From a virus, in the IMG/VR virus record IMGVR_UViG_3300045120_000364, positions 1 to 40,290 of that record: a stretch of DNA of 40,290 bases. One strand, given 5' to 3'. The position numbers were made by a program, and so were the translations under genes. Under the pieces are notes generated by a model. That model saw only the letters and a program-made list of their open reading frames with translations. It was not told the DNA's origin and ran no database searches. Of this stretch, positions 1 to 40,290 are shown one piece after another. How positions within the stretch are numbered: position 1 is the first letter of the stretch; every line of letters begins with the position of its first letter.

Positions 1-127
1 AGGCCTGCTGAACACGATTGGCGCGTATGTCGGGTTTGCCAGCAAACTGGGCAGCACGGCGGCGAGTGCCGCCAAGGGCGGAGGGCCATAGACGATGGCA
101 TGGAACATCTCGTCGGATGCATCCAAC
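1..127. repeat. Terminal direct repeat, left copy
   Basis: These 127 bases recur exactly at 40164-40290. A perfect terminal overlap of this size is what a de Bruijn assembler leaves on a circular or circularly permuted molecule, and 127 is a common k-mer length. The simplest reading is one circle of about 40,163 bp. A true 127-bp virion terminal repeat cannot be excluded from sequence alone. Confidence 0.95.
2..91 (+). CDS. C-terminal fragment of the Gln-rich internal virion protein (copy of the gene at 39103-40254)
   Basis: This frame encodes the last 29 residues and the TAG stop of the protein whose complete gene lies at 39103-40254. It appears here only because of the 127-bp terminal overlap. 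It should be merged with the full copy when the genome is circularised. Confidence 0.9.
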   Translation, partial: GLLNTIGAYVGFASKLGSTAASAAKGGGP

Positions 128-463
128 CCGGACACCTACGGCTCCACGACGGGCTTCAACAGCGCGAACAGCGCCCCATTCGGCTCCGGCATCAACTGGC
201 AGGCGGCGCTTAAAACGCTCGGCGAGGGCAGCGAGGACAAAGTCTCCGGCGCGTTGTCACCAGCCGCCTATCCAACGGTCACGGCGCCCAGCCCACAAAT
301 CCCCAATTCCCCGACCGGCCGGCCGTCGCCGCTGAACATCCGCGAGCTTCTCACGCTCCTGGCCCAGCGCCAGCAGCTGTATCAGCAGGCGGCGACCGGG
401 CCGGCGGTGAAGGGCGGGCTGCCACGAGAGCCGCCCAGGCCCCTCGGTTTGTTAGGGATCTGA
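95..463 (+). CDS. Small virion-associated protein, function unknown
   Basis: The 122-residue product is rich in Ser, Pro, Gly and Ala, with low-complexity segments and no recognisable domain. Residues about 75-100 look helical and Gln-rich. It sits 3 bp after the stop of the Gln-rich internal virion protein (through the circle junction) and 3 bp before the transglycosylase gene. This makes it part of the late operon and probably a minor virion or tail-interior protein. The ATG at 95 follows the short gap after the upstream TAG. A partial second copy is at 40258-40290. The role is inferred from position only. Confidence 0.7.
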   Translation: MAWNISSDASNPDTYGSTTGFNSANSAPFGSGINWQAALKTLGEGSEDKVSGALSPAAYPTVTAPSPQIPNSPTGRPSPLNIRELLTLLAQRQQLYQQAATGPAVKGGLPREPPRPLGLLGI

Positions 464-466
464 TCC

Positions 467-2815
467 ATGTCCGACACCACGACACCCGCCGCACCCGCAC
501 CCGACCTCCAGGGTCTCTCGCAGGACCAGATCAACCAACTCCTGGCCTCGCTGCATCTCGGGCAGGGCCTGCCCAACATCCAACCCGACCGGACGCCGGT
601 GGACAGTTCCGGCTTCGGCGGCGGGTTGCGTCATGTCGTGTCGCTGTTGGGGGAGTTCGCCGGCAGCCCCGGCCCCGAGACACTGAAAGCCCTGTCCCCG
701 GCGGAACGGGAGCAGGCGGGCATCCAGGCGCTGTCGCGCTTCGGCACCGGCCTGCTGCAGGCCTCCGGCTCGGGCCAGTGGATCGGCACCAACCTCGGCA
801 ATGCTTTCGCACACGCCGAGCGTGGTTACGATACCACGACGAAACAGGCACTGGGCGCGCTGGCCGCCAAACAGGGCTACGCGGTCGAGGATCAGCGGGC
901 GCAGCTCGATCGGCTCAAGGCGGCGTTGCCGTTGTTGTCGTTGCAGGCACAGCAACGGGCAGCGGACGCGGCGCGCGCGGTGATGGGCGGAGGCACGCCT
1001 GGATCGGTGGCTCCATCAACCAACATCGCGACGGGCGGCAGCATTTCGGTGCCACCGGAATTGCTGCCGATCTATCAGGAGGCCTCGGCCCGCACCGGCA
1101 TCCCGGTTGATGTGCTGATCGCGCAAGGCAAGCAGGAGAGCGGATTCAATCCCAACGCGGTCGGCGGAGCCGGCGAGATCGGCGTGCATCAGATCAAGCC
1201 GTCTACCGCGAAAGACCCCGGCTTCGGTCTGACCGGCATCGACCCGGCGACACTCAAAGACCCCCGCGTCAACATCAATTTCGCGGCCGATTACCTCAAA
1301 GCACGCGGCGGCCCGCGCACCGATTTCTCCAATCCCGCGACCGTCGCGGCTGCCCTGAAGAACTACAACGGCGGCGGCGACCCCAATTACGTCGCCAACG
1401 TCCTGCGATACGTGCCCGGCGCCAGGGCATCCCTCGCCGGGGCTACCGCGCCATCAGCCGCTCCAGGGGCGGCGGTGCCGCCCGCTCAGCTTGGCGGTGA
1501 TCCCGGAGCGCCGGTCCAGATCCCGCCGGCCGTTCAGGTGGCCGGTCCTGGTGCCGGAACCGTGCCGTCCGCTCCACCTCCCAGGCCACCGCGACAGGGG
1601 GACGTGCCGTGGGTTCCGGGAGAGGTCGGGCCAGCCGGGCCACGGGTGCCGACCGGGCAACTCGTCCCGCCTCTCGCCACGGCTCCCAGTGTCTCACCGC
1701 CAGCAGTCGTCACGCCGGCCACTGACGCGTCCGCGCAAGCGCCGTTCAATCCGGCTGACGTCAGCGTGCGCTACGGGCCGCTGCCACCCGACCTCACTGC
1801 CCGGCCGACGATCACACCGGAGGAAGACGCTGATATCCAACGCCAGGTCGCCATCGCCATGCCGCAACTGGACGCGGCCAAACAACTCGCGGAAGTGGTG
1901 AAACAGCGCCGCGAACTGATCAGCGCCAAGGTTGAAAAACAAAACACTGACGTTCGCGCGTTCCGTGCCAATGAAGCGAAGACCCAGGTCGATGAGGCCG
2001 CCAAGCAGGCGGCGGAGGTCAGGGCGGCGGCGCAAAAGCAACAGGATCAGGCGCAACAGCAGGCCAACGCGGTTGAACTGGAGCGGATCAAGAGCGGCTT
2101 CACGGTCGATCAACAGGGCGCGCTGGTCGCTCTGGAGGGCTGGAAAGACCAGATGAAGAAAAGCGCGGAAACCGCTACCGCCATGGGACCGGTGTCGGAT
2201 CAACTCAGGCAACTGCCCGCCCTCATGCGACAACTGCCGCCGGGGGGTCTGATCTCTTCGCTGCTTGGTCAATATCCGACGATCGCAGCTGTGCTTAAGG
2301 ACGCCAACATCATCAGCCCGGAAACCGCTGACAATATCTCGGTATTTACCGGCCTTACCAACCACCTTTCGACGCAGCTTCGGGTCTCTGGAACCGGCTC
2401 CATGAGTGATCGGGATCTCGATACGTTCAAATCGGTGATGCCCAGACTGCTGCAATCGGACGCGGGACGCCGGGTGGCGGTGGCGTTCCTGCAAAACATG
2501 GCGGATCGTGTCGTCGAGGGGAACAATTTCACGCAGGACTATTTCAGCCGCATCGACCCGGCCACGGGCAAGCCCGCGCATAACCTTAGCCATCTGCCAG
2601 ATGTCATAGAAAGACCGCGAAGGATCGACGCCAATGGTATCAATCAGGGCGGCCTCGGTCCCGTCCTGCCGGAAGCGCCGCGCTTCGAAGAACCCAACAG
2701 TTATAAGAAAACGCAGGACTGGTTGCGCGAGAACGTCAAGAGCGGCCATCCCTACACGGCGTGGCGCCCGGATGAAAAAGGAAATCTGACGCAGCAAATC
2801 ATGGTGCGGGAATGA
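467..2815 (+). CDS. Virion-associated lytic transglycosylase (SLT domain)
   Basis: This 782-residue protein carries a soluble lytic transglycosylase domain at about residues 200-315. The motif QGKQESGFNP gives the likely catalytic Glu224, followed by GEIGVHQIKPST and the AALKNYNGG block typical of the fold. The family cleaves the MurNAc-GlcNAc bond to 1,6-anhydro products; in podoviruses such domains sit in internal virion proteins and open the cell wall during DNA entry. A Pro-rich linker (about 325-435) leads to a Gln/Glu/Ala coiled-coil region (about 460-545) and a helical C-terminus. It overlaps the next internal protein gene by ATGA. It is the only peptidoglycan hydrolase domain recognised here, so it may also serve lysis, but a purely virion role is more likely. 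Confidence 0.88.
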   Translation: MSDTTTPAAPAPDLQGLSQDQINQLLASLHLGQGLPNIQPDRTPVDSSGFGGGLRHVVSLLGEFAGSPGPETLKALSPAEREQAGIQALSRFGTGLLQASGSGQWIGTNLGNAFAHAERGYDTTTKQALGALAAKQGYAVEDQRAQLDRLKAALPLLSLQAQQRAADAARAVMGGGTPGSVAPSTNIATGGSISVPPELLPIYQEASARTGIPVDVLIAQGKQESGFNPNAVGGAGEIGVHQIKPSTAKDPGFGLTGIDPATLKDPRVNINFAADYLKARGGPRTDFSNPATVAAALKNYNGGGDPNYVANVLRYVPGARASLAGATAPSAAPGAAVPPAQLGGDPGAPVQIPPAVQVAGPGAGTVPSAPPPRPPRQGDVPWVPGEVGPAGPRVPTGQLVPPLATAPSVSPPAVVTPATDASAQAPFNPADVSVRYGPLPPDLTARPTITPEEDADIQRQVAIAMPQLDAAKQLAEVVKQRRELISAKVEKQNTDVRAFRANEAKTQVDEAAKQAAEVRAAAQKQQDQAQQQANAVELERIKSGFTVDQQGALVALEGWKDQMKKSAETATAMGPVSDQLRQLPALMRQLPPGGLISSLLGQYPTIAAVLKDANIISPETADNISVFTGLTNHLSTQLRVSGTGSMSDRDLDTFKSVMPRLLQSDAGRRVAVAFLQNMADRVVEGNNFTQDYFSRIDPATGKPAHNLSHLPDVIERPRRIDANGINQGGLGPVLPEAPRFEEPNSYKKTQDWLRENVKSGHPYTAWRPDEKGNLTQQIMVRE

Positions 2816-5064
2816 GCGAGACGACATCCGAGAAACCGCTCACGGCGGATGATGCGTTCCGAGAGGCCAGTCCATCAGGTGGTGTGGAGTTTTCCAGGGG
2901 CGAAGATGCCCAGGCGCGGACATTATCGGCACCGGTCCCCACCGCGTCGCCGGACGAGAAATCGCCGCTCAATACCCCCTGGCGCATCGTGCCGGGCGGA
3001 GATCGCGGCCAGGGCGTGCAGTGGGTCAGCAGCGCTTCCGGCCCGGTCGCTGAATCGCTGGGCCAGCCGATCTCGGAGACCAACATCCCCGGATTCAGTA
3101 CGCAGGTGGCCGGGTCCATGGCGTCGGACCCGGAGCAACGCCGCCGTATCGTCGCGCGGCAACTGTTCCCCGATCTGCCGCCGCTCGAAGCCCAGTCACG
3201 CGTCTTCTACGGATCGGACGGACGCCTCGCGGCGGTCGGGGAAGGCGGCAAGCCGTTCTACGTCACACCACTGGCGAGGGAATACGCGCCCGACCCCGTC
3301 CGGCCCTCGACGTTCCTGCCGGAGAATCCACTGCCACGTATCGGCGCTCTCGCCGGCCCCGCCCTGCCGGCGGCCGGCGCCATCCTCGGCGGTCTGGCCG
3401 GCGGGCCTACTTCCCTGATCGCCGGACCCGTGGGTGCCGCGGCTGGTGCCGCCGCGGGGGACGCCGTGCGCCAGTCAAGCGCCCAGACGCTCGATCCCGG
3501 TGTTCCAGATCCGAAGGGCGGCCCGCCGTTGGTGCCCAATTATAGCTGGAAGCAGACCGGCAGAGAGGCGCTCGCCGCCGCGTTGGGGCAACTGCTCGGT
3601 GCCAGCTTCAATCGCGGCCTGCGACCGAATCCGATGGGCGCCAGCGATTACGATCTCAGGACACTGCGAGACCCCGTCGTGCAACAGCGCATCGCCGACC
3701 GTTACGCGCGCGCGGGCGCTCAGGACGTGATCCTGGCGCCGGGGCAGGCGAGCGGGCTGCCGTCCCTGATCAACATGGAGGACGTCTACGCCTCCGGAGG
3801 CGCCGGGCCACAGGGCGCCGATATCGCGGAGCGGTTCTACGCGGGACAACGGCCCCAGGTGGTCAATGCGTTCGACAGGATGGCGGGCAACGTATCCCCG
3901 GCGGCGGACAAAACAGACGCGGCGCTCCAGTTCCAGCAGGGGGCGGCGGACGCGCAACGCGTTATACGGGAGCAGGGCAATACAGCCGCGCGACCGTTCT
4001 ACCAGGCGGCGGAACGGGGCGGGCAGGTCATGTCACCGGACCTCGCTCAACTAATGGAGGCCCCGGCGGTTGAGACGGCGATGAACGCCGCGCGCACCGA
4101 ATATGCGAACATCTATCGCAGAGCCGCGCCCGACACGCCCGACTTCGCCCTCTGGGACCTGACGAAACGAAAGCTGGATGACGCCCACACCATCGCGAGG
4201 CGGGCCGGCGAGAACACCACGGCGGCATCCGTGGATAGCCTGCGCGGCGATTTGTTGACGCATCTCGATGCCGCCTATCCGGATTACGGGATAGCCCGCG
4301 CGACCACCGCGCCATTTCAACGACAGGCCGCGCGACTGGAAGCCACGGTCGGCACCACGGCTGACACCGGAACGGAGCGCGCCCGCGCGATCGTGGCGCC
4401 GGCGTTTGAAACCAACAACCCGCGCGCCATCGCCGAGACGCGGGCCAACTTCATTCAGGCGGGACGTGAGGCTGAGTGGAACGCCGGCACGCGCGCCTAC
4501 ATGCAGGACATTTTCGACAAAACGACAAAGTCCGCGGAGGGGCTCAATCCGTCGATGTTGCGCCGCCAGTTATGGGCCGACTCAAACGCGCGGGACTCCA
4601 TGCGTGCCGCGATGGACCCGGTCGCGTTCCGGGGCTTCGAGAACATGATGGGCACGCTGGAGGACGTGGCGCGGTCGCGCGGCATGAACAGCCTGACGGC
4701 GACACGGCAGGCGGCGGCGGCGGACCTGAAGACCGCGTCCAGGGATACGCCTCTCATTAAAGCCATCGGCATGTTGAGATACGCGAGCCTCGAGGCGCTG
4801 CCCAAGGCGAGCGAGTCCGTCCAGAACTGGCTGGCCAAACGCAACGTCGACCGGATCGGCGAATATCTGTTCTCGCAGAACGGGCAGGAATACCTGCGGC
4901 AGATGGGCCGCCTGCCGCCCGGTGCCCGATCGCTGGCGGCCACGGCGCGGTTCCTCGGGCAACAGGAGGGGCTGCGAGAATCGCCGCCAACACCGATGGT
5001 ATCCCCGGCGCGGCAGACTTATTTGCCGCGCGATCTGCCGGGGCTGTTGGGGATGACGCCCTGA
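2812..5064 (+). CDS. Large internal virion / ejection protein
   Basis: The 750-residue protein has no named domain that I recognise. It starts with a disordered N-terminus and has a Gly/Ala-rich hydrophobic stretch at about residues 173-216 with glycine-zipper spacing, resembling membrane-inserting segments of podovirus ejection proteins. A long charged helical region follows, rich in Ala, Arg, Glu and Gln. Its start overlaps the stop of the transglycosylase gene (ATGA), so the two are probably made and ejected together. Its 3' end overlaps the antisense gene at 5019-5258 by 46 bp, marking the end of the late operon. Function is inferred from composition, size and place. Confidence 0.75.
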   Translation: MSETTSEKPLTADDAFREASPSGGVEFSRGEDAQARTLSAPVPTASPDEKSPLNTPWRIVPGGDRGQGVQWVSSASGPVAESLGQPISETNIPGFSTQVAGSMASDPEQRRRIVARQLFPDLPPLEAQSRVFYGSDGRLAAVGEGGKPFYVTPLAREYAPDPVRPSTFLPENPLPRIGALAGPALPAAGAILGGLAGGPTSLIAGPVGAAAGAAAGDAVRQSSAQTLDPGVPDPKGGPPLVPNYSWKQTGREALAAALGQLLGASFNRGLRPNPMGASDYDLRTLRDPVVQQRIADRYARAGAQDVILAPGQASGLPSLINMEDVYASGGAGPQGADIAERFYAGQRPQVVNAFDRMAGNVSPAADKTDAALQFQQGAADAQRVIREQGNTAARPFYQAAERGGQVMSPDLAQLMEAPAVETAMNAARTEYANIYRRAAPDTPDFALWDLTKRKLDDAHTIARRAGENTTAASVDSLRGDLLTHLDAAYPDYGIARATTAPFQRQAARLEATVGTTADTGTERARAIVAPAFETNNPRAIAETRANFIQAGREAEWNAGTRAYMQDIFDKTTKSAEGLNPSMLRRQLWADSNARDSMRAAMDPVAFRGFENMMGTLEDVARSRGMNSLTATRQAAAADLKTASRDTPLIKAIGMLRYASLEALPKASESVQNWLAKRNVDRIGEYLFSQNGQEYLRQMGRLPPGARSLAATARFLGQQEGLRESPPTPMVSPARQTYLPRDLPGLLGMTP

Positions 5065-5258
5065 CGCCACGCCGGGACCAGCCACGACCACGTACGCCGG
5101 CTGAACAGAACGATGGGCTCGCGTTCCGGCCCGGATGAGCCGATGCTCGTCAGCAACCAGAACGGCGCCATGAGCACGGTGCAAACGAGCACGATCGCCA
5201 TGACGCAGGCCACGACGGCCAGCAGAGCACCGGCGGCGAACAGCAATATCCCAATCAT
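5019..5258 (-). CDS. Small membrane protein
   Basis: The 79-residue product has a strongly hydrophobic N-terminal segment (about residues 1-28) and a second hydrophobic stretch to about residue 40, then a basic tail. The start at 5258 overlaps the stop of the upstream secreted-protein gene as ATGA, so translation is probably coupled; an in-frame codon further upstream is less likely. It is the last gene of the leftward block and overlaps the convergent late operon by 46 bp. It could be a holin or a lysogenic-conversion membrane protein. Confidence 0.65.
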   Translation of the reverse strand: MIGILLFAAGALLAVVACVMAIVLVCTVLMAPFWLLTSIGSSGPEREPIVLFSRRTWSWLVPAWRQGVIPNSPGRSRGK

Positions 5259-5488
5259 TGTTTCACCCCCGTCCACGGCGGCGCGATCATGCTGCCGTAT
5301 TCGGGCCGCCACTGGCCCTGCCACGACGCCGGGGGCGGACTGATCAACATGTTCGGTTGGCTGCCCGGCGGGGCCGCCAGGGGAGCCGCGCGAGGCGCCC
5401 AGGCGGGTGGCGGCTGATACGACGTCACCTGGGCGTGAGCCGTGGTGGCCGTGAAAAGCAGCAACGCCAGGGGAATCTTCGTCATCAT
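5255..5488 (-). CDS. Small secreted Pro-rich protein with signal peptide
   Basis: The 77-residue product begins with a classic signal peptide: MTK, a hydrophobic core LALLLFTATT, and an AHA-Q cleavage site near residue 20-21. The mature part is about 57 residues, Pro-, Trp- and Ala-rich, with no lipobox cysteine. It would go to the periplasm. It lies between a coiled-coil gene and a membrane-protein gene with ATGA overlaps on both sides. A spanin-like lysis role is possible, but neither the lipobox of an o-spanin nor an i-spanin coiled coil is present, so function is open. Confidence 0.65.
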   Translation of the reverse strand: MMTKIPLALLLFTATTAHAQVTSYQPPPAWAPRAAPLAAPPGSQPNMLISPPPASWQGQWRPEYGSMIAPPWTGVKQ

Positions 5489-5703
5489 GGCTTCCTCCTG
5501 TCGTTTTCGAGCTTCGTGATGCGCTCGCTCAACGTCAGGTTCTCGCGCAGTCCGTAAAGCACATGCCCGCGCGTATCGTCGGTGTCGGCGCGGAGTGAGG
5601 TCATCTGATCAAGCACCCGCTCGAACTGATCGTTCATGCGTGCCATCAGGGCATCGAACCGCGCATCGATGGCGTCAAATCTGGCTTTCGTGTCTTCATC
5701 CAT
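5485..5703 (-). CDS. Small coiled-coil protein
   Basis: The 72-residue, highly charged protein shows heptad-like spacing of Phe, Leu, Ile and Met over most of its length (starting MDEDTKARFDAIDARFDAL). It looks like a single coiled coil of the kind often annotated as DUF-type small phage or host proteins. There is no signal or membrane segment. The stop overlaps the next start (ATGA). A tandem hairpin region lies just upstream at 5765-5817. Confidence 0.65.
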   Translation of the reverse strand: MDEDTKARFDAIDARFDALMARMNDQFERVLDQMTSLRADTDDTRGHVLYGLRENLTLSERITKLENDRRKP

Positions 5704-5764
5704 GGTCGCTCAAATCCTGTTTGTGGATGAGCGGCTGTTGGGGTATCCCATCACCAGGGTCCCC

Positions 5765-5817
5765 GAAACCGCGCATCCGGTTTCCGCGCGTGGGTTGGTG
5801 TCAGGCCAACCCCGCGC
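5765..5817 (-). promoter_or_regulatory. Tandem hairpins between leftward genes
   Basis: Two inverted repeats sit in the 159-bp gap 5704-5862. The first pairs GAAACC (5765-5770) with GGTTTC (5779-5784). The second has 12 pairs and one bulged T between 5786-5798 and 5806-5817, with a 7-base loop. Neither is followed by a T run on either strand, so they are not typical intrinsic terminators. They may attenuate or stabilise the leftward transcript before the coiled-coil gene. No gene was found in the gap. Confidence 0.4.
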
Positions 5818-5862
5818 ACCCGCTTCTCTCACATCACCAGGGCGGCGACAACAGTTTCGCTG

Positions 5863-6063
5863 TCATCCCCTCGGCGCGTAGTCTGGAGGATCCGGCAGCG
5901 CGCGGCCGAACACCAGTTCGAACAGCGCGTCCAGATCGAGCTTGCGTAGATCGCTGAGCGTCTCACCGGGCATCAGCAAAGCCTCATGTTCCGGCCCCAT
6001 CAGATGACAGAGCCCCCACTTTTGAAGCAGACGCCGAACCTCGCTTGGTCTCCTGTGTGCCAT
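5863..6063 (-). CDS. Small hypothetical protein downstream of integrase
   Basis: The 66-residue product starts MAHRRPSEVRRLLQKWGLCH and is basic at the N-terminus, then acidic (a leucine-rich helix containing LDLDALFELVFG). The ATG at 6063 is chosen because AAGGA lies 7 bases upstream; in-frame starts at 6078 and 6129 lack as good a site. It has no family I recognise. It lies beyond the integrase, separated from it by the non-coding stretch 6064-6244. Confidence 0.5.
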   Translation of the reverse strand: MAHRRPSEVRRLLQKWGLCHLMGPEHEALLMPGETLSDLRKLDLDALFELVFGRALPDPPDYAPRG

Positions 6064-6244
6064 TGGATGATCCTTCATTACCGGGCGGCCACGACCTGAC
6101 GACGCCGATTCACGGTTTCCAGTTGTCACAAAAAAGTCCTTTATTTACAGCGCCCACATTTTTCATGAGGATATCGATGTTGGCAATTCCGTAGTTATTC
6201 ACTGGATGTTTCCCGTTCGCCGGTTGTCGGTTTCCAGACGGTTG
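6064..6244. other. Non-coding stretch beside integrase, candidate attP region
   Basis: This relatively AT-rich stretch has no convincing gene. An imperfect direct repeat reading GGTTTCCAG then TTGTCAC occurs near 6114-6128 and again near 6229-6247, the second with a short insertion. Phage attachment sites commonly lie next to the integrase gene, and spaced repeats there can be integrase arm sites. No tRNA-like sequence is seen, so the attachment core cannot be named. Confidence 0.3.
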
Positions 6245-7195
6245 TCACCGCCGCGCCGGCAGTCGATGTATCGCCGCCGTCGCCATCCGTTCCTGATCCG
6301 CGCTGGCCGTATAAAAACTGATCATCGCCATCGTTTTGTGTCCGGTGATCGCGGCGATTTCGTTCATTGAACATCCAGCTTCCGCGAGGTTCGCCGCCGC
6401 CAGCTTGCGCAACCCGTGGATGTTCCACCCGGACGGAAAGCCCAGGCGATCGATCGCCTCCTTCATGCCCTTGGAGGCGCTTTCCGGTTTCCAGGGCCAA
6501 CCTCGGGCGTTGACCAGGATCGTGGCCGCGCGGCGCTCCCAGCCGTCCATGGCGGTCTTCAGGACGGGGTGAACGGGGATCACCAGCGAAACGTCCGTCT
6601 TTTCCTGCGTGAGCCTGAGCCGCGCGCCGTCGTAGTTCGACCATGCCAGACGGCACAAATCGCCGCGCCGCTGCCCGGTGTATAGCGCCATCAGAATCAG
6701 CCGGCGCAGGTGCTCCGGCATTTCGTCCAGGGCGCGGGCGGCGGCATCAGCGGTCCACGCGGCGAAGTGACCGCCTGGAATGGACTTTATCCGCATCGTC
6801 GGGTTCGCCTCGACGAAATCGTTCTCCATACCCCAGGCATACAACGCCGAGGTGGCGCGCACGAAAGCATTGGCGGCGGCCGGCTTGCCGGTTTCGTTGA
6901 TCGCGTTGCGAATGATGGTGATGTCGCGCCGGGTCAGATCGGGCACACGGGTATGACCGATCCGCATGAGAGGGCGCAGATATCTGATGTAGCGGTCCTG
7001 GGTGGCCGCCGACAGGCGTTTCCATTCCGGGCTGCCCTGGTAAGCCTGGATCAGCATGGCGATCGTGTCGCGCTCTCGGGGCGCCGTGGCTTTGGTTGTC
7101 CGCTCATACGCGTAGATTTTGATCGAGCCGTCCGCGAGCCGCTTTCGTACCACTTTTGGCTTGCGCTTCGGCTTTGATTTCGGCTGCCAGGGCAT
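6245..7195 (-). CDS. int: Tyrosine recombinase / phage integrase
   Basis: The 316-residue protein would integrate the phage into, and with excisionase remove it from, the host chromosome. After a basic N-terminal arm-binding part and a core-binding domain come the catalytic signatures: TGQRRGD with Arg176, a Lys near 199 in the beta hairpin, NIHGLRKLAA with His260 and Arg263, TGHKT with His286, and the nucleophile Tyr295 in SFYT. The ATG at 7195 is preferred because a GGGGGAGG ribosome site lies just upstream. It overlaps the excisionase gene by 92 bp. Length and motif order are normal for the family. Confidence 0.95.
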   Translation of the reverse strand: MPWQPKSKPKRKPKVVRKRLADGSIKIYAYERTTKATAPRERDTIAMLIQAYQGSPEWKRLSAATQDRYIRYLRPLMRIGHTRVPDLTRRDITIIRNAINETGKPAAANAFVRATSALYAWGMENDFVEANPTMRIKSIPGGHFAAWTADAAARALDEMPEHLRRLILMALYTGQRRGDLCRLAWSNYDGARLRLTQEKTDVSLVIPVHPVLKTAMDGWERRAATILVNARGWPWKPESASKGMKEAIDRLGFPSGWNIHGLRKLAAANLAEAGCSMNEIAAITGHKTMAMISFYTASADQERMATAAIHRLPARR

Positions 7196-7400
7196 CAACC
7201 GCCTCCCCCGTGCTGTTCCGCGCATCCTCGACGCCCATCGCCCGGTCGAGCGCGATCCGATCCCAGCGCGGGGACTGCGGCCCGAGTTTGTACGATGCCG
7301 GGGGTAGCGTGCCGCGGCGCACGGCGCGACGGAAGCCTTCGGTTTCGAGGCCCACGTACCGGGCGGCGTCGGACGCGGGCAACCAGCGGACGTCGGTCAC
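7104..7400 (-). CDS. Excisionase-like / AlpA-type HTH protein
   Basis: The 98-residue product begins MTDVRWLPASDAARYVGLET, the start of a winged-helix MerR/AlpA fold in which a short DAARYVGL helix, a turn and FRRAVRRGTLPPASYKLG form the DNA-contacting part. The C-terminus is a charged helix. Such proteins bind near the attachment site and turn integrase toward excision. The GTG at 7400 overlaps the preceding stop as GTGA, and the gene runs 92 bp into the integrase gene, a usual xis-int arrangement. Confidence 0.75.
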   Translation of the reverse strand: MTDVRWLPASDAARYVGLETEGFRRAVRRGTLPPASYKLGPQSPRWDRIALDRAMGVEDARNSTGEAVDALAAEIKAEAQAKSGTKAARGRLDQNLRV

Positions 7401-7468
7401 CGCGCCACCCGCGCCGCCTCGACCTCGGCCAGCATCGCGCGTTCGCTGTCGCTCATGGCATTGCTCAT
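7397..7468 (-). CDS. 23-residue microprotein in the leftward overlap chain
   Basis: An ATG at 7468 overlaps the stop of the upstream membrane microgene as ATGA. Its TGA at 7397-7399 overlaps the GTG start of the excisionase gene. The product is an acidic amphipathic peptide (MSNAMSDSERAMLAEVEAAR and three more residues). It may be a real microprotein or chiefly a coupling cistron that delivers ribosomes to the excisionase start. A longer in-frame reading from 7597 (66 residues) is possible but would overlap two genes and has a low-complexity N-terminus. Confidence 0.45.
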   Translation of the reverse strand: MSNAMSDSERAMLAEVEAARVAR

Positions 7469-7584
7469 CTGCAAATTCCCGGCATCGAAAGAACGGCCAC
7501 CAGCAAAATCAAAGCCGCGACATTCCCGAGGAGCAGCAACAGAACTCCTTGCTCCAGCAAAGTCAGTCGTCGGTCCTCGGTCAT
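7465..7584 (-). CDS. 39-residue single-span membrane microprotein
   Basis: The frame reads MTEDRRLTLLEQGVLLLLLG and continues as one hydrophobic helix (about residues 13-34), ending MPGICR before a TGA. Charged N-terminal residues followed by a single span suggest an inner-membrane peptide. Its ATG overlaps the previous stop as ATGA at 7581-7584, and its own stop overlaps the next start as ATGA at 7465-7468. Perfect coupling on both sides plus the clean membrane pattern support a real gene although it is very short. Function unknown. Confidence 0.6.
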   Translation of the reverse strand: MTEDRRLTLLEQGVLLLLLGNVAALILLVAVLSMPGICR

Positions 7585-7820
7585 TTCGCGTCTCCATTCG
7601 GAGACCATTCGCCGAGCGGTCGCTGACAATTCACCCAGCGAATATAATCACCGGACCCGGTCGCGCGCTGCCAACGACCTTGCGCTCGCACGGGCCGGGC
7701 GCCATCAGGTTGGTACGGCTTCCAGCGATACGTCGTGACTTCGCGCACGTCGATACAGGTGGTCACCCGCGGATTGACCGAGAGTTCCGATGCCGGTTTC
7801 CAATCGCGTGTTTCAGCCAT
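7581..7820 (-). CDS. Hypothetical protein in leftward operon
   Basis: The 79-residue product starts MAETRDWKPASELSVNPRVT and is Trp- and Arg-rich, with one paired-Cys possibility (Cys near 23 and 60). No domain is recognised. The ATG at 7818-7820 overlaps a TAA stop (TAATG), and its TGA overlaps the next microgene start. Position in the annealing-protein operon suggests an accessory role in early phage takeover, but nothing specific is visible. Confidence 0.6.
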   Translation of the reverse strand: MAETRDWKPASELSVNPRVTTCIDVREVTTYRWKPYQPDGARPVRAQGRWQRATGSGDYIRWVNCQRPLGEWSPNGDAK

Positions 7821-7939
7821 TATCTCGCCTCCGCCAACATCGCGGCGGGGATCTGATCCATCAGCCACCAGTACGCCCCGGCCAGCACGAGGCCGATCGC
7901 CAGCGAGGCCAGCAGGCGGGGGAGCGGCGGGCCGGTCAT
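7820..7939 (-). CDS. 39-residue single-span membrane microprotein
   Basis: The reading frame MTGPPLPRLLASLAIGLVLA continues through AYWWLMDQIPAAMLAEAR. It has one hydrophobic span at about residues 8-27 and an amphipathic tail. The ATG at 7939 overlaps the upstream stop as ATGA, and its TAA overlaps the next ATG. With the similar 39-residue gene at 7465-7584 it gives two unrelated membrane microproteins in one operon. Possible roles are membrane-based superinfection exclusion or a regulator of a host membrane protein; this is inference. Confidence 0.6.
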   Translation of the reverse strand: MTGPPLPRLLASLAIGLVLAGAYWWLMDQIPAAMLAEAR

Positions 7940-8130
7940 GCGTTCCGCCGCGCCAGCAACCGCCGCCGGGACGCCGCCTTCACGGCGTCCATCGTCGTAC
8001 CAAAGCGAATGGCTGTTTCGGACCATGTCAGCCGTTCGCGTTCTTTCACGTCGAGCACATGCTCGATCCCGCCACGCGGCAACCATTTTGGCGTCGGAGC
8101 ACCGCGTATCAGCCCAGGGTATTGCGTCAT
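7936..8130 (-). CDS. Small helix-turn-helix protein
   Basis: The 64-residue product begins MTQYPGLIRGAPTPKWLPRG. Its C-terminal half (LTWSETAIRFGTTMDAVKAA followed by a basic SRRRLLARR end) has the shape of a homeodomain-like or Sigma-70 region 4-like HTH. It probably binds DNA. The ATG at 8130 overlaps the annealing-protein stop (TGATG), and its own stop overlaps the next gene. The family is not identified further. Confidence 0.6.
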   Translation of the reverse strand: MTQYPGLIRGAPTPKWLPRGGIEHVLDVKERERLTWSETAIRFGTTMDAVKAASRRRLLARRNA

Positions 8131-8987
8131 CACGCGGGCTCGCGCGCCGGCTGGAGGAACGGGTCGGTGGCGGGGTCAGCGTACAGTCCGTCAGCCTCTT
8201 CTGGCGCTATCGCGGCTTCGGCGGCGGCGGCCGCCACCGCTATGCGCGTGATCGCCTCCTGCTCAAGGTACATCAACCGATCGAGCGCGCCATTCGTCAG
8301 CCACGCGCGCATTTGCATATATCTCGGTCGGCTCATGATGGCGTTCAGCGCCTCGGTATCGATCGCGGCGGCCAGTTCCGAAGCGGTTTCGTCCAGCCAT
8401 TGAGCTGCTGTTTGCTTGGGCCTCGGCGGCTCCGCCTTCGGCGGTTCGAGCGCGGCAGCCGGTTCCTCGGACACCGTGTGGTCGATGATCCTGGCTCCCG
8501 GCATCGTGTCCAGTTCGCTCTCGTCCAAAAACCCGAGGCCGCAGATGCTCAATGTGACGCGGCGCTTGGCCTTGGTCATCGCCCGCATGATGCCATTGGC
8601 CCGGCTCTCCGGTGGGGCACGGTCACTTAGCACCACCGCGCCGATGTCTTCGTCGTGCCGCCCCTCGGGATCGGTCGCCTTGCAGGTGACGGTGTAGACG
8701 TCGCCCTCGATCCCCTTGGCCGTTATCTCCAGCGTGATTTTCCGAATGTTCCGCAACTGATCCGTCAGATCCTTGGTCGCGTACATCACGGTCTTGCCCT
8801 GAAACGTCAGAAACTGAAACGGCCGGGTGAGTGGGTTGACGCCGATGTTCTTGCAGACCTGTATGTAATACTCGACCCTCTGCTGGACCGTCAGCTTGCT
8901 CAGATCCCCGGTGCCGAGCGTGTGCTCGAGGACGCTGGCCGAGACGCCCGCTTCACGTGGAGTGGCGTTGGCTATGGATGTGCTCAT
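8130..8987 (-). CDS. Red-beta/RecT-like single-strand annealing protein
   Basis: The 285-residue protein matches the lambda Bet layout by eye. An N-terminal helical part leads to GVNPLTRPFQFLTFQGKTVM (compare NPWT...NG in Bet). Then come a beta-rich core with VYTVTCKATDPEGRHDED and the closing block MTKAKRRVTLSICGLGFLDE followed by SELD. Annealing proteins pair complementary single strands in phage recombination and repair. A variable, Pro/Ala-rich C-terminus (from about 170) is usual and often recruits SSB. The start follows the Gp157 gene stop by 1 bp. No exonuclease gene lies beside it. The assignment is by motif pattern; an unnamed conserved phage family with the same KAKRR motif is the alternative. 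Confidence 0.72.
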   Translation of the reverse strand: MSTSIANATPREAGVSASVLEHTLGTGDLSKLTVQQRVEYYIQVCKNIGVNPLTRPFQFLTFQGKTVMYATKDLTDQLRNIRKITLEITAKGIEGDVYTVTCKATDPEGRHDEDIGAVVLSDRAPPESRANGIMRAMTKAKRRVTLSICGLGFLDESELDTMPGARIIDHTVSEEPAAALEPPKAEPPRPKQTAAQWLDETASELAAAIDTEALNAIMSRPRYMQMRAWLTNGALDRLMYLEQEAITRIAVAAAAAEAAIAPEEADGLYADPATDPFLQPAREPA

Positions 8988-8988
8988 G

Positions 8989-9519
8989 TCAGTTTGTCCG
9001 TATCTGGAGGCTTTCACCACCGTTATTGAGCGTGGCCCCCGGCACATCGGCGCCCGACTTCAGCCATTTGGCGATTTCAGCTTTGTCCGGCGCGCGGGTG
9101 GTGACGATGCGGCAGAGCATGTCGGGCACCGCGTCGGGATCGGTGATGACGACGCTGTCGGGATTGCGGCGGATCGAGGCGGTCAGGTCGCCGGTTTCCA
9201 CGCGTCTCTCCCCGGTGATCTGGAGTATGGCGAGCGCCGCGTTGGTCATGTGCTCGGCGCGGGCTCTGTAGCGGTCGCGGCGGGCGTTGATCGCCTTCGC
9301 GCGCTCGTCTGCCGCCGCCGCCATGTCGCGGGCGTGTACGGTGGCCCGAAGCAGCCGCGCGAGGATGGCATGGACGTCCTGCTCTTCGGGGCCGAGTGCA
9401 TCGATGAGCGCGGCCTCGTCATTCGCGAGGCTTTCATCCGACCTCAACAAATGATCGCGAGCAGCCTGCCAGGCTGACAGGGTTTGCTCAATTCTGAAGG
9501 CTGATGGTGCATCGCTCAT
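8989..9519 (-). CDS. Siphovirus Gp157 family protein
   Basis: The 176-residue protein has a long N-terminal helical region, a central charged coiled coil (DERAKAINARRDRYRARAEH at about residues 90-109) and the C-terminal beta part with GDLTASIRRNPDSVVITD and a final KAEIAKWLKSG. This is the normal plan of the Gp157 family (linked to phage resistance in Streptococcus thermophilus). Gp157 genes often stand beside annealing-protein genes, as here, suggesting a part in recombination or replication. Start and stop couplings (ATGA at 9516-9519, TGA-C-ATG at 8985-8991) fix the ends. Confidence 0.8.
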   Translation of the reverse strand: MSDAPSAFRIEQTLSAWQAARDHLLRSDESLANDEAALIDALGPEEQDVHAILARLLRATVHARDMAAAADERAKAINARRDRYRARAEHMTNAALAILQITGERRVETGDLTASIRRNPDSVVITDPDAVPDMLCRIVTTRAPDKAEIAKWLKSGADVPGATLNNGGESLQIRTN

Positions 9520-9704
9520 GGCCGGTAAGCCTCCAGCGCGATCCGCTCCGCGACCTCATCAGCACTCATCAACCGGGTCCCTCGCTCCAGCTGCTCGGCT
9601 TGCTCGGCCAGTTCCTCCAGCATATGGATGATGACGGAGATCTCGACCGGCTGCCGCCGCGCCCGCAGCCAGATCGACAAATTACGCAGCTCCTCACTCA
9701 GCAT
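9516..9704 (-). CDS. Small helical hypothetical protein
   Basis: The 62-residue product (MLSEELRNLSIWLRARRQPV and onward) is almost wholly helical and charged, with MLEELAEQAEQLERG in the middle. There is no membrane segment and no recognised family. It overlaps the upstream gene by 11 bp and the Gp157 gene by ATGA. It may form a small coiled-coil partner of a neighbouring recombination protein. Confidence 0.6.
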   Translation of the reverse strand: MLSEELRNLSIWLRARRQPVEISVIIHMLEELAEQAEQLERGTRLMSADEVAERIALEAYRP

Positions 9705-9882
9705 CGCGCGTTCCCCCCAATCGCTCCTTGATGTGGCCTTCGTCGCGCGCCTCGATGTACCAGCCTTCGATGGCTTCCTGGATCACCTCGGCCAGCGCCA
9801 TCACGGTGACCTTTCTGTTCTTCATCTCGCAGTCCGCGAGAAAATACTCAGCCAGATCGTAAGACTTTGGATCAACCAACAT
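9694..9882 (-). CDS. Small acidic hypothetical protein
   Basis: The 62-residue product starts MLVDPKSYDLAEYFLADCEM and is acidic and helical. The ATG at 9882 is preferred over the GTG at 9885. It overlaps the 50-residue gene upstream by 11 bp and the next gene by 11 bp. No family is recognised, though the DLAEYFL stretch resembles small proteins common in early phage operons. Confidence 0.6.
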   Translation of the reverse strand: MLVDPKSYDLAEYFLADCEMKNRKVTVMALAEVIQEAIEGWYIEARDEGHIKERLGGTRDAE

Positions 9883-10024
9883 CACGCGTCTCCTGTCTCA
9901 GCCGCTCGACGGCGTACGCGGCGGCGTAAAGCAGATCCGCCGGCGGCGGCTCCACATACGAGCGGCACCAAAGTATCAATGCCTCGACGCGGGCCAGCGC
10001 GGCGGCGCGGTCAGCGGCGCTCAT
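9872..10024 (-). CDS. 50-residue microprotein
   Basis: The frame reads MSAADRAAALARVEALILWC and ends RLRQETRDVG before TGA at 9872-9874. It is a compact Ala- and Arg-rich helical peptide with a Pro-Pro-Pro turn near residue 27. The ATG overlaps the zinc-finger gene stop as ATGA (10021-10024), and the next gene starts within its last codons. The unbroken overlap chain is the main evidence that it is translated. Function unknown. Confidence 0.55.
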   Translation of the reverse strand: MSAADRAAALARVEALILWCRSYVEPPPADLLYAAAYAVERLRQETRDVG

Positions 10025-10362
10025 GTCCCGAAACCTTCCTCGCGCGATACCTCCGCATCGGCCATCACCTCTTCAGCGCACCCGAGGTGATACGGACGGC
10101 CGTCGAGCATCTCGGTGGCGCCATATTCACCGCACAACTCGCACACGACCTCGACCTGTCCGGTGCCGTCGCACGCCTCGCAGGGGCCGACGCGCCAAAC
10201 GTCGGGATCGTTGCCGCCATATCGCGAGGTCCAGCGAACACCGTCCTCGCAACGGTCACACTCGACGGTCAGGGGGGCGGCGTTTGACCGGGCGGCACCG
10301 CCGCGTAATGTAACAACGTCAGATTGAAAACCCGGACGGGGAGGACAAGAATGAAGGGACAC
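10021..10362 (-). CDS. Zinc-ribbon protein with DnaJ-like CxxC motifs
   Basis: The product (113 residues from the GTG at 10362) contains ECDRCEDG, PCEACDGTGQ and VVCELCGEYG, and a later Cys (YHLGCAEEV). The CxxCxGxG-like spacing recalls the DnaJ zinc-finger region, without a J domain. Such small zinc-binding proteins are common as first genes of phage early operons. GGAG lies 8 bases before the GTG but within the 3' arm of a terminator-like hairpin. Starts further upstream would run through the operators and are unlikely. The start remains uncertain. Confidence 0.6.
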   Translation of the reverse strand: MSLHSCPPRPGFQSDVVTLRGGAARSNAAPLTVECDRCEDGVRWTSRYGGNDPDVWRVGPCEACDGTGQVEVVCELCGEYGATEMLDGRPYHLGCAEEVMADAEVSREEGFGT

Positions 10363-10365
10363 GGG

Positions 10366-10390
10366 AAAAACTCCAGCGGAATTGCTGGAG
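10366..10390 (-). terminator. Intrinsic terminator for leftward transcripts (end of repressor transcript)
   Basis: On the minus strand CTCCAGC and GCTGGAG pair perfectly (7 bp, loop AATTCC) and are followed at once by five T. This is a short but complete intrinsic terminator. Transcripts from the repressor promoter would form the full stem. Transcripts from the proposed leftward early promoter would begin at or inside the 5' arm, so they could escape it. The same 3' arm carries the GGAG before the zinc-finger gene. Confidence 0.6.
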
Positions 10391-10397
10391 GATGTGT

Positions 10398-10412
10398 GCC
10401 AGATTATCTGGC
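10398..10412. promoter_or_regulatory. Operator-like palindrome OL1
   Basis: GCCAGATTATCTGGC is a perfect 15-bp inverted repeat centred on 10405. It lies directly downstream, in the leftward sense, of a TTGACG hexamer (10421-10416), so it would fall in the spacer of a leftward early promoter. It has three relatives at 10430, 10921 and 10955. Confidence 0.75.
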
Positions 10413-10429
10413 GAACGTCAACGCCTAAT

Positions 10430-10444
10430 GCCAGAAAAAATGGC
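10430..10444. promoter_or_regulatory. Operator-like palindrome OL2
   Basis: GCCAGAAAAAATGGC keeps the outer GCCA/TGGC arms of the palindrome at 10398 and the GCCAGA left half. The centres of the two sites are 32 bp apart, about three helical turns, which would let two repressor dimers bind the same face. Confidence 0.65.
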
Positions 10445-10530
10445 ACGCCTGAAAAACAGGGACGGCACGCGATTTTCCATTCCCCGGTTCAAGCCACCCG
10501 GCCCGATCTTCCCGCCATCTCAGGGGCAGA

Positions 10531-10884
10531 CTAAGGGGCGACCAAGGCCGCGGCCCGGGCCGCAACCGGCGCAACCTGCTCCGGGGTAGCGATGTCCGGG
10601 TCGATGCCCACAAGCCGCAATTCGAGGCGAATGAACAAGCGAACCGGCATCGTGGCCGCGATCCCTCGATAGATCCATTCCATACTGAGGCCCATCATCT
10701 CGCAGAGGCGAATCATGGCGCCTTCTTCCGGCATGTTTTGCTGGTGAATCCAGTTGCCCCAGGTCGTGCGGCCACACCCGAGCATCTTGCCCATCGCGGC
10801 ATCGCTCTTGTTGAGTTCCTCCTGAACCGCCGCCAGTCGCGCGGAGACGGCGATTTGTAGCGGGCCTGGCGGTTTCTTCGGCAT
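10531..10884 (-). CDS. Phage repressor, XRE-type HTH (CI-like)
   Basis: The 117-residue product has an HTH domain at about residues 10-72. It contains VQEELNKSDAAMGKMLGCGR, then TTWGNWIHQQNMPEEGAMIR and MMGLSMEWIYRG, the XRE layout in which KMLGCGRTTWGNW holds the recognition helix. The C-terminus is short and has no LexA-type peptidase part. It lies between two pairs of the same palindrome, divergent from a Cro-like gene, which makes it the likely lysogeny repressor. The ATG at 10884 has no strong ribosome site; an in-frame ATG at 10971 would place the operators in or at the start of the gene and is a less likely start. Confidence 0.8.
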   Translation of the reverse strand: MPKKPPGPLQIAVSARLAAVQEELNKSDAAMGKMLGCGRTTWGNWIHQQNMPEEGAMIRLCEMMGLSMEWIYRGIAATMPVRLFIRLELRLVGIDPDIATPEQVAPVAARAAALVAP

Positions 10885-10920
10885 GCGGCCGAAATTGCCA
10901 GATTCGACGGCATCTTGTGC

Positions 10921-10935
10921 GCCAGCATGTCTGGC
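10921..10935. promoter_or_regulatory. Operator-like palindrome OR2
   Basis: GCCAGCATGTCTGGC keeps the GCCAG/CTGGC arms of the operator family. It lies between the repressor start and the Cro-like gene. A further half-site GCCAGAT occurs at 10897-10903. Confidence 0.7.
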
Positions 10936-10945
10936 TAACCCCGGC

Positions 10946-10976
10946 TTGCATGACGCCAGAATATCTGGCATATATG
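10946..10976 (+). promoter_or_regulatory. Candidate rightward early promoter
   Basis: TTGCAT (10946-10951) and TATATG (10971-10976) are spaced by 19 bases, with the palindrome at 10955-10969 inside the spacer. The Cro-like ATG begins at 10981 with no ribosome site before it, so the transcript may be leaderless. The -35 match is weak. Confidence 0.4.
10955..10969. promoter_or_regulatory. Operator-like palindrome OR1
   Basis: GCCAGAATATCTGGC differs from the site at 10398 at one base (T to A at the seventh position). Its centre is 34 bp from that of the site at 10921. Occupation would block the rightward promoter and could also control the divergent repressor promoter. Confidence 0.75.
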
Positions 10977-10980
10977 GGAT

Positions 10981-11238
10981 ATGTTCACTCAAGACGCTCC
11001 CCTTTCGGCCGAACAGATCGTAAAGGCGTTCGGCGGTCCAACAGTGCTTTCGCGGCATCCCGCGCTGGCGGCACAACGTAGTGCGATCGCGAACTGGGCG
11101 AAGGACGGCATCCCCGCGAGGCACTGGCCCGCCTTGGCTCGGATCGCGGCTGGTTCAAGTGATACCAGGCACATCACGATCGAAGTACTCGAACGGCACA
11201 CGCGCCCAGTTTCCGCGTCAGCCGAGCCCGTAGCCTGA
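10981..11238 (+). CDS. Cro-like antirepressor/regulator
   Basis: The 85-residue protein contains EQIVKAFGGPTVLSRHPALA, then AIANWAKDGIPARHWPALARI. This is the Cro/YdaS-type HTH in which a GG-containing first helix is followed by a W-x-x-GIP-x-RHW recognition region. It is the first rightward gene after the operators, divergent from the repressor, which is the usual place of cro. It probably represses the repressor promoter in lytic growth. The start is directly downstream of the -10-like element. It overlaps the next gene as TGATG. Confidence 0.8.
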   Translation: MFTQDAPLSAEQIVKAFGGPTVLSRHPALAAQRSAIANWAKDGIPARHWPALARIAAGSSDTRHITIEVLERHTRPVSASAEPVA

Positions 11239-11825
11239 TGCCCGTTTATCTGGTCCAGGCCGGCGAGAACGGCCCGGTAAAGATCGGCTTCTCTAATTCT
11301 GTTCAATCTCGCCTCCGCAAGATTCAAACCGACATAGCGGAAAAGTTGATCCTTCTGCGCCTCCTTGATGGAGGACGTGAACTGGAAGCCTCGCTTCACG
11401 CTCGTTTCGCCGCTCAACGCCTTCGTGGCGAGTGGTTTCAGTTTTCGAAGGAAATGCTGTGGCACCTCGGTGCTACTGAATTGATCCTCAAAAAACCCAC
11501 AAAAAACGTGAATGTTCGACAGAAATGGTCGCCTGAATCCCGGGTGCGCGCAGCGGATCGGCAATTGGAACTTAACGCCGACCCCGTTCGAAAAGCTGAA
11601 AAGATGGCGAAAATGCAGGCTACCGCGCTTCGCAAAATCACCATCGGAAAGTTTTTGGATGTCGTAAATCGCGCGGGCGGGTGGCGGAAACTGTCTGCCG
11701 CCATCGGCGTCTCCCCTGAAGAATTGATGAGTTGGCAAACAATCCCCGTCCGTTACCTGGAGGCCGTGGCGGCGGCCGCGCGACTTCCGGTCATGAAGCT
11801 CACAGCCCTCGCGAGCGCCGCCTGA
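11238..11825 (+). CDS. Mug113/T5orf172 GIY-YIG-like domain fused to Cro-like HTH
   Basis: The 195-residue protein has an N-terminal GIY-YIG-related domain (about 1-72). Tyr4 in VYLVQAG, VKIGFS at 14-19, Arg25, Glu48 in ELEASLHARF and GEWFQF match the Mug113/T5orf172 branch. A basic linker (about 90-130) leads to a C-terminal HTH (GGWRKLSAAIGVSPEELMSW, then IPVRYLEAVAAAA) like that of the preceding Cro-like protein. The family members are suspected DNA-binding or nicking proteins in phages. It is translationally coupled to cro. The joining of a nuclease-like domain with a Cro-like reader suggests a sequence-targeted endonuclease or regulator. Confidence 0.72.
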   Translation: MPVYLVQAGENGPVKIGFSNSVQSRLRKIQTDIAEKLILLRLLDGGRELEASLHARFAAQRLRGEWFQFSKEMLWHLGATELILKKPTKNVNVRQKWSPESRVRAADRQLELNADPVRKAEKMAKMQATALRKITIGKFLDVVNRAGGWRKLSAAIGVSPEELMSWQTIPVRYLEAVAAAARLPVMKLTALASAA

Positions 11826-11880
11826 TGCCCTACGCATGGACCGCCTCCCGGAATCGTCAAGTTAAAAAGGTCTCCTAGAA

Positions 11881-12141
11881 ATGATAGCCACCCTCACAGC
11901 CGAAGATTGCGCGCGGCGGTTTTCCCGCGTCCTGAAGCGCGAATACCAGTGGACGAAATGCGCCGATAAATGGATCGCGCGGCGTATCGATGTCGACCAA
12001 CGAACGGCACAAAACTATCTGTACGGCGCCCACTGTCCACCCGCGCACAAGCTGATCGAATTGATGGCGGAATGTAGTGGGTTGGCAGATGAGGTCAACA
12101 GACTTGTAGCAGAACGAAGGGCGGCCCGTGGCAACGGATGA
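11881..12141 (+). CDS. HTH regulator (possible CII-like activator)
   Basis: The 86-residue product has an HTH-like segment around residues 37-65 (RIDVDQRTAQNYLYGAHCPP then HKLIELMAECSG). The surrounding charged helices fit an XRE-like or CII-like regulator. It sits after cro and the Mug113 fusion, where a CII-type gene would stand, but the assignment rests on position and general HTH shape. Its stop overlaps the next start as ATGA. Confidence 0.6.
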   Translation: MIATLTAEDCARRFSRVLKREYQWTKCADKWIARRIDVDQRTAQNYLYGAHCPPAHKLIELMAECSGLADEVNRLVAERRAARGNG

Positions 12142-12308
12142 CATTCGCCGCGGAGTTTTCCACCGCCTGGCGCGGCGTGCGGATTGAGCAGTCCGAACTA
12201 CGCCTCGGCTGGATCACGCTCTGGTGGTGCCGCGCCTCGGTCAGCAACGAACTGGGGCGCTACCGCGCCGCCCTGAGTCAGGCCGCCGATGAACTGAAGC
12301 CGCGCTAA
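12138..12308 (+). CDS. 56-residue Trp-rich microprotein
   Basis: The frame reads MTFAAEFSTAWRGVRIEQSE, continues LRLGWITLWWCRASVSNELG and ends in a charged helix before TAA at 12306-12308. It fills an otherwise empty 185-bp gap and starts in an ATGA overlap with the upstream HTH gene. The aromatic middle could be a surface for partner binding rather than a membrane span. Family unknown. Confidence 0.6.
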   Translation: MTFAAEFSTAWRGVRIEQSELRLGWITLWWCRASVSNELGRYRAALSQAADELKPR

Positions 12309-12326
12309 CCACCGGGAGGGAACCAC

Positions 12327-12584
12327 ATGAGCGAGCCGGCCGAACGCGCGGTGACACTGACGACGGAACGCTACCGCCGCGAGACCGGCCGGCTCATCGC
12401 GGCACTGCGCCACGACGGTCTGCGCTGGCGCCAGATCGCGGAACGCACCGGCCTGACGATACACACCTGTCGCGCGCTGCTGCTCCTGTACGGCGCCGAC
12501 TGGGAGCCGCCGCAGTGGCCAAAGACGGTGACCGTCGTCACCCCCTCCGGCTTCTGGTGGGTCAAACGCGAGGTTGGACCATGA
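12327..12584 (+). CDS. Small HTH protein
   Basis: The 85-residue product contains LIAALRHDGLRWRQIAERTG then LTIHTCRALLLLYG. This is a helix-turn-helix of the type in which RQIAERTGLTIHTCR forms the recognition unit. A GGGAGGG ribosome site precedes the ATG. It ends with a beta-like tail (VTVVTPSGFWWVKR). It overlaps the RusA gene as ATGA. Likely a regulator of the replication genes or an adaptor for the resolvase; not resolved. Confidence 0.65.
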   Translation: MSEPAERAVTLTTERYRRETGRLIAALRHDGLRWRQIAERTGLTIHTCRALLLLYGADWEPPQWPKTVTVVTPSGFWWVKREVGP

Positions 12585-13048
12585 GCGAACACTGGTCCGA
12601 CACCCCGCCCGATCGCATCGTTACGATGCCGCGCTGTCCGTCGCTCAACGCGCTGTGGGTCCGCGCTCCCGGCAAGCCACGCGTCCGCTCGGAGGCATAC
12701 CGAGACTGGGCACGCGCGGCCGGTTGGGACGTGAAGCGCCAGCTTGTCGGCGCGGCCCCGATCGATTGCCGCTTCAACTGTCTGATCGAGGTGCCGATCA
12801 CGCGCCGGGACAGCGATAACTGGTCCAAAGCGGTTCTCGACCTGTGCGAAAGCACAGGCGCCATCACAAACGATGGCAATCTTAATGAATTGTTCGTGCG
12901 CCCCGTGCCACGCGAGGACGTGATGGTGGCGCTGTGGTGCCTGCCCGAGATGGGCGCGGTGCGTGCCCCGGCAGCCCCACGCGTGAAGCGAACACGGACG
13001 GTCACGGCGCATCCGAAACGGCCGGGATTGGCCTGGAGGATGCCGTGA
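12581..13048 (+). CDS. rusA: RusA-family Holliday junction resolvase
   Basis: The 155-residue protein shows the RusA signature: RRDSDNWSKAVLDLCESTGA then ITNDGNLNEL, giving the acidic residues Asp77, Asp79, Asp87 and Asp98 and Lys83 of the active site. The N-terminus (MPRCPSLNALWVRAPGKPRV) matches the family's substrate loop. It would cleave branched DNA made by annealing-based recombination and replication before packaging. It is coupled to its neighbours by ATGA and GTGA overlaps. The extra basic C-terminal tail (about 130-155) is longer than usual and may add DNA binding. Confidence 0.9.
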   Translation: MSEHWSDTPPDRIVTMPRCPSLNALWVRAPGKPRVRSEAYRDWARAAGWDVKRQLVGAAPIDCRFNCLIEVPITRRDSDNWSKAVLDLCESTGAITNDGNLNELFVRPVPREDVMVALWCLPEMGAVRAPAAPRVKRTRTVTAHPKRPGLAWRMP

Positions 13049-13500
13049 GCGCGGTGCAACCTTTCCTGTTCGGTGACACCTGGATACCGGTGCTGGATGG
13101 CAACGACAGCGCGCGAGCCATTTTCCATCGGCATTACTCATGGAAACCATACCGCGACGGACGCAAGCCGCTGCTGTTCACCGGCCCTGGCGGCAAGCTC
13201 GTGCTGCTGTGGCCCGATGCCCGCGCGCTGTTCGTCTGGCGGCGCTTCATCAGCGGCGATGGGCAAACCGGCATTAACTGCGCCGTGTTCCGCAACGAGG
13301 GCGATGTCCGTTCATCCGATCTGATCCGCGCGGCCGACGCCATCGCTGACCACCGCTGGCCGGGCGAGCGGCATTACACGTACGTCAACACCCGCAAGAT
13401 CCGAAGCACCAACCCAGGATTTTGTTTCCAGATGGCCGGGTGGCGGCGATGCGGCATCACCAAACACAACAAACTCGTCATCCTTGAGAGAATGCCGTGA
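13045..13500 (+). CDS. Conserved phage protein, possibly GNAT-fold
   Basis: The 151-residue product (GTG start overlapping the rusA stop) has AIFHRHYSWKPYRDGRKPLL near its N-terminus. Later it reads INCAVFRNEGDVRSSDLIRA and TNPGFCFQMAGWRRCGITKH. The arrangement of strands, a helix after RSSDLIRAADAI and a GF/GW turn recalls acetyltransferase-like phage proteins. No acetyl-CoA pyrophosphate loop is clearly seen, so catalytic activity is uncertain. It sits between rusA and a gcrA-type gene in the replication/regulation block. Confidence 0.6.
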   Translation: MSAVQPFLFGDTWIPVLDGNDSARAIFHRHYSWKPYRDGRKPLLFTGPGGKLVLLWPDARALFVWRRFISGDGQTGINCAVFRNEGDVRSSDLIRAADAIADHRWPGERHYTYVNTRKIRSTNPGFCFQMAGWRRCGITKHNKLVILERMP

Positions 13501-13964
13501 TGCCCGTGCAACCAGACGATGACATCATCATCTCGGAACGACAGAATGGCACGTCAACCGCCGCGATCGGGCGGTTGCTGGGCCGGGGAAAGAACTCCGT
13601 CGCCGGCCGCATCAACCGATTGAAGCGACTTGGCCTCATCACGGAGGCGCTACCATCCCCGATCCACCGACCCGGTGATCCGCCACCATACCCGCGCGCG
13701 GCCCCTCCAAGGCCGCCTCGGGCGGACGTGCCGCCGCCGTCCGTTGTTTGTTCTCCTGTCATATCGTCAGGCCAGATTGTCACCCCCGCCCCCGCCCTGG
13801 CGCCGCTCCCGCTCCCTGGACAATGCCGCTATCCGCTGTGGCGCGATGATGAGCGGCCCGACCACCGCTATTGCTCGCGGCCCGCCCGCCTCGGCTCGTC
13901 ATACTGCCCCGCCTGCCGCGCCATTTGCTACGCGCGCGAGCCACGACACTGGGCGGCGGCGTGA
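13500..13964 (+). CDS. gcrA: GcrA-family cell-cycle regulator, phage-encoded
   Basis: The 154-residue protein has an N-terminal HTH (ERQNGTSTAAIGRLLGRGKN, then SVAGRINRLKRLGL, about 13-46), a long Pro-rich linker (50-107) and a C-terminal cysteine block. That block is GQCRYPLWRDDE, RYCSRPARLGSSYCPACRA and ICYA, with Cys109, 125, 136, 139 and 143. This is the layout of alphaproteobacterial GcrA, which works with sigma-70 RNA polymerase at promoters carrying CcrM-methylated GANTC. The phage copy may redirect host transcription. The N-terminus lacks the usual initial Trp-containing stretch and is acidic. ATG at 13500 overlaps the upstream stop (TGATG). Confidence 0.82.
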   Translation: MPVQPDDDIIISERQNGTSTAAIGRLLGRGKNSVAGRINRLKRLGLITEALPSPIHRPGDPPPYPRAAPPRPPRADVPPPSVVCSPVISSGQIVTPAPALAPLPLPGQCRYPLWRDDERPDHRYCSRPARLGSSYCPACRAICYAREPRHWAAA

Positions 13965-14227
13965 CCGCGCGGCAGCCGGACCTGTTCGCGGCAGCGCGCT
14001 CAGACGTGCACAGTCGTGCCACACGTCTCGACACGCCTCCGGGCAGTGCGCACCGCACCATCGAGCCGTTCGACTTCGAGCCCGGCCCCGAGTGCGACCC
14101 CGATCCAACCTACACGCCGCCCGACTGGCTCCGCCTGCCCACCGACCAACCCCGGCCCATCGCCGAACCCGTCGCGCGCATCCTCATCCGCGCCGTCCTC
14201 GCGCGGCTCCAAAGGCGCCTGTCATGA
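13961..14227 (+). CDS. Hypothetical protein between gcrA and nuclease
   Basis: The 88-residue product starts at a GTG (MTARQPDLFAAARSDVHSRA) overlapping the gcrA stop and ends in an ATGA overlap with the nuclease gene. QPDLF at residues 5-9 resembles a beta-clamp-binding motif, QxxLF. The middle is acidic and Pro-rich (EPFDFEPGPECDPDPTYTPP), then a helical end. It may tether a replication factor to the host sliding clamp; this rests on the short motif only. Confidence 0.55.
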   Translation: MTARQPDLFAAARSDVHSRATRLDTPPGSAHRTIEPFDFEPGPECDPDPTYTPPDWLRLPTDQPRPIAEPVARILIRAVLARLQRRLS

Positions 14228-14781
14228 GCGAGGCCGCCACTTTCCAGTCCGAGGCCGAAATCAGCGCCGAACTGGTGGCCGACTTACGCCGTCTGGGCGA
14301 CAGGTGCCTGTTTCGCTCGGAGGTTCGAATGCTCTGCTGGACCCATGCCATGAAGGGCAAACCCGACCCATTGCGGATCGATTTCGTGATGGAGTTGGAA
14401 GGCCGCATCCTGGGTATCGAGGTCAAGCGAGCGCCCACCCGCGCCGCCGAGCTGGGCCAATACCTGCTCCAGGCCAGCCAATACGCTGTCGGCGTCATCG
14501 CGGCCAACGGCGCGGAAGTGCCACAAAAGTGGACCGGCCGCCCGCTCGAAGCAGTCTTCGTGCGAACCAAATTTACCCGCGCCGATGAATACATGCGACA
14601 GCACGCATTCGCCGCGCACCGTCTGTTCGGGGCAGCCAACGTGGGATTTCTCACCCGCGAAGCACGCGGACTTTGCCTCCGCCTGTGCGGCGAACGGTTC
14701 TGGACCGAATGGACTGGATACCACCAGGGAATGCTGGCCAAGGTGACCCGAGCCGGGTCCGGCACATTCAGCCCGTCATGA
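14224..14781 (+). CDS. PD-(D/E)XK superfamily nuclease
   Basis: The 185-residue protein has a compact nuclease core: LRIDFVMELEGRILGIEVKR gives Asp53, Glu66 and Lys68 of the D...ExK active site. An N-terminal helix carries a possible first Glu (about 10-20), and QASQY at 84-88 follows. It likely cuts DNA with Mg2+. It lies directly before the primase-helicase gene with an ATGA overlap on each side. It could be a replication or recombination nuclease paired with the annealing protein of the other arm, or a restriction-like enzyme acting on host DNA. Confidence 0.7.
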   Translation: MSEAATFQSEAEISAELVADLRRLGDRCLFRSEVRMLCWTHAMKGKPDPLRIDFVMELEGRILGIEVKRAPTRAAELGQYLLQASQYAVGVIAANGAEVPQKWTGRPLEAVFVRTKFTRADEYMRQHAFAAHRLFGAANVGFLTREARGLCLRLCGERFWTEWTGYHQGMLAKVTRAGSGTFSPS

Positions 14782-16904
14782 CCGGCACAATCCCGCCTTA
14801 CCTGACCGACCTCGACCGCTGGATACTCTGGCAAAACGTCATCCGCGCCGGCAAACAAACCAAAATCCCCATCAGCGTCCGAGGCGGACCCGCCGCCGAC
14901 GTCACCGACCCACGCAACTGGGGAAGCCACGCGTTTTGCGCCGCCGCCCGTGTACGAACCCAGGGAGCATGGGACGGCGAAGGCATCGTGCTGGGCGACC
15001 TTGGCACCGGCGAAGCCCTCGTCGGCCTCGATCTGGATAGCTGCCTCGTGGACGGCCGACTGGCCGAGTGGGCCAGACCATACCTCGACGCCCTGGACAC
15101 ATACGCCGAGGTCTCACCATCCGGCGTCGGACTGAAGCTGTTTTTCCGTGTCTCGCAGGCTGAACTACCAACCATCCGCGCCGCGTTCGCCATCCCGCCA
15201 AATATGAACGGCCGCAAGAAAACCTATCCGAACGGCAATGGAAACGGCACCGGAGAGGCACACGGACCCGCGGCTGAAATCTACCTCAGCCACCGCTTTT
15301 TTACCGTCACCGGCAGGCAATGGCACGAAGCGGGGGAACACGTCGCCCTGATCGGACTGAACGCCATTCGCACCGTTGCCGCTCTGTTCGGCCCACGCGA
15401 GACCACCATCGCCGGGTCAGACGATATCGGCGACGCCACGGCGCCAGCACCTGAAGCGTTACGCGCCAAACTCGCGGGCGCGCTGCGCGATCGCCCATAC
15501 CTCGCCGAACGCTGGCTCGGCATCGGCACCGGCCTCACCGACACATCCCGTTCTGGCTTCGATATGTCGCTCGGCTCGATGCTCAAGGCGGCGGGGTTCA
15601 CCTACGGGGAAATGCGCGCCGCCATCCTCGCCAATCCACACGGCGCCGGCCCGGAACACGCCAACGACGAGCGCTACTTCGAGCGCATCTGGAGCAGGTC
15701 CGTCGTTCCGGCCCGTCCCCAGGAACCAGAACCGCCGCCGCCGATCGAGGACCCTGGTTGGTGGCATTCCCTCGAGCAAAGTATCGTTTCAGATCAAACC
15801 GATGCGGAGACATCAGACTTCCGCGGAGACACGGCGGAGACACCAAACGAGGGTCTCCGCGACGGCCTCATCATCAATCCACCCCTCCACTGGACCGCCC
15901 CGGCGCCGCTTCGCCAGTGGCTTATCGATCAGTGGATACCGATCGGATACGTCACCGGGCTCTACGGTGACGGCGGGGTCGGTAAGTCGCTTCTCGCCCA
16001 GCAACTCCTCAGTTCAACCGCACTGGCGCTGCCCTGGTTGGGATTGCCCATCAGAGGCGGCCGCGCATTCGGGTTCATGTGCGAAGACGACGCCAGCGAA
16101 CTCCATCGCCGCCAGGAAGGCATCAACCGTGCCTACGGTGTGAACATGGGCAATCTGGAGTTCCTGCGCATCTCCGCCCGCCTCGGGTTCGACAATCTGC
16201 TGATGACATTCGACTTCGAGAACCGAGGTAAACCCACCGGGTTGTTCGCTGAGTTGTGCGAGTGGCTTGACCGGTTTCGCCCCCGCCTCGTGGTGCTCGA
16301 TACCCTCGCCGATATCTTCGGGGGTAACGAAATCAATCGTTCTCAGGCTCGCCAGTTCGTCCAGGCTATCGGCGGTAATATCGCCCGCCGCTACGAATGT
16401 GCCGTGGTCATGCCCGCCCATCCCTCAATCTCCGGCCTGAACAGCGGGGCAGGCACCAGCGGATCGACGGGGTGGAACAACACCATGCGGTCCCGCCTCT
16501 ATGTCACCCGACCAGACGAGGAAAGCGACCTCCGTCTGATTAGCCGCATGAAGTCGAATTATGCGCCAAAGGGCGGCGAAATCACCGCGACCTACGAAAA
16601 TGGGGCATTCGTCAACGCCACCCCGATCCGCGATCGACCCGAAATCGAGTGGCCAGACATCGACGCTATTTTCGCCGAGATAGACCGCGCGTGGAAAGCG
16701 AACGACCCCTGGTCGAGCGAACCGCGGACCAGAAATCATGGCCGATATATAGGACTATGGGCCTCGCAACGCCTCGGTGTGAATGAGAAAAAAGTCGGCA
16801 AGTTGGTCCAGGCGTGGCTCACCGAAGGCTACCTCAGAATGGAATTATTCGATGCGAAAGCTAAACGCCGGGGCCTCCGTGTTTTGAAGGTAATACAACC
16901 ATAG
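14778..16904 (+). CDS. Primase-polymerase / RepA-type helicase fusion (replication protein)
   Basis: The 708-residue protein joins an N-terminal PrimPol-like domain to a C-terminal ATPase. The first part has TDLDRWILWQ, the acidic motif GLDLDSC (Asp85, Asp87) and YAEVSPSGVGLKLFFR, then a helical primase-C-terminal part to about 320. A hydrophilic linker (about 330-370) is encoded by DNA holding four GCGGAGAC repeats. The second part has a Walker A GDGGVGKS (397-404), Walker B VVLDT (Asp508) and VVMPAHPS, as in RepA/AAA_25 hexameric helicases. A C-terminal winged-helix-like end follows (about 640-700). It would open and prime the phage origin, probably the repeat array just downstream. Confidence 0.85.
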   Translation: MTGTIPPYLTDLDRWILWQNVIRAGKQTKIPISVRGGPAADVTDPRNWGSHAFCAAARVRTQGAWDGEGIVLGDLGTGEALVGLDLDSCLVDGRLAEWARPYLDALDTYAEVSPSGVGLKLFFRVSQAELPTIRAAFAIPPNMNGRKKTYPNGNGNGTGEAHGPAAEIYLSHRFFTVTGRQWHEAGEHVALIGLNAIRTVAALFGPRETTIAGSDDIGDATAPAPEALRAKLAGALRDRPYLAERWLGIGTGLTDTSRSGFDMSLGSMLKAAGFTYGEMRAAILANPHGAGPEHANDERYFERIWSRSVVPARPQEPEPPPPIEDPGWWHSLEQSIVSDQTDAETSDFRGDTAETPNEGLRDGLIINPPLHWTAPAPLRQWLIDQWIPIGYVTGLYGDGGVGKSLLAQQLLSSTALALPWLGLPIRGGRAFGFMCEDDASELHRRQEGINRAYGVNMGNLEFLRISARLGFDNLLMTFDFENRGKPTGLFAELCEWLDRFRPRLVVLDTLADIFGGNEINRSQARQFVQAIGGNIARRYECAVVMPAHPSISGLNSGAGTSGSTGWNNTMRSRLYVTRPDEESDLRLISRMKSNYAPKGGEITATYENGAFVNATPIRDRPEIEWPDIDAIFAEIDRAWKANDPWSSEPRTRNHGRYIGLWASQRLGVNEKKVGKLVQAWLTEGYLRMELFDAKAKRRGLRVLKVIQP
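15804..15860. repeat. GCGGAGAC repeat cluster inside the primase-helicase linker
   Basis: GCGGAGAC occurs at 15804-15811, 15823-15830 and 15834-15841 in forward orientation, and its complement at 15853-15860. Start spacings are 19, 11 and 19 bases. The same octamer recurs in the intergenic region after the gene, so this is the coding half of one array. Confidence 0.75.
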
Positions 16905-17230
16905 GTTTACGGAGACGTACCCAAATGTCATCATTTATGTCTCCGCGGCCGGAGTCACAAAAACGAGAATCGCCATGTCTCCGCCAATAATATCAATGTG
17001 TTGACGGAGGTGCGGAGACCCAAACGAAACGATCGAATATGGATACGCCGCGCGACTGCGTAACGACCTGCGAAACTGGCGTAATTCAGCTGTTTTTGCC
17101 AGGCGGAGACCCCGCGGAGACGTGGCGGAGACGTGACCCCCCATACCCCCCCCCCCTCCCACGAGGGGAGGGGTCTCTTGGGAGACCCCTCTCGCGGGAG
17201 GGTTATGCAACCATAAGGAGTGCCGAAACC
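16905..17230. repeat. Intergenic GCGGAGAC iteron array, candidate replication origin
   Basis: This 326-bp gap has no gene. Forward GCGGAGAC copies lie at 17012-17019, 17103-17110, 17114-17121 and 17125-17132 (the last three phased at 11 bp). Inverted copies lie at 16939-16946 and 16977-16984, and a one-base variant ACGGAGAC at 16909-16916. The flanks are locally AT-richer. Two GANTC sites (16952-16956, 16967-16971) lie between the inverted copies. A G/C-rich stretch ends the region. Confidence 0.7.
17168..17191. promoter_or_regulatory. 10-bp perfect hairpin before the small gene at 17231
   Basis: GAGGGGTCTC (17168-17177) pairs with GAGACCCCTC (17182-17191) around a TTGG loop. An upstream C-rich run (about 17146-17160) can pair with the same GAGGGG, so two structures compete. 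No T run follows. It may be part of the origin or an attenuator; it also contains GGTCTC/GAGACC, a shortened form of the iteron. Confidence 0.5.
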
Positions 17231-17608
17231 ATGCCAGACCTTCCTGAGATCTTAACCGCCGCCGACCTCGCCAACATCCCGCCCAGGCCACGCCGAGGCG
17301 ACAAGCCAATCGTCATGGATGACCGCTCGGTGAAGTGCCGCGCCGAAGCGCTCGACCCCGTGTGGTGGCAGGGACGCCAATGGGCCGTCACAGCCTTCGG
17401 CATCGAAGCGCGCGACGGAACCTATACCATCGCCGCCAACCGCCTCGCCGAGAACGTCGGACATTGGGGATGGCCCGCGCAAGTCACTCACAAGACCTGG
17501 GTCGATGCCGATGACTTCATTACCGCGTGGCTCGTCGCCCTCGGTATGCACGGAGCCAATCTACCCGCCGAACAGGTCCGCGCCGCCATCGAACGCGCAA
17601 AGCCATGA
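17231..17608 (+). CDS. Hypothetical protein after the origin region
   Basis: The 125-residue product begins MPDLPEILTAADLANIPPRP and contains DRSVKCRAEALDPVWWQGRQ and several Trp residues, suggesting a small globular domain. An AAGGAG site lies about 10 bases before the ATG at 17231. Upstream in-frame starts would translate the repeat array and are rejected. Family unknown. It is coupled by ATGA to the next membrane-protein gene. Confidence 0.65.
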   Translation: MPDLPEILTAADLANIPPRPRRGDKPIVMDDRSVKCRAEALDPVWWQGRQWAVTAFGIEARDGTYTIAANRLAENVGHWGWPAQVTHKTWVDADDFITAWLVALGMHGANLPAEQVRAAIERAKP

Positions 17609-17907
17609 TCCTGCTCTACGCCCTCCAGGTCGCCGTCGTGATCACCCTCGCCGCAGCCGGCCTCGCACTCGCGCTCGCACGCCTCTTATCCCTTCACCGG
17701 AGGAGCCGGATGCGCCACGTGATACGCGGCAACATCCTCCAACCACACCAGCAGAGAGACCGGGACAGGGCTTCGCCCCAAACCCCAGTTCCGCGTGGTC
17801 GACGCGCTGGTCCGCAACGCGACGGCCAAAGTCCCATACGTCCAACGCAATGCCTTCAACGCCGCCTGGAGACGCTCAGGGGGAGACAGGTGACTGACCG
17901 CCAGTAA
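17605..17907 (+). CDS. Small membrane protein, C-terminus overlapping antisense gene
   Basis: The 100-residue frame starts MILLYALQVAVVITLAAAGL with one clear N-terminal membrane span (about 2-28), then a basic Arg/Gln-rich tail. The ATG overlaps the previous stop (ATGA). From about residue 28 onward the frame is antisense to the HTH gene at 17686-18024 and has the composition of a shadow, so the tail may be unconstrained. Holin-like or Rz-like roles are possible but unsupported. Confidence 0.5.
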   Translation: MILLYALQVAVVITLAAAGLALALARLLSLHRRSRMRHVIRGNILQPHQQRDRDRASPQTPVPRGRRAGPQRDGQSPIRPTQCLQRRLETLRGRQVTDRQ

Positions 17908-18024
17908 CGGCTCCGCCAACGCCACGGGCGCCTCAGAAGGCGCCTCGGGCTCCGCTACGACCACAACCGGCTCTAACGCCAGATGCGCCGGAACCAACGG
18001 ACGCAAACCCTGGAACCCACTCAT
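17686..18024 (-). CDS. Antisense small HTH-like protein
   Basis: The 112-residue product has a Pro/Val/Ala-rich N-terminal half (1-50). Its C-terminal domain runs LSPPERLQAALKALRWTYGT, then LAVALRTSASTTRNWGLGRS and WLEDVAAYHVAHP. The second half looks like an XRE-type HTH in which VALRTSASTTRNW is the recognition unit. A GGGAG site lies before the ATG. It is transcribed against both neighbours, between the early and late rightward blocks. This suits a regulator with its own promoter, perhaps of the late switch or the origin. Confidence 0.65.
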   Translation of the reverse strand: MSGFQGLRPLVPAHLALEPVVVVAEPEAPSEAPVALAEPLLAVSHLSPPERLQAALKALRWTYGTLAVALRTSASTTRNWGLGRSPVPVSLLVWLEDVAAYHVAHPAPPVKG

Positions 18025-18134
18025 GACTCTGCTCCCGTGTTAACGACGCGCGTCGATATGAACTGACGTGATGCCCGTCAATGGACTTGTTTCATGAATA
18101 TTCCCAATGAAACCGCCGATTTTTGATCGAAAGC

Positions 18135-18164
18135 TTGACAGATCGAGGCGTGTCGGACTTTACT
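18135..18164 (+). promoter_or_regulatory. Candidate late promoter
   Basis: TTGACA at 18135-18140, an 18-base spacer and TTTACT at 18159-18164 form a sigma-70-like promoter. It stands at the head of the late rightward block, divergent from the antisense HTH gene. If used, transcription would begin near 18171, so the first gene must start at or after that point. Confidence 0.45.
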
Positions 18165-18188
18165 TCGGCCGTCTCACAGCATGGGATA

Positions 18189-18599
18189 GTGTCTCAGGTG
18201 TCTGCTAGCATCGCCCTTGCAAAGGATGGCAGCCGGAGACGTGCACCGGCGCACGCGTGGAAGCCAGGACAGAGCGGAAACCCGCGTGGCAGGGAGCCCG
18301 CACTGGTCGATATCGCGGCTCTCGCTCGCCAGCATGGACCGAAGGCCATCGAGATCGTGGCTGGCCTCATGGTGCGCGACCCTGACAGTAAGGTGCGCCT
18401 CGCCGCCGCCATCGCACTGCTTGATCGTGGTTTCGGTAGACCCAAACAGGAGATTGAGACATCGGGCAACGCGACCATCGAGCTGCACCTCGTCGCCGCG
18501 CGCGTCATATCGCAGGAGTTGCTGGCAACAGCCGACGCACCGCCGACGATCGAACACACGGTGACCCCGAGCGACACGCTCGATACCCCGACGGAATGA
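18189..18599 (+). CDS. DUF5681-like protein, possible small terminase
   Basis: The product carries HAWKPGQSGNPRGREPALVD, the hallmark of the DUF5681 family, followed by a helical region (ALARQHGPKAIEIVAGLMVR, RLAAAIALLDRGFGRP). Such proteins are frequent next to the large terminase and are suspected to be small terminase subunits or packaging regulators that bind DNA with a helical domain. The start is uncertain: GTG at 18189 is chosen because it follows the proposed promoter, while the frame is open back to a TTG at 18123. Confidence 0.7.
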   Translation: MSQVSASIALAKDGSRRRAPAHAWKPGQSGNPRGREPALVDIAALARQHGPKAIEIVAGLMVRDPDSKVRLAAAIALLDRGFGRPKQEIETSGNATIELHLVAARVISQELLATADAPPTIEHTVTPSDTLDTPTE

Positions 18600-18907
18600 A
18601 CATGCACAATAGCACTGCGGCTGTAGTGTTAGTGTCGTTTACAAACCTCGGATGCATGCGTAAAGGAACGTTTGATCAGTATCCCACCTCGTCTGTATGG
18701 CGGGAAATGCCCGTATTCATTGGTGTTTCAGTGCGTCGCACACACGCGCAACTACGCAACTGCATAGTTACGCAACTACGCAGTTACGCAACCGCACAGG
18801 CGCACGACCCGCCGCACGCCCCCCCTCACGGCCATCTGGTGATGGCACTGGCCCCCCTTCCAAATTCCGCCACGCGTTTTCCCAACATCGTTACGAAATC
18901 GCCATGA
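18596..18907 (+). CDS. Doubtful ORF over the repeat region before the terminase block
   Basis: A 103-codon frame starts in an ATGA overlap with the DUF5681 gene and stops just before the membrane-protein gene. Its base use is AT-richer and its third positions are unlike the neighbours, and it runs through a tandem repeat. I see no domain. It is listed because the start overlap fits the operon; most likely the stretch 18600-18908 is non-coding. Confidence 0.22.
   Translation: MNMHNSTAAVVLVSFTNLGCMRKGTFDQYPTSSVWREMPVFIGVSVRRTHAQLRNCIVTQLRSYATAQAHDPPHAPPHGHLVMALAPLPNSATRFPNIVTKSP
18746..18800. repeat. ACGCAAC tandem/inverted repeat, candidate packaging or control site
   Basis: ACGCAAC occurs at 18754, 18770 and 18786, with a variant ACGCAGT at 18778. 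Two palindromes of form AACT-N4-AGTT lie at 18758-18769 and 18774-18785, 16 bp apart. The run lies between the small-terminase-like gene and the terminase block, where cos or pac sites are common. No end-cleavage point can be read from sequence. Confidence 0.55.
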
Positions 18908-18908
18908 C

Positions 18909-19106
18909 ATGAATGAGTCCACGCAGCAGTTACTGGCGGGGATACCGGAGAAGCTGATCAAGGCGTTGCCTCCGGCGTTTTTGTTGCTGGCGTTGCTCAA
19001 TATCTTGTTCATGGGCGCTTTGACGTATGCGGTGTCGCACAACACGGCGGCGCGGAACGACCTGCTCAGGACGATCATTGACCGTTGTCTGGAGAAGGCG
19101 GGATGA
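18909..19106 (+). CDS. Small single-span membrane protein (holin-like)
   Basis: The 65-residue product reads MNESTQQLLAGIPEKLIKAL, then a span PPAFLLLALLNILFMGALTY (about 21-42), then a charged helical tail ending DRCLEKAG. One N-terminal amphipathic helix plus one span fits a small holin or pinholin-like protein, although similar proteins of unknown role stand beside terminase genes in other alphaproteobacterial phages as far as I recall. It is coupled to the next gene by ATGA. Confidence 0.65.
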   Translation: MNESTQQLLAGIPEKLIKALPPAFLLLALLNILFMGALTYAVSHNTAARNDLLRTIIDRCLEKAG

Positions 19107-19441
19107 ACGACGCCCCGATCGTTGATCCGCGCGAGATATTATTGGCGGATTTATGTCTGTCGGTTCGCACGTCTGGTGCGTTGGATCGGGACCGCCACAA
19201 GACGTTGGGAGATGTGGCCCGGCTGACTGCCCCGGAGGTTTTGCGGATTCCGAACATTGGGCATGTCTCATTGCAGGAGATCGAGGGCATATTGTCGCGG
19301 CACGGGTTATCGTTGCGTCCCCATGGTCCTTATCGCGAGGCTCCGTCATATCCGCCCTCGGTGGCGTCTTCATTGGCGGCCATTGAGGATCGGTTGAGGA
19401 AGATAGAGAATTTGTTGGTGTATGGGAAAGTTCATGGCTGA
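19103..19441 (+). CDS. RNA polymerase alpha C-terminal-domain-like protein
   Basis: The 112-residue protein has an alpha-CTD-like domain at about residues 13-72: LADLCLSVRTSGALDRDRHK, TLGDVARLTAPEVLRIPNIG and HVSLQEIEGILSRHGLSL. This aligns by eye with the E. coli RpoA end (LxLxVRSANCL...IGDL...LxxTPNxGKKSLxEIK). Of the residues that contact DNA in E. coli, Arg265, Gly296 and Ser299 are kept (Arg22, Gly53, Ser56), while Asn268 and Lys298 are Gly25 and Val55. A Pro stretch and a coiled coil (AAIEDRLRKIENLLVYG) complete it. It may act on transcription of the late genes by imitating the alpha subunit. It overlaps the terminase gene by 8 bp. Confidence 0.8.
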   Translation: MNDAPIVDPREILLADLCLSVRTSGALDRDRHKTLGDVARLTAPEVLRIPNIGHVSLQEIEGILSRHGLSLRPHGPYREAPSYPPSVASSLAAIEDRLRKIENLLVYGKVHG

Positions 19442-20891
19442 CGCGTCGCCCTCTCCTCTTCCGAGTGACTGGGGCGAGCGGATCGCGGGTGCGGAGAACC
19501 CTTTCCATGTGGCCATATCGCGCTATGCGCGGGCTCCGGTGGCGTTTGTGCGGGAGGTGTTGCGGGTTGAGCCGGACCAATGGCAACTCCAGGCGCTGCA
19601 AGCCCTCGCGCGTGGGCACACCAGGGTGGCCATCAGATCCGGTCACGGTGTTGGCAAGACGGCGTTCGCGGCGTGGGTATTGGTATGGTTCGCGAACACG
19701 CGTGCGCCGTTCAAGATCGCGTGTACGGCTCCGACCTCGCCACAACTTTTCGATGCGTTATGGCCTGAGACGATCAAGTGGTTCAACCTCCTCCCCAGGG
19801 GTTGGCGTGAGTTATGGAACATCACGAGTGACCACATAACGTTAAGGTCGGATCAGGAGTGTTTCATAACAGCCAGAACCTCCCGCGCGGACACTCCGGA
19901 GGCGATGGCTGGGTTGCATTCAGACCACGTCCTCCTCGTGGCGGACGAGGCATCGGGCATACCCGAGGCTGTATTCGAGGCGGCTGGTGGGAGCATGAGC
20001 AGCCCTGGGGCGATCACGTTGTTGATAGGCAATCCGACGCGGTCCTCTGGTTTTTTCTGGCGTTGCCACATGTTGGAGCGGGACCGTTGGTTCGTGATGA
20101 AGGTATCGTCTGCCGAGAGCAAGCGTGTTTCGCCTGGGTTCGTTGATGAGATCGCGAAGCGGTATGGCGTTGACAGCAATGCGTATCGTGTCCGTGTGTT
20201 GGGGGAGTTTCCGCAGGCTGACGACAACACTCTCATAGGCGCTGAGCTGGTTGACAGCGCGATGCGGCGGGACATTCCCCTTGTGCTGACGGAGTCGGAG
20301 ATCTGGGGCGTTGACGTGGCGCGGTTTGGTTCCGATGCCAGTGTGTTGATCAAGCGTCGTGGCCACGTCGTGACTGAGATGCCGCGTCGTTGGCGGCAGT
20401 TTGATACGATGCAATTGTCTGGCGCTCTCAAAGCCGAATACGACCTCCAGACAATAAAACCCGCTCTCCTTGTCATTGACGTCATAGGGATTGGCAGTGG
20501 GGTTGTTGACCGGTTGCACGAGCAGAATTTGCCGGTGTTGGGGTTGAATGTGAGCGAGGCGGCCAGCACGACGGGGAAGTATGCGCGGCTACGCGATGAA
20601 CTCTGGGTTCGGACGAAGGAGTGGTTGGAGAGCCGGGCGGTGAGACTCCCTCTCGATGATCAACTCAGAGACGACCTTGTTGCTCCGCGTTATGCGTTTC
20701 TGAGCGATGGGCGGCTCCAGGTTGAGAGCAAGAACTCGATGCGGAGCCGGGGGTTGGCCTCGCCGGACGCGGCGGACGCGCTCATTCACACCTTTGCCCA
20801 GCAGGGTCTGGGCATTGGTTCTGGCATGACCTCGGGGCTGCATGACAGCCGGCCGTTCGGGATGGCATTTTCGCCTGGGGAGTTCGTATGA
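19434..20891 (+). CDS. terL: Terminase large subunit
   Basis: The 485-residue packaging motor has an N-terminal ATPase with Walker A SGHGVGKT (69-76) and Walker B LLVADEA (Asp171, Glu172), plus a coupling motif around LLIGNPT (196-202). The C-terminal RNase-H-like nuclease has GVDVARFGSD (Asp294), LLVIDVIG (Asp349) and SPDAADAL (Asp448). It pumps DNA into the prohead and cuts it. The start at 19434 gives a normal length; the stop overlaps the next gene as ATGA. Confidence 0.95.
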   Translation: MADASPSPLPSDWGERIAGAENPFHVAISRYARAPVAFVREVLRVEPDQWQLQALQALARGHTRVAIRSGHGVGKTAFAAWVLVWFANTRAPFKIACTAPTSPQLFDALWPETIKWFNLLPRGWRELWNITSDHITLRSDQECFITARTSRADTPEAMAGLHSDHVLLVADEASGIPEAVFEAAGGSMSSPGAITLLIGNPTRSSGFFWRCHMLERDRWFVMKVSSAESKRVSPGFVDEIAKRYGVDSNAYRVRVLGEFPQADDNTLIGAELVDSAMRRDIPLVLTESEIWGVDVARFGSDASVLIKRRGHVVTEMPRRWRQFDTMQLSGALKAEYDLQTIKPALLVIDVIGIGSGVVDRLHEQNLPVLGLNVSEAASTTGKYARLRDELWVRTKEWLESRAVRLPLDDQLRDDLVAPRYAFLSDGRLQVESKNSMRSRGLASPDAADALIHTFAQQGLGIGSGMTSGLHDSRPFGMAFSPGEFV

Positions 20892-21442
20892 GCGCGGCTT
20901 TGGCGGCACGGGAGCCATGGCTTGGGGTGGTTCCGGTTCTGGCGATGGGCGCGGATGCCGTATTGCTGGATTTACTGGCACGTGATCCGGAGCCGTTGGC
21001 CACGGATCACCGGTATTTCCCTGGCCTTCGCCCTCATGATGCCGGCCTGCCGTTACGGCATTTCAATTACGAAGAGGAGCGCGCCGCCGAGGAAGCCCGC
21101 GAGGAAGCCCGTCGGGCATTGCTTGAGCGACTGCGCGAGGAGCAGCGGCGTCGGGCGTTGGCCCAGCACGCGGCGCGTCGGGATCGTGAGCGAAATCAGG
21201 CGTCTGCTGAGGTGGCGTGGCGCCGGGATATCAAGGCCGGCTGGCTTGAAATGCTGCGGGACGCGGCATCGCGGGTCAGGGGCACGCCGCATGAGGCTGT
21301 GTTGCTGCCGGATCTTGAGCGCGACATGGCGACGGTGGCGGGCTGGCCGGTGGAGGCCCCGTTCCCTGGCTGGCTCGACCGGGACCGTTTCAAGGCCGCG
21401 TTTGCTGGCCGGCTCGCGGCATGTGAGGGAACATCATCATGA
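20888..21442 (+). CDS. Coiled-coil protein between terminase and portal
   Basis: The 184-residue product has a globular-looking N-terminus (1-60) and a very charged helical centre (YEEERAAEEAREEARRALLE and onward to about 110). A C-terminal part with Trp-Pro turns follows (AGWPVEAPFPGWLDRDRFKA). It is held in an ATGA chain between terL and the portal block, so it probably takes part in packaging or head assembly. No family recognised. Confidence 0.65.
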   Translation: MSAALAAREPWLGVVPVLAMGADAVLLDLLARDPEPLATDHRYFPGLRPHDAGLPLRHFNYEEERAAEEAREEARRALLERLREEQRRRALAQHAARRDRERNQASAEVAWRRDIKAGWLEMLRDAASRVRGTPHEAVLLPDLERDMATVAGWPVEAPFPGWLDRDRFKAAFAGRLAACEGTSS

Positions 21443-21555
21443 GCGCGGTTGATCTGGAGGCGGAGTATCGTGAGGCGTTGGTTGCGTTTCATGAGGCGGT
21501 CGCGCGTTTGCAGCGTGCGCGGTGCCGGTGGATCGCGTCGCGGGCTGTGGCATGA
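21439..21555 (+). CDS. 38-residue helical microprotein
   Basis: The frame MSAVDLEAEYREALVAFHEA continues VARLQRARCRWIASRAVA before TGA. It is one amphipathic helix. The ATG overlaps the upstream stop (ATGA), and its stop overlaps the portal start (ATGA). Very short, but exact coupling on both sides and the absence of any other frame here support it. It may aid portal folding or only carry ribosomes to the portal start. Confidence 0.55.
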   Translation: MSAVDLEAEYREALVAFHEAVARLQRARCRWIASRAVA

Positions 21556-24224
21556 GCGGCATCATTGGCCCCCCCGGCGGCCCGCCGCCGTTACCGCCGA
21601 TACAAGGCCTCGTTCCCCGGGGCATGCGTCCGATCGGCATCAATGCGACCAGCGAGCAGATGCTGGCGTTTCTGTTGCCGCCGAAGCGGGACGAGGAGCG
21701 GCAGCGCGAGGATAGTGATGCGTCATTGCCGCCGACGTTAAGGAAGTATGCGGCTGGGTTAAGGCCGAGCGCGCGTCCGACCGCCGCGCCCTGGCAGCAG
21801 GAGATCGTGTTCGAGCGGTTGAGCAAGACGGACGAGGAGATTGCTCAGACCGCGCGGTTCTGGTTCTCGGCGTGTCGTAACTATGATGACCAGCTATCGC
21901 GGCAGCGGATAACGGCGTCGGAGTATTATGCCGGGGAGCCGAACGCGCCGCGGCTGGAGGGTCGCAGCAACATCACGCTGACGGTTGTCAGGGACACGAT
22001 CAGGCAGACCTTGCCCAGCCTGCTGCGGTTGTTCACGGGGGTGGAAGATCCGGTGAGTTTCGCGCCTGTGTCGTCCGAGGAGACGGATGGGGCGGCTGCA
22101 GCCCTGGCGCGGCAGGCGACGGATTACGCGCGGTGGGCGTTGTTCAGCGCCAATGCCGGTTGGCAGATATTGCATGATGCGTTGCTGGATGCGTTGACCC
22201 GGAAGGCTGGTTGGGTGCGGTGGCACTGGGGTGCGAAGCAGGCGAGCAGGACGGAGGTTTGCGAGGGGCTGTTGCTGCCGCAGTTGCAGATGTTGTTGGC
22301 CGAGCCGGGGATAGAGGCCAGCAGGATAATACGACGGCCGTTGCTTCAGGCGGAGCAGGCGGCGTTGATGAAGACGCCCGAGGGGCAGATGTATTTGTCG
22401 CAGGGCGCGGCGCCGGAACTATGGTCCGCCACGCTTACGAGATCCACCTCGCGTGGTTGGCCGCACATTTCGCAGCGGCCGGCGGAGTGTATCTGGGTTG
22501 ATCCTGGTGCCGGCACTGTCGAGAGCGCGAAGGCGCTGTGGGACGTGCGCGATGTGACGGTCTCGGAACTGCTCGAGATGGGTCTGCCGGAGGACAAGGT
22601 TCTGGCGCATCGCGGGCGTGGGACGGACATGCGTCGGCGTCAGGAGGTGCTCGCCAGGGATGGGGCCAGGGGGCGGAACATGGCGGGATCACCGCCCAAC
22701 GACAAAGCGACATCCTTGGTGCGGTATGCCGAGGGTTGGGTGCGGATGGACACCGACGGGGACAACCGGTCGGAACTCATCCACGTGCATATGTTGGGCA
22801 ACGCGCAGTCGCTCATACAGTGGGAGCGGGTGGACGAGATACCCTTGGCTTGTTTCACGCCGTATCGCGAGCCTGGGCAGGTCGTGGGGTTGAGCCAGGC
22901 CGACATGGTGATGGACCTGCAACGCATAGAATCCAGAGTTATGCGGCACACGCTGGACAGTCTGGCGCAGAGCATGTTTCCGAGGACGGTGGCGGTGCAG
23001 GGCCAGGTCAACATGGCCGACGTCAGGCAGACCGCGATCGGCTCGATCATCAGGGCGGCGAATGTTGGCGCGGTAACGGAGTTGGTGAAGCCCTTCGGGG
23101 GGAAAGAGGCGTTGCCGGTGATGGCCGTGCTGGAGAGTATAAGAGAGAGCCGGACGGGTATCACCAGAGCCTCCGCCGGTCTCACCGTCGATGAACTCCA
23201 ATCGACCGCGCCGATCGCGGTGTCGCAACAGTCCAGCGCGGCGCAGGACAGGTTGGACATGGTGGCGCGCACCCTCGCCGAGACGGGTCTGGCGCCGCTT
23301 TACAGTGGCCTGCTGAGAATGTTGGCGCGGCAGCAGGACAGGCCGAATGTCATTCGCATCCGGAACGAGTGGGTGGCGATTGATCCCAGGGCCCTCTCCA
23401 CGGACTGGGAATGCGCGGTGAACGTTGGTGGCAAGGGCATGCCTTCCGAGCGGTTGCAGATGTTGTCGGCCATTGCCCAGAAGCAGGAGTTGATCATGCA
23501 GGTTGGCGGCATGGGCAACCCGTTGGCGGGGATACCGGAGTATCGCAATACGTTGGCCAGGATGCTCGAGACGGTGAACGTGAGTGATGTCTCCCAGTAT
23601 TTCCGGGCTTTGCCGCCGAATTTTCAGCCGCCGCCGACACCACCGCCCCCGCCCGATCCATCCCTGATACTGGCGCAGGTGCAGCAGGCCAAGACGGCGG
23701 CGGACGTTGAGAACGACCGGGCGGATCAGCAGACGAAGCGGGCGTCCCTGTTGCTCGAGGACGATCGGGATCGGGACAAGGCCGCTTTGGACGCGTGGGT
23801 GAAGACGTGGGTGGCGGCGGCGCAGTTCGGCACCCCGGCGCCCAGCCTCGATCAGTTCAAGGCGAGCATGAAGTCGAACGCGCCGGCGGTGGGGTTGTTA
23901 TCGGATCTGCCGTCGCCGTCGTCGTCACAGCCTCCGGCCGTGGGGCAGCCACCCCCCGCTCCGCGGCCGGGCGGGCCGGGCCAGCCGTTCATGTCGCCAC
24001 AGATGGCTGGCCCGCGTCCTCCCCAAGGGGGGGGTATGCCGCCGCCGCGTCCGATGGCGCCGCCCCCGGTGCCGCAAGATCCCATGACGCGTGCGGCGAT
24101 CGGTAACGCGTTGGCGACGGGGCGAATGCCGACGGCGTACGGGCAGATCGCGCAACGGGCGGCGTTGTCGCCGCTGCTGGGTCCGGGTGGTCCGCCGTTG
24201 CCGGGACCGGGAGGGCAGCAGTGA
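21552..24224 (+). CDS. Portal protein
   Basis: At 890 residues this is a large podovirus-type portal, forming the dodecameric ring through which DNA enters. After a Pro-rich N-terminus come typical portal parts: EIAQTARFWFSACRNYDDQL, the ASEYYAGEPNAPRLEGRSNI block, IRQTLPSLLRLFTGVEDPVS, and a later helical stem/crown region. The last 200 residues are Pro/Gly/Gln-rich with long proline runs and may form an extended tail. Its place between terL and scaffold fits. Stop overlaps the next gene as TGATG. Confidence 0.87.
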   Translation: MSGIIGPPGGPPPLPPIQGLVPRGMRPIGINATSEQMLAFLLPPKRDEERQREDSDASLPPTLRKYAAGLRPSARPTAAPWQQEIVFERLSKTDEEIAQTARFWFSACRNYDDQLSRQRITASEYYAGEPNAPRLEGRSNITLTVVRDTIRQTLPSLLRLFTGVEDPVSFAPVSSEETDGAAAALARQATDYARWALFSANAGWQILHDALLDALTRKAGWVRWHWGAKQASRTEVCEGLLLPQLQMLLAEPGIEASRIIRRPLLQAEQAALMKTPEGQMYLSQGAAPELWSATLTRSTSRGWPHISQRPAECIWVDPGAGTVESAKALWDVRDVTVSELLEMGLPEDKVLAHRGRGTDMRRRQEVLARDGARGRNMAGSPPNDKATSLVRYAEGWVRMDTDGDNRSELIHVHMLGNAQSLIQWERVDEIPLACFTPYREPGQVVGLSQADMVMDLQRIESRVMRHTLDSLAQSMFPRTVAVQGQVNMADVRQTAIGSIIRAANVGAVTELVKPFGGKEALPVMAVLESIRESRTGITRASAGLTVDELQSTAPIAVSQQSSAAQDRLDMVARTLAETGLAPLYSGLLRMLARQQDRPNVIRIRNEWVAIDPRALSTDWECAVNVGGKGMPSERLQMLSAIAQKQELIMQVGGMGNPLAGIPEYRNTLARMLETVNVSDVSQYFRALPPNFQPPPTPPPPPDPSLILAQVQQAKTAADVENDRADQQTKRASLLLEDDRDRDKAALDAWVKTWVAAAQFGTPAPSLDQFKASMKSNAPAVGLLSDLPSPSSSQPPAVGQPPPAPRPGGPGQPFMSPQMAGPRPPQGGGMPPPRPMAPPPVPQDPMTRAAIGNALATGRMPTAYGQIAQRAALSPLLGPGGPPLPGPGGQQ

Positions 24225-24394
24225 TGTCCATTGGTTTGTTGTTCTGGGTGATTTTCGTCATCGCTCTGGTGTTTGGCGCCTGGGGCCGCACGGCCAACGG
24301 GCAGGTTTATTGGACCAACTACAACGGCTGGATTTACGCGGTGTTGTTGTTCCTGCTCGGTTGGCGGGTTTTCGGTTTCGTTATTCAGGGGTAA
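24224..24394 (+). CDS. 56-residue two-span membrane protein (holin candidate)
   Basis: The frame reads MSIGLLFWVIFVIALVFGAW, a polar loop (GRTANGQVYWTNYNG) and a second span (WIYAVLLFLLGWRVFGFVIQ), ending TAA at 24392-24394. Two spans with a short loop and a small size match class II holins. It is coupled to the portal stop and is too short for usual ORF calling. Its place in the head operon rather than beside an endolysin keeps the role uncertain. Confidence 0.65.
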   Translation: MSIGLLFWVIFVIALVFGAWGRTANGQVYWTNYNGWIYAVLLFLLGWRVFGFVIQG

Positions 24395-24400
24395 CGTTCC

Positions 24401-24655
24401 ATGATGAGGTCGTCGTTTCGCGGGTTGCTTGGTGACGCGGTCAGGGAGCCTGACTGGACGGCGCGGATGGATGCCCTGCGGCCGCCATCGGGCAACATCG
24501 ACCAGGACATGATCGCCTACCCGCCAAACTATCCCGACTACTGGATGCCGGGTCCGCCCGCGGAAAATCTCAACTCGATGGAAGGCGTCGAGGTCAGGGG
24601 TTCATTGCCGGTGAAGTTGTTGCGGGCGTTGCGGGATCTGGGGGCCGGGCGGTGA
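24401..24655 (+). CDS. Small hypothetical head-operon protein
   Basis: The 84-residue product begins MMRSSFRGLLGDAVREPDWT and has a Pro/Tyr-rich middle (PPNYPDYWMPGPPAENLNS) and a helical end. It follows the two-span membrane gene by 6 bp and overlaps the next gene as GTGA. No domain seen. Confidence 0.6.
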   Translation: MMRSSFRGLLGDAVREPDWTARMDALRPPSGNIDQDMIAYPPNYPDYWMPGPPAENLNSMEGVEVRGSLPVKLLRALRDLGAGR

Positions 24656-24909
24656 CATTGACGGCCGAGCAGGTTGTCCAGGCCGAGGCGTGCAAGCGGA
24701 TGCTGGACGATCCGCATTTCCAGGCGGTGCTCGACCGGATCGTGGCCGAAGCGGCGGGGCGGGCGATGTTTCTCGATGATGAGCGGCAGCGCGAGGACAA
24801 CCGGCGGGTGGTGATCGCGATCAATCTGATCCGCAACGAGATCGCCGCCGACGCCGAGGCGGTCGAGGCTGACAGGGTGGCCGAACGGACGAGACGGGCG
24901 ATGGAGTAG
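24652..24909 (+). CDS. Small helical hypothetical protein upstream of scaffold
   Basis: The 85-residue product (GTG start, MTLTAEQVVQAEACKRMLDD) is almost all helix with many charged residues (DDERQREDNRRVVIAINLIR). It may form a dimeric coiled coil and help head assembly. It sits 10 bp before the scaffold gene and is coupled to the gene before it. Confidence 0.6.
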   Translation: MTLTAEQVVQAEACKRMLDDPHFQAVLDRIVAEAAGRAMFLDDERQREDNRRVVIAINLIRNEIAADAEAVEADRVAERTRRAME

Positions 24910-24919
24910 GGCAACAGCA

Positions 24920-25987
24920 ATGAGCGAAACCACCGGCACACCGGCACCATCAACTCCGACATCGTCCGACAGCGGCATAAGCCCGCCGGCCAACGAGCAG
25001 CCCAGCATCAGCATCTCCGAGGCGGCGCGGTTGCTCAACCGGCAGCGGCGCGGTCCCGAGGCGCCGGCGGCTCCGGCGACACCAGAGTCCACACGCAGGC
25101 CGCCCGCCGCCGAACTCGTCGCCGCGCCCAAAGCAGCGCCCGCCGAAGCGCCGAAGCCGGAACCGTCGTCGTTGTCCGCCATGGAGCGGGCACTGGGCGT
25201 GCCGGGCGCGGCGGCCGGGGCGGACGCGGCACCAACGGACATGGCATTCGGCGACGGGTTCGAGATCGAGGGGCAGCGGTTGAAGACGTTGTCCGAGGTG
25301 CGCGCCTTCGCCCAGAGAAAATCGAGCGATTACACACAGAAAACCCAGGAGATAGCCCAGCAACGTCAGGCGCTGGAGGCGCAGCAGCGGGCACTGGCCG
25401 AGGTGTTGCCGTATATCCAGCCCGAGTTGCAGCGTCTGGCCGAGACGGTTCAGAACGCGCCGCCGTTGCCGGACCCCGGGCTCCTCGAGACCAATCCGCA
25501 ACAGTATCTGCGCGAGCGCGCCGCCTGGGAGACGGCGGTCAACGAGCAGAACCGCCTCGCCGGGCTGACGACGTTGCAACAACAGGCGCATCAGCGGGCG
25601 ATGGAACAGCAGGTCCAGGCGGCCAACGAGATGCTGGCCAAGGAGTTGCCGTTCTGGGCCGATCCGACCGAGCGGGCCAACGCGCAGAAGCAAATCGTCG
25701 AGTGGGCGACAACCAAGGGCGGTTTCTCACACAACGAGTTGCAGGGGCTCACCAGCCCCCACCACCTCAAAGCCATGATGAAGGCGGCGATGTTCGATCG
25801 CTGGGTGGAGAGCGCGAAGACGAGCGCGCCAGCCCAGATCGCCCCGGTGCGGGGTCAGGCGCCACCACCGGCGCCCTCCGAGCGTGTCGCCAATGCCGAA
25901 GAGGCATTCGGCCGCAAGGCTGACTTCCGCACGGCGGCGGCACTTTTGGCGGCGCGGCGGGCCGCGACCAACGGCGCGGGGCGTTAA
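24920..25987 (+). CDS. Scaffolding protein
   Basis: The 355-residue protein has a disordered Pro/Ala-rich N-terminus (1-100) and a short motif GFEIEGQRLKTLSEVRAFAQ. A long Gln/Glu/Ala helical region follows (about 127-240) and then a C-terminal helical domain (MMKAAMFDRWVESAKTSAP onward). Composition, length and position between portal and capsid genes are those of a podovirus scaffold, which guides prohead shell assembly and leaves before or during packaging. Its end overlaps the antisense gene at 25984 by 4 bp. Confidence 0.8.
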   Translation: MSETTGTPAPSTPTSSDSGISPPANEQPSISISEAARLLNRQRRGPEAPAAPATPESTRRPPAAELVAAPKAAPAEAPKPEPSSLSAMERALGVPGAAAGADAAPTDMAFGDGFEIEGQRLKTLSEVRAFAQRKSSDYTQKTQEIAQQRQALEAQQRALAEVLPYIQPELQRLAETVQNAPPLPDPGLLETNPQQYLRERAAWETAVNEQNRLAGLTTLQQQAHQRAMEQQVQAANEMLAKELPFWADPTERANAQKQIVEWATTKGGFSHNELQGLTSPHHLKAMMKAAMFDRWVESAKTSAPAQIAPVRGQAPPPAPSERVANAEEAFGRKADFRTAAALLAARRAATNGAGR

Positions 25988-26244
25988 TCGCGCGGCGGTC
26001 GCCGCGAGTGAGCCCGTGGCGCGGCATCGACCCTGGCCTGCGCGGCGGCGAACAGTTCCGCTGTATCGCAAACTGCTTTGTTATTCATGATGCGCCAGTC
26101 GAGTGGCCACGATTCGAACGAGCGTTGACCAACGGGAAAGAAAAAGCGCGAGACAAGTTCGGCCGCCAGTTTGCGGTCAACGCGTCGTGGGACTGTTTCC
26201 AGATCAGGCTCTCCAGCGATCGCGGGCTTGATGATCAAAGGCAT
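25984..26244 (-). CDS. AlpA/excisionase-like HTH protein, antisense moron
   Basis: The 86-residue product begins MPLIIKPAIAGEPDLETVPR. It contains VDRKLAAELVSRFFFPVGQR, SFESWPLDWRIMNNKAVCDT and AELFAAAQARVDAAP. The run LAAELVSRFFFP...RSFESWPL...NNKAV is the winged-helix pattern of AlpA/Xis-type proteins. A GGAG site precedes the ATG at 26244. It is transcribed against the head operon and has its own promoter-like sequence, so it behaves as a moron expressed apart from the late genes, possibly in the prophage. Confidence 0.68.
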   Translation of the reverse strand: MPLIIKPAIAGEPDLETVPRRVDRKLAAELVSRFFFPVGQRSFESWPLDWRIMNNKAVCDTAELFAAAQARVDAAPRAHSRRPPRD

Positions 26245-26537
26245 TGCTGACTCCAAACGTCTCCGAATGTGCGCGAAGGTTAGTTCAGCATACCATGAAA
26301 TCCAAGCTTATTGACAAATCCAGCCTACTGACATTCTGTTGACATTCGTCGCCCGAAAGAGTGCCCCGGCACCCACTTTCGGACGGGAAGTGCCGTCGTT
26401 GACTGGCTGAACCGCGCTTTCGGGAGTGCGCCGCACCCACCCGATCGAACGCCCCAGACCATCGCGAAACCTCACAATTCGGTTTCACCGCGCGAGACGC
26501 CCAAATGGGCGCGTCCGCGCACGCGATGGAGTGACAT
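26245..26537. other. Non-coding gap between antisense gene and capsid gene, with hairpins
   Basis: No gene is seen in these 293 bp. CCGAAAG (26353-26359) pairs with CTTTCGG (26376-26382), enclosing GTGC/GCAC. A second stem forms around CGCCCAAATGGGCG near 26496-26512. Two TTGACA hexamers occur (26311, 26339) without good rightward -10 partners. The region could insulate the antisense gene and adjust capsid-gene expression, which needs the highest output of the operon. Confidence 0.5.
26287..26317 (-). promoter_or_regulatory. Candidate leftward promoter of the antisense HTH gene
   Basis: On the minus strand TTGTCA (26317-26312) and TATGCT (26292-26287) are 19 bases apart, and TGG before TATGCT makes an extended -10. 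It lies 43 bp upstream of the ATG of the AlpA-like gene. The extended -10 offsets the long spacer. Confidence 0.45.
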
Positions 26538-27521
26538 ATGGCTCTCACGGCGATGGGCGCGGCCCCGGCCTCAACCTATATCGAGACGACAGCGGTCGGG
26601 GTAAAAGAGGACTTACGTGACTTAATTTTTCAAATAGACGTCGATGCGACTCCGTTACTATCCGCCATTTCCTCAGTCCCAGCCAATCAAGTTTTGACAG
26701 AGTGGATCGTTCAGGATTTGGGAGCTGTGTCGGACAATGCGCAACCGGAAGGTTTCACTGCCGTAATGCAAGCGGTGACCAAGCCGGTGCGATTCAACAA
26801 CGTCTGCCAGATCGCGGTGCGCTCGGTCGGCGTATCGAACACGACACGCGCGGCCGACTTCGCCGGTGGGGAAGACGAATACAACCGGCAGGTGATCCTG
26901 AAAGGCATGGAAGTGAAGCGGGACGTCGAGTTCGCCATTACGAGCCCGCTGGTCCGCACCATCACCGATCCACGGCACATGAGCGGACTGCCCTGCTACA
27001 CCCTCAACGGTTCGCGTGGTGCCGGCGCCGGGGTCATGCCCGTGGGTGACGGCAGCAACGCCGGGACGGCGGGAACGCTGCGCGACCTGACACTGGCCAT
27101 GGTGGACGCGGCTGTCCAACAGTGCTGGCAGGCCGGCAGTGTGCCCACGCTGGGCATCATGTCGGGCAACGTGAAAGCCTACTTCGCCACGCTGTCGCAG
27201 GGCGGCACGGGCAATGCGGTCGTGGCGCAGAACATCCAGAACGTTACGTCGCGCGAAGAGGTGACGATCATGGGGGCCGTCGATGTTTACAGGACGAATT
27301 TCGGTGCGATCCAGCTCGCCCCCGACCGCTTCTGCCCGCTACACCAGATCCTGTTGGTGAGCCCCGATTACGTTGAAATGGCGCCGTTGCAGGGCCGCGA
27401 TTTTATAGACCAGTCGTACGCGGTGACCGGTGACAACAGTCAAGGCGCAGTAGTTTTCGAAGGTTGTCTTCGTCCTACTGCGCCAAAGAGCCACGCTACT
27501 ATCTTCGATCTTAACCAATAG
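26538..27521 (+). CDS. Major capsid protein (SU10/DUF5309 type)
   Basis: The 327-residue protein forms the shell. Its start, YIETTAVGVKEDLRDLIFQI then DVDATPLLSAI, and the parts KGMEVKRDVEFAITSPLVRT and NFGAIQLAPDRFCP, followed by a C-terminal YVEMAPLQGRDF strand, are those of the SU10-type HK97-fold capsid family found in podoviruses. GGAG lies 6 bases before the ATG. It follows the scaffold in the usual order, separated only by the antisense gene. Capsid proteins of this family are about this length. Confidence 0.88.
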   Translation: MALTAMGAAPASTYIETTAVGVKEDLRDLIFQIDVDATPLLSAISSVPANQVLTEWIVQDLGAVSDNAQPEGFTAVMQAVTKPVRFNNVCQIAVRSVGVSNTTRAADFAGGEDEYNRQVILKGMEVKRDVEFAITSPLVRTITDPRHMSGLPCYTLNGSRGAGAGVMPVGDGSNAGTAGTLRDLTLAMVDAAVQQCWQAGSVPTLGIMSGNVKAYFATLSQGGTGNAVVAQNIQNVTSREEVTIMGAVDVYRTNFGAIQLAPDRFCPLHQILLVSPDYVEMAPLQGRDFIDQSYAVTGDNSQGAVVFEGCLRPTAPKSHATIFDLNQ

Positions 27522-27527
27522 TGTGTC

Positions 27528-27839
27528 GTGGGAACAATACTTTATGACAACTTCGATCCGGTAAGCCGGCGCTACACCGAGATCGAAACCGACCACGAGG
27601 CGGGCCTGGTCATAACCCACACCCAGGACGTCAGGCCGATCGTGGAGTCCGCCAAGGCGATCGCGTCCAACTTCGACCCGCTGGTGCGGCGCGACACCAT
27701 CCACGTAGCCCGCATTCCGCTGGTGGTCGCTCAGCAGCTTCAAAAGCTGGGCATCATGCAAGACCCGAAGCGGCTCAACGACTGGCTGAATGACCCGGAT
27801 AACTCTGTGTTCCGCACGGACGACCGCTCAAAGCTCTGA
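27528..27839 (+). CDS. Conserved small head protein
   Basis: The 103-residue product (GTG start, MGTILYDNFDPVSRRYTEIE) has TDHEAGLVITHTQDVRPIVE and a helical end (PLVVAQQLQKLGIMQDPKRL then NDWLNDPDNSVFRT). It sits 6 bp after the capsid gene. The clean two-part pattern looks conserved in capsid-adjacent positions of alphaproteobacterial podoviruses, to my memory. It may be a head-decoration or completion protein. No enzymatic motif is seen. Confidence 0.65.
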   Translation: MGTILYDNFDPVSRRYTEIETDHEAGLVITHTQDVRPIVESAKAIASNFDPLVRRDTIHVARIPLVVAQQLQKLGIMQDPKRLNDWLNDPDNSVFRTDDRSKL

Positions 27840-27850
27840 AGGGAATTCCA

Positions 27851-28312
27851 ATGGCAATGGCGACAACAGACCACAAAGCCGATCCCCCGGCACCACAGAG
27901 GCCAACACCGGGCATCGGTGCCCCGACGGGCATCGGGATGATGGGCGCTCCCGTGGTGCCGGTCGCGGTGCCCCTGGAGCCGACGCTGCCACCGGATATC
28001 GATCCGGTGCTGCTGGTCAGGCTCTATCCAGGCGCCACCACGGCGGGCGAGTTACGGACCCAGGCGATGGCGGCGGGAGCGGCGGTTCAGGAGCAGGGCG
28101 CGTTACTGGAGGCAGAACAGCAGGACGATCTGGTGTTCTACGAGGGCGACGGCACGACACCGGAAGACCGCGAGCGTATCCGTAAGGAGCGGGCGGCCGT
28201 CAGGGCCTCCGGTGCGCCGCGCCCGGGCACGCCCCCGCCCGTGACACCGCCACCGCCGCATCCAGCACCTCAGCCGCCCACGCCCCCGCATCAGCCACCC
28301 GACAAGAAGTGA
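27851..28312 (+). CDS. Pro-rich hypothetical head/connector protein
   Basis: The 153-residue product has Pro/Gly-rich ends (the last 35 residues are mostly Pro and His) and a short ordered middle with PDIDPVLLVRLYPGATTAGE and acidic helical EQQDDLVFYEGDG. An AAGGGA ribosome site lies 7 bases before the ATG at 27851. It stands between the capsid-adjacent gene and the adaptor. Function unknown. Confidence 0.6.
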   Translation: MAMATTDHKADPPAPQRPTPGIGAPTGIGMMGAPVVPVAVPLEPTLPPDIDPVLLVRLYPGATTAGELRTQAMAAGAAVQEQGALLEAEQQDDLVFYEGDGTTPEDRERIRKERAAVRASGAPRPGTPPPVTPPPPHPAPQPPTPPHQPPDKK

Positions 28313-28316
28313 GCCG

Positions 28317-28982
28317 TTGGCCTCCCTCCAGCAACTCACCGATGACGTCCAGCACTGGTTGAATCGCCGTGATGTGGCCAGCCTGATCCCCGGCTGGGTG
28401 CTCATGGTGGAGACCGAACTGGCGGAGACGCTGCGTGCCCGTTGTCAGGTGACCTCGGGCATTCAGCCGATCGACGCCGCCTACATCACGTTGCCGGCTG
28501 ACTTCGCCACGATGGAGTCGATAAGGGATGCGACGAGCGGAGAGTTGCTGTCGCTACGTGACGAGTGGAGCGGCCACTGGACGGGAACGCGGGGCAATGG
28601 TGTTTGGGAAGATGGCTCGTTCGTTGGCGTGCCGGGGCAGTGTACCGCCTACAGGCTCGTCCACGACTGCATAGAGTTCCTGCCGCACCCGGTCATTCCC
28701 AATCCGCCCGACCCCGCCTGGGTGCCGCAGAGCGTGCTCATGGGGTGGTACGCGAAACCGAAGCCGTTGTTGTTGCCCTCGGACACCAATCCGGTCCTCG
28801 AACAACTCTACGGCGTATATCTCTGGGGCGTGCTGAAGCTGGGCGCGTTATTCGAGCTGGATGACGACCGGGCGCAACAGGCCGACGCGCAATACCAACA
28901 GGCGGTGACCAGGGCCAATTTGTGGAAACAGCAATCGGATCTTAGCGGTGCCCCACTCCGCGCCGAATTGGTCAGCTTCTGA
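28317..28982 (+). CDS. Head-tail adaptor protein (SU10-adaptor-like)
   Basis: The 221-residue product starts at TTG with LQQLTDDVQHWLNRRDVASL, then LIPGWVLMVETELAETLRAR. Next come a beta-rich middle with ITLPADFATMESIRD, and a helical end (LYGVYLWGVLKLGALFELDD). This helical-strand plan is that of adaptors that dock under the portal of podoviruses. It overlaps the next gene as TGATG. Only the TTG gives a full N-terminus; the next Met is 30 residues in. Confidence 0.75.
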   Translation: MASLQQLTDDVQHWLNRRDVASLIPGWVLMVETELAETLRARCQVTSGIQPIDAAYITLPADFATMESIRDATSGELLSLRDEWSGHWTGTRGNGVWEDGSFVGVPGQCTAYRLVHDCIEFLPHPVIPNPPDPAWVPQSVLMGWYAKPKPLLLPSDTNPVLEQLYGVYLWGVLKLGALFELDDDRAQQADAQYQQAVTRANLWKQQSDLSGAPLRAELVSF

Positions 28983-29716
28983 TGAACGTGGTCGTGCATC
29001 GCGTCTCGCCCCAGCAGGCGCGCTACACGCCGGCGGGCGGCAGGGAAAAATGCTCGTTCTGCAGGTTTTTCATCGCGCCGAAGTGGTGCGGCCACGTCAC
29101 CGGGCCGGTCTCGCCAATGGGCTGGTGCAAGTATTTCAGCCAGGAGATGCGCCAGCAGTTCGGTGGTTCGCAGGTCATGCGTCCCAACCCGATCGTTCCA
29201 GCCATCCCGTCCACGGCGAATAATTGGGTGGTAAGCGGCCCCGCCGCGCTGGGCGGGACATTTCTCGCGCCGGATGGCTCGACGACGGCGCCGCTACTGT
29301 CCGCGACCGACACGACGAACACGATTCGCAGCCTCGCTTACAACCCGACTGTCGTCGCGTCGGCGAACGCCGCTTACACGTTCTCGATTTTCCTGAAGAA
29401 GGCCCCTGTTTCCAACGCGTATCTCCAGATCAACACATCATCGATATCAGCCGCCGCGACCGCGTATTTTGATCTGACCAACGGCACGGCCGTCGTCGGC
29501 GCCGATCTTATCGGCGGCTTTACCGCCCGGTCGGCGGCGATCGAGTCATGGTCGAACGGTTGGTTTCGGTGTTCCTACACTCTGACGACCCCCGCCGCGA
29601 CGACGGGCCTGGTGTTTTTTGTCGGGCTATGCACCACGGTTTCCGCGAGTGGCGACAATCGTTCCGCTGTCGGGGTTATTGGCCAGGGCATCTACGTTTG
29701 GGGTGCCGCGCTATGA
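28982..29716 (+). CDS. HiPIP-like cysteine domain fused to tail-fibre beta domain
   Basis: The 244-residue protein has a Cys domain at residues 15-53: YTPAGGREKCSFC, then PKWCGHVTGPVSPMGWCKYF. Cys24, 27, 36 and 49 and the GWC ending match high-potential iron-sulfur proteins, which hold a 4Fe-4S cluster. The rest (about 65-244) is a beta-sandwich of tail-fibre type (YTFSIFLKKAP, SIESWSNGW-like AIESWSNGWFRCSYTL, IYVWGA). A metal-bound fold could strengthen the attachment end of a fibre. No oxidoreductase role is implied. Coupled to the neighbouring genes by TGATG and ATGA. Confidence 0.72.
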   Translation: MNVVVHRVSPQQARYTPAGGREKCSFCRFFIAPKWCGHVTGPVSPMGWCKYFSQEMRQQFGGSQVMRPNPIVPAIPSTANNWVVSGPAALGGTFLAPDGSTTAPLLSATDTTNTIRSLAYNPTVVASANAAYTFSIFLKKAPVSNAYLQINTSSISAAATAYFDLTNGTAVVGADLIGGFTARSAAIESWSNGWFRCSYTLTTPAATTGLVFFVGLCTTVSASGDNRSAVGVIGQGIYVWGAAL

Positions 29717-31095
29717 GCGGCCGGCCGTCATATCCATGGAAAGAAGGCGATGCGCTGTTCGCGAGCGAACTGAACGCCGCCATCGCCAATGCCTCCAGCG
29801 ATGCCCTTGTCGCGCCAGTCACCGTCACGAGCGCACCCGGCGTCAACGGGATACAAATCGGCCCGATGACCGAGACGCAAACCACGCCGCCGTTCACGGT
29901 CGATCTGGTCATCCAGCACATCTACGACATGCCGACGAGCGCGCTGACCGGCACGCTGTCGAACATCGTTATTCAGGACTTCATCAAGGGCGCGCCCGCC
30001 AACTACGTCTGGGCGATCAACGCGCAGCAATACATGCAAGGTACGGGGCACACCGACGCGCAGCATGTCGGCATCGCCAGCAGCGTGTTTCGCCAGAGCG
30101 GTTCGGGCATCAACTTCCTGTATTTTGGCCAGCTGCACGATCAGACGGGGATCGGCGCGTCGATTGATGTGGCGGTGGAATACGACATCAGGGCGAACGG
30201 GCCGGAACCGCTGATAACGAGTTACGATCCAAGATCGGGCGGGCGCACATATCTCGAACTGAACTCGGCGGCGAATTATCCGGCCGCGTGGCAGGCGTCA
30301 CACGCCTACGCGGTGGACGCACCCGTGCAACCGTCTCCCTCGAATGGTTTCACCTACCTCTGCACCGTCGCTGGAACCTCTGGCGCGTCTCCGCCGACAT
30401 GGCCGACAACGGCCGGGACCGTCACGGACGGCACCGTGACGTGGAAATACGGCACCACGGTCGCGATGCAGGTCAGCCGCGCCATCGCCATTTCAGGGGA
30501 AAACGCCGACGTGCAGATCGGCGCGGGCATTCTCGCCAACGCACGGTTTTATGATGCGATCGTCGAATGTTCGCTGGCCACGCTGGTCGATGGCGGCGTC
30601 AAGGACGCGGCGATCCGGCTGGCGGCGAACATGCCGGTTGATTTCAGCGGCGACGGCACCGACGCGGGGCAGAACGTCAGGACGTTGCGATATGTCAGCG
30701 CGAGGGGGACGCTTGAATACCAGTTGAACGGCGCCCCGGTCCTGGCCATTAATGATGTCGGTATCACAACGCTGGGCGGCCTGACGGTAAACGGACAGCA
30801 GTCGCTCCCGATCGGTGCGAAGGCGGGCACGAGCTACACGGTCGGCGGCAACGATCATGCGTTGATACTGGCCCCGACCGGCGCGTTCACGTTGACCCTG
30901 CCCACGGCATCGACCAGTGCGGGGCGTGTGTTGCGGCTAAAACTGATCGCCGCGTTCGCGGTCACTTCGGCATCAGGCAACGTCATTCAGTTGGTCGGCG
31001 GCGCGGCCTCGACGGCGATCATGCCGGCCACGGCTGGCAAGTTCTGTGAATTGCAGAGTGACGGCTTCAACTGGCACATCATGGCGGCGAACTAG
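29713..31095 (+). CDS. Tail fibre protein with carbohydrate-binding-like repeat
   Basis: The 460-residue protein starts MSGRPSYPWKEGDALFASEL, a usual entry to phage fibre N-termini. A small Trp-rich module at about 193-250 (AWQASHAYAVDAPV, FTYLCTVAGTSGASPPTWPT, TVTDGTVTWKYG) resembles chitin-binding or BACON-like add-ons. The C-terminus (YTVGGNDHALILAPTGAFTL onward, ending NWHIMAAN) is the beta-roll tip common in head fibres and tail spikes. It probably contacts the host surface. Many Gly, Thr and Ser agree with beta-rich structure. Confidence 0.75.
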   Translation: MSGRPSYPWKEGDALFASELNAAIANASSDALVAPVTVTSAPGVNGIQIGPMTETQTTPPFTVDLVIQHIYDMPTSALTGTLSNIVIQDFIKGAPANYVWAINAQQYMQGTGHTDAQHVGIASSVFRQSGSGINFLYFGQLHDQTGIGASIDVAVEYDIRANGPEPLITSYDPRSGGRTYLELNSAANYPAAWQASHAYAVDAPVQPSPSNGFTYLCTVAGTSGASPPTWPTTAGTVTDGTVTWKYGTTVAMQVSRAIAISGENADVQIGAGILANARFYDAIVECSLATLVDGGVKDAAIRLAANMPVDFSGDGTDAGQNVRTLRYVSARGTLEYQLNGAPVLAINDVGITTLGGLTVNGQQSLPIGAKAGTSYTVGGNDHALILAPTGAFTLTLPTASTSAGRVLRLKLIAAFAVTSASGNVIQLVGGAASTAIMPATAGKFCELQSDGFNWHIMAAN

Positions 31096-31096
31096 G

Positions 31097-31444
31097 ATGA
31101 CTATCACGCCAGGACGGTTCGGCCCCCTCGGCTACGGCTCGATCGACGGGCGGCCGGGAAGGTTCACGGCCAGGGGCTACGAGATGCCGGGTGTCACCGG
31201 CCTGAGCCAGGGGCGGTTCGGCCCGAATGGATATGGCGCCGATACGTCGATGTGGCAGTCGCCGGGGGATTGCGTGACCGGCGCCTGGACGGCCACCGGC
31301 ATACCCGCCAAGGCCCGCTCCCGTAAACCGCGCCCGTACGGCGTCGGCGCCTATGGCGCGGGCATGTATGAACGCTACCCACCCGTTGAATGGGCGCGAC
31401 GACCCGCGTTCTGTTCCCCTGGAACCTGGGCGGCGCCGGTATGA
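31097..31444 (+). CDS. Gly-rich small tail protein
   Basis: The 115-residue product has a repeated GRFGPxGYG motif (near residues 7 and 38), more Gly/Tyr/Arg turns and a basic C-terminus. It starts 1 base after the fibre gene stop and ends with an ATGA overlap with the collagen-like gene. It may link fibre proteins. No family recognised. Confidence 0.6.
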
Positions 31445-32103
31445 GCGGCTACAGCACCACGCCAAATCTCGGCCTCAAGAAGCCCACGACCGGCGCCGAC
31501 GACGATATGTGGGGGACGCACTGGAACGATAACGCAACGATCCTGGACACGGCTTTCGGAGAGCTTGAAGGGACTGTCGGTCCACCGGGTCCGGCAGGCC
31601 CAGCGGGGCCGCCTGGGGCCGACAGCACGGTGCCGGGACCAACGGGGCCAACTGGTGCGACGGGACCAGCGGGCGCCACGGGACCGCCGGGAACGACCAC
31701 GTTCGCCGGTCTCACGGGCACGGCGACCTACGCGCAACTCCCCGCCGAGGTCGCCCAGATCCCGATCACCTTCGCGTTCAGCGGCAAGCCAGCAACGGGT
31801 GCTATCGTCAACGCGCCGATGGCAATGGCACTGGCTGTTCCCGCGTCACTCGCTGGATGCACCGTGTATGACAGCGTCAAAGCGACAAGCAACGCGGTGT
31901 TCACCGTCAACCGCATCACGGGCGGCACGACGATCACACCGATTGGCACTGTTACCGTGACATCAGCGAGCAACACGAGCGCGACACTCGCTGGTAGCGG
32001 TGCGACGATGGCGGCGGGGGACGTGTTGCAATGTGTGGCTCCGAGTAGTCAGGACGCCAGTCTTTCCGACATCGGCATCACCCTTTTGTGTGCGAGGGTG
32101 TAA
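31441..32103 (+). CDS. Collagen-like tail fibre protein
   Basis: The 220-residue protein has an N-terminal phage anchor-like segment ([20 protein letters not shown] then [10 protein letters not shown]). A run of Gly-X-Y triplets follows at about 46-83 ([16 protein letters not shown] and [19 protein letters not shown]), then a beta-rich tip. Phage collagen-like triplets form a trimeric rod in fibres. It lies between two other fibre genes and overlaps both (ATGA, TAATG). Confidence 0.82.
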
Positions 32104-34175
32104 TGGCCTGGAGCTTCGGGGATGGGTTCGATTGCTACGCGCTGCCAGCCGATGCCATCAATGGGTATTGGGACAGCGGGACATTGGTCAGTAATCTCGG
32201 TATTGCCGCTGGGCGGTTCGCTGGCAGTCAGGCGTTCAGTTGGACGAGCAGTAGCAACGCCGTCCTGATCAAAACCAGTGCCGTCAACGATGCGGTCCAC
32301 CACTTCGCGTGTGCGTTTCAGCAGACGGCGGCGATAAGCGGATCGACCCTTGGATTATCGTTGCAGTTGTTCGATGGTGCCACGGCGCAGTGCTCCGTCG
32401 TGTTCCGTAGCGACGGTGCGATCCTGCTGACTTCCGGTGGTCCGGCGGGCACGGTGCTGGACACGTATACAGGCGCGTTTCCCGTGATCAATACATGGTA
32501 TGCGTTCGAGTTCGAGGTGATCATATCCAATACAGTTGGCCGGTTTCGCGTTCGCAAGAACGGAAATACATCCGATGATTATGACAGCACCGCCATACGC
32601 GATACCCAGAACTCGGCTAACGCCTACGCGAACAAATTGCAGATCAGTCAATCATTATCCGTCAACTCCCAACGGCTGGACGACCTGTTCTGGCGCTCCG
32701 ACGCATCGAGCGTGCCGTTCGTCGGTGACATCCGGGCGTATACCAGAATGCCCGCGAGCGATGCGGCGGTGCAGTTCGCGCGGACGCCGACGAGTGTGGC
32801 TTTTACTCCGTACACAACAGCGGCGACAACCGCGTTCGCCGTCAACAATGCTTACTATCAACAGTTCATCCCGACTGTCGATGGCACGATAGCGACAGCC
32901 ATTCTCTCAGTGGCGGTCGGATACACAGGCAACCTGAAGTGCGCCATATTCGCCAGTTCGGGCACGTTTCCCACGACAGTCCTTGGAACAGCAACACCAA
33001 TCAGCAACCCGGTGAGCGGCAACAATACTTTCACTTTTGGCACGCCAGTCACGGTCTCCAAAGGCACGCAATACTGGATTGGTCTGGACCCCGACACGTC
33101 TACTGGTTCATTTAACCGGAACGGTACTCTGACAGGTATGACCGGCGTGACCCCCTATGCCAGTTTCCCCGTCGCCAGTCCTGGCGTATCGGCCATAGCT
33201 GGTCCGATTTTCACGATGAACATCAATGTCACCACCAACAACTGTCTCGTGAACGAAGCGCAGCAGGACGCCGCCACATCCTACGTCTACGACAGCACGC
33301 CCGGTGATCAGGATTTCTACGGTATCGCCAGCATCGCCTCGACACCGGTCAACACCATCGCGGTAACGACGCGCGCGCTGATGCAGAAGTCCGACGCCGG
33401 TAGTCGCACGGCGGCGGTGCAACTGCGTTCGGGGAGCACGGTGGTATTCTCACCAACGGCATGGAACCCAAGCGATAAAACCGCCTCCCTTACGTTGTCC
33501 GGCAGCAACCTGATCGCCAACGCCACCACCAGTACACAGGGTGTTCGCGCTGTCTCCGGTTTCTCTGTCGGCAAATTCTATTTCGAGATCACACTGGGGA
33601 GCGCCGCTGGTGCCCAGGCATTCGTTGGGCTGGCTACCGCCGCCGCCAGCCTGAGTGGTGTCGCATCGACCGCGACCGGAGCAGTTGGCATCGGCACGCA
33701 AAGCGGTCTTGTCTTTCTCGATACCAGCGGTGTCGGTCCCGCATCTATCGGTTCGCGTTCGAACGGTGACGTGATCGGTATCGCGGTTGATTTCGGCACG
33801 AGATTGATATGGTTCCGTGTTGCGCCGTCAGGCAACTGGAACGGCAACGCGGCTTATGCTCCCGGCGGAACCGGCGGCGTTGATTTCACCGTCATAGGAC
33901 TTCCGCTTTATCCGATATTTTCAGTGGGTCCGGGCGGCGGCATCGTTACCGCCAACTTTGGTTCGAGTGCGTTTACTGGTACGGTTCCATCCGGTTACAC
34001 GGCTGGTTTTGGCGGCACGATTATTGGTACGACGGTCGCATCGCCCACGCTGACGCTGACCACGAGCGGTTGGCTGTGGGCGTGGAGGACGGACACTTTG
34101 GACCCGAACGGCAACGTCGCGTGGAGTGCCGCCGCCGTCAATGGGATCAATGTTGGCCCGAAGGTTATTGCGTAG
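32103..34175 (+). CDS. Tail spike/fibre with lectin-like and SPRY domains
   Basis: The 690-residue protein begins [20 protein letters not shown] and an N-terminal jelly-roll region (1-225) of concanavalin/LamG type (WYAFEFEVIISNTVGRFRVR). Central beta-repeats with multiple Thr/Ser/Ala runs follow, then a SPRY/B30.2-like domain (about 458-640) with GKFYFEITLGSA, VIGIAVDFGTRLIWFRVAPS, GNWN and TANFGSSAFTGTVPSGYTAG. It likely binds host surface sugars or proteins. The SPRY domain is repeated in the next gene, pointing to duplication. ATG overlaps the previous stop. Confidence 0.75.
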   Translation: MAWSFGDGFDCYALPADAINGYWDSGTLVSNLGIAAGRFAGSQAFSWTSSSNAVLIKTSAVNDAVHHFACAFQQTAAISGSTLGLSLQLFDGATAQCSVVFRSDGAILLTSGGPAGTVLDTYTGAFPVINTWYAFEFEVIISNTVGRFRVRKNGNTSDDYDSTAIRDTQNSANAYANKLQISQSLSVNSQRLDDLFWRSDASSVPFVGDIRAYTRMPASDAAVQFARTPTSVAFTPYTTAATTAFAVNNAYYQQFIPTVDGTIATAILSVAVGYTGNLKCAIFASSGTFPTTVLGTATPISNPVSGNNTFTFGTPVTVSKGTQYWIGLDPDTSTGSFNRNGTLTGMTGVTPYASFPVASPGVSAIAGPIFTMNINVTTNNCLVNEAQQDAATSYVYDSTPGDQDFYGIASIASTPVNTIAVTTRALMQKSDAGSRTAAVQLRSGSTVVFSPTAWNPSDKTASLTLSGSNLIANATTSTQGVRAVSGFSVGKFYFEITLGSAAGAQAFVGLATAAASLSGVASTATGAVGIGTQSGLVFLDTSGVGPASIGSRSNGDVIGIAVDFGTRLIWFRVAPSGNWNGNAAYAPGGTGGVDFTVIGLPLYPIFSVGPGGGIVTANFGSSAFTGTVPSGYTAGFGGTIIGTTVASPTLTLTTSGWLWAWRTDTLDPNGNVAWSAAAVNGINVGPKVIA

Positions 34176-34981
34176 TGGCGAACACCGTATTTAATCTGAG
34201 TGATAAGTCAGCGAACCTGACGCTATCGGGCGGCAACCTGATTGCCACGACCACCAGCAGCGCATTGGCAAGTGTGCGATCTGTTGATCGACAGGTGGCT
34301 GGAAAGTTTTACTGGGAGATTACCTGTAACACGCTGACAAACAGCAGTGCGTCGGTGGGAATGGCGACGACCGCCATTGCCCAACCGATTTTCATAACGG
34401 GCGGTGCGGGTCCAGGCACTTGCGGAGTGAACCGCGCGGGGAGTGTTTATGTCGATGGTGTTATTGTTGGTGGTATAGCGTTTGGCACGATTGCCAACGG
34501 CACGGTAGTCGGTGTTGCATTCGACGCGGACGCACGGCTGGTTTGGTTCAGACTTGGTGCCGCTGGTAACTGGAACATGTCGGCTACCGCCAGTCCCACG
34601 ACAGGGGCGGGTGGTGTCGCGGTATTTTTAGGAAGAGGCATACCGGCACACCCGGCGGTTTGCTTCGCCGCGACCAGTGATCAGATCACCGCCAACTTTG
34701 GCGACACCGCGTTCACCGGCACCGTGCCGTCAGGCTTCACGAGCGGATTTACCGCTGGCTCCACGATCCCGACCAACGCGCTCGCGACACAAACCGCCGT
34801 CGAGCACTGGCTAAGCACGAACCCCGACGCGCAAACAACACAGGTGGTTTTGGAACAATGGGCGACCGTTACCGGCACCGGATTGCAGGCGCTCGTGACA
34901 CAGGTCGCCATCGAGCAATGGGCCAGTGTCGCCTCGATCGGCGATATCGTGCCTCAGAACCGCGTTATGGTAATGGCATGA
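34175..34981 (+). CDS. Second SPRY-domain tail protein, paralog of the preceding C-terminus
   Basis: The 268-residue product (GTG start overlapping the TAG of the previous gene) begins MANTVFNLSDKSANLTLSGG and carries a SPRY-like domain at about 7-195. GKFYWEIT, VVGVAFDADARLVWFRLGAA, GNWN and ITANFGDTAFTGTVPSGFTS match the C-terminal domain of the preceding protein residue for residue in many places. A C-terminal helical part (TAVEHWLSTNPDAQTTQVVL and repeats of EQWA) follows. It looks like a tandem duplicate that has gained its own tail. Confidence 0.75.
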   Translation: MANTVFNLSDKSANLTLSGGNLIATTTSSALASVRSVDRQVAGKFYWEITCNTLTNSSASVGMATTAIAQPIFITGGAGPGTCGVNRAGSVYVDGVIVGGIAFGTIANGTVVGVAFDADARLVWFRLGAAGNWNMSATASPTTGAGGVAVFLGRGIPAHPAVCFAATSDQITANFGDTAFTGTVPSGFTSGFTAGSTIPTNALATQTAVEHWLSTNPDAQTTQVVLEQWATVTGTGLQALVTQVAIEQWASVASIGDIVPQNRVMVMA

Positions 34982-34994
34982 AAGGGAGCACGAG

Positions 34995-35315
34995 ATGGCC
35001 AGCACAGCAGGTTCAATGACCACAACTCCAAGTGGCAACCCCCAATGGCGCGCGGCTAACGGCGGCATCGTCTGGGGCTTCCAGGCACCGGTCGCGCCGC
35101 AGACCAACCGGCCGCACACCGGGACGTCATACGGCACCTACCGCGACTGGGTGCTCCGCATGGGCTACAACCGCACCAGCGGCATCGGCGGCTGGCATGT
35201 GAAAGTGCCGTATGACCCGGGTGCCACGTGGTACGTCAGCGTGACGGACGACTCTTCGGACAGCCCGTCCGGCATTACCAACACCGCCAATAATCCGCCG
35301 GCGGGCGTGAAGTGA
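34995..35315 (+). CDS. Hypothetical small tail-cluster protein
   Basis: The 106-residue product (MASTAGSMTTTPSGNPQWRA) has a beta-rich, Trp- and Gly-containing composition (GTYRDWVLRMGYNRTSGIGG, then WYVSVTDDSSDSPSG). It follows a GGGAG site and stands just before the antisense HNH gene. No domain recognised; likely a small fibre-associated protein. Confidence 0.6.
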   Translation: MASTAGSMTTTPSGNPQWRAANGGIVWGFQAPVAPQTNRPHTGTSYGTYRDWVLRMGYNRTSGIGGWHVKVPYDPGATWYVSVTDDSSDSPSGITNTANNPPAGVK

Positions 35316-35319
35316 CCTG

Positions 35320-35805
35320 TCAGATGCCGGAGAGCGTTAACTGTGGGGCGGTATGGTCCCGGCTCCTTTTCAGATATGCGGCCAGTTTGAGGAGGATGAC
35401 AGGGTCGTCGTTGACGAAACCGAGGGCACAATTGCATCCGTTGCATAGCCATCCGCGAAAGTGTCCTTTCTGATGGCAATGGTCGAAGTGAAGGCTCTTG
35501 GTCTTAGGCAGTCTCCCGCACACCTCGCAGCGGTCAGGTTTCGGTCTGCCCGCGAGCGCTTCCTTGTTGCGGAGATCGGTCGCCTTTACCTTTCCTGTCG
35601 CGCGGCGGCCGGTTTGATAGTCTGCTCGGGCCTTGGTATTCGTCGGCAATGCCACCCATTTTGCCGTCGCGGCGTAGGCGCGCTCTCGGTGCTCAGGATT
35701 TTCCATCCGTTTTCGGATGTATTCGCGCATATATGCTTTACGCTCTGGTTTAGCGTTGCGGCGACGCCAGCATGCTTTCGCCTGCTCTTTGTCCTTATAT
35801 GGCAT
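35320..35805 (-). CDS. Endonuclease-VII-like HNH nuclease, antisense
   Basis: The 161-residue protein has a basic helical N-terminus (MPYKDKEQAKACWRRRNAKP) and a zinc/HNH centre: RCEVCGRLPKTKSLHFDHCH, QKGHFRGWLCNGCNCALGFV. Four Cys in two CxxC pairs and a DHCH catalytic motif match recombination endonuclease VII proteins. Phages use such enzymes to resolve branched DNA, and free-standing forms are often mobile homing genes. It lies antisense between two tail genes and has an AAGGA site. That position suggests an inserted selfish nuclease gene. Confidence 0.85.
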   Translation of the reverse strand: MPYKDKEQAKACWRRRNAKPERKAYMREYIRKRMENPEHRERAYAATAKWVALPTNTKARADYQTGRRATGKVKATDLRNKEALAGRPKPDRCEVCGRLPKTKSLHFDHCHQKGHFRGWLCNGCNCALGFVNDDPVILLKLAAYLKRSRDHTAPQLTLSGI

Positions 35806-35899
35806 CAGCTTCGATCCTTGGCAGCATCATGGGTCGGGGTCAGGGGCGGCGGAGGCGGTGCAAACGCCAAAGCCGTCCCGTTTATAACAGGAGGGAGGT
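35806..35899. other. Short gap upstream of the tail collar gene
   Basis: This 94-bp stretch holds the start region of the antisense nuclease gene and a GGAGGGAGG-like site before the ATG at 35900. No further element was recognised. Confidence 0.4.
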
Positions 35900-36958
35900 A
35901 TGCCTGATACCTTTACTTCAGCCCTCGGTTTAACCAAGCCGGAGGTGGGGAGCAGTCGGGACACGTGGGGCTCCAAGACCAACGATAACTGGGATATTGT
36001 TGATGGGTTTATATCCCGCGCGATGCCAATTGGCGCGATAATCGACTTCGCCGGCCCGAATGCTCCGTCTGGATTTCTGATTTGCGACGGACGACTCATT
36101 TCGAGGACGACCTACAGCCTGCTGTTCGCGGTCATCGGCACTTATTGGGGCAGCGGAGACGGCGCCACGACGTTCGCCTTGCCAAATATGAATGGTCGCG
36201 CCGGCGTTGGCCCCGGCGCCATGACCGACCAGGGTGGCAACACCAACAACTTCCCGTTCACGCAGCGGGTCGGCTACATCTGGAACACGATTACCCAGGC
36301 GGTTCTGCCGAACTACGAGATCAGCATCGATTACGAGGGCGCGCATAACCACGGCACCGCCACGGCCGCTTCGACGGCGTTCAATGCCGTTACCGACACG
36401 CAAGGCTCGCACAACCACGGCGCGCCCGGCAGCGGCAACCACGTTCACGTCGGCACGACCGATGCCGTCGGCAATCATACGCACGGCTACACCCAGACCG
36501 CGCACGCGGCGGGCGATTTCATCGGCGGCGGTAATTCGTCCAATCAGATCGCCATCACCGGCCAGCAGACCGATCCGGCCGGCGCGCATACGCATCCGTT
36601 CACGACAGGGTCATCCAACTTCACGCTCGCCTTTGACGGCAACCATGCCCACAACGTCACCGTCGCCGCGCATACTCACGCGATCTCCACCGATGGTAGC
36701 CACACGCACTACGCATGGCTCAACGGCGGTGGTTCTCCGTTCGCGGTGCTCTCGCCGATCATCGTCGTAACGAAGATCATCTTCGCGGGCGATCAGGCCT
36801 CGCTTACGGCGTTCGGCGCCGTCGTGGACGTTCCCGCCGAGTCCGACACGCGGGCGCAGATCGACGCGCTGCGCGAGGAGATCGCGCAATTGAAGCGGCT
36901 GTTCGCGCCGCCGGGCGGCCAACGCCTGCTGAGCGCGCCGATGCGGGGACCGCATTAG
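35900..36958 (+). CDS. Phage tail collar-domain protein with His-rich fibre
   Basis: The 352-residue protein starts MPDTFTSALGLTKPEVGSSR, then a tail-collar domain (AMPIGAIIDFAGPNAPSGFL, LICDGRLISRTTYSLLFAVI, TTFALPNMNGRAGVG). Between about 150 and 280 it contains many HxH pairs (HNHG, HVHV, HTHG, HTHP, HAHN, HTHA, HTHY), the mark of metal-stabilised trimeric fibre needles as in T4 gp37. A short coiled coil ends it. It starts behind the antisense nuclease gene, and the Gly-X-Y gene upstream has the same N-terminal anchor pattern. Confidence 0.85.
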   Translation: MPDTFTSALGLTKPEVGSSRDTWGSKTNDNWDIVDGFISRAMPIGAIIDFAGPNAPSGFLICDGRLISRTTYSLLFAVIGTYWGSGDGATTFALPNMNGRAGVGPGAMTDQGGNTNNFPFTQRVGYIWNTITQAVLPNYEISIDYEGAHNHGTATAASTAFNAVTDTQGSHNHGAPGSGNHVHVGTTDAVGNHTHGYTQTAHAAGDFIGGGNSSNQIAITGQQTDPAGAHTHPFTTGSSNFTLAFDGNHAHNVTVAAHTHAISTDGSHTHYAWLNGGGSPFAVLSPIIVVTKIIFAGDQASLTAFGAVVDVPAESDTRAQIDALREEIAQLKRLFAPPGGQRLLSAPMRGPH

Positions 36959-36960
36959 CC

Positions 36961-38508
36961 GTGCCCCGTATTCCGCAAGCGCCCCCACCGGGCATTGTTC
37001 GCAACGCCACGCCGGAGGCTACGCCGGGGCGGTGGTTCGACGGGAATCTGGTCCGCTTCCGTGGCGGCCAACTGCAACCGATCGGCGGCAACGTCGCCCA
37101 ACCCGGCACCGCCGTCTCCGACCTGCCGCGCGACATGCTCACCTGGCATGACAACGCCTACGTTCGCTGGGCCGCGTTCGGAACCGACACGAAACTTTAC
37201 GCATATCGTTTCGATACATTCACGTTGCACGACATCACGCCCGCCGGCGTCGGGGCTCTTGGTCCGCCCGGCGACACGACCATCGGTTACGGCCGTGGCG
37301 ATTACGGGCTCGACGTCTACGGCATCAGCCGCGATTCAACCGACATCGGCTCCAACGACATCGCCGCCGTGATGGGGGATCAGTGGTCGCTTGCCACCTT
37401 CGGCGAAGACCTGTTGGTGGTGCCAACCCAGGACGGGCACCTGTTCCGCTGGTCACCGACGACACCAACGACCGCCGCCGCGCTCGTCACCGCCGCCCCG
37501 GATCGTAATCGCGGCGTGATCGTAACGGATCAACGCCATGTCGTGTTGTGGGGCTCGGGCGGCAATCCCCGCATGGTCGCGTGGTCCGATCAGGAAGATC
37601 CCGACGTCTGGGCGCCGGATCTGACCAACCTCGCCGGCGACAAGCTGCTGGCGACCCAGAGTTATGCCATGACGGCGATCAAGGTCAGCGATGGCATCCT
37701 GATCTTTACGGGGAACGACGTTCACAAAATGCAATATGTCGGCGCGCCTTATGCTTACGGCATCGTGCAAATAGCCAGCGGCTGCGGGCCGATTTCGCCG
37801 CGTGCCGTGGTTGGCGTTGGTAGTTTCGTGGCGTGGCCGGGCGTTCAGTCGTTCTGGATGTACCAGGGCAACGTGCAGCCGCTCGCCTGCGACGTCGGCG
37901 ACTGGTTCTATTCGCTGGTCAACCGGTCCATGGTCGGACGGATATTCGGCAGTCCAAATCCGGGCTTCACGGAATTGTTCTGGGACTGGCCGGATGAAGG
38001 CTCGCTGGAATGCAATCGGTATCTCGCCATCAATTACGCCGACCCGCAAAAGCCGTGGACGATCGGGGTTCGCACACGCACCGCGGCTGATTTCAACCAG
38101 ACCATGGACTTTCCCGTGCTCGGCGGCCCGCTGGGCGCCGGCGGATCGTTGTTCCTTCACGAATACGGTATGACTGACAATGGCGCCCCACGCGCGCCGA
38201 ACGGCGAAGTCTACGCCGAGTCGGGCAACATCGTCCTGGCCGAGGGCGACAAGCGGTATCACGTCAAACAACTGGTGTTCGACGCGGCGAGTGATATGGA
38301 TGCGATTGGGTATCGGTTTTTCGCGCGTGAGCAACCGCGTGCCGATGGTTCCGAGTTCGACACGGGCCTGTATACCGAGATCCACGGTGGTCTCATGGAC
38401 GTACGCTTTTCCGGCCGGAGCGTCAGAATGCGGATGCAGGCGCTCACCGACACGCCGTTCGCGATCGGCCGGCCGCGGCTGGAAATCAGAGCCGGAGGAC
38501 GCCGCTGA
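36961..38508 (+). CDS. Tail nozzle / DNA-stabilisation-like protein (P22 gp10-like)
   Basis: The 515-residue protein (GTG start) begins MPRIPQAPPPGIVRNATPEA, then TPGRWFDGNLVRFRGGQLQP, a common entry to podovirus nozzle proteins. Beta-propeller-like repeats follow (GDQWSLATFGEDLLVVPTQD, VIVTDQRHVVLWGSGGNPRM, AWSDQEDPDVWAPD), then a C-terminal strand-rich end. Proteins of this type form the closing tube below the adaptor. Its place next to tail collar and internal proteins fits. Relation to gp10 is by fold pattern, not alignment. Confidence 0.72.
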   Translation: MPRIPQAPPPGIVRNATPEATPGRWFDGNLVRFRGGQLQPIGGNVAQPGTAVSDLPRDMLTWHDNAYVRWAAFGTDTKLYAYRFDTFTLHDITPAGVGALGPPGDTTIGYGRGDYGLDVYGISRDSTDIGSNDIAAVMGDQWSLATFGEDLLVVPTQDGHLFRWSPTTPTTAAALVTAAPDRNRGVIVTDQRHVVLWGSGGNPRMVAWSDQEDPDVWAPDLTNLAGDKLLATQSYAMTAIKVSDGILIFTGNDVHKMQYVGAPYAYGIVQIASGCGPISPRAVVGVGSFVAWPGVQSFWMYQGNVQPLACDVGDWFYSLVNRSMVGRIFGSPNPGFTELFWDWPDEGSLECNRYLAINYADPQKPWTIGVRTRTAADFNQTMDFPVLGGPLGAGGSLFLHEYGMTDNGAPRAPNGEVYAESGNIVLAEGDKRYHVKQLVFDAASDMDAIGYRFFAREQPRADGSEFDTGLYTEIHGGLMDVRFSGRSVRMRMQALTDTPFAIGRPRLEIRAGGRR

Positions 38509-38730
38509 ATGCCCACTCTGCGCCACGCCCCCGCGCCGTTCACTTCACCCACCTCCGGCGACATCGACCAACGCCTGGCCGCCATCGCCGACGCGCTCAA
38601 CGGCAAGGCGTCGGCCACCTCGCCGCCCGCCTGGCCGTTCATCGGGCTCAGATCCCCGGATGGGACGATGTGGAAGATATCGGTGGACGACACGGGTTTT
38701 ATTCATACCGCCGCGGTGCCGCGACCATGA
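38509..38730 (+). CDS. Small hypothetical tail protein
   Basis: The 73-residue product (MPTLRHAPAPFTSPTSGDID) has a helical DIDQRLAAIADALNG and a short beta end. It starts 1 base after the nozzle gene and overlaps the next gene as ATGA. Role unknown. Confidence 0.6.
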   Translation: MPTLRHAPAPFTSPTSGDIDQRLAAIADALNGKASATSPPAWPFIGLRSPDGTMWKISVDDTGFIHTAAVPRP

Positions 38731-39110
38731 GCCTGACCAACGAACAGAAGCGCGAACGTTTCGAGCGGGCCGTCGCGATGGACGGGGGCACTTACGCGGT
38801 CGGTGACGTAATCGAAATGGTCAAAGCCGGTCAGGCGCAGTTCTGGGAGCGCGGCGACGGCATGGTGGTAACCGAGATTCGATCCTATCCCCGCCGCCGC
38901 GTGTTGAACTATTGGTTGATCGCCGGCCGGTTGCGCGATTGTCTCGCGCTCGAGGCCGACATCGAGGCCTGGGCCGTCGCTGAGGGCTGCGCGAGTGCCA
39001 CCGCCGCCGGGCCGCGCAAATGGCGCAACGTCGTGGAAAAGCGCGGCTGGCGGGAAGACCTGCCGCACTACTGGAAGCCGCTGACACCAGAGGGCGAAGC
39101 ACATGGCTAA
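38727..39110 (+). CDS. GNAT-fold-like virion assembly protein (DUF2824/gp13-like)
   Basis: The 127-residue product contains DVIEMVKAGQAQFWERGDGM, VVTEIRSYPRRRVLNYWLIA and EAWAVAEGCASATAAGPRKW. The order of strands and helices recalls the acetyltransferase-fold proteins that stand beside internal virion genes in T7- and P22-like phages. There the acetyl-CoA site is lost, and here too no A/GxxG/A loop is clear. It overlaps the internal-protein gene by 8 bp. Confidence 0.65.
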   Translation: MSLTNEQKRERFERAVAMDGGTYAVGDVIEMVKAGQAQFWERGDGMVVTEIRSYPRRRVLNYWLIAGRLRDCLALEADIEAWAVAEGCASATAAGPRKWRNVVEKRGWREDLPHYWKPLTPEGEAHG

Positions 39111-40254
39111 GGGGCCAACGCAATCCGCGACCAGCTCGCAGACGACGCAATCGAGCACGCAACTGCCCGATTGGCTGACCAACGCGTCCGCCGAGGCGGT
39201 CAACCGCTCCGTCGCGCTGTCGAATCAAACGAATACGCCATACTACCAGGGCCAACAGGTCGCCGGCCCGGCGCAGGACACGCAGCAGGCTTACGAGCAG
39301 GTGCGACAACTTCAGGGCATCGCCAATCCGGCTTTCGCGCTATCGCAGAATGCCTACGCCAACCAGGGCCTCCTCGGGCAACTGGCGCCGCAAACGGCGC
39401 AGGGCATCAACGATCTGAGTAACCAGTTATACGGCGGCTACCAGCAGAACGTGCTGAACCCGGCGCAAGGGTTGTTGGGCGGTTACCTTCAGGGCGGCCC
39501 GGCGACGGCGCAACAGGTTGGCGCCAATGCCCAGGCACTGATGTCGCCTTATGCACAATCGGTAATTGATCCGACCGTGGCCGCCGGGCAGCAACAACTC
39601 GCGCTGGCCAACCAACGGATCGCCGCGCAGGCCAATAACGTCGGCGCGTTCGGCGGCAGCAGGCAGGGCGTTCAGGAGGGCGTCGCCGAGGCGCAGGTGG
39701 CCGCGAACACGCAACAACAGGTCGCGCAGTTGCTCAACCAGGGTTGGGGACAGGCGCTGACGCCCGCCTACGGCCTTGCCTCGCAGGCCGGACAACAGGC
39801 CTACGGCGCGGCGGGCCTGCTCGGCCAGATGGGCCAGCAGGGCTACGCCAACGCGCAGGCGGCCGGGCAGGGCATCGCCAATCAGAACCTCGCCGCCGGC
39901 GAGGTCGCGGCGCAGCAATTGCCGGCGCAGGCCATCCAGCAGGCGCAACTGCAACAGCAGCAGGCCGGCGCGCTGCAGGCCTCGGGCACGGCGCAGCAAC
40001 AGTATCAGCAGCAACTGATCGATGAGCAGATGGGCAACTGGCAGGCCCAATATCAGCAACCGTATCAAAACCTCTACACGCTGCTCGCTTCCGTGGGCGC
40101 CGTGCCTTATGGCACGACATCGACGGGCAGCTCGACCGGCACGACGACGCAGAAGTCCGATCCAGGCCTGCTGAACACGATTGGCGCGTATGTCGGGTTT
40201 GCCAGCAAACTGGGCAGCACGGCGGCGAGTGCCGCCAAGGGCGGAGGGCCATAG
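39103..40254 (+). CDS. Gln-rich internal virion protein
   Basis: The 383-residue protein is extremely rich in Gln, Ala and Gly (QQQLALANQRIAAQANNVGA, QQAQLQQQQAGALQASGTAQ) with long helices and small hydrophobic patches. It starts MAKGPTQSATSSQTTQSSTQ and ends GFASKLGSTAASAAKGGGP. Such proteins are carried in podovirus heads and ejected to help DNA cross the envelope. The last 91 bp lie in the terminal overlap, so the same gene ends at 91, followed by the unknown gene at 95, the transglycosylase and the large internal protein. Confidence 0.78.
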   Translation: MAKGPTQSATSSQTTQSSTQLPDWLTNASAEAVNRSVALSNQTNTPYYQGQQVAGPAQDTQQAYEQVRQLQGIANPAFALSQNAYANQGLLGQLAPQTAQGINDLSNQLYGGYQQNVLNPAQGLLGGYLQGGPATAQQVGANAQALMSPYAQSVIDPTVAAGQQQLALANQRIAAQANNVGAFGGSRQGVQEGVAEAQVAANTQQQVAQLLNQGWGQALTPAYGLASQAGQQAYGAAGLLGQMGQQGYANAQAAGQGIANQNLAAGEVAAQQLPAQAIQQAQLQQQQAGALQASGTAQQQYQQQLIDEQMGNWQAQYQQPYQNLYTLLASVGAVPYGTTSTGSSTGTTTQKSDPGLLNTIGAYVGFASKLGSTAASAAKGGGP

Positions 40255-40290
40255 ACGATGGCATGGAACATCTCGTCGGATGCATCCAAC
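40164..40290. repeat. Terminal direct repeat, right copy
   Basis: Identical to bases 1-127. It contains the end of the Gln-rich protein gene and the first 33 bases of the next gene. Confidence 0.95.
40258..40290 (+). CDS. N-terminal fragment of the small virion protein gene at 95-463
   Basis: The frame MAWNISSDASN is cut by the window end. The complete gene is at 95-463, reached through the circular junction. Confidence 0.9.
   Translation, partial: MAWNISSDASN

Follow-up and report, generated by a model that had tools for sequence, protein, structure and literature searches.

The window analysed here is a whole IMG/VR virus record (G000) of 40,290 bases, classed as linear, and encodes an SU10-type portal (7e-143), a capsid protein (4.4e-62) and a primase/helicase-like protein. 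The gene examined encodes a 112-aa protein resembling the C-terminal domain of the RNA polymerase (RNAP) alpha subunit (alpha-CTD), and lies within the order DUF5681 protein, 65-aa TM protein, alpha-CTD protein, terminase large subunit (TerL), 184-aa gene and portal (Table 1). Its location beside the terminase, as given in the preliminary description, was borne out, the end of the gene overlapping the TerL start whether this is placed at 19422 or at 19434.

Table 1 Genes and protein features of the window discussed in the text
Feature	Position	Strand	Evidence and remarks
Tyrosine integrase	6245-7225	-	PF00589, 1.6e-18
GcrA-like protein, sigma-70-cofactor-type regulator	13497..13964	+	PF07750, 6e-8, above cut-off; early region
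DUF5681 protein, candidate small terminase	18123..18599	+	weak phrog_2538 match, 0.0075
65-aa single-TM protein	18909..19106	+	stop overlaps alpha-CTD start (ATGA); recurs 5′ of TerL in relatives
Alpha-CTD-like protein gene	19103..19441	+	112 aa; ATG start; SD GGAGAAGG 5′ of ATG
Alpha-CTD-fold domain, residues 12-72	19136..19318	+	profile, PDB sequence, AF2, Foldseek; R22, G53, S56, E59 = E. coli R265, G296, S299, E302
C-terminal helix, residues 87-111, likely coiled coil	19361..19435	+	AF2; L91, I94, L98, I101, L105
Terminase large subunit (TerL)	19422..20891	+	phrog_2, 5.1e-38; likely true start 19434 by relatives; overlaps alpha-CTD stop
184-aa gene	20888-21442		no sigma-region-4 part

The phage is probably temperate, since a tyrosine integrase gene is present. 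GcrA is a sigma-70 cofactor, and a GcrA-like protein is encoded in the early region. GcrA is known as an alphaproteobacterial regulator (PMC6630229), and the portal matches phages including those of Sinorhizobium and Rhizobium at 28-36%. This soil phage of the SU10 portal type probably has a host in the Alphaproteobacteria, to judge only from the GcrA homologue and the weak portal similarity to phages including Sinorhizobium/Rhizobium ones. A search for prophage relatives found no portal or TerL relatives in GTDB genomes. Elsewhere in the window (11238-11825), a protein with a T5orf172/MUG113 (GIY-YIG-type) domain is preceded by an 85-aa ORF weakly like YdaS/Cro.

Codon-position GC of the open-reading frame (0.59/0.45/0.65) follows the same trend as the other genes of the phage. 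Read in the corresponding register, the antisense strand is interrupted by stops. Neither a single-sequence search with the 112-aa protein against viral contigs, which gave no match, nor the PHROGs profiles, which gave nothing useful, identified it. Near the operon, no sigma-70 promoter-like sequence was found (0 vs 0.8 expected) and no UP-like element was shown. A conserved TGGCACTGG(C) at 18843-18853, which 17 of 56 relatives share ahead of their TM/TerL operon, may be a promoter or a packaging site. Repeats with 8-bp spacing, CGCAACTA / CGCAGTTA, occupy positions 18747-18799; they were considered as a binding array common to alpha-CTD carriers and rejected as such, being unseen in the relatives' upstream regions.

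The 112-aa protein was matched by Pfam PF03118 (RNA_pol_A_CTD) with E = 2.2e-10 and 40.6 bits over residues 12-65, above the curated cut-off of 23.8 bits, and a phmmer search against PDB chains returned RpoA / RNAP alpha subunits only (best E = 2.8e-7). The NCBIfam rpoA models met the protein through their C-terminal part only, far below their cut-offs, and the alpha-NTD dimerisation/assembly domain is absent. An AlphaFold2 (AF2) model, built on a shallow alignment of nine sequences, had a pLDDT of 93-96 (about 95) over residues 11-70, and all 50 of the 50 Foldseek matches listed from the PDB were RNAP alpha chains, alpha-CTDs or RNAP complexes containing them, the best superpositions among them reaching 0.8-1.0 Å rmsd over about 64 residues. 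The B. subtilis alpha-CTD matched the model with an rmsd of 0.8 and a TM of 0.91. This agrees with the preliminary description, in which residues 13-72 were said to follow the RpoA C-terminal domain; the generic recombination-type HhH fold that it named as the contrary outcome did not arise. Such motifs are common and short, and the domain is only about 60 residues long, which would suit a generic HhH protein unrelated to RNAP alpha. Every strong match by profile, PDB sequence or PDB fold is an alpha-CTD, gene structure and relatives speak against a spurious ORF, and the chance of either is next to negligible. The profile match and predicted fold show that the protein genuinely belongs to the RNAP alpha-CTD domain family, as a free-standing member with a predicted C-terminal helix.

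The full DNA-contact set of the E. coli alpha-CTD comprises R265, N268, C269, G296, K298, S299 and E302, and E261 contacts sigma region 4. Alignment confirmed that the window protein keeps the equivalents of R265 (Arg22), G296 (Gly53) and S299 (Ser56) and replaces N268 with Gly (Gly25) and K298 with Val (Val55), all as previously described. Further residues came to light: E302 is kept (Glu59), as are the D259 and N294 equivalents, and C269 is changed to Ala, K271 to Asp and E261 to Cys, leaving four of the seven DNA-contact residues in place. R265, G296 and E302 are the sole invariant columns of the nine-sequence alignment, and the relative L013 has Thr at position 268. The alpha-CTDs of Caulobacter on AT-rich DNA (9zum), B. 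subtilis (1z3e) and E. coli (3n4m), at 33-36% identity, share the kept R265, G296, S299 and E302 with the window protein, and 1z3e and 3n4m have the same fold at the rmsd given above. Unlike all three, the window protein is free, carries a C-terminal coil and has N268, C269, K271, K298 and E261 changed. Its model shows the predicted fold persisting while canonical contacts change.

These residues bear directly on the mechanism first proposed for the protein, in which it would compete with the host alpha-CTD at late promoters or take its place there; such a mimic would bind UP elements or host activators. The homologous domain and the kept R265, G296, S299 and E302 would fit such a role, and nearly all determinants are kept in other viral alpha-CTD proteins. 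In E. coli RpoA, R265 and N268 touch DNA, N268A gives no complementation and abolishes UP-element activation, N268T abolishes PBAD, and K271 substitutions lower PBAD strongly (PMC11434276). Given that substitution of N268 costs E. coli RpoA its UP-element activation, N268G weakens the idea that the protein replaces the host alpha-CTD, and C269A, K271D, K298V, the changed sigma-contact residue (E261C) and the lack of an alpha-NTD for entering RNAP count against it as well. The residue evidence argues against the window protein as a faithful stand-in for the host alpha-CTD, and we regard the mechanism first proposed as decidedly improbable.

C-terminal to this domain, a helix of 25 residues was modelled at moderate confidence (pLDDT roughly 50-78). 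Its L-I-L-I-L repeat has a 3-4 spacing, and a related segment is present in the relatives L002, L009, L013 and L089, so that the added coiled coil of the preliminary description is upheld at that level of confidence. Among L002, L013 and L089 the coil is 55-60% identical, while heads are 25-44% identical between distant members. A recombinational swap of coil-coding DNA was considered and found unsupported, as the coil DNA is only 60-74% identical between distant members.

The gene occupies a variable position. In L004-L008 and L010, whose TerL is 93-94% identical, the TM gene runs straight into the TerL start with no alpha-CTD gene between them, and the slot of a further close relative, L003, likewise has none; PF03118 was not found anywhere in the L003 record, the longest of the close relatives (38.8 kb). 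Searches of whole records with PF03118 found one copy each in the window, L013 and L071 and none in other relatives, with no second copy elsewhere in the window or the relatives' records, and among the 54 distinct relatives whose upstream sequence sufficed, the same three had an alpha-CTD in the slot region. The slot holds alpha-CTD with coil, alpha-CTD alone, coil alone (L089) or, in L002 and L009, a coil with a degenerate head folding as alpha-CTD. The L002 head has no Pfam match, and its model, whose alignment included the window and L013 proteins, is closest to alpha-CTDs (E 3e-3, TM 0.84, rmsd 1.3). The L002 and L009 heads keep the fold and lose the hairpin signature, and the Arg265 equivalent is kept in every slot member possessing a head. 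These comparisons show that the alpha-CTD gene is optional and sits in a variable slot, flanked by a small membrane-protein gene and the terminase. Because close relatives with a 93-94% identical TerL lack it in the slot, and L003 throughout its record, it is not an obligatory late-promoter device. This dispensability, together with the changed residues and missing alpha-NTD, disfavours a faithful stand-in; the window protein would not replace the host alpha-CTD like for like.

The main rival to a role in transcription is that of a packaging accessory, in which the head would do no more than bind DNA close to the packaging site and the coil would dock on the terminase or the DUF5681 protein. 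The genes are co-directional with overlapping ends and joined to TerL, a position that DNA-binding proteins usually occupy, and the DUF5681-TM-TerL module is common to relatives. The coil is also conserved where heads diverge or, in L089, are missing. Against this, close relatives package with a nearly identical TerL and lack the gene, and the DUF5681 gene is already there. The 112-aa protein has no small-terminase (TerS) profile match in Pfam or PHROGs; it was therefore rejected as the small terminase itself, for which the DUF5681 gene is the better candidate. A packaging accessory is, on balance, somewhat unlikely. In about ten distant relatives (L069, L093, L094, L099-L103, L105, L107, L108) TerL is immediately preceded by a GcrA-like HTH gene, at a position where no DUF5681 gene was detected, which suggests from gene order that the HTH gene is a replaced small terminase or a regulator.

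The degenerate heads also raise the possibility of a protein-binding adaptor or decoy, in which the fold is kept for a partner (a host transcription factor or a phage protein) and DNA binding is largely lost. At bacterial promoters the alpha-CTD serves as a contact hub, the Foldseek matches listed for the window protein include CRP and Spx complexes, and the L002 and L009 heads retain their fold without the hairpin signature. Such a loss of DNA binding is at odds with the Arg265 equivalent being kept in all slot members with a head, and this explanation appears quite unlikely.

Viral contigs commonly contain free alpha-CTD ORFs. When canonical viral members were aligned and used for a scan, 96 relatives came up, of which 80 were kept; these and the earlier loci gave 73 distinct alpha-CTD ORFs, 70 of them under 280 aa and probably not RpoA itself, to judge by length. 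Among ORFs with a letter at the position concerned, R265 was present in 72/72 and G296 in 71/71, two residues partly imposed by the search patterns; of those not fixed by the patterns, N268 was found in 63/72, S299 in 60/71 and E302 in 64/71 (plus 6 Asp), and K/R298 was found in 56/71. That E302, S299 and N268 are also kept suggests that the family at large is under selection for contact with DNA. The group for the most part retains its DNA-contact residues, so that the window protein is a divergent member of it.

The statement in the preliminary description that such a device is not commonly described in phages holds for experiments, as no experimental study of phage alpha-CTD proteins was found in the freely accessible literature searched, and fails for annotation, where such ORFs are frequent. 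Erythrobacter phage vB_EliS-L02 ORF 40 is annotated as alpha-CTD, without experiment (PMC9127768), and one such protein of Bacillus phage Goe8 is labelled RNA polymerase subunit alpha. Like the window protein, ORF 40 and its counterpart in Rhodococcus phage Finch are stand-alone alpha-CTD domains, and one protein of this type, A0A6J5QDR9, is 44% identical to the window protein over 66 columns. These other phage proteins differ in that they are not in a slot before the terminase (in the records looked at), and most viral members keep the canonical DNA-contact residues. A 95-aa bacterial hypothetical protein family, NCBIfam NF005841 (PRK07758), is likewise a short stand-alone alpha-CTD-like domain, and matches the window protein weakly (0.0054, far below cut-off). 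Proteins of this kind are therefore annotated but uncharacterised, and the window protein is a divergent new member of the group.

Other small relatives of host promoter-recognition factors are also borne by phages, such as the GcrA-like proteins of Agrobacterium phage Atu_ph08 and phiCbK-like phages, whose fold and mechanism differ from those of the alpha-CTD protein. In virus L114 (3770-5342), two neighbouring alpha-CTD genes adjoin a stand-alone Sigma70_r4 protein (8.5e-13); one of the two alpha-CTD proteins bears an N-terminal sigma-R4-like HTH (1.4e-4, just below cut-off), and the second occurs at 83-91% in four further contigs (L125-L128). This cluster is a viral set of promoter-recognition modules, perhaps more interesting than the finding in the window, and the place where a transcription role seems most likely. 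Within the window's own phage family, L091 (7126-7779) carries a Sigma70_r4 domain (4.2e-11) on a protein beside TerL/portal, the rest of which resembles the window's 184-aa gene, and L071 (4534-4953) encodes a sigma-R4-like HTH (1.7e-6) on a protein between TerL and portal. No sigma-R4 gene was found within the window. Alpha-CTD, sigma-region-4 and GcrA-like modules recur around the terminase/portal genes of this family.

Our leading reading, held tentatively, is that the window protein would bind DNA as an oligomer and modulate transcription in an accessory role. It would be made late, together with the terminase; its heads, two or more of them, would be linked by the C-terminal helix into a tethered alpha-CTD pair free of polymerase and would hold DNA via Arg22, Gly53, Ser56 and Glu59 with altered affinity or specificity; and, as the least certain step, the protein would modulate, as an accessory factor, how phage or host DNA is transcribed. 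A transcription role is favoured because of the domain's ancestry, the DNA-contact set kept in viral relatives and the company of sigma-R4 and GcrA-like genes. Counting against it are the changes at E261, N268, C269, K271 and K298, the degenerate L002/L009 heads that keep the fold, and the search near the operon, which showed neither a promoter-like sequence nor an UP-like element; the coding position beside the terminase suits packaging equally well.

A broader and unlikely extension is that the phage family carries a scattered kit of host-derived promoter-recognition modules, shuffled onto small terminase/portal-region proteins, with the window protein acting as a coil-joined alpha-CTD pair that would retune the host RNAP, or the phage's DNA, at a late stage of infection. 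Phages are known to target the alpha subunit through ADP-ribosylation (T4 Alt/ModA) or through acetylation-triggered cleavage (phiKMV-like Rac). An alpha-CTD that a phage encodes as a free protein would add a third route to the same interface, and with the window member one can test whether such proteins bind DNA, act as polymerase decoys or aid packaging.
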